A stretch of 42,828 nucleotides of DNA from Lachnospiraceae bacterium (GTDB lineage: Bacteria > Bacillota > Clostridia > Lachnospirales > Lachnospiraceae): positions 1 to 42,828 of the forward strand of contig JAFUGT010000148.1 of the NCBI GenBank assembly GCA_017469275.1. Direction: 5' to 3'. A model generated the notes under the pieces. That model searched no databases and was not told the DNA's origin. It saw nothing but the letters and a program-made list of their open reading frames with translations. The stretch's first letter is position 1. Every line of letters begins with the position of its first letter. A program made the translations under genes and the position numbers. This document shows positions 1 to 42,828 of this stretch, piece after piece.

Positions 1-430
1 GACTATGTATAATGCTCAGTGAGAGCTTGCTCGCATAAGAGCATTTATACAATAGTCAGCATACGGCGGCGCACAATGTCCAGGGGACATTGGTACTGCG
101 CCGACCGAAGTGGAACGAAGACCGCCGCGACACCGAGCAGCTTTGCTGCAAAGGTATCGTCATGGCTCAGTATAGTGAGCGAAACTCTTATACGTTTTTG
201 ATATTGTGAACGGCTCCAGTGACTTTCGTCATCGCTTAGGGACCCGCTTGCGCTCGCGTTGCATCACGTAGCAGTACTAAATTCGTGAACAAGTTCACTC
301 ATTAAGTGCTGACGTGTTGCAAAGCCCACGCGATGATTGATAAGTCACGTGCTCGCCGTTTCGCAATACTCATAAGTTTTCAGAGTTTCGCATCTACTTT
401 CATCGGTAAACACAGACGGAGAGAAGAGGA
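1..430. repeat. Hairpin-rich non-coding stretch
   Basis: No credible gene lies here. The stretch is richer in G+C than the genes that follow and is a chain of short inverted repeats. Examples are an imperfect pair at 1-17 and 39-57 (ends GACTAT/ATAGTC), a strong two-part stem at 67-81 with 85-103 (CAATGTCC/GGACATTG inside CGGCGCA/TGCGCCG), and GCAGC-TTT-GCTGC near 138-150. Further small stems sit near 165-182 (GCTCA/TGAGC) and 283-298 (GTGAAC/GTTCAC). It could be the end of an interspersed palindromic element whose remainder is outside the window, or a decayed structured RNA. The identity is unknown. Confidence 0.45.
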
Positions 431-440
431 GAAATTAAAC

Positions 441-1124
441 ATGAGTGAGAAAAAATGTCCTAGTTGTTCCGGAGTAATGGAACTTTCAAAATCAGGTAGA
501 AAATGGATATGTCCATACTGTAATGAAGAAATAGCAAATGATATAAAGGAATCTGAAATTGAGTTGAAGGATGGCTTACCTCTTAATATATTCTACCTTG
601 AAAAAGATATGGCTGAAGATAATTTTAAGAAAGATACAAAGGAATTGCTTAAATCATTGAAGTATTGTCTAAATGAGCTGAAAACACTTGAAAGAATAGA
701 AACTTATATGAAAAAACTTATGGCGGATACGGATAGTTATGGTTCGGATGATATGGAAGGTGTTCACAAGGAACTTGCTAATGTTGCCAGGGAAAGATTA
801 GGTGATGAATTAAAACAGGATGAGAGGATTATTCTTTACACCGAGAATGGAATGTTTGCAAGGCGCAAAGAATTTAATGTGATAACTGATAAAAGATGCT
901 TTTTTGTCAATAAGAAGGATTATATACAGATAAAGCATACTGATATAGTTGATATTAAAGTTGATACCACGTTTGGTATGCCCAGCTGGTATTTGAATGG
1001 AGATTATAAGAAGTCTATAACATCAAACTGTACGGATAACAGAATGTTAGGTGCGATTATTGCTATAGTCTGTCTGCTTTCATTTAAGAATGATACAGAG
1101 AGAGAAAGAATCAGACTTGTGTAG
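441..1124 (+). CDS. Zinc-ribbon protein of unknown function
   Basis: This is a 227-residue protein. The start at 441 is preferred over an upstream in-frame ATG at 306 because GAGAAGAGGAGAA lies just before it and the upstream extension is composed of the hairpin-rich DNA. The N-terminus holds a zinc ribbon (CPSC at residues 6-9, CPYC about 20 residues later). A charged helical middle follows, and then a C-terminal part (about residues 120-195, with LKQDERIILYTENGM and a FNVITDKRCFFV stretch) that resembles small PH-like domains of bacterial short-tail proteins. A hydrophobic stretch (AIIAIVCLLSF) lies near the C-terminus. The biochemical role cannot be named. It stands alone, with about 150 non-coding bases after it. 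Confidence 0.75.
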   Translation: MSEKKCPSCSGVMELSKSGRKWICPYCNEEIANDIKESEIELKDGLPLNIFYLEKDMAEDNFKKDTKELLKSLKYCLNELKTLERIETYMKKLMADTDSYGSDDMEGVHKELANVARERLGDELKQDERIILYTENGMFARRKEFNVITDKRCFFVNKKDYIQIKHTDIVDIKVDTTFGMPSWYLNGDYKKSITSNCTDNRMLGAIIAIVCLLSFKNDTERERIRLV

Positions 1125-1193
1125 TATTTATCTGTATGTCGATTACCATCAGTGTTGTTGTAAACAATAGCATTAGCGAGTATAATTATATAA

Positions 1194-1687
1194 CATGGGA
1201 TAGATATAATTAAGCTCTTATGCGATGCGTGTGTTTATTATATATACAGTTGGAATGTTAAGAAGGGGGAAGATAAGATTTATATATGGAATGACGGTGA
1301 ATTGCCTGAAAGCCTCAATACAGCTGAAAAACTTTTTGCAAAGCATTCATCTAAACCGTTTAATCCCAAACTTGCTAATGTGTTCTTTAAGAGTGGTATG
1401 ATTGAGGCGTGGGGAAGAGGTTTTGAGAAGATTACGGAAGCATGTAGAAAATACGATGGACCTTTACCGGAATATGATATTAATGCTGATGGTATAATGG
1501 TTTTATGTAAGGCGTGCGACAAGTATTTGGAATTGCTTAATGGTGAATCCAATCAAGCTAATCAAAATGAACAGATTTTGAAACAAGATGCCAATAATGA
1601 AACAAGTTTTGAAACAAGTTTTGAAACAATCGGAATATGATAAGATATTAAAACTTTGTAGAGAAGCGAAAGGTATTCAGGAAATAT
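1194..1687 (+). pseudogene. Remnant of AlbA_2/RecG-like ATP-binding protein, C-terminal part
   Basis: The reading frame is open from 1194 to a stop at 1640 but has no convincing start or ribosome binding site. From about 1275 the translation (IYIWNDGELPESL, AKHSSKPFNPKLANVFFKSG, EAWGRGFEKI) matches the C-terminal HATPase_c_4 region of Schlafen/AlbA_2-type transcriptional regulators often annotated as RecG-related. The usual tail (SEYDKILKLCREAKGIQEI) is present, but in another frame, ending at 1689. A frameshift has therefore occurred within the short repeat GAAACAAGTTTT at about 1600-1632. The N-terminal DNA-binding half is missing. Decayed and presumably non-functional; it may come from a mobile or defence-associated locus. 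Confidence 0.7.
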
Positions 1688-1688
1688 A

Positions 1689-2384
1689 ATGGATATAGAA
1701 TTATATTATCAGGAAAAAGGTAATGGAGAGCCGTTTATTATGCTTCATGGAAATGGAGAAAATAGCGACTATTTCTGTAATCAAATTGAATATTTCAGTA
1801 AGAATTATCATGTTATCGCAATAGACACCAGAGGACATGGGAAATCACCGAGAGGAGAGGCACCATTTACAATTGCGCAGTTCGCTGATGATTTATATGA
1901 TTTTATGATGCAAAAAGAGTTGAAAAATGCGATTATTTTAGGTTTTTCTGATGGTGCTAATATTGCTATGAAATTTGCCATGAAGTATCCGGACATGTTG
2001 AGAACATTGATTCTAAATGGTGGCAATCTTAATGCAAAAGGTGTAAAGAGCTCGACGCAGGTTCCTATCGAAATAGGATATAAGATTGCAAGTTTTTTTG
2101 CCGACAAATCTCCTGAAGCTAAAAAGAATGCGGAAATGCTTGGACTTATGGTTAATGATCCGAATATCAAGACTGATGAGCTTTCAAAGATAACAGTTCC
2201 TACACTTGTCATTTGTGGAACGAATGACATGATAAAGGAATCTCACACAAGAGAGATTGCAGATAATATTATGTATTCTAAGTTGATGATTATTAAAGGG
2301 AATCATTTTGTAGCCAATAAGAATCCGGAAGAATTTAATAAGGCAGTGGATGTTTTTTTGACAAACCGGGGAAATGTAATATGA
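1689..2384 (+). CDS. Alpha/beta hydrolase
   Basis: This 231-residue single-domain serine hydrolase has the typical family length. An oxyanion-hole HGNGEN motif lies near residue 20. The nucleophile elbow is GFSDG (about residue 84), the acid region is VICGTND (about residues 175-181), and the catalytic His is in KGNHF (about residue 203). No signal peptide is seen, so it is cytosolic. The substrate cannot be told from sequence; relatives include peptidases, esterases and haloperoxidase-like enzymes. The stop overlaps the start of the next gene (ATGA at 2381-2384), so it is translated together with the glycerate kinase. The start sits immediately after the pseudogene with only a weak ribosome binding site. 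Confidence 0.88.
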   Translation: MDIELYYQEKGNGEPFIMLHGNGENSDYFCNQIEYFSKNYHVIAIDTRGHGKSPRGEAPFTIAQFADDLYDFMMQKELKNAIILGFSDGANIAMKFAMKYPDMLRTLILNGGNLNAKGVKSSTQVPIEIGYKIASFFADKSPEAKKNAEMLGLMVNDPNIKTDELSKITVPTLVICGTNDMIKESHTREIADNIMYSKLMIIKGNHFVANKNPEEFNKAVDVFLTNRGNVI

Positions 2385-3616
2385 AGATAACCAAAACGCA
2401 AAGTAATACAATTCCAATAGAGAGTACCGCAGTGAGATACCTTGTTGCTATGGATTCATTTAAGGGGAGCTTAAGTTCTATTGAAGCAGCGAATGCAGTT
2501 AAAGAGGGAATACTAAGAGCAAATCCTGAAGCAATTATAAATGTCTGTCCGTTGGCTGATGGTGGCGAGGGAACGGTTGAGGCTCTGATATATGGGTTGA
2601 ATGGGAGTTTTCAGTCTGTCAAAGTTTCTGATCCTTTGGGCAAAGTAATAGATTGTAAATATGGTATTATACATTCATTTTCATCGGATAACGGTAATGA
2701 TGGATGTGATTCTGAATTATGTGCAGTCATTGAGGCTGCCGGAGCCTGCGGACTGTATCTTGTTCCGGATGATAAAAGAAATCCTTTATATACCACGACT
2801 TACGGGCTGGGTGAGGTGATACTTGATGCGCTTGCTAAAGGATGTAGAAAGTTCATTATCGGAATAGGAGGCAGTTCAACGAATGACGGCGGTATCGGAA
2901 TGCTTGAAGCGTTGGGGGCTCATTTTCTTGACAAGGATGGAAATGAGATATCTCGTGGTGCGAAAGGACTTGAAAATTTGCATTCCATAGATGTATCAGG
3001 TATGAATAAGGAGCTGTGCCAGTGTTCATTTATGATAGCATGCGATGTAGATAATCCGTTATGTGGTGAAAAAGGCTGTAGTCAAATATTTGCAAGGCAA
3101 AAAGGCGCAGATGATGATTCAATAGAAAATATGGACAGATGGATGGAACGCTATGCGGATTTGACTAATGATACATTAAAAGAAAAAAACGAATTTATTG
3201 ATAAGAATTATCCGGGTACAGGTGCTGCCGGCGGATTGGGATTTGCATTTAAGTATTATCTGGGTGGTGAACTTAAGCCGGGAATTGATATTGTGATTAA
3301 AGAGACAGGCATGCTTGAAAATATTAAAAATGCAGATGTTATTATTACAGGTGAGGGCTGTCTGGATGCTCAAACTTCAATGGGAAAAGCTCCGGTAGGA
3401 TTAGCTAGAGCGGTCAAGGCGTGTGATCCGACTAAGAAAGTTGTTGCATTAGCCGGTAAGTTGGGTGAAGGTGCAGAAGAATGCAAAGTTCATGGCATAG
3501 ATGAATGTTATGGGATAACAGATTATATATATTATGATGATTTTGCAGAGTATATGGATAAGGAAAATGCATATTCGAACCTGTCAAAGTTGGCAGAGAA
3601 CATTTTTAAAAGTTGA
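2381..3616 (+). CDS. glxK: Glycerate kinase
   Basis: The product phosphorylates D-glycerate with ATP to give a phosphoglycerate that enters glycolysis. It belongs to the GlxK/GarK family (glycerate 2-kinase type). Diagnostic stretches are MDSFKGSLSSIEAA near the N-terminus, PLADGGEGTVEAL, GIGGSSTNDGGIGMLEALGA, GTGAAGGLGFA and the late ITGEGCLDAQTSMGKAPVG. At 411 residues it is slightly longer than the usual 375-385. The extra length is an N-terminal leader of about 20 residues before VRYLVAMDSFKG, so a later start is possible. Its ATG overlaps the stop of the alpha/beta hydrolase gene, suggesting translational coupling. No regulator of glycerate metabolism is nearby. Confidence 0.92.
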   Translation: MKITKTQSNTIPIESTAVRYLVAMDSFKGSLSSIEAANAVKEGILRANPEAIINVCPLADGGEGTVEALIYGLNGSFQSVKVSDPLGKVIDCKYGIIHSFSSDNGNDGCDSELCAVIEAAGACGLYLVPDDKRNPLYTTTYGLGEVILDALAKGCRKFIIGIGGSSTNDGGIGMLEALGAHFLDKDGNEISRGAKGLENLHSIDVSGMNKELCQCSFMIACDVDNPLCGEKGCSQIFARQKGADDDSIENMDRWMERYADLTNDTLKEKNEFIDKNYPGTGAAGGLGFAFKYYLGGELKPGIDIVIKETGMLENIKNADVIITGEGCLDAQTSMGKAPVGLARAVKACDPTKKVVALAGKLGEGAEECKVHGIDECYGITDYIYYDDFAEYMDKENAYSNLSKLAENIFKS

Positions 3617-3654
3617 CACATAGAATTAGTTATAGATAACGAGGAAAAGTAAAA

Positions 3655-3819
3655 ATGAGCAGATATCTTGATTGCCAGTTTATTATTGCTACACATTCTC
3701 CGTTTATGTTGGGAACGCTGGATTCAAAGATATATAATATCGATAAACCTGATTGTAGAGTAATGCAATGGTATGAACTTGAAAATATAAGATATTTTTA
3801 TAATTTCTTTCAAAAGCAT
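3655..3819 (+). pseudogene. C-terminal fragment of an AAA-family ATPase
   Basis: About 55 residues remain. DCQFIIATHSPFMLGTL contains the switch/H-loop region of ABC-like AAA ATPases (THSP), followed by a KIYNID...WYELENIRYFYNFF tail typical of predicted ATPases of this group. The Walker A, signature and Walker B parts are absent. The fragment runs directly, in the same frame, into a fragment of a HAD hydrolase and then into rsmI. It appears to be a decay product fused by deletion; there is no evidence that it is functional. Confidence 0.6.
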
Positions 3820-3972
3820 AATGCTGCATTTGAAGAAGCTTTAAATCAATCCGGACTTAAAGCGGAAGAATGTGTATTTATTGATAATACTGCTTCGAAT
3901 TTGGATATACCATCTGAAATGGGATTTACTACGGTATATTCAAATATAACATTAATTTATAAGGAGAAAAGT
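3820..3972 (+). pseudogene. C-terminal fragment of a HAD-family hydrolase
   Basis: About 51 residues (AFEEALNQSGLKAEECVFID, then NLDIPSEMGFTTVYS) match the last third of HAD-superfamily phosphatases, including the motif IV acidic region FIDN and the MGF-T-V strand. Motifs I to III are missing. It is joined in frame to the AAA fragment upstream and ends at the rsmI start codon. The join implies a deletion between two formerly separate genes. Together the two fragments would give an N-terminal extension of about 106 residues on RsmI if translation began at 3655, but a good ribosome binding site directly before 3973 argues against that. Confidence 0.55.
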
Positions 3973-4830
3973 ATGCAGGGAATTTTATATATATGTGCAA
4001 CTCCGATAGGAAATCTTGAGGATATCACACTGCGCACGCTGCGAATCCTGAAAGAAGTTGATTTGATTGCGGCGGAGGACACAAGAAACAGTATAAAACT
4101 TCTTAATCATTTTGAAATAAAGACTCCTATGACCAGTTATCATGAGTATAATAAGTATGACAAAGCCAAGATACTTGTGGAGAAAATGTTAGCGGGTGAG
4201 AGTATTGCGCTTATTACGGATGCGGGAACGCCTGCAATATCCGATCCGGGAGAGGAATTAGTGAGACAGTGTCATGAGGCAGGAGTTCAGGTTACAAGCC
4301 TTCCGGGACCATCAGCATTTGTTACGGCACTTACCATATCAGGAAGGAAGACAAGAAGATTTTGTTTTGAAGCATTTCTTCCAAACGAAAAGAGCGATAA
4401 AAAAGAACGGCAGGCAATTCTTGACGAGTTATCCAAAGAGACCAGAACCATAATAATTTATGAGGCACCCCATAAACTTGTAAAGACGTTAGAGGATTTA
4501 TACGGAACACTTGGAGACCGCAATATCTCTATATGCCGGGAACTTACAAAGAAGCATGAAGAGAACCTGAGGACTACCCTTAGCGGAGCGTTATCATTTT
4601 ATATGGACAATGAACCGAGAGGCGAATATGTGTTGGTTATTGAGGGAATAACCAGACAGGAGTTAAAAGAAGAGGAACTTAAAGAACTCTTTGACATGAC
4701 AATACCTGAACATGTGGCATACTACATGGAAAAGGGAATGGAGAAAAAGGAAGCAATGAAGCGCGTGGCAAAGGACAGAGGAGTTGGGAAACGAGAGATT
4801 TATCAGGCTCTCTTGGAGGAGCAAGGGTAG
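3973..4830 (+). CDS. rsmI: 16S rRNA (cytidine-1402-2'-O)-methyltransferase RsmI
   Basis: RsmI transfers a methyl group from S-adenosylmethionine to the 2'-OH of C1402 in the decoding centre of 16S rRNA. The 285-residue length and start fit the family: ILYICATPIGNLEDITLRTL, AAEDTRNS, ALITDAGTPAISDPGEELV and LPGPSAFVTALTISG are the conserved tetrapyrrole-methylase-like motifs. I chose the ATG at 3973 because AAGGAG lies six bases upstream and the family begins here. The open frame continues upstream only through gene remnants. A C-terminal lysine-rich helical extension (residues about 235-285) is usual in Firmicutes. A terminator follows about 110 bp downstream. Confidence 0.95.
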   Translation: MQGILYICATPIGNLEDITLRTLRILKEVDLIAAEDTRNSIKLLNHFEIKTPMTSYHEYNKYDKAKILVEKMLAGESIALITDAGTPAISDPGEELVRQCHEAGVQVTSLPGPSAFVTALTISGRKTRRFCFEAFLPNEKSDKKERQAILDELSKETRTIIIYEAPHKLVKTLEDLYGTLGDRNISICRELTKKHEENLRTTLSGALSFYMDNEPRGEYVLVIEGITRQELKEEELKELFDMTIPEHVAYYMEKGMEKKEAMKRVAKDRGVGKREIYQALLEEQG

Positions 4831-4938
4831 TTATAAGTGGGCAAAACTTTTCAAGGCTACTACATGTGAGGAAATCAGGATCCTTGCCAATATAGATTAG
4901 CAAAAAAGGATTAGAAAATAAGGTTGCAAAAAACTATA

Positions 4939-4976
4939 AGGTCTTGGCAGACGAAATGCCAAGACCTGTTATTTTT
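4939..4976 (+). terminator. Rho-independent terminator after rsmI
   Basis: A perfect 11-bp stem (AGGTCTTGGCA at 4939-4949 with TGCCAAGACCT at 4957-4967), a 7-base loop and a following GTTATTTTTG tail. It separates rsmI from the surface-protein block. Confidence 0.88.
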
Positions 4977-5007
4977 GTGCCTAACATGGTTATTTTTGCT
5001 TAGTGTA

Positions 5008-5036
5008 TTCAAATCGATTTGGAATTTTGATAGAAT
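5008..5036 (+). promoter_or_regulatory. Probable sigma-A promoter with extended -10
   Basis: TTCAAA at 5008-5013, a 17-bp spacer and TAGAAT at 5031-5036, with TGA just before the -10 box giving a TGn extended element. It lies 31 bp before the 5067 gene and after a strong terminator, so it is the natural promoter of the following block. Confidence 0.5.
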
Positions 5037-5066
5037 GTGTTCATCATTTTTACAAGGAGGAGCAAT

Positions 5067-5843
5067 ATGGGATTATTAGATGGTGTGAGGAGTTTAATTA
5101 AATTGTACAGGCAGCCTGTTATTGATCATTTGGACGAACTTGTAGTAATGTTACCTGTTGTTGGTGGCGCCGCTGCGGTTGTTGCAAAGGTGATTAAAGA
5201 AGCGGATCAGGCAAAACGGGAAGAGCTTAGCAAATTGAAAGAGGCGGTTGAGAAGAATACAGATAAGCAGGACGAGGCTATATCCATTCTTAAGAATATG
5301 GCTACGAAAGATTCTGCTATCAAAACTGCTCTGGAAAAAGCGACAAAGGAGTGTGCAAAGGAAGCTCTTGAAAAAGAGAAAGAAGCTGAAAAATCAGTTG
5401 CTTTTCCGACAGCTATGTTTATATCTTTTTCGGATAGCCTGACAGAGACGGAAAAAGTTAAGAAGGAAACAGGTCTTGCTTTTTCAGGTATTGATCCTGA
5501 TAACCTAAATCCGGGACGTGAAAAGGATGCGCTTATAGTGATTAACCAATTTATTGATGCTTATCTTGGTGGCGATTGTAGTGAAATGACAGAAGATGGT
5601 TATAATATTTTTGAAATAACACAAGAAGGTCTTTCATTTAATTATAGCTGTTCACCTGAAGACTATGATGGTATAGAGGATATTCCACAAATTGACAAAG
5701 CTTATTATGACAAATTGTTATTTGCATTAAATGCTATCTGTGCGCCTGCAGATATGTCTGATTCAGAGATTAAGGGAAAATATTTTGACGAGTATTATCT
5801 ATACGGTATGAATAAGGAAGAGTTGGAAAATTGGTTTGAGTAA
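5067..5843 (+). CDS. Coiled-coil protein of unknown function
   Basis: A 258-residue protein that I do not recognise. The start is set by AAGGAGG at 5054-5060. Residues about 1-50 include a short Gly/Ala/Val-rich hydrophobic stretch (VVMLPVVGGAAAVVAKVI) that could be a membrane-associated helix. Residues about 50-115 are strongly charged with heptad character (repeated K/E and A/L), predicting a coiled coil. The C-terminal half is acidic with many aromatics and no known motif. There is no signal peptide. It is 12 bp upstream of a secreted protein gene and probably co-transcribed with it, so a role in supporting that protein is possible but unproven. Confidence 0.75.
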   Translation: MGLLDGVRSLIKLYRQPVIDHLDELVVMLPVVGGAAAVVAKVIKEADQAKREELSKLKEAVEKNTDKQDEAISILKNMATKDSAIKTALEKATKECAKEALEKEKEAEKSVAFPTAMFISFSDSLTETEKVKKETGLAFSGIDPDNLNPGREKDALIVINQFIDAYLGGDCSEMTEDGYNIFEITQEGLSFNYSCSPEDYDGIEDIPQIDKAYYDKLLFALNAICAPADMSDSEIKGKYFDEYYLYGMNKEELENWFE

Positions 5844-5855
5844 AGGAGAAATAAC

Positions 5856-8447
5856 ATGAAGTTTTTTAAGAATAAGATAATATATTTATTACCATTAATA
5901 TGCATGTTATTGTTAGGAAATGAATTAACATTAAGGGCAAATGCTGCTGCAAGTGATATTGAAAAAAAGTATAATTTATATTGGACCAACTATACTGGAA
6001 GTGGCAGTAATATCGTGGACATGATCAATACGGTAAATATATCCTTTAAAGCTAAAGAATATCAATATACTGATGAGGATGATAGTTCAAGTTGGTATTA
6101 TAGTAATGCAAGTATTGTAATTGCTCCTTATGATACAGATATACTTATTAATAAAGGAATTATGAAAAGCATTAATAGTATATCAATATATTTAGGCAAT
6201 TATTTAGATATGGAGAATCCGGTAGTGACCATTACACCGGAACAGCTGAAAAACGGATATACATATAATATTAAAAAGGATGACTGTGAAACAGATGGCG
6301 AATATTATTCGTTTGATTGCGTTGGATTTGCTATAAATGGAGAAGTTGGTGACCAATTAAAACAGGATGGTTTTACTACTATTATATCCGCATGGCAACC
6401 CCTTTTTCGGGATATTAAAATTGCATTTGATTTTTCTAATCCGACGATAGAATCTGAAAAAGCATATAGCGTAGATAGTGACCCTATAACAATAGATGGA
6501 AAAAAGTATTATGTTGGCTCGGTTGAAATAACAGTAGATGACGATACACGTGTTGACAAAGTGTATGTGGATGATGTCCTCAAGGAAGATGTGGATGGTA
6601 ATAGCTTTATTATTTGGACAGACGGTGGCAGTAAAGAGGTAAAAGTCACAGTCTATGATTACTTTGGGAACAAGGCAGAAGAAATAATTAGAATCCATAA
6701 CGATGGTATGGATTACAACATATCGTATAAAGATGGAAGTCAATCGAAAAATACTACAATTAACAGTTATCCTATACGCAAAGAAGATGGTACGTCAGAT
6801 TGGATAAATACTTTTAAATGGAAAGATAGTGTCAAGTTTAAGGCACAGTCTTCTGATAAGGTATCTAAAATTGCTTGGATGGGTGTATATAGACGAGCTG
6901 ATGGAACCAGAGTTAAAACAAGTTCGATAGGAAGTAATTTTGCAAATGATTCAAATCCTGATTTTGTATGCTATAAGGGAGAAGACGCTAACAAGGAAAT
7001 CGAATTAACTGAAGATGGAGTATATTATATTTATTCTATAGATGAAGTGTCATATCAGAGTGAATTGAATTATTTGATGGAAAAAGAATATATTTCGACA
7101 GTTGAAGAATATGAGGAAAGGTTAAAGAATTATACTATTAACGGAACTGTAGATGATTCAAGAGTACATATACTGATAGACAAAGTCGGAGCTGAATTCT
7201 ATGCAAAGAATGCTGTCACCGGAGAAATCTATAATGATATAGACGAAAAGACATTTAACTCTGATTTATATGTGTATATTAATGGTGTATTATCCAATTA
7301 TGATTATGATGGTTTTGATATGACATATATTACTCCTGATAATAAGAAAATTAAGAAGAATATTATTGATTGGAATTTTGCAGGATTGATTATCAATAGA
7401 TTTTTAACTGCGGATTGTGCACAGAACGGAACGTATATAATAGAATATACTGATCCGCTTGGGAGAACACTTAAAGAGTCATTTAAATTGGATAAAAAGG
7501 GACCAGCGGTAAAAGGTATTGTTAATGGTGAATGGTATGATTCGCCATCAGTATTTGGTGATAATAAGGATAAAGCCATTAGTTATAGTGTTGAAGGAGC
7601 AACGAAGATAACACTTACTGTATTTAAAAAGGCTGGAGATTACAATAAAGAATATGGTGAAATGGAGATAGATTATACATTAGATCTGCCTGCAAAGGGG
7701 ACATTGAACCAAAATAAGCATGGGTTAGGTGTATATCTGTTGACCGCAGAGGATGCATCCGGTAACAAGACAGAAGCAATGTTCCGGTGGGGTGATATGA
7801 GCTCTATTGATACTGTGGATAAAGTCACGGTGACCGCAACTTCATCCGATACAGATACATCCGGTAACAATAATAACGGTGGACAAAATGGCACTAATAA
7901 TACTTCCAATAATTCTAACACCAACAATAATGGCAGCAGTGCATCAAACGCTAATAACTCAAATGGTAATACTTCAAGTGGTACTACAACCATCAAACCT
8001 GCTGATAAAGGGAAGGCATTGACGGTTCCGGGAGCTAAGGCAACATTTACTGTTACATCGTCCGATGCGGCTAATCCGACAGTGGCATTTTCGGGAATAA
8101 CAGATAAGAAAGCAAAATCCGTTACGATTCCTGAGAAGGTTACAGTTGATAATGTAACATACAAAGTAACTTCCGTAGCTGATAAAGCGTTATCCGGTAA
8201 TAAGAAAATCAAAAAAGTGACAATTCCTAAGGGAGTTACATCCATCGGAAAAAATGCATTTAATAATTGCAAGAACTTAAAGAACATAGTAATTAAGTCG
8301 ACTACCCTCAAATCAGTTGGTAAGAATGCCATAAAGGGTATTAGTAAAAAGGCAGTAATAAAGGCACCAAAGAAACAGCTCAAAGCCTATAAGAAACTGT
8401 TTGCAAAAAAGACAGGCTATAAGAAGACAATGAAAATAAAGAAGTAG
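5856..8447 (+). CDS. Large secreted protein with C-terminal LRR_5 module
   Basis: This is an 863-residue exported protein. A signal peptide (lysine-rich start, hydrophobic PLICMLLLGNELTL, ANA-A cleavage near residue 32) opens it. Residues about 40-660 form several beta-rich, acidic segments resembling bacterial Ig-like modules, for example around VGSVEITVDDDTRVDKVYVD with a following VTVYDYFGNKAEE strand. No enzyme motif was found. Residues about 665-720 are an Asn/Ser/Thr/Gly linker. Residues about 731-863 are a BspA-type LRR_5 module (VTSVADKALSGNKKIKKVTI, TSIGKNAFNNCKNLKNIVI) ending in a very basic tail. The same C-terminal module occurs in the proteins at 8603 and 16308. Ribosome binding site AAAGGAG at 5843-5849. 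Probably an adhesin or surface binding protein; the ligand is unknown. Confidence 0.85.
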   Translation: MKFFKNKIIYLLPLICMLLLGNELTLRANAAASDIEKKYNLYWTNYTGSGSNIVDMINTVNISFKAKEYQYTDEDDSSSWYYSNASIVIAPYDTDILINKGIMKSINSISIYLGNYLDMENPVVTITPEQLKNGYTYNIKKDDCETDGEYYSFDCVGFAINGEVGDQLKQDGFTTIISAWQPLFRDIKIAFDFSNPTIESEKAYSVDSDPITIDGKKYYVGSVEITVDDDTRVDKVYVDDVLKEDVDGNSFIIWTDGGSKEVKVTVYDYFGNKAEEIIRIHNDGMDYNISYKDGSQSKNTTINSYPIRKEDGTSDWINTFKWKDSVKFKAQSSDKVSKIAWMGVYRRADGTRVKTSSIGSNFANDSNPDFVCYKGEDANKEIELTEDGVYYIYSIDEVSYQSELNYLMEKEYISTVEEYEERLKNYTINGTVDDSRVHILIDKVGAEFYAKNAVTGEIYNDIDEKTFNSDLYVYINGVLSNYDYDGFDMTYITPDNKKIKKNIIDWNFAGLIINRFLTADCAQNGTYIIEYTDPLGRTLKESFKLDKKGPAVKGIVNGEWYDSPSVFGDNKDKAISYSVEGATKITLTVFKKAGDYNKEYGEMEIDYTLDLPAKGTLNQNKHGLGVYLLTAEDASGNKTEAMFRWGDMSSIDTVDKVTVTATSSDTDTSGNNNNGGQNGTNNTSNNSNTNNNGSSASNANNSNGNTSSGTTTIKPADKGKALTVPGAKATFTVTSSDAANPTVAFSGITDKKAKSVTIPEKVTVDNVTYKVTSVADKALSGNKKIKKVTIPKGVTSIGKNAFNNCKNLKNIVIKSTTLKSVGKNAIKGISKKAVIKAPKKQLKAYKKLFAKKTGYKKTMKIKK

Positions 8448-8506
8448 TTCTTGCGCCATTTTTATTGATTTGTTAAACTGATATCTGTAGTGCTGTTGAC
8501 GAATAA

Positions 8507-8577
8507 TCCGGTACACCATATAAGACAGGATTCACCCATAAGTATGCGGGTTTGGATTATCTGTCCGGTGTGCCGGT
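8507..8577 (+). other. Long imperfect inverted repeat in intergenic DNA
   Basis: Between the two LRR protein genes, CCGGTACACC (about 8509-8518) pairs with GGTGTGCCGG, GACAG pairs with CTGTC, and ACCC pairs with GGGT around a loop. Together they give a long hairpin of about 70 bases ending some 25 bp before the next start. There is no U-run, so it is not a classical terminator. It could be an mRNA processing or stability element or a leader RNA. It does not match a riboswitch I know. Confidence 0.5.
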
Positions 8578-8602
8578 ATGCATGGAAAGGTATTGGTGAG
8601 AT

Positions 8603-10780
8603 ATGAATATATTATGTAAGATGAATAAGTATTTAATTGCCTGCTTGGCGACTGTAGTGCTTGTTTCCTGCTTAATTGGCGGGATTTGTGATTGTCGGAT
8701 AGTGTATGCCACAGAGTCGGATGCGCCAGGTAGTGCGGAGCAGGAGCTCCCCCAAGGTATATATAGAAGTGAGAACGGGTATTGGTATTACGCCTATAGA
8801 AGTCTGATTGATGAGGGGACTGAGGATGGGGGAGATATCGTAATTGTTGGACGTGATGTTTATGAGGTCAATGCTCCTTCAGGATTACTTTCTGAAATCA
8901 CAGAGGATGACGTTACCCTGACAACTTTCAACATACCTGCAGAGATTGACGGACACAAGGTTACTGCAATCGGTAATCCTTATCAGTCTTCATATGTTAA
9001 TCCTAATACATCCCCTGAAAAGTTTAAAGAATATGAATGTGGTTTCAATAATCTTGATGAATATGACCTGGTGGTAGTTCCTGAGGGCGTGGATACCATA
9101 TATAGAAAATGTTTTTACTCATCAGGCTTTCATCAGGTGAGGCTGCCTGATACCTTGGAAAATATAGGAGAGAGCGCATTTTTCTATGATGTGAATCTGG
9201 AAAAAATTAATATACCCGAATCTGTCACTTCAATAGGTGGCAGAGCATTCAGACATACTTTATGGATGAATAATAAGCGTAATGAGTCCGCCCAAGGTCT
9301 TGTTATAGTTAATGGTATTCTTATTGATGGAATTGCTGCGACGGGTGCAGTTGTTGTGCCACAGTCGGTTAGCCATATAGCGGAATGGGCATTTTCAGGT
9401 ACGGGTACAGGTGGAGATGACATTCCATCAACACTTTCATCCGTAAGTATTCCATCCTCGGTCAAAACAATCGGTATGTATGCTTTTGCTCTTTGCAGTG
9501 CCTTGGAAAAAGTTGATATACAAGGTTCGGGAATCGAAAGCCTTGGTCAGCAGGTGTTTCGTGGAACCGCAATTAAGGAAATATATTTTCCTAAAACAAT
9601 CAAGACGATTCCTCTTGGAGTCTGTTACGGGTGTACTGAGTTAAGCAAGGTCACGATTGCGGGAGCTGAAACTATTGAAACTTCGGCTTTTCAAGCATGT
9701 GCCGCTTTGAAGGATGTTGCATTTTCCGATAAACTAAGAGAACTTGGGGTACAATGTTTCAGTACATGTTCTTCTCTTAATGAGATTAATATTCCTGCGG
9801 AGGTTACAATTATTAAGGATAGAGCCTTCAAGTATTGTGTTAATCTGACAAGGGTGGTACTCCCTGAAAACCTTGAAGAACTGGGGAAAGAGGCTTTTTA
9901 TGTCAATACTTCGGAGGGGGCAGACAAGGTTGTAATTACCATACCTGAGAAAATGACAGATATTTCGGGTCTTAATTTGCTAGACCTTGATTACGCAACC
10001 CTGCGTGTGCTTGCGGGGGGTGAAGTGCAGAAGTATATTGATGATAATAGTGTACCTACCTATCAGACATATATGAAAGGGATGCAGGGAATATATGAAG
10101 GTACGGTTAATATAACCAATAACAACGTAACAAATAATGAAACGACGAATAATGTAACGAATAACAACATTACAAATAATATTACTAAAAATGAGACAAA
10201 TATAATTGATAAATCTACTAAGATTGACAATCCGGTAGTTAATATCGATCAATCGTCAGATGATGCCAAAAAAGCAAGTGAAGAAAATCTTGCGGGTAAA
10301 GTCTTTACATATAATAAATTAAAGTACAAGGTAAATGATGATGAAAAATCAGTAACATTTATTTGTATGATGAATTCTAAGCAGAAAAAACTATCGATTC
10401 CCCAAAAAGTAAGACATAATGAAGTATCTTTTAAAGTGACTAATATAAATGACGGTGCCTGCAAAAAGATGAAGAAACTTGAAGTTGTTACTATTGGCGC
10501 AAATGTGGAAACAATTGGGGATAAAGCCTTCTATAATTGTACACGATTAAAGAAAGTAACTTTTGGTAAAAATGTGGAAGACGTAGGAAAGATGGCATTT
10601 TATGGTGATAAAAAGTTAAAGAGTATTATTTTTAAGAATATTAAAAATCTTAAAACTGTTGAGAAAGCAGCATTTTATCTTAGGTCCGGGAATACGGATA
10701 AGCATTTGAAATTGAAACAGACATCTAAGAAAAAGATGATTGGATATCTGAAAAATTCCGGTGTCAAGGTAAAGCAATGA
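8603..10780 (+). CDS. Secreted BspA-type leucine-rich repeat protein
   Basis: This 725-residue exported protein has a hydrophobic signal segment at about residues 9-30 followed by VYATES. Residues about 110-470 are LRR_5 repeats with the pattern L..I.IP..V..IG..AF..C..L, for example SVTSIGGRAFRHT, SVKTIGMYAFALCSALEKVD and EVTIIKDRAFKYCVNLTRVV. Residues about 501-535 are a run of Asn-Asn-x-Thr units that may be a fibrous stalk. Residues about 565-725 are a second LRR_5 block with a basic end, related to the C-terminus of the preceding protein. BspA-like proteins bind host or polymer surfaces, but the target here is unknown. The start may also be the second ATG at 8621. It precedes the kinase gene by 26 bp and is probably co-transcribed with it. 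Confidence 0.88.
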   Translation: MNILCKMNKYLIACLATVVLVSCLIGGICDCRIVYATESDAPGSAEQELPQGIYRSENGYWYYAYRSLIDEGTEDGGDIVIVGRDVYEVNAPSGLLSEITEDDVTLTTFNIPAEIDGHKVTAIGNPYQSSYVNPNTSPEKFKEYECGFNNLDEYDLVVVPEGVDTIYRKCFYSSGFHQVRLPDTLENIGESAFFYDVNLEKINIPESVTSIGGRAFRHTLWMNNKRNESAQGLVIVNGILIDGIAATGAVVVPQSVSHIAEWAFSGTGTGGDDIPSTLSSVSIPSSVKTIGMYAFALCSALEKVDIQGSGIESLGQQVFRGTAIKEIYFPKTIKTIPLGVCYGCTELSKVTIAGAETIETSAFQACAALKDVAFSDKLRELGVQCFSTCSSLNEINIPAEVTIIKDRAFKYCVNLTRVVLPENLEELGKEAFYVNTSEGADKVVITIPEKMTDISGLNLLDLDYATLRVLAGGEVQKYIDDNSVPTYQTYMKGMQGIYEGTVNITNNNVTNNETTNNVTNNNITNNITKNETNIIDKSTKIDNPVVNIDQSSDDAKKASEENLAGKVFTYNKLKYKVNDDEKSVTFICMMNSKQKKLSIPQKVRHNEVSFKVTNINDGACKKMKKLEVVTIGANVETIGDKAFYNCTRLKKVTFGKNVEDVGKMAFYGDKKLKSIIFKNIKNLKTVEKAAFYLRSGNTDKHLKLKQTSKKKMIGYLKNSGVKVKQ

Positions 10781-10806
10781 CGACAAATCACTGAAGGGTA
10801 TTACAG

Positions 10807-12183
10807 ATGAACGAGAGAAGACGAATTCTCGAACCGGGGACAACTCTCAATAAACGATATAATATTATTGAAAAGATTGGTTCGGGAGGTTTTGCAATCA
10901 CATATAAAGCCGAGGATACATTTAATAATATACCTGTTGCAATCAAGGAGTTCTTCCCGGCAGACAGTTCCTTAGAGTGGGAGCATGAAAAAGCCAGATT
11001 TGTTAAAGAAGCTAAGATTCTTAGAGAATTCGATTATCTTGAAGGAATTGTATCTGTCAGAGATGTGTTTGAAAACGAAGACACTGCATATCTTGTGATG
11101 GATTATATTGAAGGAATTTCATTAAAAGAATATGTAAGAGAATATGGAACTTTTTCGTGGGATGAGCTTCTTTCTATGTTATCTCCCGTAATGAAATCCC
11201 TTGCTAAGATACATAGAAGAAATGTTATTCATTACGATATAAGTCCCGATAATCTTATGATAGGTATGGATAACAGAGTATGGCTTATTGACTTTGGAGC
11301 AAGTAATAAATGTGCATCTAAGGTCGATCGTACAGTAATACTCAAACAGGGATATGCGCCGCTTGAACAGTACTATTCTGATGGCAGCACATTTGACGGA
11401 AAAACAGGACCATGGACGGATATATATGCTTTATCTGCAACTATGTACACCGCCCTGACTGGGGAAAAGCCGGGGAGTGCTGTTGAGAGAATGCAGGGAA
11501 ATGATGTAAGGTGGGAAATTTTTGACAGTTTGACGGAAGATTGGCAAAAAGATGCTTTGAAAAAGGGTATGTCGCTTAATAAGTCGGAGCGATATGCTTC
11601 TATGGAAGAATTTATCGAGGCTTTGAGTTATTCTCCATATGATAACGATATGACTGTTATAAAAGCCGGTATGAAGGACAGCGGTGTACAGGGGGAGTCC
11701 GGCAATAAAAATTATATAATAATATATATATTATTACTGGTTATAGCAATGATGGCAGGTGCTATTTTGTATGGTATGTTAGACAGGAGATTAAGCGATG
11801 ACAATGCAAAGGGAAGCTATATGAATAAGCATTCGGTGGAACCATCAGAAACCGGAAATAATACGCAATTTGAAGGTGGCATTACACCTGAAAAGGCTGC
11901 AAGGGAACAGGTTGCGACAACTGAGAAGACAACAAGAGAACAGGATGCCACAACCGAGAAGGCAACAAGAGAACAGGTTGTCACAACCGAGAAGATAACA
12001 CAGGAACAGGTTGTCACAACCGAGAAGATAACACAGGAACAGGTTGTCACAACCGAGGAAAAGAATATAAATGAACCGGTAGGAGACAGGGATAAGAATA
12101 AGACAGATAACCAAAGCAACTCGAAAAGTGGAATATTTGAGAATAACAAAGAGGTTTTAGATGATGATGACGAATTATACTGA
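10807..12183 (+). CDS. Membrane-anchored serine/threonine protein kinase
   Basis: A 458-residue Hanks-type kinase. The kinase domain spans residues about 13-275: glycine loop IGSGGFAITYKA, VAIKEF lysine near residue 41, catalytic loop VIHYDISPDN (HRD changed to HYD, usual in this FHA-associated subfamily), and DFGAS metal-binding motif. A single transmembrane helix (about 301-323, YIIIYILLLVIAMMAGAILY) separates the cytosolic kinase from an outer C-terminal tail. That tail has five 11-residue repeats (EKxTxEQxxTT, residues 362-416) and an acidic end, and no PASTA domain. Unlike PrkC it therefore lacks a recognised muropeptide sensor. The last 23 bases overlap the next gene, a LytTR-FHA protein that is the likely phospho-reader. 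Confidence 0.92.
   Translation: MNERRRILEPGTTLNKRYNIIEKIGSGGFAITYKAEDTFNNIPVAIKEFFPADSSLEWEHEKARFVKEAKILREFDYLEGIVSVRDVFENEDTAYLVMDYIEGISLKEYVREYGTFSWDELLSMLSPVMKSLAKIHRRNVIHYDISPDNLMIGMDNRVWLIDFGASNKCASKVDRTVILKQGYAPLEQYYSDGSTFDGKTGPWTDIYALSATMYTALTGEKPGSAVERMQGNDVRWEIFDSLTEDWQKDALKKGMSLNKSERYASMEEFIEALSYSPYDNDMTVIKAGMKDSGVQGESGNKNYIIIYILLLVIAMMAGAILYGMLDRRLSDDNAKGSYMNKHSVEPSETGNNTQFEGGITPEKAAREQVATTEKTTREQDATTEKATREQVVTTEKITQEQVVTTEKITQEQVVTTEEKNINEPVGDRDKNKTDNQSNSKSGIFENNKEVLDDDDELY
11890..12054 (+). repeat. Five 33-bp tandem repeats inside the kinase gene
   Basis: Five units start at 11890, 11923, 11956, 11989 and 12022. The last two are identical and earlier ones diverge. They encode EKxTxEQxxTT in the extracellular tail. 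The length stays in frame, and the identity of the last copies points to recent unit duplication, so copy number may vary between strains. Confidence 0.9.
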
Positions 12184-12850
12184 TGATTATCTTTTTGTCA
12201 AAAAAAGGGGAGTAACATTAAGAATTCCAATTCATGAGATACGTTATATCGAAAGTGGTGCGCATAAATTATACGTACATGTTAATGAAGACACTTATGA
12301 TTATAACGATAAAATGGAAAACGTGGCTGAACTACTTAAAGAAAGAGGATTTATAAGGTGTCACCAAAGCTACCTTGTCAACAAATCATATGTCTCAGGT
12401 ATTCGTTATGATAAACTTAAGATAGGTGATAAAGAGGTAAGGATCAGTAGAAAATACAAAGACAATGTAAAAAGTAATTTCTCGGGTGAAGATAATAGTT
12501 CAAGTGGAAAGATATATATTGCCGGAAAAGATAATAATAATAGAGGTTGCATATTATGTATCAGTGGGCCCTATACCGGAAAAAGATTTGAACTGGTTCC
12601 TGAACAGAAGATAACAATCGGTAGGGACGGGAATGTCTGTGAAATAGTGATCAATATCCCGAAAGTCTCAAGGCAGCATTTGAATATTATATATCATAAA
12701 GCTACCGATTGTTATGAGGTGACAGATATGTCTACGAACGGAACTTATATTAATAATGATATACGGCTTGAAAAGAATGAGAGATATGAGGTGGAAGCGG
12801 GAGAGACAATTGGACTCGGAGACGGAATGACAGAATTCAAATTGTTGTGA
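12161..12850 (+). CDS. LytTR DNA-binding domain fused to FHA domain
   Basis: A 229-residue protein. Residues about 8-108 are a LytTR DNA-binding domain (RGVTLRIPIHEIRYIESGAH, RGFIRCHQSYLVNKSYV, then KEVRISRKYKDNV). Residues about 120-229 are an FHA domain with its phosphothreonine-binding residues: TIGRDGN, SRQHLN and MSTNGTYIN. There is no receiver domain. The gene begins inside the kinase gene (ATGATGATG at 12161, ribosome binding site AAAGAGG about 8 bases upstream), so the two proteins should be made together. FHA domains bind phosphothreonine, so the kinase or an outer partner could control DNA binding directly. LytTR sites are usually paired 9-bp repeats. Likely targets are the neighbouring surface-protein genes, but this is inference. 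Confidence 0.9.
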   Translation: MMMTNYTDDYLFVKKRGVTLRIPIHEIRYIESGAHKLYVHVNEDTYDYNDKMENVAELLKERGFIRCHQSYLVNKSYVSGIRYDKLKIGDKEVRISRKYKDNVKSNFSGEDNSSSGKIYIAGKDNNNRGCILCISGPYTGKRFELVPEQKITIGRDGNVCEIVINIPKVSRQHLNIIYHKATDCYEVTDMSTNGTYINNDIRLEKNERYEVEAGETIGLGDGMTEFKLL

Positions 12851-12919
12851 ATACGTTTAGATTATAATAGAATGTCCAAAGTTTATATATCATAGTATTT
12901 TGAAGGTGGATAGTTAAAA

Positions 12920-13423
12920 ATGCAGCTGATAAAATGTAAAAATGGTCATATATATGATGCTGATAAGCTTAATAATTGCCCCCATTGCCAAGGTGTTGTT
13001 AAAAATCTTGATTATGAAGCTGATACTTATGGCTTAGACCAATCAGATGTCTTAACGGAAGTATCAGAAAGTAAAGGGCGTGCGAATAACGCCAATCTTG
13101 GAACGAGAAAGCATGTTGGAATTCTTGTGGGAAATAGGGGGAATCTTAAAGGCAAAACATTTATTCTCTATGAGGGGGTCAATAGAATAGGACGAGCAGG
13201 TAATCTTGAGGTATGTCTTAATAATGAAGAGTCTGTTTCGAGGAACGGACATGCGGAGATTGTTTATGAAAATGGCTGCTTTGATCTGTCGCCTATGAAG
13301 AACGATAGAATTGTATTAGTGAACGGTGAAAGAATTAAAGATAGGATAGATATTAAAGACAGGGACGTATTAACCATAGGTGAATGTGTCCTTACATTTA
13401 TCAAATTTGATGATGTGTATTAA
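12920..13423 (+). CDS. FHA domain protein with N-terminal zinc ribbon
   Basis: A 167-residue protein starting at a consensus-like AAGGTGG site. The N-terminus (CKNGHIYDADKLNNCPHCQG) is the short Cys/His zinc ribbon seen at the front of many Lachnospiraceae FHA proteins. Residues about 60-160 form the FHA domain (NRIGRAGNLEV, then SVSRNGHAEI). The usual SRxH motif carries one extra residue (SRNGH) and the NG loop is reduced (VLVNG), so phosphopeptide binding may be altered. It follows the LytTR-FHA gene by 69 bp and completes a kinase/reader set. The product is cytosolic. Confidence 0.88.
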   Translation: MQLIKCKNGHIYDADKLNNCPHCQGVVKNLDYEADTYGLDQSDVLTEVSESKGRANNANLGTRKHVGILVGNRGNLKGKTFILYEGVNRIGRAGNLEVCLNNEESVSRNGHAEIVYENGCFDLSPMKNDRIVLVNGERIKDRIDIKDRDVLTIGECVLTFIKFDDVY

Positions 13424-13520
13424 AGATGAAATGTTTGCAGCACTTGATGAGGATAATATATTAAAGTACGGCTTTGCATTTAGCGGAAAAAAATGCCTGA
13501 TACGTGGCGGGAAGATTTGA
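13410..13520 (+). CDS. Possible small ORF or gene remnant
   Basis: A 36-codon frame overlaps the end of the FHA gene by 14 bases (ATGATG at 13410). The translation (KYGFAFSGKKCLIRGGKI at the end) has a gene-like residue mix but no recognised domain. No clear ribosome binding site is present. It may be a truncated third gene of the kinase block. The remaining bases up to 13555 show only a short CTTGT-GAA-ACAAG hairpin. Confidence 0.25.
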   Translation: MMCIKDEMFAALDEDNILKYGFAFSGKKCLIRGGKI

Positions 13521-13554
13521 AATAGTTCTTGTGAAACAAGATGAAGAAACAGTA

Positions 13555-14082
13555 CTAGACATACATACGCGCAATCCAGGCGCTCAAAATCAGAGAGACA
13601 AGGGAGAGGAGGATTCCTACAGGAACCACCCACCTTGTCTTTTTGATTTTCACACTCATAAAGTAGACGGAGATGGTATAGAATAGGGTTTCCGTACAGC
13701 ATAGGAGGATTGAGGCAGAAAAACCAACATACGAGTCGGTACCGTAATTTTTGAATATATCAAATAGAAGCGCATTTGCGCCTGAAGCGGAGAACATTTT
13801 AAGTAGTGCCAAGGGAAGAATCTGAATGGGGAAAGGCAGGAGGTTCTCTAAGGGCTTTAACATATTGCATATGAAGTCAAGAACGCCGGAACTTCGGAAT
13901 ATGCCTATGGCAACCAGCAATCCGATTATAGTCGGGGCAATTTCAACTACGGTTAAAAATCCTTGTTTTACTCCCTTGAGAAACAGCTCGAACACAGGCT
14001 TCTTCTGAAGGGCAGCATAGACGATTATGTAGAATATTACCATTGGTATAAGAAAGAGAGAGAGGTATGATATAAGTTTCAT
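13555..14082 (-). CDS. spmB: Spore maturation protein B
   Basis: This 175-residue integral membrane protein has four or five hydrophobic helices and the nucleoside-recognition (Gate) fold of the SpmA/SpmB family (VVEIAPTIIGLLVAIGIFRS, KMFSASGANALLFDIFKNY, CTETLFYTISVYF). SpmB acts with SpmA during sporulation and is needed for normal spore core dehydration in Bacillus subtilis. The length is as expected (about 175). The start codon follows an AGGAG site. The gene lies 47 bp after spmA on the same strand and converges with the FHA operon. Its presence suggests a spore-forming lineage. Confidence 0.95.
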   Translation of the reverse strand: MKLISYLSLFLIPMVIFYIIVYAALQKKPVFELFLKGVKQGFLTVVEIAPTIIGLLVAIGIFRSSGVLDFICNMLKPLENLLPFPIQILPLALLKMFSASGANALLFDIFKNYGTDSYVGFSASILLCCTETLFYTISVYFMSVKIKKTRWVVPVGILLSLVSLILSAWIARMYV

Positions 14083-14129
14083 ATTAACTCCTGCAAAGGT
14101 TACTTTTTTGTTGGTGTGCTGGTCAATAA

Positions 14130-14729
14130 TTAAGCATGGTATCTTCTCACGTCATCTCTTTTTTTTGTTAAAATAGTGCAGATGATAACCGCAAGAATTG
14201 TTGTTATCGCAGTACTTATTAATCCCGGTGCTATAACTGCCATTGGACTTGGGCTGCCATAGCTTGCGCGATAAGCAATCATATTCATGGGGATTATCTG
14301 GAGAGAGGAAATGTTAAGTATAAGAAATGTGCACATCTCATCACTGGCAGTATCACAATCCTCATGAAGTTTCTTAAGTGCCTTCATGGCTTTGAGTCCC
14401 GTAGGCGTACAGGCCCAGCCAAGTCCCAATATATTAGCGATAAAATTGGCGCAAATATAATCGTTTGCCTCGTGATTTTTCGGTATGTTCGGAAAAAGAA
14501 AATGAAGTAATGGTCTCATTTTTTCTGAAAGATATTTTGTGAGCCCCGATTCTTCTGCAATGTTAAGAAAACCACTCCACATTCCGATGACACCCGCCAT
14601 GAGTATCAGAAGATCCACTGCATCCTTGGCTGAGGATATTATACTTTCGTTAAGACCTTCTATCTGACCTGTAAAAGAAGCGTATATTATTCCTGTGATG
14701 ATAAGAAATGACCATATATAATTGAGCAT
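14130..14729 (-). CDS. spmA: Spore maturation protein A
   Basis: A 199-residue multi-pass membrane protein, SpmA family. Diagnostic stretches are MLNYIWSFLIITGIIYASFT at the start, GVIGMWSGFLNIAEESGLT, NFIANILGLGWACTPTGLKA and LILNISSLQIIPMNMIAYR. It also has the Gate fold and works with SpmB. First gene of the spmAB pair. The upstream 200 bp are very AT-rich; I could not assign a mother-cell sigma factor promoter with confidence. Length and topology are normal. Confidence 0.95.
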   Translation of the reverse strand: MLNYIWSFLIITGIIYASFTGQIEGLNESIISSAKDAVDLLILMAGVIGMWSGFLNIAEESGLTKYLSEKMRPLLHFLFPNIPKNHEANDYICANFIANILGLGWACTPTGLKAMKALKKLHEDCDTASDEMCTFLILNISSLQIIPMNMIAYRASYGSPSPMAVIAPGLISTAITTILAVIICTILTKKRDDVRRYHA

Positions 14730-14862
14730 AATTTCAAACAGTTTTCACTTTGTTGATATATCATTCTAATATATGCACTATGATGAATAAAAATTCATTA
14801 AAAGTATTGAAATATACAAATTTTGTAAACGTGAACATTTTGTAAAATATGATTTTATTTTG

Positions 14863-14891
14863 TTGCTTTTAAGCCCTTTTCATGGTAAATT
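14863..14891 (+). promoter_or_regulatory. Candidate promoter of the AbrB-type gene
   Basis: TTGCTT at 14863-14868, a 17-bp spacer and TAAATT at 14886-14891, 50 bp before the start codon. The AT-rich DNA around it (14780-14860) contains repeated TTTTGTAAA/ACATTTTG motifs, which could bind an AbrB-like protein. Moderate match only. Confidence 0.35.
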
Positions 14892-14941
14892 TAGGATTGT
14901 ACAATTGCGTGAGATACCTGTAGGCGAAAGGAGGAGATTCT

Positions 14942-15193
14942 ATGAAGACAACTGGAATTGTCCGTAACTTAGACAATTTGGGACGCGTGACGTTACCTAT
15001 TGAATTAAGACGGAATTTAGACCTTGATATTAAAGATCCGGTTGAGATCTTTGTGGAAGGGGACACTATAATGCTCAAAAAGTATGCCCCATGCGATATT
15101 TTTACAGGTAGTAAGGAGGATTTGATTGAGTACCACGGTAAGATGGTAAGTAAGAAAAGCATTGAAGAAATGGTCAAACTGGCCGGACTGTAA
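14942..15193 (+). CDS. AbrB/SpoVT-family transcriptional regulator
   Basis: An 83-residue protein whose first 50 residues form the swapped-hairpin AbrB DNA-binding domain (GIVRNLDNLGRVTLPIELRR, then DPVEIFVEGDTIMLKKY). The C-terminal 30 residues are a short helix-rich tail rather than a GAF sensor, so it resembles AbrB/Abh more than SpoVT. Start from AAAGGAGG at 14929-14936. Such proteins act as tetramers on AT-rich DNA during growth transitions. It lies divergent from spmA and upstream of the cobalamin operon, so it could regulate either. A terminator follows. Confidence 0.92.
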   Translation: MKTTGIVRNLDNLGRVTLPIELRRNLDLDIKDPVEIFVEGDTIMLKKYAPCDIFTGSKEDLIEYHGKMVSKKSIEEMVKLAGL

Positions 15194-15272
15194 GAAAAGT
15201 ATTTATTATTACATTATAGAATAGACTGAAGATTGAAATGGGTATTTGACAATTGAACATGAGCGAAGAGTT

Positions 15273-15315
15273 GGAGAATAGATGGTGGTAATCTATTCTC
15301 CGATTTTTATTTTAT
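15273..15315 (+). terminator. Rho-independent terminator after abrB-like gene
   Basis: Perfect 11-bp stem GGAGAATAGAT (15273-15283) with ATCTATTCTCC (15291-15301), 7-base loop, then GATTTTTATTTTAT. It isolates the regulator from the vitamin operon. Confidence 0.9.
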
Positions 15316-15329
15316 GACACAAATTGCCT

Positions 15330-15456
15330 GTCAATTAATTGACTAGGTAAATGAATATTCATTCATAGTTTTAGTATATACAATTATTGTATAATATGAT
15401 GATGTTGGAGCCAAAAGGTCATAACTGCTTTGTGCTTGCACAATAAGCATTATGAC
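15330..15456. promoter_or_regulatory. Cluster of palindromes upstream of the cobalamin operon
   Basis: There are three perfect palindromes: GTCAATTAATTGAC at 15330-15343, AATGAATATTCATT at 15350-15363, and TATACAAT-T-ATTGTATA at 15377-15393. A larger hairpin follows at 15418-15456 (GTCATAA, TGCTT and GTGC pairing with GCAC, AAGCA and TTATGAC). They look like operator sites or a short structured transcript. Positions are before the operon promoter at 15497. The binding protein is unknown. Confidence 0.5.
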
Positions 15457-15496
15457 TTAATGACACGCTCAAACATATAATGCCTGTTCTTTTCGG

Positions 15497-15525
15497 TTGA
15501 CATTTATTTCACCTATAGTTACAAT
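15497..15525 (+). promoter_or_regulatory. Sigma-A promoter of the cobalamin operon
   Basis: Perfect -35 TTGACA at 15497-15502, 17-bp spacer and TACAAT -10 at 15520-15525. Transcription would start near 15532 and enter the riboswitch about 100 bases later. Confidence 0.85.
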
Positions 15526-15633
15526 AGGGTTTGTAAATTTCAAAGGAATATTGCTCTGAGGATGAGTGAAACAATGTTTGTATATACGCATTTTATCCGA
15601 TATGTATCGGGAGATTTATTGTATATAACTGTG

Positions 15634-15773
15634 ATGTGGCCTCATCAGTCAGATTAGGGGGAAACCCGGTGTGAATCCGGTGCAACCGCCATTACTGTGT
15701 TAAGGTCGATATATTGAGAGTGCATTACTCTGTGATCTGATATCGTCGTGCCTTTAAGCCAGATTACCCGCAT
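15634..15773 (+). promoter_or_regulatory. Cobalamin riboswitch
   Basis: The conserved core is present in order at 15657-15699: GGGGGAAACCCGGTG, GAATCCGGTGCAACCGCC and ATTACTGTG. The B12 box AAGCCAGATTACCCGC is at 15756-15771. ATGTGG at 15634-15639 can pair with CCGCAT at 15768-15773 to close the aptamer (P1). A variable arm of about 50 bases lies between core and box. This class binds adenosylcobalamin or related corrinoids and normally lowers expression when the vitamin is abundant. It governs the genes at 16021-24238. The function of the aptamer is well established; the exact boundaries are my reading. Confidence 0.92.
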
Positions 15774-15845
15774 ATTCCGGCATTTTAGCTTTTGGGTGAA
15801 GGAAAAGCGATTAGCTCATTTCGAGGATTTCGGAATGCTTTCTTT
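15770..15845 (+). promoter_or_regulatory. Alternative hairpin overlapping riboswitch P1
   Basis: GCAT and TCCG (15770-15779, two-base bulge) can pair with CGGAATGC at 15831-15838, followed by TTTCTTT. The inner part holds GCTTTT/AAAAGC. Because GCAT is also the 3' strand of P1, this hairpin and the closed aptamer exclude each other. It may be part of the expression platform. Confidence 0.4.
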
Positions 15846-15927
15846 GCGTATGACAATTAACCATAGTGTTCTTGTATAATGAAGCATTTACACAAGAACA
15901 AGCATTGGGATTATATCATGAGTTAAG

Positions 15928-15971
15928 ATGTCGGTTTTGCAATAAACATTGCAATTAATCGGCATTTTTTA
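15928..15971 (+). terminator. Terminator of the riboswitch expression platform
   Basis: ATGTCG (15928-15933) pairs with CGGCAT (15960-15965) and TTGCAAT (15937-15943) pairs with ATTGCAA (15948-15954). A TTTTTT run follows. It sits between the aptamer and the first gene, 50 bp before its start, as expected for transcription attenuation by the vitamin. Confidence 0.8.
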
Positions 15972-16020
15972 CTTTGGACTCTTTGTTTGAATCAGGATGT
16001 GAGAAAGGCAGGTTTCTTAT

Positions 16021-16311
16021 ATGGGATTGACGAAAGCTCAATGTGTGGAAATGCTTAACAGGAAATATGAAGAGACCGGTGTGTATCCTAAGAAATCTGA
16101 TTTCTCGGAAGAAGAAGTCACTGCGGTCAAGTCGTATTTTGGACCATGGCCGAGAGCGTTAGAAGCCGCAGGAATCAAAGAGGCAAAACCCATAACAAAG
16201 AAAGAACAAAGACAGCAGAAACGTATTCTTAAGAAAAGGGCTATAAATGCTAAGCGAAAAATAATGAAAAAACAAAATGTGGCGGAGAAGAAAGGAAAGG
16301 AAGAAATATGA
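16021..16311 (+). CDS. Small protein with homing-endonuclease-associated repeat
   Basis: A 96-residue protein, first in the riboswitch operon. Residues about 5-55 match the small repeat found beside homing endonucleases and in HNH-linked proteins (EMLNRKYEETGVYPKKSDF, then SYFGPWPRALEAAGI). This repeat is a DNA-binding helical unit. The rest is a highly basic tail (KKEQRQQKRILKKRAINAKR). No nuclease motif is present. Its stop overlaps the start of the next gene (ATGA at 16308), so the two are translationally coupled. It may be a DNA-binding regulator of the operon, but this is a guess. Confidence 0.75.
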   Translation: MGLTKAQCVEMLNRKYEETGVYPKKSDFSEEEVTAVKSYFGPWPRALEAAGIKEAKPITKKEQRQQKRILKKRAINAKRKIMKKQNVAEKKGKEEI

Positions 16312-18878
16312 TTCAAACAAGAAACAAAAAGATTTTCTCCTGGGTACTGATTCTCGCAATGGTAATCAGTGTGATTGCACCCGGAAGTGCAAGCGTTGTA
16401 AATGCTGAGGAGACATATGACGGATATGTATATGTCACAATTGAGCGCTTTACTTTAGGTCAGGGCCTTGCTGCAGAGCCGAAGAAGATTGGGTATCATG
16501 AAAGTGATAGTATGGCTGATATTTTGAAAAGAGGTTATGGCGAGGATGCTATAGTTGTCACAACCAGTTCGTGGGGGTCGACATTTGCCGGTTTTGTAGA
16601 TGGAGGAGAGCCGGAAGGTTGGACGGTTAATCAAATCCCTGAGAAGATAAGAACCGGCTTATCTATAGAAGCTGATTCGGGTTATGGATATTCATATCCG
16701 GCTGTTACAGTTGAAGATATTGAAAAAAATGGAAGAACTAAGGCTGATACACTTTCTAACGGTGATTATACCGGTCAATCATCACTTATGTCATGTATAG
16801 ATAATACTGCTGATCAGAAAGGTATATTTGCTCTTACGTATGGTGAAGAAGCAGATGGCAGTCATTTTCATAATGGCTCTGTATATCGTATTGAATTTGG
16901 CATTTACCATTATAGCGATGATTTGAATATAACATGGTCACAACCTATGATTGATTTTCCCGATAAGGATGATCTTATCAGGGATATCGTTGATTATTCA
17001 GGCGATAAGGCACAGGCAGTATATAAGAATGCGGTTGCCACTTTAGAAGATTGGGATGCTACTGCAGAGGAAGTGGATAAAGCAGAAAATGCACTTGAAG
17101 CTGCCGCTAAATATGAGACAATATATAAGGACTCTCTTAAAAATCTTAAGGATGGTCTGGAAAATCCGGGTTATAAAGATGAGTGGGCTGTCTTATCAAT
17201 AACAAGAGCCGGTCTTGCTGATGATCAGTGGAAGTCTTCTTATATTGATAATGTAGCTGAGAACGTGAAGAAAATAGGGTCAAATGTTTTAGATACAACC
17301 GGATGGTCTTATGCAACAGAAAATGCAAGGGTAGTAATAGGATTAACCGCAGCAGGAGGAAATCCAACGGATGTAGCAGGTTATAATCTGTTAGAGCCGC
17401 TTGCTGATTATAAAAAGGTATCAGGTCAGGGAATAAATGGTATAATATTTGCTCTGATTGCATTGGATACGAAAAATTATGACATTCCTGAGTTGAATTC
17501 AACTGATGGAGAGCAGACAACCAGAGCAAAACTCATTAATGGGATAGTAAATGCTGAACTTAAAGATGGAGGATGGACTTACTTTGGAGATGATGCAGAT
17601 GTGGATCTGACAGGTATGGCAATTCAGGCGTTAGCACCTTATTATAAAGGAAATGAACAGGTGAAGACTGCGGTTGACCGTGGACTTGAGTATTTATCAA
17701 AGGCACAGGATAACAGTGGAGCATTTAATAATTATGCTGCAAAATTGACAAGTGATAGTACTGCACAGGTTGTATGTGCTTTGTCGGCATTGGGACAAGA
17801 TGCAGATTCTGATGAAGCGTTTGTCAAAGGTAATAACTCGGCATTAGAAGCACTGCTCTCATTTTATGACGCAGATGCGAAATCTTTTAAAGCCGGTTCT
17901 TCGGATGATGAGATTAACGCCTATTCTACATTGCAGGTATTATACGCTCTTACCGCTTATGATATGATGAACAATGGAAAGGGCAGATTGTATATGTCAA
18001 AGGATCATGAGCATGGTAAAATTGAGTTAAATGGAGCTAAAGAGTCAACATGTACTGTTGTCGGTTACACAGGGGATAAAGTGTGTGTTGAATGTGGTGC
18101 AGTTGTTGAAAAGGGAAACAATATAGACAAGAAACCTCATACTTCTGTTGAAATTCCGGCTGTTGCTGCCACAGAGACAAAAGCAGGAAAAACCGCTGGT
18201 AAGAAATGTTCGGTATGTGGCGAGATATTAGAGGCGCCAAAGGATGTTCCGGCAACAGGTAAGAAAGAAACAACAGATGTACCAAAAACCGACAAAGAAG
18301 TGTTGCCTTCAGAATATAAAGCAACAAGCACTGCGTCGTCTAATCCAACAGTAGAATACGCGGGTGCAACTGATAATAATAAGGCGGTAGTAACGATTCA
18401 GAATACGGTCAAAGACTCTAACAGTGTATCTTACAAAGTTACTAAGGTGGCTGATAATGCATTTGCCGGTAACAAGATTATTACTGATGTTACAATGGGT
18501 GAGAATATAACCGAGATCGGAGCTAATGCATTTAAGAACTGTACAAAGCTTTCCGGTATCATAATACAAAGTGACAGTATTGCTAAGATTGATGAGAGTG
18601 CCTTTGCCGGTGCCAAAGCCCTCAAGGAAGTGGACTTTTCAGAGTGTAAGCTTCAGACAATAGACAAAAATGCATTTTCAGGATGTAAGAAGCTTAAGAG
18701 TATCAAGATAAATGGTAACAAGCTTACGAAAGTCGGTAAGAACGCATTTAAGAATATCAAGAAAAATGCTAAGATAATAATTTATGCAAAGAATAAGAAA
18801 GCCTATAAGAAGGTCGTTAAACTGATTAAAAAGTCAGGTGCAAAGAAGGTAAAATACTCTTATAAGAAGAAAAAATGA
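16308..18878 (+). CDS. Secreted DUF4430-like / alpha-alpha toroid protein with LRR_5 tail
   Basis: This 856-residue exported protein has a signal peptide at residues 1-34 (VVNAEE cleavage region). Residues about 38-225 include a DUF4430-related segment (VYVTIERFTLGQGLAAEP, then EGWTVNQIP). Residues about 270-565 form alpha/alpha-toroid repeats of the prenyltransferase/squalene-cyclase type, with DGGWTYFGDDADVDLTGMAI near 418 and AQDNSGAFNNY near 466. Residues about 570-660 carry two Cys-pair modules (CVECG, CSVCG) common in surface proteins. Residues 667-856 are an LRR_5 module with a lysine-rich end. Toroid plus DUF4430 is the domain pair of intrinsic factor and transcobalamin. Under a B12 riboswitch, it is best read as a cobalamin-binding surface protein. 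Catalytic Asp-rich cyclase motifs are not seen. Function is inference. Confidence 0.85.
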   Translation: MIQTRNKKIFSWVLILAMVISVIAPGSASVVNAEETYDGYVYVTIERFTLGQGLAAEPKKIGYHESDSMADILKRGYGEDAIVVTTSSWGSTFAGFVDGGEPEGWTVNQIPEKIRTGLSIEADSGYGYSYPAVTVEDIEKNGRTKADTLSNGDYTGQSSLMSCIDNTADQKGIFALTYGEEADGSHFHNGSVYRIEFGIYHYSDDLNITWSQPMIDFPDKDDLIRDIVDYSGDKAQAVYKNAVATLEDWDATAEEVDKAENALEAAAKYETIYKDSLKNLKDGLENPGYKDEWAVLSITRAGLADDQWKSSYIDNVAENVKKIGSNVLDTTGWSYATENARVVIGLTAAGGNPTDVAGYNLLEPLADYKKVSGQGINGIIFALIALDTKNYDIPELNSTDGEQTTRAKLINGIVNAELKDGGWTYFGDDADVDLTGMAIQALAPYYKGNEQVKTAVDRGLEYLSKAQDNSGAFNNYAAKLTSDSTAQVVCALSALGQDADSDEAFVKGNNSALEALLSFYDADAKSFKAGSSDDEINAYSTLQVLYALTAYDMMNNGKGRLYMSKDHEHGKIELNGAKESTCTVVGYTGDKVCVECGAVVEKGNNIDKKPHTSVEIPAVAATETKAGKTAGKKCSVCGEILEAPKDVPATGKKETTDVPKTDKEVLPSEYKATSTASSNPTVEYAGATDNNKAVVTIQNTVKDSNSVSYKVTKVADNAFAGNKIITDVTMGENITEIGANAFKNCTKLSGIIIQSDSIAKIDESAFAGAKALKEVDFSECKLQTIDKNAFSGCKKLKSIKINGNKLTKVGKNAFKNIKKNAKIIIYAKNKKAYKKVVKLIKKSGAKKVKYSYKKKK

Positions 18879-18957
18879 GAGTAATTGCAAAACAAGCAAC
18901 AGTATTATTATGTTTCGCAATCACTTATCTATTAGAAATATAGAAGGAGGCATCCCT

Positions 18958-20181
18958 ATGAAGCAGAATAGATGGAAAAAGATTATCGGTATAATTCTGC
19001 TTGTGGGGGTGCTTGTTCTTTCTTTCTGGTATGGCGGTAACGCACCGGGATTGCAGGGTTTTTCAGTTAATTCGGATGTGAGCGACAACACAACAAATGC
19101 AGTAGGTGCGGATGTAGATAATGAGAGAACTGTCGAGAAGGATAATGGCGACAGGGACAATACACACAAAACTGAGCTTGATGACGGAAACATAATTACC
19201 GATGAAAAGGATTATCCGGAACGAACAACTAATCAAAATGCAAATCGGGATAATAATAAGCAAAATGCCAGGGAATCAAAAAAAGAGAAAAAATCAGGTC
19301 TGTTAGGGCAGATCATGATGAAGATTAAGAAGATTGGTTCTTCTAATAGATCTAAGAAAAATAATCCCCAGTTAAGCAAAAGAGCACAGAAGAACGCCAA
19401 TCGGGCAGCGGATAAAAGTATTAAGAAAAACAAGAAGAAGACAGCTCAAAATAATAAAAGTAATAAAACAGATAACAGTAATAAAAGAGACAACAGTAAT
19501 ACGTCTGATAGTAACAGTAAAAGTGAAGGCAGTGCCGCTAACGGCAATAATAAAAGTGACTACAATGCCTCGGATGGCAATAATATAGATAAAGCGCAGC
19601 AGGATAGTAAGGGAAATTCCAGGACAACAGATGATGGTTCTGATAGCAGGAAAGCAGATTCGGCTGGCGCGGAGGAAGGTAACACCCAAAAGAATTTTGC
19701 AGATAACGAAGATACAGGTGAAGATAATAGCGATAACGTGGTTGACGGCAGTACCAAAGATAATGGAGACTATCTGACCTGTACAATCTATATATCCTGT
19801 GCAAGCGTGTTAAATCATATGGATAAGTTGAGCGATGCGGCGAAGAAAGTAGTTCCGGATGACGGAGTTATACTGAATTTAACCACAGTTAAAGTTAAAA
19901 AAGATGCGACAGTATTTGATGTGCTGCAAAAGGCGGCCAGGGATAATAAGGTTCATCTGGAATATAATTTTACACCGGCCTATAAGACCTATTATATAGA
20001 AGGTATCGGCAATCTATATCAGTTTGATGCCGGTAATCTTTCCGGGTGGCTATACAGTGTAAATGATGAGTTCCCCGGAGTAGGCTGTTCAAGCTGCAAG
20101 GTCAAAGACGGAGATTGTATCAAATGGGTATACACCTGCAATTTCGGTAAAGATGTGGGTGGATATGTGTTTGATGAATAG
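18958..20181 (+). CDS. Membrane-anchored DUF4430 protein
   Basis: A 407-residue protein. I chose the ATG at 18958, which follows AGAAGGAGG, over an in-frame ATG at 18910. Residues about 7-28 (KIIGIILLVGVLVLSFWYGG) are an uncleaved signal anchor; no lipobox Cys is seen. Residues about 35-270 are a long hydrophilic Asn/Asp/Lys/Ser spacer likely to cross the cell wall. Residues about 278-407 are a DUF4430 domain (TVKVKKDATVFDVLQKAA, GNLSGWLYSVNDEFPGVGCS, then KDGDCIKWVYTCNFGKDVGG), the fold of the transcobalamin C-terminal domain. It probably hands the ligand from the secreted toroid protein to the ECF transporter. A palindromic repeat copy begins at its stop codon. Confidence 0.88.
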   Translation: MKQNRWKKIIGIILLVGVLVLSFWYGGNAPGLQGFSVNSDVSDNTTNAVGADVDNERTVEKDNGDRDNTHKTELDDGNIITDEKDYPERTTNQNANRDNNKQNARESKKEKKSGLLGQIMMKIKKIGSSNRSKKNNPQLSKRAQKNANRAADKSIKKNKKKTAQNNKSNKTDNSNKRDNSNTSDSNSKSEGSAANGNNKSDYNASDGNNIDKAQQDSKGNSRTTDDGSDSRKADSAGAEEGNTQKNFADNEDTGEDNSDNVVDGSTKDNGDYLTCTIYISCASVLNHMDKLSDAAKKVVPDDGVILNLTTVKVKKDATVFDVLQKAARDNKVHLEYNFTPAYKTYYIEGIGNLYQFDAGNLSGWLYSVNDEFPGVGCSSCKVKDGDCIKWVYTCNFGKDVGGYVFDE

Positions 20182-20263
20182 CACAAATGAAGCAACGAAG
20201 TTGCGGCATATGCGCAGGCAGATGATTTGTGGCTTGTATATGTGGAGTTTCGTGAATAGTAAC
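20182..20263. repeat. Half copy of a palindromic repeat element
   Basis: About 82 bases nearly identical to 21216-21297: CACAAAT, GCAACGAAGTTGC hairpin, CAGATGATTTGTGGCTTGTA, TATGTGGAGT and GTGAATAGTAAC. It lacks the left half of the element seen at 21105-21297. It begins at the TAG of the DUF4430 gene and lies between it and the ECF T gene. Confidence 0.85.
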
Positions 20264-20291
20264 GAATAATATGATATGCAGAGGTTATTAT

Positions 20292-21134
20292 ATGGAGCAG
20301 TATCATCCGATAATCAATATAATATATTTTGGACTTGTGATTGGGTGTAGTATGGTTTTTCTGCACCCTGTTTGTCTGTTGATAAGTATAGTGTGTGCGG
20401 CCGTGTATACCGTTATCCTGTTTGGCAGAGAAAAAGCGGTTAAGGGCTTTGCCGGAGTAGCAATTCTAATGTTTTTGACCGCTCTTATCAATCCCACCTT
20501 CTCTCATCAGGGAGTAACGGAGCTTATGGAACTCCCCGGAGGAAATATGCTTACTTTGGAATCGATTTTCTTTGGAATCGGCGCGGCGTTTATGCTTGGC
20601 TCAACTTTACTCTGGTTCAGAATTGCCGGTGAAATATTAACTGAAGATAAAATTGTGTATCTGTTTGGCAGCATTTTTCCTATTCTTGGTCTGTTGCTTT
20701 CAATGATTCTCGGTTTTATTCCTAAGATAAGGAGAAAGTATTCCGAGATAACCATGTGCAGAAATAATGGTAAAAAAACTTCATTCAGACATCATGCAGA
20801 CAATATATCCATACTGATAACCTGGATGTTAGAGGACTCTGTTGAAATGGGAAAAAGTATGAAGGGACGGGGGTATGGATTGCCCGGACGCACCAGATAC
20901 ACAGTGTTCCGGTTTACAAAAAGAGACAGGCGAATGCTTCTTTTTATGGTCCTTGCGGGAGTATATGTTATAATCGGAAGTATAAATGGAGCTTTGGAAT
21001 GGTGCTATTATCCTGTAACTATGGGTGCGGGATTGGGGCTTTATTCACTCAGTGTATATGCGATGTATGTGATGTTATGTGCATGCCCTGTTTTTGAAGA
21101 ATTTGTTACTATTCACAGTAGATATAAGTTATGA
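20292..21134 (+). CDS. ECF transporter T component (EcfT/CbiQ family)
   Basis: A 280-residue integral membrane protein with about six hydrophobic segments. The start at ATG 20292 is preferred to 20271 because GAGG lies at 20281-20284. The cytosolic coupling helix motif SMKGRGYGLPGRTRY (near residues 198-212) matches the Ala-Arg-Gly signature of ECF T subunits that contact the two ATPases. It scaffolds the ATPases and the substrate-binding S subunit; both are encoded by the next gene. The distance between them (about 240 bp) is filled by a large palindromic element. In a cobalamin-riboswitch operon it corresponds in role to CbrU of the Lactobacillus B12 transporter. Confidence 0.9.
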   Translation: MEQYHPIINIIYFGLVIGCSMVFLHPVCLLISIVCAAVYTVILFGREKAVKGFAGVAILMFLTALINPTFSHQGVTELMELPGGNMLTLESIFFGIGAAFMLGSTLLWFRIAGEILTEDKIVYLFGSIFPILGLLLSMILGFIPKIRRKYSEITMCRNNGKKTSFRHHADNISILITWMLEDSVEMGKSMKGRGYGLPGRTRYTVFRFTKRDRRMLLFMVLAGVYVIIGSINGALEWCYYPVTMGAGLGLYSLSVYAMYVMLCACPVFEEFVTIHSRYKL

Positions 21135-21297
21135 TATGTGCTTTAACATGCTTGCATGATTAAACACATATCCTAACTTATATCGAAACTGTGAAGCAGG
21201 AACTCCACATACAGCCACAAATAAAGCAACGAAGTTGCGACATATGCGTAAGCAGATGATTTGTGGCTTGTATATGTGGAGTGCTGTGAATAGTAAC
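21105..21297. repeat. Nested palindromic element (full copy)
   Basis: The outer arms GTTACTATTCACAG (21105-21118) and CTGTGAATAGTAAC (21284-21297) are perfect inverted repeats. Inside are two long hairpins. At 21121-21184, GATATAAGTTATGATATGTG pairs with its near complement around CATGC-TT-GCATG. At 21202-21282, ACTCCACATA and GCCACAAAT pair with ATTTGTGGC and TATATGTGGAGT around a GCAACGAAGTTGC mini-hairpin. The left arm includes the last codons of the ECF T gene. It has no coding capacity. It resembles a MITE- or REP-like element; the right half is repeated at 20182-20263. Confidence 0.85.
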
Positions 21298-21373
21298 AAG
21301 AATTTCGATATAGTATCAGAGAAAGAAGCAGATACGCGTGAATGTGTATTACAATGTAAATGGGAGATAAGAG

Positions 21374-24238
21374 ATGAAAGCGGTAGAGGTCAACAAACTT
21401 ACATTTTCATATAATGGATATGATAACCTTGCTCTTGACAGGGTTTCTTTTGATGTGGAGCAGGGGGAGATAATGTTGGTTATCGGAGAATCCGGATGTG
21501 GAAAGACAACACTTCTAAGGCATCTCAAGCCCTCCCATTTTCCTGTGGGGAAAATCAGTGTTTCCAGCGAGATTAACATTTTCGGTAAATCCATTGAAAA
21601 CTTATCCGATGAGGAGGCATCCTTTAAGATAGGATTTGTTGGACAACAGGTGGACGAGACTTCGGTAACGGATAAGGTGTGGCATGAACTGGCATTCGGA
21701 CTTGAGAGTATGGGCTGTGATCAGGCCTATATGCAGGCAAGAGTCGCGGAGATGACTGCATTTTTCGGATTGGAAAATATTTATCATGAAAAAATCTCCG
21801 AGCTTTCAGGCGGGCAGAAGCAGATCGTCAATCTGGCGGCAGTCATGGTCATGGAGCCTGAGATATTGATACTGGACGAACCTACCAGTCAGCTTGACCC
21901 CAATTCATCGGCGGAATTCTTTCACATGATAAGGAAGATACATGAGGAACTGGGAACCACAATTATAATAACGGAACATCGCCTGGAAGATATTCTTCCC
22001 ATTGCAGATAAAGTGATGGTGCTGCATAAGGGAAAGCAGCTTGTTATGGGAAGTCCAAGACGGGTATGTAAATTTCTGTATGAACATAAGCTGCCACTGT
22101 TCCGGTCTATGCCTGTGGCTGCGCGGATATATTGTAATGTAAGTAATGTAGAACCCCGAAATGACTCAAGGAATAATTCTTTAGGAAATACAACGGAGAA
22201 GGGGACATCGAATTATCATCTTGATTATAAAGAAATTAATAAATATGGGTTGAATGACGGTATGCCCCTTTCCGTAAATGAAGGCAGAAAATTCATAAAA
22301 GGTATATTTGATAGCAAGGATATTAGAACATTTTGGGATGAGACTGATGATAATATATTATCAGGAAAAGTATCTCCCACAGAAAAGAATGTCACACCTA
22401 AAAAAAGTCCGCATATAAAAGACAGTGCAGAGCGATTATCGAAGGGAGATAAAGAAGAAGCCGCAATAATAACAGATGAGGTATGGTTCCGATATAAAAA
22501 ATCCGGCATTGATGTGTTAAAAGCGTGTGAACTCAAAGTGCCAAAGGGAAAGATTACAGCGGTACTCGGTGGGAACGGTGCTGGTAAATCTACGTTGTTA
22601 AAATTGATAAACGGTAATATTACCCCGTATCTTGGTACTGTTAAATCCGGGAATAATACTATAGCCATGCTTCCGCAAAATCCTCAGGCTATGTTTGCGA
22701 AAAAAACTGTAAGGGAAGAACTTGAGGAAGCATATATTAATGAAATCGTGAGTAACAGTAAAGTGCGTAATTCAAATGAAAACGCAGACAAACGGAAGAA
22801 TTTGAACAGTGGTATAAATGACCGGGATGAGATGTTGTATCAGGTGGTAAAAGATTTTGATTTGTCGGAATGTCTTGGCAGACATCCTTTTGATCTGTCC
22901 GGCGGACAGATGGAGAAACTGGCTTTGGCGAAGATAGTGTTGATGGATAGAGATATTATACTGTTGGATGAGCCCGGTAAAGGTATGGACTATGCTTTTA
23001 AGGAGCGGTTAGGTGAGTTTCTTAAGAGTATGACCGATAAAGGAAAGACCATACTTTTAGTAAGTCATGATGTGGAATTTTGCGCAAAATATGCCGACTA
23101 CTGCGGAATGTTTTTTGATGGTCATATAGTTTCGTTAAATGACAGAAGAACATTTTTCCTTCAAAATGCATTTTATACAACCGCAGTAAGACGAATGACT
23201 AAAGGAATGGTTGATGCAGTTACGATTAAAGATTTGTATGATCTGCTTGGTTTGGAGGAAATAAGGTCTGCCTGTGATGACACGGATATAAAGGATACCG
23301 GAGCAGGAGATGACGGAGCGAAGGATGTCGGAACAGAAGATGACGGAGCGAAGGATACCGGAGCAGAAGATACCGGAGCGAAGGGTGCCGTGGCGGAAGA
23401 TACTGTAGCGAAGGACAGGGATGACCGCGGGGAGTCCACTGACGATAGTTTTAGGGACACAATAAGCCACTATAAAGACGGAGAAAAGAAGCCTAAGATA
23501 AGCAGCATATTGCCACCGCTGTTGTTGCTTGTGGTGATGCCATTTACTATATATGTGGGATATGCACTGCTTCATCAGAGAAAATATTATTTTATTTCAT
23601 TGATGCTGATATTAGAGGCAGTGATTGCCTTTTTTCTGAGTTTTGAAGGCAGACGTCCCCACATGAGAGACATAATGACAATTGCGGTAATGAGTGCAAT
23701 TACGGCGTTGTCGAGAGCTATGTTCTATATGGTACCTGCAGTTAAACCCATGGCGGCTCTTACTATTATATCCGGTGTGGGACTTGGCAGTGTTTCCGGT
23801 TTTGTGGTAGGAGCACTTTCGATGTTGGTTTCGGACATTTTCTTCGGTCAGGGACCTTGGACACCATGGCAGATGTTTACTATGGGATTTCTTGGATTCT
23901 TGGGAGGGGCAGTTTTCAGTAAATTCGCAAAAGGTATGATGAGCGGCAACGTGTTTGTTAAAGAGAATGGAGAAAAACGGGATAAAGAAAGGTATGTGAA
24001 AAAGGGTATTCTTTCAATCAGCATTTTAGGAGCATTATCTGTTTTATTAATATACGGTGGTATTATGAATCCGGCTTCCATACTGATGTATCAGGAAAAT
24101 GTTACGTTAGATATGCTTCTTGCAAGTTATGCTCCCGGTTTTCCGATAGATTGCATTCACGCAGGGGCAACCTTTATTTTTCTATGGTTACTTACTGAGC
24201 CGATGTTGGAGAAACTTAACAGGGTGAAGAAGAAATAA
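21374..24238 (+). CDS. Fused ECF ATPase-ATPase-S component, probable cobalamin transporter
   Basis: A 954-residue three-part fusion. ATPase 1 (residues 1-240): Walker A GESGCGKT near 38, signature LSGGQKQ, Walker B ILILDEPTS. ATPase 2 (about 370-620): Walker A GGNGAGKST with Lys405, signature LSGGQME, Walker B IILLDEPGKGMD. An acidic Gly/Ala/Asp repeat linker (about 635-690) leads to a membrane S component (about 705-950) with two extra helices followed by MTIAVMSAITALSRAMFY and the GQGPWTPWQMF stretch of the clostridial S subunits linked to cobalamin (the CD3073/CbrT-like group). ATP hydrolysis drives toppling of the S unit to import vitamin. The specificity call rests on the riboswitch and neighbours. 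Ribosome binding site is weak. Confidence 0.9.
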   Translation: MKAVEVNKLTFSYNGYDNLALDRVSFDVEQGEIMLVIGESGCGKTTLLRHLKPSHFPVGKISVSSEINIFGKSIENLSDEEASFKIGFVGQQVDETSVTDKVWHELAFGLESMGCDQAYMQARVAEMTAFFGLENIYHEKISELSGGQKQIVNLAAVMVMEPEILILDEPTSQLDPNSSAEFFHMIRKIHEELGTTIIITEHRLEDILPIADKVMVLHKGKQLVMGSPRRVCKFLYEHKLPLFRSMPVAARIYCNVSNVEPRNDSRNNSLGNTTEKGTSNYHLDYKEINKYGLNDGMPLSVNEGRKFIKGIFDSKDIRTFWDETDDNILSGKVSPTEKNVTPKKSPHIKDSAERLSKGDKEEAAIITDEVWFRYKKSGIDVLKACELKVPKGKITAVLGGNGAGKSTLLKLINGNITPYLGTVKSGNNTIAMLPQNPQAMFAKKTVREELEEAYINEIVSNSKVRNSNENADKRKNLNSGINDRDEMLYQVVKDFDLSECLGRHPFDLSGGQMEKLALAKIVLMDRDIILLDEPGKGMDYAFKERLGEFLKSMTDKGKTILLVSHDVEFCAKYADYCGMFFDGHIVSLNDRRTFFLQNAFYTTAVRRMTKGMVDAVTIKDLYDLLGLEEIRSACDDTDIKDTGAGDDGAKDVGTEDDGAKDTGAEDTGAKGAVAEDTVAKDRDDRGESTDDSFRDTISHYKDGEKKPKISSILPPLLLLVVMPFTIYVGYALLHQRKYYFISLMLILEAVIAFFLSFEGRRPHMRDIMTIAVMSAITALSRAMFYMVPAVKPMAALTIISGVGLGSVSGFVVGALSMLVSDIFFGQGPWTPWQMFTMGFLGFLGGAVFSKFAKGMMSGNVFVKENGEKRDKERYVKKGILSISILGALSVLLIYGGIMNPASILMYQENVTLDMLLASYAPGFPIDCIHAGATFIFLWLLTEPMLEKLNRVKKK
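23283..23430 (+). repeat. Degenerate short repeats in the ATPase-S linker
   Basis: Units built on GACGGAGCGAAGGAT recur about eight times with changes and encode ED-x-GAKD-x-GAE. The repeat forms a flexible acidic hinge between ATPase 2 and the membrane S component and probably varies in length between strains. Confidence 0.75.
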
Positions 24239-24283
24239 GGAATGCAGTGACAATCCTGTGTTAATGGAAGCATTATCTTTCAG

Positions 24284-24312
24284 TTGAAAATAAACAGGTG
24301 TGGTTTTATAAT
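24284..24312 (+). promoter_or_regulatory. Sigma-A promoter of uppP
   Basis: TTGAAA at 24284-24289, 17-bp spacer, TATAAT at 24307-24312, 56 bp before the uppP start. It indicates that uppP is transcribed separately from the cobalamin operon. Confidence 0.8.
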
Positions 24313-24368
24313 AAAGTATAAAGATAAAACATAGAATAAATTTAGGACAGATATGAGAGGGATAGATT

Positions 24369-25265
24369 ATGGCATTTGTCGAATGGTTAAAAGTAGTTTT
24401 ATTAGGAATAGTTGAGGGTATTACGGAATGGCTTCCAATCAGCAGTACCGGGCATATAATTCTTGTAAATGAATTTGTACATTTAGAGCAAAGTGATGCT
24501 TTTATGGAGATGTTCGATGTGGTGATTCAGTTAGGGGCCATTCTTGCGGTTGTGGTAATCTTTTGGAATAAATTGTGGCCTTTTCATTTGAAGAAAAATG
24601 CGCCCAAAGAGAGTTGGTTCATACATCCCGCAGAGAATGGTTTCATGAAACATTTTCAGAAGTTCTGTGACAATTACTGTCATATGGATAAGATTGTCCT
24701 TTGGTTGAAGATAGCCGTGTCATGTGTTCCGGCTGCTGTTTTGGGTCTTACATTAGATGACTGGATAGATGAGCATTTCTATAATGCAACGGTAGTTGCC
24801 ATTGCTCTTATTGTATATGGTATCGTATTCATAATAATCGAAAATCGTAATGAACACAAAAAGCCCAGAGTGGCAAGTCTTGAAACTCTAAGCTTTAAAG
24901 ACGCTATTCTTATAGGTATATTTCAGGTCTTGGCGTTAATACCGGGTACTTCCAGGTCAGGCTCTACAATAATCGGTGGGATGTTGATCGGAACCTCAAG
25001 AGAGATTGCGGCAGAATTCACTTTCTTTCTGGCTATACCGATCATGTTCGGAGCAAGTCTTGTGAAGCTCCTTAAGTTCGGGTTATCATTTACCGGTACG
25101 GAGCTGACGGTTCTGATTGTTGGAATGATCGTTGCCTTTGGTGTATCGGTTCTTGCCATCAAGTTCTTAATGGGTTATATCAAGAAGCATGATTTCAAGG
25201 TGTTCGGCTGGTACAGAATAGCCCTTGGTATTCTGGTGTTGTTATATTTCTTTCTTATAAAGTGA
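24369..25265 (+). CDS. uppP: Undecaprenyl-diphosphatase UppP (BacA)
   Basis: This 298-residue membrane enzyme dephosphorylates undecaprenyl pyrophosphate so the lipid carrier can be reused for peptidoglycan and other wall polymers; it confers bacitracin tolerance. Both family signatures are present: [14 protein letters not shown] (residues about 16-29) and [10 protein letters not shown] (about 191-200), with the catalytic Glu and Arg. About eight hydrophobic helices, length slightly above the usual 270-280 because of a loop at residues 75-110. It has its own promoter and converges with the Nudix gene. Confidence 0.96.
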
Positions 25266-25325
25266 TGACAGTTTACTATGTAAACAGCTGCTTGCTCATC
25301 ATATTATAATTAACCATGTTAAAAA

Positions 25326-25856
25326 TCAAAGATACTTAGCTGCGTAGGTCATGATACCGGCGATGGTCTTACCGTCGGTCAGCTTGCCTTCGTATATAAG
25401 TTTCTTAAGATCTTCTATATCCCATTCCTCAACATTTATCTCCTCTTCGGGATCAAGATGCTGGGCGGTTTTTGAAAGCCCGGTTGCAAGATATACATCT
25501 ACTTTTTCATTACAGAAAGCGACGGTGGTGTTGACAGTGAGCAGGTACTCCATCTTTTCGGCAACATATCCTGTTTCTTCTTCTAATTCTCTGATGGCAC
25601 ATTCTATGGTAGGCTCATCCGGTGAATCAAGTTTTCCCGCAGGAAGCTCTAAAGTGAAACGATCTAATGCGTTTCTGTATTGTCTTACCATAAGAAGTTT
25701 GCCATTATCTGTAACTGCCACAACACATGCGGCGCCGTCGTGGTGTATATAATCCCACTCTGCAAGCTGACCGTTAACTTCCACGGTATCCTTGTATAAT
25801 CCTATTACGGTGCCCTGTGCCCGCAGCTCTCTTTTCAAACGTTTGACCGGTTCCAT
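25326..25856 (-). CDS. Nudix hydrolase, ADP-ribose pyrophosphatase type
   Basis: About 176 residues. The Nudix box is clear: AGKLDSPDEPTIECAIRELE followed by EETGY, with one extra residue between the first Gly and Glu relative to the canonical spacing. VRQYRNALDRFTLELPAG upstream is typical of ADP-sugar pyrophosphatases (NudF type), which split ADP-ribose into AMP and ribose-5-phosphate. I prefer the internal ATG at 25856 because GGGGA lies five bases before it, and family members begin near here. The ORF could also start at 25868. The gene is preceded on its strand by the DUF1189-like gene 38 bp away. Confidence 0.9.
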   Translation of the reverse strand: MEPVKRLKRELRAQGTVIGLYKDTVEVNGQLAEWDYIHHDGAACVVAVTDNGKLLMVRQYRNALDRFTLELPAGKLDSPDEPTIECAIRELEEETGYVAEKMEYLLTVNTTVAFCNEKVDVYLATGLSKTAQHLDPEEEINVEEWDIEDLKKLIYEGKLTDGKTIAGIMTYAAKYL

Positions 25857-25894
25857 ATCTGTCCCCATCCTTTCTTTATTATAGTAATTATCAA

Positions 25895-26959
25895 CTATTT
25901 CAGTGATAATCCGGTTGAACTTTCATGTTCATTTAAAGAATTTTCATCGCCTTTGGTATCATTTACTGTTTCCAAATCTTCTCCGGTATAAAGCTCATCC
26001 TGTGGGAAAACTGTATTATCACTAACCCAGGAGGTACTTCCTGCACCTGTGTAGAATTCTCCTCCTGCTCCCGTGTATGCGCTTGCACTTCCATAACTTC
26101 CATAGGAAGTATTGGTGTCCGGCTCACCATCTTTCAAGGTCTTCAGGATTATGAATATGCTTAGTGCAAAGAAAAGCATATTGAGCATTCCACCACCAAA
26201 CGGGAGTATATTTTTCAAGATAGTCTTAACGAGAAAAACAGCTATATAGACATAAAATGTTATCCAGTATATGGTGTTAAAGTCGTCACCTGACTTGGTT
26301 ATGGATTTTCCTATCTGGGCAAGCAGGCAGTATATAAGCGCCATTAAGAATATCAATCCGAACTGAAACGGCAGCCAGATAAGTCCGAGTATCACAGCCC
26401 ATTTAATTATAAAGTTCTTATATCCCGAAAGTATGGCGGTTTTTGAAAACGAGGTTATATGAAAAATAGATGCTACTTCGGAAAACTTGACCTGTTGTGT
26501 CTGCCCGGTAATGAAATTCACCTGTATCGCATTGGTTTCGCTTAAGAACATAGCCTCGCTGATATTGCCCTTTTCACTGAGCTTTTTGACTAATGTATCA
26601 ATGTTCACCGCACCGATCAAACCGCTGTTATCATTTATACTATAATAGGCAGGAACGCTTGTATCTACGAGCACATAAGTAGCGGAAGAAGTAGTCTCAT
26701 ATTTCTTTTCAACCTGAAAAGAACCGTTTTCATAACTAAAATCAGGCATACTGTCTATAAAATCAAAAAGACTTTTATCTGTGCAGAGTTTTGTTGCACT
26801 TATACCGAAGGTTATGAGATTAAGTAAAATAGTTACAATCAGTGCACATATTATTTTGCTTCCGGTCGTCTGCTTGCGGAGCTTATAATAGACATCAGAA
26901 TGGACAACGCCTTCAAAAGATTTGATAATCTGTAAAAATGGATTATAGGTATCAGTCAT
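25895..26959 (-). CDS. DUF1189-like multi-pass membrane protein
   Basis: A 354-residue protein. It has an N-terminal cytosolic segment (FLQIIKSFEGVVHSDVYYKL), one hydrophobic helix (ALIVTILLNLITFGISA), and an outer domain of about 120 residues (YVLVDTSVPAYYSINDNSG, ISEAMFLSETNAI). Three or four more helices follow, and then a hydrophilic Gly/Ser/Tyr-rich tail. The layout matches DUF1189 proteins, whose role is unknown. GAGGGGGA precedes the start. The tail contains SYGSYGSASAYTGAGGEFYT-like low complexity. Probably co-transcribed with the Nudix gene downstream. Confidence 0.7.
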   Translation of the reverse strand: MTDTYNPFLQIIKSFEGVVHSDVYYKLRKQTTGSKIICALIVTILLNLITFGISATKLCTDKSLFDFIDSMPDFSYENGSFQVEKKYETTSSATYVLVDTSVPAYYSINDNSGLIGAVNIDTLVKKLSEKGNISEAMFLSETNAIQVNFITGQTQQVKFSEVASIFHITSFSKTAILSGYKNFIIKWAVILGLIWLPFQFGLIFLMALIYCLLAQIGKSITKSGDDFNTIYWITFYVYIAVFLVKTILKNILPFGGGMLNMLFFALSIFIILKTLKDGEPDTNTSYGSYGSASAYTGAGGEFYTGAGSTSWVSDNTVFPQDELYTGEDLETVNDTKGDENSLNEHESSTGLSLK

Positions 26960-27087
26960 AGTATTCCCCCTCGTTATTTAAGTATTTGTGAGACACTGAT
27001 TAGTTTTCGGATAATATCTATTTAAGTGTTTCACAGATTAATTATAGTATTATATCAGAAGTGTGTCAAAAATTATTTGTATATCTA

Positions 27088-27116
27088 TTGCGAAATAGTA
27101 GGATTATAGTTATACT
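27088..27116 (+). promoter_or_regulatory. Probable promoter of the lipoprotein/histidine-kinase pair
   Basis: TTGCGA at 27088-27093, 17-bp spacer, TATACT at 27111-27116, about 55 bp before the start codon. The rest of 26960-27087 is AT-rich with a twice-occurring TATTTAAGT and no other clear signal. Confidence 0.6.
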
Positions 27117-27171
27117 TGAAGTAAATGAGGGCGAACTGATATAAGTGGTCAATAGAAAGGAAAGATGAAAA

Positions 27172-27810
27172 ATGAGAAGAAAAGGAAGATTGATTAGAGT
27201 TGCTATTGCAGTTTTTATGATGAGTATACTTGCAGGCTGCGGTTCAGATGGAAGTAAATCCGGTAAGACCACAAGTACCGTAAAGAATGTCAATGATGTG
27301 TTGGAAGAGCAGATGGCAGAAAATGATGATGAGGACCTAGAGGACGATTCCGAAAATGCAGATGGATCGGATGTGGCAATTGAGAATAATGGTGATGATT
27401 CATCGTCGAGCACTTCGGAAATAGACGCTGTTAATGAAAAACTTGAAGAGGCGGGGAAAGCTGCCGGGGAAACTGCTTCAGATGGAATAGATGTAGACCT
27501 CACAAAACTTAGCAGCACTATGGTATATTCTGAAGTATATAACATGATGTCTGAACCTGATAAATATTATGGAAAGACGATTAGGATGGAGGGAACCACA
27601 TCCATTTATCATGATGAAACAGATGGCAATGATTATTATGCCTGTGTGATCAAGGATGCAACGGAATGTTGTGCCCAGGGTATAGAGTTTGTTCTTAATG
27701 ACGGTAAGTATCCGGAGGCAAATTCACAGGTTACAGTGACGGGAACATTTTCGTCATATAAGATTGGAGATTATGAATATTACACATTAGTTGATGCGAA
27801 GATGGAATGA
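27172..27810 (+). CDS. Lipoprotein with probable OB-fold domain
   Basis: A 212-residue exported lipoprotein. The signal peptide ends in a lipobox (SILAGC, Cys near residue 23). An acidic linker (residues about 35-105) follows. The C-terminal 100 residues (YGKTIRMEGTTSIYHDETDG, ATECCAQGIEFVL, VTVTGTFSSYKIGDYEYYTL) look like a beta-barrel OB-fold. The paired-cysteine CCAQG patch resembles that of DUF1980/TIGR03943-type domains, so metal or thiol chemistry is possible. It sits 38 bp before a sensor histidine kinase and could be its accessory ligand-binding protein. The ligand is unknown. Confidence 0.75.
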   Translation: MRRKGRLIRVAIAVFMMSILAGCGSDGSKSGKTTSTVKNVNDVLEEQMAENDDEDLEDDSENADGSDVAIENNGDDSSSSTSEIDAVNEKLEEAGKAAGETASDGIDVDLTKLSSTMVYSEVYNMMSEPDKYYGKTIRMEGTTSIYHDETDGNDYYACVIKDATECCAQGIEFVLNDGKYPEANSQVTVTGTFSSYKIGDYEYYTLVDAKME

Positions 27811-27847
27811 AGCAGTTTGCTGTTATTAAAACAATCATCCGAGGTGG

Positions 27848-30800
27848 ATGCCTATGCCGGACTATCAATTATTATACAAAACTTCATTTTATATGGTGGC
27901 AGCAATTATCAGTATTGCGGCTATAGTTTTTGTTGTCATTGAGGGATGGCTTGACAGACGTCAGACCAGGATTTATCTTTTGATGCTTTTTGATGTGTTG
28001 TTAAGTGCGGTTGGAGGGATCGTTTACAAACTATCATTGCCTTATGCTGTCGGCAATTCCAATCTGACTTCTTTCATGCTCTTATTTCAATTTCTTGATT
28101 TCTTTGCTCATACAGCGCTGGCACCATTGTTTTACGTCTATATCCAGAATGTGATAGGTGCTATTCACAGGCGTTCACTCAAAAAAAGACTGGCATTTTT
28201 GATACCGTTTTTCATCTGTGAAAGCATGGTGCTTCTAAATCCCATAATCGGATGGATATATTACTTCGATGAAAACTATGATTTTCACAGAAACTGGGGA
28301 GAGGTTATCACTTATATTGTAGCGGCATTTTATTTTGCGCTGTCTATGTTTGATATTCTTTTCTATTGGCATGCAGTTAATAAGAGAAGACGACAGGGCC
28401 TGTTATATTGTTTTCTGATTACACTTTCCGGAATTATAATCCAACTAATATCTATTAATCTGTCCGTGGAACTGGTGGCGGAGTCCATGGGTCTTATGCT
28501 TATCATGCTTGTCGTGGAGAGGGAGGAGGATCGTATCGATCAGTCCACCAGAACCTATAACAGGAGCGCATTTCAATCTGATATCAACAATTTCCTCAGG
28601 ATAGGCAGGAAATTCCACATAATATATATTCGCATATTAAATGATGACATATTACAGAGACTTACCGGCTCTACGGATGATGACATTCTTTTCAGGGAGA
28701 TAGTGAAATATCTGAGGCAGGTACATTCAAAGTACGAGATATACAGGGTGCGAAGCAACGCATTTCTTCTGGTCTGTCATGGTGTTGATGATTCGGAAGT
28801 CAGCACTTTGACCAAGCAGATAAATGATCGTTTTGCGGAAAGTTTTGATTTTGGAGATATATATGTCAGACTCAAAGTAAGTGTTCTGTATGCATCTATA
28901 CCGCTGGAACTGACAAATGAGGACGAGATAATGCTTCTTATAGACAGCGTTGATTATGAGCATGAGGATATGGAGCAGGATGTCAATAATCCGGGCACCG
29001 GCTATTCTGAGTATGAAAATATGAGCACCAGCAGAATTCTACACGGAAGCGATATACCCCGTATACTGTATTCCGCATCTTTGGAAAAAGCGCTTCACAG
29101 AGGTTTATCAGAGCATAATTATGAAGTACATTATCAACCGATTTATAATATTAAGGATAAGTCCATATGTGGGGCAGAGGCAAGCATTTGCCTAAATGAT
29201 CCCGAACTTGGAATTGCCACAGCGGAAAGGATAATGCCTCTTGCAGGCAAGCAGGGGATTGATATTTTACTTAATAATATGCTTCTGGATGAAGTATGTA
29301 TGTTTATGGGGAGTGGTATTCCGTTAGAGCTGGGACTTAATCAGATAAGCGTGGCTATTTCCGTCAAGCAGTGTATTCAGCCATATTTTGTTGATATGTT
29401 GGATAGATTACTGAACGAGTATAATGTGGTTCCGTCCATGTTCAATTTTGAAGTCCCGGAGCCTGAAGATGCAGAACAGGCAACACTACTTGAGGGAGTG
29501 ATGAAGATACTTAAAGATAAGGGCTTTACCATTTCTCTGGATAGTTTTGGAACAGGTTATACCAACATGAAAGCCTTCTCTAATTTCGGCTATGACATAG
29601 TTAATCTTAATATAGGTGTTTTGGGAAAGCATGAGCTTAATGATGCCGGAAAGATCATATTAAAATACAGTATCAGAATGATACGTGATATGAATATGAG
29701 AGTATTGGTCAAAGGTGCCACTGTATATGATCAGGTTGAATGGATAGAACAGACCGACGCATCTTATCTTCAGACAGATTATTATTCCAAGGTGGTAACT
29801 CAGAGTGAACTCATCTCCATACTGCGTGTTACAGAGATTGCCAGAAGGGATGAACAACGTGCCAGAGCAGGAAGCGAAGCCAAAAGTAATTTCCTTGCAA
29901 ATATGTCCCATGAGATAAGAACCCCGATCAATGCTATTCTCGGTATGAATGAAATGATACTTAGAGAGAGTAAGAATGAGGCAGTCATTAATTATGCAAA
30001 AGATATAGAGCATGCTAGCAGAAGTCTGCTGGCTCTTATTAATAACATTCTGGACTTTTCCAAGTTAGAAGCGGGCAATATGGAAATCGTGCCGGTAGAA
30101 TATGACCTCAGTTCGCTGCTTAATGATGTAATTAATATGACCAAAATGAGAATTGAGCTTAAAGGACTTAGGCTTGATGTTGATGTGGAAACGGAACTTC
30201 CGGAGAAGCTTTTTGGGGATGAGATGCGTATACGGCAGGTTTTATTGAATCTGCTTGATAATGCCATCAAAAATACCGAGGAAGGCAGCATAGGGCTTAA
30301 TGTAAGAGGAAGTTTTTCTTCTGACCACAGCGTGCTGTTAATAATCGATGTGAAGGACACGGGAACAGGTATCAAAGAAGAAGATAAGAATAAACTTATG
30401 GAAAGGATAAAAAAGCAGGGGGCTTTAAGGGATAAATCGTTAGATGGAATGGGACTTGGACTTACCATTGCAGGGAATCTTCTGAATCTAATGGAAGGTG
30501 CCATCCAGATTGAAAGTGTATATGGCAAAGGGTCAACATTTACTGTAGTGATTCCTCAGCAGGTGGTAGAACCGACTCCAATCGGCGATTTTAATGAAAG
30601 GTTTGTTGAGAATACACTTGGTAATCCTGAGTATCATGAACAGTTTATAGCACCGGAAGCAAAAATTCTGGTGGTGGACGATACGCCTATAAATCTTACG
30701 GTAATTAAGAGTTTGTTGAAGAAAACACAAATTCATATCGATACGGCATTAAGTGGTAAAGAAGGACTGGAGATGTGTGCCGGTGTTCACTACGATATCA

Positions 30801-31672
30801 TTTTCTTAGACTACAGAATGCCTGAGATGGATGGAGTTACGATACTTAAAATAATGCGTGAGATGAGTGATCATCCTAATGTTAATACTCCGATCATACT
30901 TCTTACCGCCAATGCTTTATCGGGTGCCAGAGAACAATTTATGGCTGAGGGTTTTGATGATTATATGACAAAGCCTATTGATGGTCGGAAACTGGAAACA
31001 CTTCTCATGCGATATCTTCCTAAGGATAAGGTTATATTAAATGCCGATCAGGATACGGATTCATCTTTTGAGGATAGAGAACTTATGGAGCTTTTAAGAA
31101 AAAATGCCGGTCTTGATGTGGAGCAGGGTCTGTCTAATTGCGGTTCTTTAGAAGGTTACCTGGAAGTGCTTAAGATATACCTGGCCTCTGTGGAAAGCAA
31201 AGTGGGAGAGATAGAGAAATATTTGAGAGTTGAGGATTATGATAATTATACAATACAGGTTCATTCCTTAAAGAGTACTTCAAAGGTGATAGGTGCCATC
31301 GATATATCGGAAAGAGCGTATGAGTTAGAGCAGGCGGGAGATGAAGGAAATGTGGAATTGATACGTGGCAAAACGGAAGGTTTTCTTGATGATATAAGGC
31401 AACTTGGAAGGACACTTTCGGATATTCTTGGCGGAGAGTCACAATCTAGTGACGATAGAAAAGAACTTCAGGAGATTGAGCCGAATATGCTTAGAGATGC
31501 CTACAAAACTCTATCAGATTTTGCTATGTCCATGGATTATGAAAATTCAATTTTTGTGTTGGATGAACTTAAGAATTATAGGTTAAAAGATGAAGATGAA
31601 AGCAGGATAAACTCAATTCGGGATGCTATTGATAATCTTGATTGGGATGAGGCTGTTCGGCTAATGGACTAA
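27848..31672 (+). CDS. Hybrid histidine kinase with degenerate GGDEF and EAL domains
   Basis: This 1274-residue sensor has seven or so N-terminal helices (residues about 12-220). A degenerate GGDEF follows (STRTYNRSAF retained, catalytic motif replaced by SNAFLLV), and then a degenerate EAL domain (about 415-665). In that domain EAL is EAS, the DDFGTGYSS motif is DSFGTGYTN, KID is NLN and the last metal-binding Glu is lost. It is therefore almost certainly not a phosphodiesterase and may sense c-di-GMP or only dimerise. Next come HisKA (His688 in NMSHEIRTP), HATPase with GMGLGLTIAGN, a receiver (Asp988 in FLDYRMPEMDG) and a C-terminal HPt (His1139 in QVHSLKST). It thus contains a whole phosphorelay. 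It follows the lipoprotein gene. Confidence 0.92.
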   Translation: MPMPDYQLLYKTSFYMVAAIISIAAIVFVVIEGWLDRRQTRIYLLMLFDVLLSAVGGIVYKLSLPYAVGNSNLTSFMLLFQFLDFFAHTALAPLFYVYIQNVIGAIHRRSLKKRLAFLIPFFICESMVLLNPIIGWIYYFDENYDFHRNWGEVITYIVAAFYFALSMFDILFYWHAVNKRRRQGLLYCFLITLSGIIIQLISINLSVELVAESMGLMLIMLVVEREEDRIDQSTRTYNRSAFQSDINNFLRIGRKFHIIYIRILNDDILQRLTGSTDDDILFREIVKYLRQVHSKYEIYRVRSNAFLLVCHGVDDSEVSTLTKQINDRFAESFDFGDIYVRLKVSVLYASIPLELTNEDEIMLLIDSVDYEHEDMEQDVNNPGTGYSEYENMSTSRILHGSDIPRILYSASLEKALHRGLSEHNYEVHYQPIYNIKDKSICGAEASICLNDPELGIATAERIMPLAGKQGIDILLNNMLLDEVCMFMGSGIPLELGLNQISVAISVKQCIQPYFVDMLDRLLNEYNVVPSMFNFEVPEPEDAEQATLLEGVMKILKDKGFTISLDSFGTGYTNMKAFSNFGYDIVNLNIGVLGKHELNDAGKIILKYSIRMIRDMNMRVLVKGATVYDQVEWIEQTDASYLQTDYYSKVVTQSELISILRVTEIARRDEQRARAGSEAKSNFLANMSHEIRTPINAILGMNEMILRESKNEAVINYAKDIEHASRSLLALINNILDFSKLEAGNMEIVPVEYDLSSLLNDVINMTKMRIELKGLRLDVDVETELPEKLFGDEMRIRQVLLNLLDNAIKNTEEGSIGLNVRGSFSSDHSVLLIIDVKDTGTGIKEEDKNKLMERIKKQGALRDKSLDGMGLGLTIAGNLLNLMEGAIQIESVYGKGSTFTVVIPQQVVEPTPIGDFNERFVENTLGNPEYHEQFIAPEAKILVVDDTPINLTVIKSLLKKTQIHIDTALSGKEGLEMCAGVHYDIIFLDYRMPEMDGVTILKIMREMSDHPNVNTPIILLTANALSGAREQFMAEGFDDYMTKPIDGRKLETLLMRYLPKDKVILNADQDTDSSFEDRELMELLRKNAGLDVEQGLSNCGSLEGYLEVLKIYLASVESKVGEIEKYLRVEDYDNYTIQVHSLKSTSKVIGAIDISERAYELEQAGDEGNVELIRGKTEGFLDDIRQLGRTLSDILGGESQSSDDRKELQEIEPNMLRDAYKTLSDFAMSMDYENSIFVLDELKNYRLKDEDESRINSIRDAIDNLDWDEAVRLMD

Positions 31673-31727
31673 AGTAGGGGTGTAAGTAGAAACAAGATGA
31701 CATTATTAAAGCAGGAAGGTGTTTGGA

Positions 31728-33671
31728 ATGGATATTATATCATTAATTAATCAAACGGCTTTTTATATCGGTGCTGTTTTTGTTGCGGCTTCATGTATTG
31801 TATACATGCATATACATAACAGTATGGACAAGCCCCAGACCAAGATATTCAATATTGCCTTGTGGACGACTATATTAACATCTGTATTTGAAGTAATAAC
31901 AATTTATGCGGAACCTTATTGCGGTCAGTATGCATCTGCGAGGATAGCACTATATGCATCTGATTATATGTATTTTGTTCTGCATAATATGTTGGGTATG
32001 TTCCTTTGCTATTATTCTTTTTTTGCGACGCAGACTTTTACAAGAATGACGCCGGAGAGGCAGACCTTTTATTTGCTGCCGTTTTTGATCTCTGAGTTTT
32101 TTATCATTACTAATCCGTGGAATCATTATACCTGGTATTATGACGAATCATTTCAATTTCACAGAAACTGGGCAGAGATATCTGTTTATGTTGTAGGTGG
32201 ACTCTATTATATTATTGCAATTTATTATCTTATATTCAGGTGGTATGCCGCAACAAAAAAACGGAAGCTGATGCTGGTTATGTCATTCATAATGACGGCA
32301 ATAGGTATAGTTATCCAGTTTTTTTTTCCTGGCATGGAGGTGGAACTGTTTTTCGAGGCCATAACTTTTCTCGGAATAATGCTGTCTGTGGAGTATGATG
32401 ATGAACGAGTAGATATGGTGACAAGGATGTATAATCGTGAAGCTTTTGTTCAGGATGTCAGTTACTATCTTGATACAAAGACAAGATTTGACGCGGTACT
32501 TTTGAAATTGACCAATTGTGATACATATGAAAAGATGCCGGGAGCTTTCAGTGTTAATGAGGTGTTTTCATCTATGGCAACAGCCATAAGAGAAATTTAT
32601 AAATATTCAACGTGTTACCGGGTAACTCAGAATAGTATAATACTGTTGGTTTTAAATAAGGATGAAGCATATGCGGATATGCTGGCAGAAAAACTTAAAC
32701 AACTGCTTATTGCCGGGTTGGGACTTCCTAAAAAAGATGAGAGAATCACAGGGGTTATCATGCAGACAAAGGTTCCTGACGAGGTGTCTTCTGTGCAGGA
32801 TATGCTTCTTTTTGTGGATATGGAATATAATGATATAACAGCCAATAAGATTGCTAAGGGTGATGACCTTCATGAGTTTTTTGAAAGAGCCCGGATCGAA
32901 AAAGCAATGCGTGAGGGATTGGAAAATCACCGCTTTGAGGTATTATATCAACCTGTGTACGGATGTAAAGACAAAAGAATCAATTCTGCAGAAGCGTTGA
33001 TAAGATTGAATGATCCGGTTCTGGGACAGTTATTGCCGGAACATTTTATACCTGCCGCAGAAAGAAATGGTATGATAGACGTTATCAGTGATTTTGTTTT
33101 GAGAGAGGTATGCAGATTTATCAAAGGCGGAGGTCCGGATAAACTTGGAATTAAGTATATTAATGTTAACCTTTCTGTGTTACAATGTATGCAGACACAT
33201 TTTGTTGACAGGGTGAGAACGATATTAAAAGAAGAAGATGTTGGCCCCGGCAGAATTAACTTTGAAATTATTGAGTCCGTAGCCGCAGAAGATTATGGCA
33301 ATCTTTCCAGGGTGATAAGAGAATGCAGAGAGCTTGGTTTTTACTTTTCCATGGAGGGATATGGTACCGGATATTCAAATATATATTCGGTTTTTTCCAT
33401 GAATTTCAATGAGATAAAACTGGATAAAACAATACTCTGGGAAGCCTGTATAAGTGAGCAGGGAAGGATAATTCTTGAAAACAGTGTGAGAATGATTCAT
33501 GAGATGGGAATTCCTGTTGTGGCTGTGGGAGTTGAGACCCAAAAACAGTTAGAAATGGTGGAGAAGTTAGACGTAGAGTTGGTGCAGGGATTTTATTTTG
33601 CCAAACCGCTTTCTAAGGCTGATGTTATGAGATTTGCAGGTGCAGACCGACACCCGGAAATAACGATTTAA
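31728..33671 (+). CDS. Multi-TM GGDEF-EAL protein, EAL partly degenerate
   Basis: A 647-residue paralogue of the preceding sensor without kinase domains. Start at ATG 31728 after AGGAAGG, preferred to GTG 31719. It has seven or so helices (residues about 8-215, sharing FHRNWAE with its neighbours), a degenerate GGDEF (MVTRMYNREAF, then QNSIILLVL in place of the active motif) and an EAL domain (about 400-640). EALI, INVNLSVLQ, NFEIIES, IKLDKT and GVETQKQ are kept. However, the two-Asp motif DDFGTGYSS is MEGYGTGYSN, removing key metal ligands, so phosphodiesterase activity is unlikely. Possibly a c-di-GMP binder controlling the two flanking systems. Confidence 0.9.
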   Translation: MDIISLINQTAFYIGAVFVAASCIVYMHIHNSMDKPQTKIFNIALWTTILTSVFEVITIYAEPYCGQYASARIALYASDYMYFVLHNMLGMFLCYYSFFATQTFTRMTPERQTFYLLPFLISEFFIITNPWNHYTWYYDESFQFHRNWAEISVYVVGGLYYIIAIYYLIFRWYAATKKRKLMLVMSFIMTAIGIVIQFFFPGMEVELFFEAITFLGIMLSVEYDDERVDMVTRMYNREAFVQDVSYYLDTKTRFDAVLLKLTNCDTYEKMPGAFSVNEVFSSMATAIREIYKYSTCYRVTQNSIILLVLNKDEAYADMLAEKLKQLLIAGLGLPKKDERITGVIMQTKVPDEVSSVQDMLLFVDMEYNDITANKIAKGDDLHEFFERARIEKAMREGLENHRFEVLYQPVYGCKDKRINSAEALIRLNDPVLGQLLPEHFIPAAERNGMIDVISDFVLREVCRFIKGGGPDKLGIKYINVNLSVLQCMQTHFVDRVRTILKEEDVGPGRINFEIIESVAAEDYGNLSRVIRECRELGFYFSMEGYGTGYSNIYSVFSMNFNEIKLDKTILWEACISEQGRIILENSVRMIHEMGIPVVAVGVETQKQLEMVEKLDVELVQGFYFAKPLSKADVMRFAGADRHPEITI

Positions 33672-33675
33672 AGTT

Positions 33676-33704
33676 TTGATATTATATTAGATTTGAAGTA
33701 TAAT
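33676..33704 (+). promoter_or_regulatory. Sigma-A promoter of the double receiver gene
   Basis: TTGATA at 33676-33681, 17-bp spacer and a perfect TATAAT at 33699-33704, 43 bp before the start. It lies directly after the EAL gene stop, so the receiver protein can be made independently. Confidence 0.82.
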
Positions 33705-33747
33705 GGTATGATAAAGGATAAGGGAAGATTGGAGATGAGGAGAGATA

Positions 33748-34512
33748 ATGGATAATAACGTATTGATAATCAGTGAAAAAGACACGTTTTTGGCCATGAC
33801 ATTACAAAAGAATCTTATTAATAATGATTTTAAGGTATATCACTCTATTCCGAACGTGCAAAAAATCAGTGAATTTCGAGAAATAGTTAATATCTATATA
33901 TTTTACATGGATGAGGGGACTGCCATAGATATGGATACGGTAGTCTACCTTAAGGACATGAGTATAGAGGAAGACATAATGGTTATTCTAATTGGTTCAA
34001 ATGACGAATTCAGAGAGGCTACAAAGATTCTTCCCAAAGAGAATCTGGCTGCATTTTTCCTACGTCCCTTTGATATGAAGCAATTTATTGATAAGATGAA
34101 GTTTCTCACAGATAAGCAGGAGATTGAAAATCGCAAGAACAGGGTTCTCATAGTTGATGATGACGTTACATTTTTGAAGATGGCATACACATGGCTTAAG
34201 GATAAGTACAGGGTATCCATTGTTAATTCAGGAGTTCAGGCAATAACATGGCTTGCCAAGAACAAGGCGGATGTTGTTCTTTTGGATTATGAGATGCCGG
34301 TAGTTGATGGACCTGCATTATTGGAAATGCTAAAGAGTGAGACGGATACAGACAGCATCCCTGTTTTCTTCCTGACGGGAAAGAGTGATCTGAAAAGCGT
34401 ACAAAAAGTTATGGATTTAAAACCTCAGGGCTATCTGTTAAAGGCCAGTGGGAAATACTCGCTGTTACAGGAGCTTGACAAATTCTTTATGACCAGGAAA
34501 GCAATGAAATAA
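33748..34512 (+). CDS. Double response-regulator receiver protein without output domain
   Basis: A 254-residue protein with two receiver domains. The first (residues about 3-120) is degenerate: the acidic pocket is poorly conserved and the phosphorylation strand reads IYIFYMDEG. The second (about 132-250) is intact, with IVDDDV, Asp180 in VVLLDYEMPVVDG, FLTGKSD and a Lys in GYLLKASGK. There is no DNA-binding or enzymatic output. It is a likely phosphate acceptor or relay partner for the adjacent hybrid kinases. It converges tail to tail with the next gene, only 11 bp apart. Confidence 0.9.
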   Translation: MDNNVLIISEKDTFLAMTLQKNLINNDFKVYHSIPNVQKISEFREIVNIYIFYMDEGTAIDMDTVVYLKDMSIEEDIMVILIGSNDEFREATKILPKENLAAFFLRPFDMKQFIDKMKFLTDKQEIENRKNRVLIVDDDVTFLKMAYTWLKDKYRVSIVNSGVQAITWLAKNKADVVLLDYEMPVVDGPALLEMLKSETDTDSIPVFFLTGKSDLKSVQKVMDLKPQGYLLKASGKYSLLQELDKFFMTRKAMK

Positions 34513-34523
34513 ATAATATTATT

Positions 34524-37500
34524 TTAATTAATAATTTTGTCAGCAGGAAGGTATTTAAGTAAGGTGCTTTCCAAACTGTCAGCATTAATAGGCTTTGTCA
34601 TATAATTGTCAAAGCCTTCTTTAATAAAACGTTCCCTGGCGCCTGAAAGCGCATTGGCGGTAAGAGCGATAACGGGAGTTGTTTTATTTGGGTTATCTTT
34701 AAGATTTTTAAGACGCTTTAAGGTTTCAATACCATCCATTTCAGGCATTCTGTAATCTAAGAATATCAGGTCATATTTTGATATGCCGGATTTTTCAAGA
34801 CATTCTTTGCCACTTTCTGCCACGTCTATTTGTATTTCAGTTTTCTTGAGAAGGTTCTTTACCACAACCATATTGACAGGTGTGTCATCTACCACAAGGA
34901 TTTTTGCTTCCGGTGCCCGGAAGCTTTCTTTATATTTTGCAACTTCTAAGTTGGACTTCTCTAATTTGTTCTCCAGGTTTCCGATGATTTCATCAGCTAC
35001 AACTGCCTGTGGAAGTGTAATGGTAAATGTTGAGCCCTCTCCATACACACTTTGAACCGCTATGTCACCGTTCATTAGTTCCAATAGGTTATGAACTATA
35101 GCGAGTCCCAGCCCACTTCCTTCAACGGTACGGTTTTTGCTTGGGTCAAGTCTTTCAAATTTCCCAAAAAGTTTATCCATATCCTTTTCTCTTATACCCA
35201 CTCCGGTATCTGCGATGGAAATTATGAGATTAATATCCTGGTGTAAATTATTCGGTATTTTGCTTGTTCCTCCCATATCTGAATTATCTATAGGAGTAAA
35301 TGATACCGAAAGAGTGACGGTTCCTGTGGTTGTATATTTGACAGCATTGTTAAGTACATTTATCATTATCTGTCTAAGGCGCATTTCATCTCCGCGAAGA
35401 TAATACGGAGTATCGGGATCTACATTTACAATGAGGTCAAGACCTTTTTGAGAGGCTTTGACCTGAATGATATTAATTACATCCTTTAAAACAGCATCAA
35501 GTTGGTAATCGGCGTTTACAATTTCCATATTACCGGCCTCGATTTTTGAGAAATCAAGAATATCATTGATCAGTGAAAGGAGAGTTTTTCCGGCACCTTT
35601 GATAGTCTTTGCATATTCGATTATCTTTTCATCCTCACTTTCCCTAAGAATCATTTCGTCCATTCCAAGTACGGCGTTGATAGGAGTTCTAATCTCATGG
35701 GACATGTTGGCAAGGAAATTGCTCATAGCTTCATTTGCAGCAATAGCTCTTTGTTCTTCCATACGGGCTAACCTGGTTGCTTTTAATATTCCGATGAATT
35801 CGTTCTGTGATACCGGATTTGAAAAGTAGAAGCCCTGAAGATAGTCAACGCCAAATTCCTGAGCCAGCTCTACTTGGGCTTTGCTCTCTACTCCTGAGAT
35901 TAGAAGTTTCTTACCCATACGCTTTATCATTTCAGTACTGCTCTCCATGATAATACGTCCCACTTTCGTCTGCTCAGCTTCCCAGAGGATGGTACGATCT
36001 ATCTTGATTATATCCACATCCAAAGAAAAGATGGAGTGGACATTAGAGTAGCCTATGCCATAGTCATCCACCGAGAAATGAAACCCATGGTCTTTAAGTG
36101 TTGTAATAAATGATTTCAGTCCTTCGAAATCTGTATTAGCCGCACTTTCCATTATTTCAAAATTAATTCTTTCCGGGTCGACATCATATCGGGAAACTAT
36201 CTGTATGATACGATTTGCATAATTTGCCTGTGTACACTGTACTGAAGAGAGATTGACATTTAGTGTTTCGATTCCCATTTCCACAGGTATTCCGCTATTT
36301 AAGAATTTGCAAACTTCTTCTAATACAAAATCTCCAAGCTCAAATATCATACCGTTTCTTTCGGCTATAGAAAGAAATTCATCGGGATATATCTCACCGA
36401 TAATAGTGTCGTGAAGCCTCAGCAAAGCCTCTCCTGATTTGATTGAACGATCAGATGCGTCGTATATAGGTTGGTAATATACTTCAAAACTTCTGTTTTT
36501 AACTCCGGTTAAAATTGCCCGTTCTACCTGGGCGCGACGGAATATGAATCTTAAGTCTTCTCCGTAAAGCACACTGTTTTTCTTGATGATATTTTCGGTG
36601 ACAGGACTTCCGATAAGTCCCATCAGTTGCTCCCTGCTACCAAAATCCTTTGGTATTTCAACATAGAATACGACAGCGTGAAATACAGTTTTTCTCCCCT
36701 GAAAATCCCATTCTTTTAAGAAACGGTCATATATGGTTTCTGCCATACCCATATATTTTTCTCTGTCTACATTACTGTTCATTACAATAAATGTTCCCGG
36801 ATTCATGTAATATATATTTTGATTTGGAAGCAATGTTCTAAGATAGCTTATATTCATTGCGGTAAGATTTTCTATGTTCATTGGTCCGACTGTCTGCATG
36901 AGATTTTGTGGATTGGCCATTTTGAGGCATATAAGACTAAATGGATGCTTGGCAGCCATTAGCATACTGATATCCAGGGAAAGTGCAAGTTCGTTGTAGG
37001 CTCCGGTTCGTGGATTTCTTCTGTCGTCTTCATTCTCTACGGTAATGAGAACGCCGGTTATGGCAAGAGATTCCATGAAGAGTTCTATGTGCATAGCGGG
37101 TTGAAGAAGCTGGAGTAACATACCAAGTGCCACCATTGTGAAGAAATATACCAAAGTTTTACGCTTTTTGATATCAATAGCTTTCCAAAAAAGCATTATT
37201 AGAAGAATCGCCGCAATAAAATAGAATGTACTGACTATATAGATTATACTCTCGCCTTTGTTACGGACAAATTGTCTGTTCTCGTCAAAATAGCATATAT
37301 AATGGGTAACAGGATTGGCAATCACAAGAATTTCAGTGATTATCATAGGTAATTCATAGAGTAGATGATACTTTTTTGACAATCTGTAATGAGCACCGAT
37401 TACAACTGCAATATAGAAGCAGAAGAGGGGTGACAAGATACTGTGTAAAGCAAAGTATAGAAACTGATTAATCTCCTGGAGTGGTATCAATGAGGGGGTT

Positions 37501-37709
37501 TCCTTGACATATGGAAGAATTGTTGAATTACACAGATCGCAAATAATGGAAATAAGGATGTTAAGCAAAATAATCAAAAAAATCTTATTTTGCAGTTTAA
37601 AAAATCTGTTTTTTACTACGGTATAATACAGGCATGATAAACATACGAACAGAGCGCATATGAGATATCCGGAATTAGTAAGACCATCAAAAATGTTGGC
37701 AATTGTCAT
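34524..37709 (-). CDS. Hybrid histidine kinase with GGDEF-like and intact EAL domain
   Basis: A 1061-residue protein, third paralogue. It has N-terminal helices (residues about 10-215), a degenerate GGDEF (about 228-385) and an EAL domain (about 400-640). In the EAL domain all catalytic motifs look intact: SGEALLRL, LNVNLSS, NFEIMES, VDDYGIGYSN, IKIDRT, SGVESKAQ and YLQGFYF. HisKA (His671, MSHEIRTPIN), HATPase (GSGLGLAIVHN) and receiver (Asp985, FLDYRMPEMDG) follow, without an HPt. This is the only one of the three paralogues likely to hydrolyse c-di-GMP. AAAGGAGG precedes the start. It is on the same strand as the YfcC transporter and HD-GYP genes upstream. Confidence 0.93.
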   Translation of the reverse strand: MTIANIFDGLTNSGYLICALFVCLSCLYYTVVKNRFFKLQNKIFLIILLNILISIICDLCNSTILPYVKETPSLIPLQEINQFLYFALHSILSPLFCFYIAVVIGAHYRLSKKYHLLYELPMIITEILVIANPVTHYICYFDENRQFVRNKGESIIYIVSTFYFIAAILLIMLFWKAIDIKKRKTLVYFFTMVALGMLLQLLQPAMHIELFMESLAITGVLITVENEDDRRNPRTGAYNELALSLDISMLMAAKHPFSLICLKMANPQNLMQTVGPMNIENLTAMNISYLRTLLPNQNIYYMNPGTFIVMNSNVDREKYMGMAETIYDRFLKEWDFQGRKTVFHAVVFYVEIPKDFGSREQLMGLIGSPVTENIIKKNSVLYGEDLRFIFRRAQVERAILTGVKNRSFEVYYQPIYDASDRSIKSGEALLRLHDTIIGEIYPDEFLSIAERNGMIFELGDFVLEEVCKFLNSGIPVEMGIETLNVNLSSVQCTQANYANRIIQIVSRYDVDPERINFEIMESAANTDFEGLKSFITTLKDHGFHFSVDDYGIGYSNVHSIFSLDVDIIKIDRTILWEAEQTKVGRIIMESSTEMIKRMGKKLLISGVESKAQVELAQEFGVDYLQGFYFSNPVSQNEFIGILKATRLARMEEQRAIAANEAMSNFLANMSHEIRTPINAVLGMDEMILRESEDEKIIEYAKTIKGAGKTLLSLINDILDFSKIEAGNMEIVNADYQLDAVLKDVINIIQVKASQKGLDLIVNVDPDTPYYLRGDEMRLRQIMINVLNNAVKYTTTGTVTLSVSFTPIDNSDMGGTSKIPNNLHQDINLIISIADTGVGIREKDMDKLFGKFERLDPSKNRTVEGSGLGLAIVHNLLELMNGDIAVQSVYGEGSTFTITLPQAVVADEIIGNLENKLEKSNLEVAKYKESFRAPEAKILVVDDTPVNMVVVKNLLKKTEIQIDVAESGKECLEKSGISKYDLIFLDYRMPEMDGIETLKRLKNLKDNPNKTTPVIALTANALSGARERFIKEGFDNYMTKPINADSLESTLLKYLPADKIIN

Positions 37710-37741
37710 GAGGATCAGCCTCCTTTAATATTAATGTAAAC

Positions 37742-37782
37742 CGGGCAATTGCGAAACTCTGTTGCTTTGTTTTGTAATTGCC
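37742..37782. repeat. Inverted repeat between transporter and kinase genes
   Basis: GGCAATT...AATTGCC arms flank a 25-base loop containing GAAACTCTGTTGC. No U-run follows on either strand, so terminator function is doubtful. Confidence 0.4.
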
Positions 37783-37786
37783 TGAT

Positions 37787-39208
37787 TTATAGTGGTCCGT
37801 ATCCTGTCTGTGTGGCATATACAAGAAATACAAGTGCGATGACACACCATATTATAAAGAGAGGAAGCAGGAACTTCACCCATTTACTGAAGGGAACCCT
37901 GCATATGGCAAGTGCAGCCAGAATCTCACCACCTGTTGGAGCTAGTACATTGGTAAAGGAATCCCCTAACTGGTATGCAAGTACAGCGGTCTGTCTTGTG
38001 ATTGCCGAGGAGTCGGCAAGAACTGTCATAAGGGGCATGGTTATGTTGGCCTGGGCTGAACCTGAAGGAACTGCTACATTAAAGATAAGGTGAAACAGAA
38101 ACATCCCGCAGGCCATCAGTGTATTGGGAAGTTCGGTAAGTACACCTGCTAAAGCATGGAGAATAGTATCCATTACGTTAGCATTTTGTAACAGAAGAAC
38201 CGCAGCGTTAGCCAGACCGATCATTATACCCGGAAGTAACATATCCCCGCAGCCCTTAACAAATTTATCACAGATTTCTGCCGGCTTTAGTCCGCCAACT
38301 ACTCCTCCGATAATTCCAACAGCTAAGAATATTGCTGCTAATTCATCAATATAGTAATCCATTTTGATAATACCCCATACCGAATATATGATGCCGATAA
38401 CGAATATGACAACAACGAAAAGCTGGCGTAATGTGAATTCGGGGATGTTGTCAAGATTGATTTTCTTGTCCTGGTTATGTTCCAAATCATAATCATAAGA
38501 TATAGATAGCTTTGGATTTTTCTTGATCAGTCTTGTGTAAGATAAAACGTATATGATAGAGGCCAGTTCCAAAACTATGAATAGGATTATTCTCAGATTC
38601 ATACCTGAAAATCTCGGAAGTCCGGCAATCTCCTGGGCTGCTCCTACTGTGAAGGGATTGGTGATACCGCCCCCATATCCGGCAGCGGCAGACATGAATA
38701 TGATGCCTACGGCGGTCAGCGAATCAAAACCTACGGTTATTGAGCAGGCAAGTATAAGAGGTACAAATACCAGAAATTCTTCAAAATTGCCACAGAAGGC
38801 TGAACCACATCCAAAGAAGATCATTAGGATCGGAATCATAAGAAATTCTTTTCCCTGAATGTTCTTTAGTATATTGGCAATACCAACATTGAGAGCGCCC
38901 GTACCATTTAGTATTCCAAACATACCCCCGATGATGAGCAGAAAACATATAACATATGCGCCTTTTTGCATACCAAGAGTCAGAGATTGGAGAAGTTGGA
39001 AAGGTGTTACCGGGGTTCTTTCGATGAACATGAAGCTGTCAGGATCTATTACATCTTTGCCAACTGCTTCGTTATATGATATTTCATATTGTCCTGCCGG
39101 TACAATATATGTTACGACAGCGCACAGGCACACCACAATCGCCATAAGAAGCAGAGGATTCAGGGCTTTCTTTGATTTTGTTGACTTATCTTTTTTGGGT
39201 CTATTCAT
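37787..39208 (-). CDS. YfcC-family (DcuC-like) transporter
   Basis: A 473-residue membrane protein with about eleven to twelve helices, family PF03606. Motifs include TYIVPAGQYE near the start, GGMFGILNGTGALNVGI, FGCGSAFCGNFEEFLVFVPL, GYGGGITNPFTVGAAQEIAG and a late VPSGSAQANITMPLMTVLAD. Relatives move C4-dicarboxylates, arginine/ornithine or basic peptides, so the substrate cannot be fixed. An N-terminal Lys-rich tail is cytosolic. AAGGAG precedes the start. It lies 28 bp after the HD-GYP gene and is probably co-transcribed with it. Confidence 0.88.
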   Translation of the reverse strand: MNRPKKDKSTKSKKALNPLLLMAIVVCLCAVVTYIVPAGQYEISYNEAVGKDVIDPDSFMFIERTPVTPFQLLQSLTLGMQKGAYVICFLLIIGGMFGILNGTGALNVGIANILKNIQGKEFLMIPILMIFFGCGSAFCGNFEEFLVFVPLILACSITVGFDSLTAVGIIFMSAAAGYGGGITNPFTVGAAQEIAGLPRFSGMNLRIILFIVLELASIIYVLSYTRLIKKNPKLSISYDYDLEHNQDKKINLDNIPEFTLRQLFVVVIFVIGIIYSVWGIIKMDYYIDELAAIFLAVGIIGGVVGGLKPAEICDKFVKGCGDMLLPGIMIGLANAAVLLLQNANVMDTILHALAGVLTELPNTLMACGMFLFHLIFNVAVPSGSAQANITMPLMTVLADSSAITRQTAVLAYQLGDSFTNVLAPTGGEILAALAICRVPFSKWVKFLLPLFIIWCVIALVFLVYATQTGYGPL

Positions 39209-39236
39209 GCTATCATTTCTCCTTGTTATAATGATA

Positions 39237-42200
39237 TTATTCTTTATCTAATCCTATACTCTTCATAAATTCTTTGTTTTTGCGGTCTAATTCTTCCTTG
39301 GCCAATTTATCTGTCTCGGCTACAAGTTCATTTTCGTCATCAAGATCGTATGCAGTTGCTGCATCTACTTCTTCTTTGTTAAGTTTATTTTCATCAGCCA
39401 GAGCAAAGAGTGCATCTACAACATCTTCTTCAAGCTGGGTACCTCGGATACGCTTGATTTCAGAAAGGACATCTGACAGAAGCATCTGCTTTCTGTATGG
39501 TCTGGTGGAGTACATTGCATCAAATGTATCTGCCACAGCAATTATTCTTGCGACCTCGGGAATTTCTTCTCCTGCAAGCCCGTTAGGGTATCCTTTACCA
39601 TCCATACGTTCGTGGTGGCATCCTGCACCTACGGCAAGATTTTTAACGATATGAACATTAGATAATATTTTCCTGCCGTTAGCCGCATGAGATTTCATGA
39701 TGACAAATTCTTCATCATTTAGTCTGGCAGGTTTATTAAGAATGCTGTCAGGAATACTTAATTTACCGATATCATGTAAAAGAGCTATATTATAGAACTC
39801 ATTAATTTCATCTTCCGTATAACCTCTTTTTTCAGCCAGCTTTTGCGCAAGCATACGCGTATAGTAGGCAACCCGGAAAGAGTGTCCGCGGTTTTGTGAG
39901 TCGCGCATGTCAATACACTTGGCAAAGGTATGCATGATTTCGTTGATGAACTGCTGATCTTCTTTTTGCTTTTCTATCAGAGCTTCATTGCGTCGCTTAA
40001 AGTGATTCCAGATAGCGGAAGAAATGATGGCGATAATTATTCCCATTAATATAAGCCAGAACCAAAAGCTCTCGTAGGCAGAGTTTTCCTTGTTGATGGC
40101 AACAGCAATAGTTTTTTCAACCTTGCCGGTCTCGTCATTGATTACATTTAGATGAAAAACATATTTACCCCCGTCAAGATTAGTGTAAATGATAGGTTGA
40201 AGATCCTGCTTTGTTGTGGTTATAGGTTCTTTGTCAAAACCATCCAGATAATAGCTTATACGTGGGTTGTTAAGTCCATATGTCATAGCGAAGGCGTTGA
40301 TGGTAAGTCGCTTGCTGCCGGCAGGAAGTAAAACAGGCTCTCCGGTTACAACAGGAATTTCACGATCATCTATCTCAACTGTTGGGACAGCAAGCTTGAC
40401 GCTGGCGGTGTTGTTCTCATCAGAGTTGATATTAACAACACACACACCGGTTGTTCCGGAGATGTAGAGCATTCCGTTTTCGTCAAGATAACTTCTTGAG
40501 TTGCCTGTGGTGATATATGGCAGTCCGCTTTTGGTATTGTAGAAACTATATTCTATGTTGTTATTATCTATAAGCTGTTTAGATTTGGTGACATAGACAC
40601 CATTGGAGGAAAGTACCCATGCGCCGCCATGATTGTCAAAATATATATCGAGGTTATTGCTGTATGGAAACTGTGATACGGCAGTTAGTTTACCATCTTT
40701 CATATATTCAATGGAGTTGGATGTAATTATCCAGAATAGCTTGTTATTGTCATCCCATTTTATCTGCATCACTACTCCGCTTGTAAGACCATCATTAAAG
40801 CTCAAACGGGATACCTTGTTACCATCAATTACATATATGCCTTCTCCGTCACTTCCGAGGTAAAGTTTTCCATCAGGACCTTCGCATACAGTAAGAATTT
40901 CCGTGTTATTGATTCCTTCATCCTGACCGTAATGAGCGATTACTTTGTCATTTTTTATGACAAACATACCATTGCCGGTCGTTACTGCGATACTGCCGTC
41001 TGAGCATTCTATGCAGGATCTGGTCTTTTCTGCATCAAGGCCGGATGATTGATTTAGACTGATTATTTTTCCGTTATTTTTAAGGCAGACAAGACCGGTT
41101 TCACCATGGGTACAGAACCAAAGGTTGTCATTGCTGTCTTTTTTGATACATCGGATTCTGACACCTTCAAGATACTTTGTGATTTCATTAGTGACAAGGT
41201 CATAAGTGTTATTATTGATTATTACAAGTCCGTCGTCAGTAGCAAGATAAAGGTCATCATCTTTCACGCATGTTGAGTTTACCACCATAGTGTCCAGACC
41301 TGCAAGTTTACTGATATCTGTAAAACGGTCCGGGACAAGTTTTAATACGCCCTGTCTCGTGGAAGTGAACCACATATTACCCTCATGATCTGACATTATA
41401 TTTCCTACGGAATTATTAAGGGGTATGTCATCCATTTTGTGATATTTTTTATTTTCATCAATATAACCGATACCGTTAGTAGAACTGATCCAGAGTATAT
41501 TATTTACTTTATATATTGCACTTATATTTTTTTGAGGATCAACATTATATCTGTCTATAATTTTCATGGAATTATTGGCATCTACTTTTAAAAGCTCCGA
41601 TTCAGTAGTTCCCATATATATAATTCCGGGATTTACAGGGTCGGGATAAATAGTGTTGACAGGGGAATCACCAAATTTTTCGGGACTGTAAAAGGCTGTA
41701 ATGCTTCTGTTTTTTGCGACAAAAATAGCACCGTCCAAAGTAAGACCGTATACATTACCATCGTCACATTTGACAAGTCTTGTAATGTACTCTGTGTTTA
41801 CCTGAGGATCGTCTACTACATGTACTTTTAAATCATCATGACCAACGACATTAAGTCCCTGTGTAGTGGCAATAAGAATGTTGCCTTCGTCATCCTCTGT
41901 TATTGCCCGCACAGAATAGGATTTCATACTTTCAACCTTTCCATATACATTAAGGTTTCCATGGTCGTAGTATGCAATTCCGTTTTCATTTGTACCAATC
42001 CAGACTCTTTCTTTCGAATCTACATAGAGGCTGAATACGCTGGATATTCCTGTGGTGGAATCGAATCTGTGAAAGTCAGATCCATCATAACGAATCAGAC
42101 CGCTATAACCTCCAAGCCATATGAAGCCATCGGGACTTTGGACAATTGCGTTGGCTTCAGAGGTTGGAAGACCATTGCCGGAATCATATAGAATAGCTGT

Positions 42201-42347
42201 ATAATCTGTATCATCACCCAGTAAATTGCGTCTTTCGGCCTTGGCCGCCCTGGATGAAAAAGGTATATATATTGTTGAAATAGCAATGAACAATGAAATG
42301 ATAAAAATATTAAGATATTGTTTTTTTTGAATTGTTTTTTTGCTCAT
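39237..42347 (-). CDS. Beta-propeller sensor with HD-GYP phosphodiesterase domain
   Basis: This 1036-residue protein begins with a signal anchor (about residues 9-30). Residues about 45-690 are Reg_prop-type beta-propeller repeats (GLPTSEANAIVQSPDGFIWL, SDHEGNMWFTSTRQGVLKL) and a Y_Y_Y Ig-like domain follows at about 690-750. A transmembrane helix lies at about 757-780 (FWFWLILMGIIIAIISSAIW). The cytosolic HD-GYP domain is at about 805-985, with LLHDIGKLS (His858, Asp859) and HHERMDGKGYPNG (Gly919-Tyr-Pro). It should hydrolyse c-di-GMP in response to an outside ligand. Reg_prop/Y_Y_Y modules usually drive histidine kinases that sense polysaccharides; here the output is c-di-GMP. The C-terminal 60 residues are acidic/charged. 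Confidence 0.93.
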   Translation of the reverse strand: MSKKTIQKKQYLNIFIISLFIAISTIYIPFSSRAAKAERRNLLGDDTDYTAILYDSGNGLPTSEANAIVQSPDGFIWLGGYSGLIRYDGSDFHRFDSTTGISSVFSLYVDSKERVWIGTNENGIAYYDHGNLNVYGKVESMKSYSVRAITEDDEGNILIATTQGLNVVGHDDLKVHVVDDPQVNTEYITRLVKCDDGNVYGLTLDGAIFVAKNRSITAFYSPEKFGDSPVNTIYPDPVNPGIIYMGTTESELLKVDANNSMKIIDRYNVDPQKNISAIYKVNNILWISSTNGIGYIDENKKYHKMDDIPLNNSVGNIMSDHEGNMWFTSTRQGVLKLVPDRFTDISKLAGLDTMVVNSTCVKDDDLYLATDDGLVIINNNTYDLVTNEITKYLEGVRIRCIKKDSNDNLWFCTHGETGLVCLKNNGKIISLNQSSGLDAEKTRSCIECSDGSIAVTTGNGMFVIKNDKVIAHYGQDEGINNTEILTVCEGPDGKLYLGSDGEGIYVIDGNKVSRLSFNDGLTSGVVMQIKWDDNNKLFWIITSNSIEYMKDGKLTAVSQFPYSNNLDIYFDNHGGAWVLSSNGVYVTKSKQLIDNNNIEYSFYNTKSGLPYITTGNSRSYLDENGMLYISGTTGVCVVNINSDENNTASVKLAVPTVEIDDREIPVVTGEPVLLPAGSKRLTINAFAMTYGLNNPRISYYLDGFDKEPITTTKQDLQPIIYTNLDGGKYVFHLNVINDETGKVEKTIAVAINKENSAYESFWFWLILMGIIIAIISSAIWNHFKRRNEALIEKQKEDQQFINEIMHTFAKCIDMRDSQNRGHSFRVAYYTRMLAQKLAEKRGYTEDEINEFYNIALLHDIGKLSIPDSILNKPARLNDEEFVIMKSHAANGRKILSNVHIVKNLAVGAGCHHERMDGKGYPNGLAGEEIPEVARIIAVADTFDAMYSTRPYRKQMLLSDVLSEIKRIRGTQLEEDVVDALFALADENKLNKEEVDAATAYDLDDENELVAETDKLAKEELDRKNKEFMKSIGLDKE

Positions 42348-42419
42348 GATTGCCCCCCGATATTATGATATGGGTGTCAAAATTACATTTTGCCACCATC
42401 TGATGTCTAGTACCCCTGC

Positions 42420-42432
42420 ATTGCTTCGCAAT
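42420..42432 (-). other. Short hairpin in the HD-GYP gene leader
   Basis: ATTGC-GAA-GCAAT on the minus strand, in the roughly 95-base leader. It has the same GAA loop as the GCAAC-GAA-GTTGC hairpins in the palindromic repeats at 20192 and 21226. Confidence 0.45.
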
Positions 42433-42448
42433 TCCGTTGTGTTATTAT

Positions 42449-42477
42449 ATTATATATGATACAAAAGGGTTTTACAA
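42449..42477 (-). promoter_or_regulatory. Sigma-A promoter of the HD-GYP operon
   Basis: On the minus strand TTGTAA (42472-42477), 17-bp spacer and TATAAT (42449-42454). It gives a leader of about 95 bases before the start at 42347. No c-di-GMP riboswitch core was found in the leader. Confidence 0.78.
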
Positions 42478-42481
42478 TTAT

Positions 42482-42664
42482 TTATGGCTTTTGGATTTTG
42501 TCCTTTTTTTCAGTTATCTTTAAGGAGGATTGAATTGCATCGTATATCTCTCCAAAATCATTGCCGTAATCATTGGAATCTTTAAGGTATTTTGTAATAA
42601 TATAAAAGCTTATTGAAAATCCAAGAATCATACTTACAACTATAGTGAATATGATAAGTTTCAT
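42482..42664 (-). CDS. Small single-pass membrane protein
   Basis: A 60-residue product. One hydrophobic helix (IIFTIVVSMILGFSISFYII, residues 4-23) is followed by a charged tail with an acidic YGNDFGEIYDAI patch and a basic end. GGGGGAT precedes the start at a suitable distance, and the protein has normal composition for this genome. No family recognised. It lies upstream of the HD-GYP operon promoter on the same strand. Confidence 0.55.
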   Translation of the reverse strand: MKLIIFTIVVSMILGFSISFYIITKYLKDSNDYGNDFGEIYDAIQSSLKITEKKDKIQKP

Positions 42665-42691
42665 TTAATCATCCCCCTGTCTGTTCTGGTA

Positions 42692-42827
42692 GTGTCAACT
42701 TGACACCCCGTTTTTTGTTTCTAAAACCTTTATTTCTGAGGGTTTGCAAAAAAATGAGCATTGACCCCCTATTTAGTGTATAATGTCAATCGACCAAAAC
42801 CAACTATATACATAGGAGACAATGCTC
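42692..42827. other. Palindrome and inverted repeat at the window end
   Basis: GTGTCAA-C-TTGACAC at 42692-42706 is a perfect 15-base palindrome followed by CCCCGTTTTTTG. It could be an operator for the small gene or a weak plus-strand terminator. GAGCATTG near 42755 and CAATGCTC near 42820 are inverted. Between them is a TATAAT box on the plus strand near 42777. The gene this might serve is outside the window. Confidence 0.35.
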
Positions 42828-42828
42828 A

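Follow-up and report, generated by a model that had tools for sequence, protein, structure and literature searches.

We propose that positions 15497–24238 (forward strand) of the 42,828-nt contig JAFUGT010000148.1 from a Lachnospiraceae bacterium (assembly GCA_017469275.1; the whole contig is referred to as the window) carry an operon for scavenging cobamides (B12-type corrinoids), in which surface proteins would capture the corrinoid and hand it over to a CbrT-type ECF transporter. Judged from sequence, we assign this reading a probability of about 0.82. It is the best supported because of the riboswitch linkage, the homology of the S domain to CbrT and the near-exclusion with cbiD, all three observed directly, as is the gene content, and because of the conservation of the operon and the profile similarity to transcobalamin and intrinsic factor. 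The parts of the operon are as follows.

15497..15525, +, sigma-70-type promoter TTGACA-17-TACAAT (11/12 consensus matches)
15620..15788, +, cobalamin riboswitch aptamer RF00174 (28.2 bits, E 5.2e-5, below the gathering score of 31.5)
15925..15968, +, terminator-like hairpin and T run 3' of the aptamer (folding compared with shuffles; putative role)
16021..16311, +, HNH_repeat ORF, 96 aa, operon gene 1 (PF18780, 41.7 bits)
16308..18878, +, secreted 856-aa protein with signal-type N-terminus, DUF4430-like beta domain, alpha/alpha toroid, linkers and LRR_5 tail
16377..17114, +, DUF4430-like N-terminal beta domain and linker (profile-profile comparison)
17115..18017, +, alpha/alpha toroid domain (family matches SQHop_cyclase_C)
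18441..18761, +, LRR_5 repeat tail (PF13306, 80.1 bits)
18958..20181, +, protein with N-terminal hydrophobic segment (putative anchor), long hydrophilic spacer and C-terminal DUF4430
19903..20136, +, DUF4430 domain PF14478 (63.1 bits, cut-off 23.8)
20271..21134, +, ECF T (transmembrane coupling) subunit (family members match CbiQ PF02361)
21374..24238, +, ATPase-ATPase-S fusion: two ECF ATPase domains and S subunit (Pfam and NCBIfam matches)
23594..24235, +, CbrT-like S subunit domain (6fnp_A, 1.9e-5 alone, 9.4e-20 as profile)

All parts named in a preliminary description of this DNA were recovered, including the promoter and the ATPase-ATPase-S fusion, but that description had missed the HNH_repeat ORF, which sits between the riboswitch and the first secreted gene and overlaps the 16308 gene by 4 bases.

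The ECF make-up is complete, with two ATPase domains, a T subunit and an S subunit. Taken by itself, the T subunit at 20271 matches nothing in Pfam or NCBIfam; it is identified through its family: CbiQ PF02361 is matched by 15 of 18 aligned members, the window's own protein not being among the 15 (best 1.2e-10; alignment A10, the window plus 17 of 90 T proteins). An EcfT motif, written as a pattern that is too narrow, occurs in 14 of the 90, a count we set aside. Among solved structures the S domain is closest to 6fnp_A (CbrT), both alone and as a profile, and the next relative of the profile, 4hzu_S, follows at 0.0015, which upholds the assignment to the CbrT type. The prediction of CbrT reportedly goes back to Rodionov et al. 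in 2009. According to the available text of PMC5997447, 6FNP is ECF-CbrT, and CbrT of Lactobacillus delbrueckii is a B12-specific ECF subunit from the cluster nrdJ-cbrS-cbrT-pduO. The S subunit family and the ECF logic are the same in both systems, whereas in the window a single gene encodes the S domain together with its two ATPases, and the T subunit and surface proteins are encoded in the same operon.

The same text lists cobinamide beside cobalamin among the substrates of CbrT (PMC5997447), which favors a variant compatible with our main reading, namely import not of cobalamin but of an incomplete corrinoid or lower-ligand precursor, such as cobinamide or dimethylbenzimidazole, or of some particular cobamide other than B12. 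A B12 riboswitch is silent on the species transported, and Burroughs et al. in 2007, in the part of their paper available, give the ligand of comparable proteins as B12 or its precursors (PMC1796856). However, the transcobalamin-type alpha and beta pair and the relation to CbrT both indicate a corrin ring ligand, and we consider the variant unlikely.

The promoter lies at the start of the region; promoter-like sites across the region show no excess (4 found; shuffle mean 4.4). In a search of 1.1 kb, the proposed riboswitch scores 28.2 bits against RF00174, short of the gathering score, and a whole-window scan at gathering therefore lists no RF00174. Its aptamer core and B12 box are nonetheless common, in an alignment, to sites preceding orthologous operons, and the earlier identification of these elements is confirmed. 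Ahead of the orthologous operons in G002, G005, G014, G015, G024 and G032 the cut-off is passed, and in G009, G013 and G022 the sites fall below it. The segment 15915–15985 folds at -21.7 kcal/mol (z -5.3, with 0 of 200 shuffles equally stable), and the hairpin at 15925–15968, which a simple terminator scan did not list, is likely the riboswitch expression platform. A regular expression that we wrote for the riboswitch gave same-strand matches in 17 of 105 loci; it missed most known sites and was discarded.

Linkage of the riboswitch to these genes extends beyond the window. Of 42 PF14478 matches, 26, spread over 20 of 27 genomes, are preceded by a same-strand RF00174 site at a distance of up to 12 kb, and 20 of the 58 RF00174 sites account for this linkage; 7 of the 27 DUF4430 genomes have no upstream RF00174 at the search threshold, and weak sub-threshold sites occupy the same place in three more genomes. 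Among 18 scanned loci fetched by the S domain, 14 operons have upstream DNA, and 13 of these show RF00174 within 1.2 kb upstream (13/15 with the inclusion of L111, whose upstream DNA is short); no site at gathering precedes the operon of Blautia parvula (L112). A related operon is also present in Sporobacter termitidis (L085). Matches in 32 of 40 S-fetched genomes were unmapped to loci and hence not used for linkage.

For the comparison of gene neighborhoods, genes sharing the strand of the S-bearing gene were counted up to 12 kb upstream and up to 9 kb downstream of it. We started from the 80 best of at least 590 relatives; removal of 2 duplicates and of 22 of the remaining 78 loci with less than 5 kb before the S-bearing gene left 56 loci, a set we preferred because a count over 80 S genes holds the duplicates L063 and L064 and DUF4430-fetched loci. 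Within these 56 loci, all belonging to the 80 best-ranked of at least 590 relatives, a T gene is nearby in 55, DUF4430 in 50 and a toroid in 45; an HNH_repeat homologue is present in 5 (near 17 of 80 S genes when the two duplicate and the DUF4430-fetched loci are counted). Together with RF00174 before 13 of 14 operons, these counts bear out the co-occurrence of toroid, DUF4430 and S subunit under B12 riboswitches that had been suggested as a check.

The distribution of cbiD follows the opposite pattern. CbiD, the only synthesis gene tested, was not found in the window's genome (82.6% complete). Within the window's family, 18 of the 19 genomes with DUF4430, the window's genome included, lack a CbiD match, as do 13 of the 14 that are at least 90% complete. 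Across 36 genomes of the family, 18 have DUF4430 only, 16 CbiD only, 1 both (G013, which carries cbiD and the operon) and 1 neither (Fisher 5.8e-8, uncorrected for kinship). The host probably does not make B12.

The product of the 18958 gene exceeds the PF14478 cut-off by a wide margin (63.1 bits against 23.8; DUF4430 alignment A3, the window plus 57 of 82 domains). According to a hydrophobicity script, 76 of 77 homologues have an N-terminal hydrophobic segment (the one without it is truncated at a contig end), and 19 carry a lipobox pattern; proteins of this type are therefore probably located at the membrane. Of the membrane-anchored DUF4430 protein first described, the domain and the hydrophobic segment are thus confirmed, and anchoring is probable.

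This location bears on a second alternative, which overlaps our main reading: the ECF transporter alone would import B12, and the toroid and DUF4430 proteins would strip B12 from binders or store it at the wall, with no direct hand-over. In 6 of the 56 S-fetched loci, a set taken from the 80 top-ranking of at least 590 relatives, both DUF4430 and toroid are missing, which means that the ECF part is able to function without the surface proteins, and the LRR tail could keep the toroid protein away from the membrane. The probable membrane location of the DUF4430 partner argues against such a separation, and we regard this alternative, too, as improbable.

The 16308 product had been described as a secreted toroid/DUF4430-like protein. 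Both domains are present, and the full order is now beta (DUF4430-like)-toroid-LRR_5, opposite to that of transcobalamin; secretion signals were read by eye and by the hydrophobicity script from the N-termini only. The window's own N-terminal beta domain does not reach PF14478, nor is it one of the 8 of 14 family members that match this model at E ≤ 0.1, but the family profile (A9) aligns with the DUF4430 profile A3 at 99.3% (hhalign, E 8.6e-21). For the toroid (alignment A2, the window plus 64 of 76 toroids found), 61 of 65 family members match SQHop_cyclase_C at E ≤ 1, and the best solved relatives of the profile are squalene cyclases (4.5e-16), with weaker matches to thioester-domain proteins. 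Neither the DxDD[TS] motif nor a thioester-type motif occurs in any of the 65 toroids, and on this basis we rejected the toroid as an enzyme or thioester domain. LRR_5 tails are of a kind known from surface adhesins. Among the loci compared, just five other operons, all from the window's genus, have such a tail on the toroid protein, and it might help to retain the 16308 product at the surface. That the surface proteins are adhesins, thioester or cyclase-type proteins merely sharing a B12 regulon with the ECF transporter, as the nearest toroid relatives and the adhesin-like tail could hint, is very improbable given the absence of both motifs, the conservation of the surface genes beside T and ATPase-ATPase-S, and a natural toroid-DUF4430 fusion.

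Animal transcobalamin, intrinsic factor and haptocorrin consist of an alpha/alpha barrel and a DUF4430-type beta domain, as here; they are soluble and work with a receptor, whereas the window operon encodes an ECF transporter. At the level of sequence, DUF4430 is related as a family to the transcobalamin beta domain: human transcobalamin passes PF14478 (25.0 against 23.8), while intrinsic factor stays below the cut-off (18.4). The natural fusion, a 441-aa protein (L136) encoded directly before a T gene, has the same domain order and nearly the same length as the animal carriers. Its DUF4430 half scores 125 bits with stand-alone domains and 78 with toroid-attached ones, and thus belongs to the stand-alone type; its toroid half is nearest to stand-alone toroids (229 bits, against 222 for beta-attached ones). 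The fusion family built on it (A5; 6 natural fusions, candidate L041 omitted, with separate toroid or DUF4430 rows alongside) aligns with the transcobalamin/intrinsic factor family (A7) at 94.9%, E 4.5e-8, over 275 co-linear columns (hhalign), the S profile, at 0.2%, being the sole control. Among solved structures, no transcobalamin or intrinsic factor chain appears at E ≤ 10 for the toroid, DUF4430 or fusion profile. Cobalamin_bind PF01122 has no match in the window and is matched weakly by 1 of 65 toroids (E 0.078), and the window toroid is closer in sequence to squalene cyclases than to transcobalamin. Unlike the animal carriers and L136, the window does not have alpha followed by beta in one chain; instead, one of its proteins carries beta and then alpha, and a second carries another beta domain. 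The proposed counterpart of host B12 carriers is thus favored by the DUF4430 relation and the A5–A7 similarity, and disfavored by PF01122 and the domain order.

Based on these observations, we suggest how surface capture and hand-over could proceed. At low intracellular B12, the riboswitch would permit transcription, and the toroid and DUF4430 beta domains would be secreted or tethered to the membrane via the flexible spacer. The toroid and beta domains might then close on the corrinoid, like the transcobalamin alpha barrel and beta lid, the alpha-beta sandwich being formed between separate proteins. The corrinoid would be passed to the CbrT-like S subunit, with the T subunit and the fused ATPases powering its transport into the cell. 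A more far-reaching proposal is that the operon encodes a split transcobalamin, with barrel and membrane-tethered lid on two surface proteins closing around the vitamin next to an ECF transporter of the CbrT type, that fusions like L136 represent the intrinsic-factor form, and that the animal carriers descend from such a pair; we advance it tentatively, at somewhat short of even odds.

The scavenger idea itself is not new, having been in print as a prediction since 2007 (PMC1796856). In the part of that paper available, Burroughs et al. predicted Gram-positive B12 scavengers of this kind, with secreted or anchored SLBB domains, a toroid to either side of them, a further SLBB paralogue at the surface, and operons that include a CbiO-like ATPase and a CbiQ-like protein, in hosts mostly without B12 synthesis; a bacterial origin of animal intrinsic factor and transcobalamin was also proposed (PMC1796856). 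The window agrees with that description in its DUF4430 domains (the transcobalamin-like SLBB clade), toroid partner, CbiO and CbiQ neighbors and lack of a CbiD match, key B12 synthesis genes being absent from most of the 2007 hosts; the LRR_5 tail and HNH_repeat gene are additions. A term search of the available text returned neither a riboswitch nor an S component (PMC1796856). Beyond the 2007 description, the window and its relatives contribute a riboswitch, an S domain of CbrT type joined to two ATPases, the cbiD exclusion and the split or fused arrangement. A similar division of labor is described, in the text available, for BtuG/BtuB of Bacteroides, where a surface protein with very high B12 affinity feeds a transporter (PMC6977713). 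BtuG is a beta-propeller that acts together with BtuB, unlike the toroid/DUF4430 proteins of the window.

Identifying the transporters that bring B12 and its precursors into the cell is described as an open problem for many human gut genomes (PMC6593275). Through this locus and its relatives, the prediction of 2007 gains a link to a riboswitch, an ECF subunit family with one member proven for B12, and an absence of corrin synthesis, and small proteins, the 441-aa L136 protein among them, become available as candidates for purification and testing. If the proposal is true, hosts and microbes would capture B12 using homologous carriers, and the bacterial origin of animal intrinsic factor and transcobalamin suggested in 2007 would become testable.

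The window is contig C166; the genome to which it belongs spans 2.8 Mb in 182 contigs and is 82.6% complete. On the + strand, positions 15497–24238 form an apparent single operon with the following elements:

start of 15497–24238, + strand: promoter (sequence motif search)
15620–15788, + strand: cobalamin riboswitch, RF00174 (28.2 bits, E 5.2e-5, gathering score 31.5)
15925–15968, + strand: stable terminator-like hairpin (folding)
16021–16311, + strand: HNH_repeat ORF, 96 aa, its final bases overlapping the start of the next gene
after the HNH_repeat ORF, + strand: 856-aa protein with signal-type N-terminus, N-terminal DUF4430-like domain, alpha/alpha toroid and LRR_5 tail
after the 856-aa protein, + strand: DUF4430 protein with N-terminal hydrophobic segment, long hydrophilic spacer and C-terminal DUF4430 domain
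after the DUF4430 protein, + strand: ECF T subunit (family comparison)
last gene of the operon, + strand: two ECF ATPases fused to an S subunit (domain matches)

All elements named in the preliminary description are present; it overlooked the HNH_repeat gene, and gave the domains of the first secreted protein in reverse order. Directly 5' of the promoter, a strong hairpin (15400–15505) matches the Clostridiales-1 sRNA family below threshold (24.7 bits, gathering score 48, E 0.0061). The BacA-type gene directly downstream (24369–25265; PF02673, 305 bits) is probably a separate unit.

Relatives were sought with one conserved S-profile peptide in 84,980 species genomes, giving at least 590 matches; the best 80 were taken, two of which duplicate other loci, leaving 78 distinct. 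We counted neighbours on the same strand, 12 kb upstream to 9 kb downstream, at the 56 loci where 5 kb or more precedes the S-bearing gene. Among these 56, drawn from the best 80 of at least 590, 55 have T, 50 DUF4430 and 45 the toroid; both surface domains occur together at 45 and neither at six. Of 77 stand-alone DUF4430 proteins, 76 carry a hydrophobic segment at the N-terminus (the sole exception is cut by a contig end) and 19 show a lipobox pattern; where the protein is uncut, its spacer spans 34 to 300 residues. Of 80 S genes, 17 have an HNH_repeat homologue nearby, and the HNH_repeat protein opening the B12 uptake operon is probably a cytoplasmic repeat protein. At three loci (L055, 8120–9210; L056, 4314–5459; L058, 8134–9037) a short DUF4430 protein adjoins a solitary S subunit, with RF00174 at most 600 bases upstream of the DUF4430 domain and no T or ATPase match of the window-operon family within the stretches examined; this arrangement is a minimal version of the uptake system. 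This Clostridia-type operon is also found in records labelled Alistipes (L118) and Bacteroidales (L063); the Bacteroidales label looks wrong because the gene layout of L063 matches that of G009, a member of the window's genus.

Taken alone, the window's RF00174 match falls under the curated gathering score. In a set of 60 genomes, made up of the window's own and those of 59 relatives, 44 contain RF00174 (41 of them over the cut-off) and 27 contain PF14478 (DUF4430). Of the 42 PF14478 matches, 26, in 20 of the 27 genomes, are preceded by a same-strand RF00174 site no more than 12 kb away, and these 26 account for 20 of 58 RF00174 sites; a hand calculation from 58 sites, a 12 kb reach, both strands and about 165 Mb puts the chance rate at about 0.2 per cent per gene. 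Seven DUF4430 genomes (G007, G011, G017, G020, G026, G046, G057) lack upstream RF00174 at the search threshold, and a permissive search places weak sites directly 5' of the operon in G011, G017 and G020 (E 0.85, 0.062 and 0.022). We also scanned 18 of the 78 distinct loci, hand-picked by upstream DNA and size. In four (L080, L087, L091, L111) the operon start is missing or near the DNA end; the 374 upstream bases of L111, partly tRNA genes, contain no RF00174 match. In the remaining 14, RF00174 precedes the first operon gene in 13, by at most 0.25 kb in twelve and by 1.2 kb in L085. In Blautia parvula (L112) RF00174 was not found upstream of the operon; a strong site (12630–12820, 88.3 bits) lies 3' of it, not 5'. 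The window genome has a second RF00174 site on contig C162 (locus L143, 2168–2369, − strand; 61.1 bits), before the gene for a 251-aa protein (1102–1857, − strand) with a signal-type start and a DUF4430-like look, but a PF14478 score of just 15.0 bits.

Against solved structures, the S domain alone matches 6fnp_A (1.9e-5), as does its profile (9.4e-20; next solved relative, 0.0015). The 6FNP structure is described as the vitamin B12 transporter ECF-CbrT (PMC5997447), and from its length and its being the S-type chain we infer that chain A is CbrT.

CbiD, an enzyme family in corrin ring synthesis and the single synthesis gene scored, is present in 22 of the 60 genomes. Fisher tests, which treat genomes as independent and ignore kinship, gave 5.8e-8 for DUF4430 against CbiD in the window's family (n = 36: DUF4430 only 18, CbiD only 16, both one, G013, neither one, G031), 3.9e-5 for the ECF operon against CbiD in the same 36 (14, 16, 1 and 5, respectively) and 7.2e-7 for DUF4430 against CbiD in all 60 (26, 21, 1 and 12). 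The B12-binding domain PF02310 occurs in 57 of 60 genomes, which suggests that most of them use cobamides, although PF02310 is also found in proteins that may not need B12.

Human transcobalamin exceeds the DUF4430 cut-off (25.0 vs 23.8), whereas intrinsic factor falls under it (18.4 vs 23.8). Among solved structures the toroid profile finds squalene cyclases first (4.5e-16), and transcobalamin is absent at E ≤ 10 from the matches of the toroid, DUF4430 and fusion profiles. In profile–profile comparisons run as single pairs against the transcobalamin family, DUF4430 gave 76.4% (2.2e-5), the S profile as control 0.2%, and the toroid 51.5% (E 1.5e-4), a figure that alone does not single out transcobalamin. 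The fusion alignment A5 (six fusions with L136 as base, plus separate toroid and DUF4430 rows) aligned with four transcobalamin, haptocorrin and intrinsic factor chains at 94.9% (4.5e-8) over 275 co-linear columns. What carries the comparison is the beta domain, together with the domain order. The squalene-cyclase motif DxDD[TS] and a thioester-type motif each occur in 0 of 65 toroids.

The natural fusion L136, from an uncultured Oscillospiraceae, is a 441-aa protein with a lipoprotein-type start, toroid at 49–300 and DUF4430 at 336–436, encoded directly 5' of the T gene. Its beta half scores 125 bits to stand-alone vs 78 to toroid-attached DUF4430, and its alpha half at best 229 bits to stand-alone and 222 to beta-attached toroids (medians 196 and 106). 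That a single gene stands here in place of the usual two argues that the separate toroid and DUF4430 proteins function together as one unit.

We propose, at a probability of 0.82, that the operon serves corrinoid uptake under B12 control. The surface capture and transfer envisaged in the preliminary description has roughly even odds in the form in which the toroid and DUF4430 proteins would sandwich the corrinoid between them and then hand it to the S subunit. Retention of the toroid protein at the surface by its LRR_5 tail is no more than plausible; among the loci compared, five other operons carry this tail on the toroid protein, all from the window's genus.

Burroughs, Balaji, Iyer and Aravind, who named the SLBB superfamily in 2007, reported transcobalamin-like domains and toroids in surface proteins of low-GC Gram-positive bacteria, in operons with CbiO and CbiQ and in hosts usually without B12 synthesis, and proposed both B12 scavenging and transfer to animals (PMC1796856); a search of that paper by term found neither a riboswitch nor an S component. 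A literature search, judged largely by titles and abstracts and with subscription journals mostly outside it, found no paper testing the 2007 B12-scavenger prediction. We therefore regard the window locus as a member of the predicted kind, to which it adds stronger, independent evidence.
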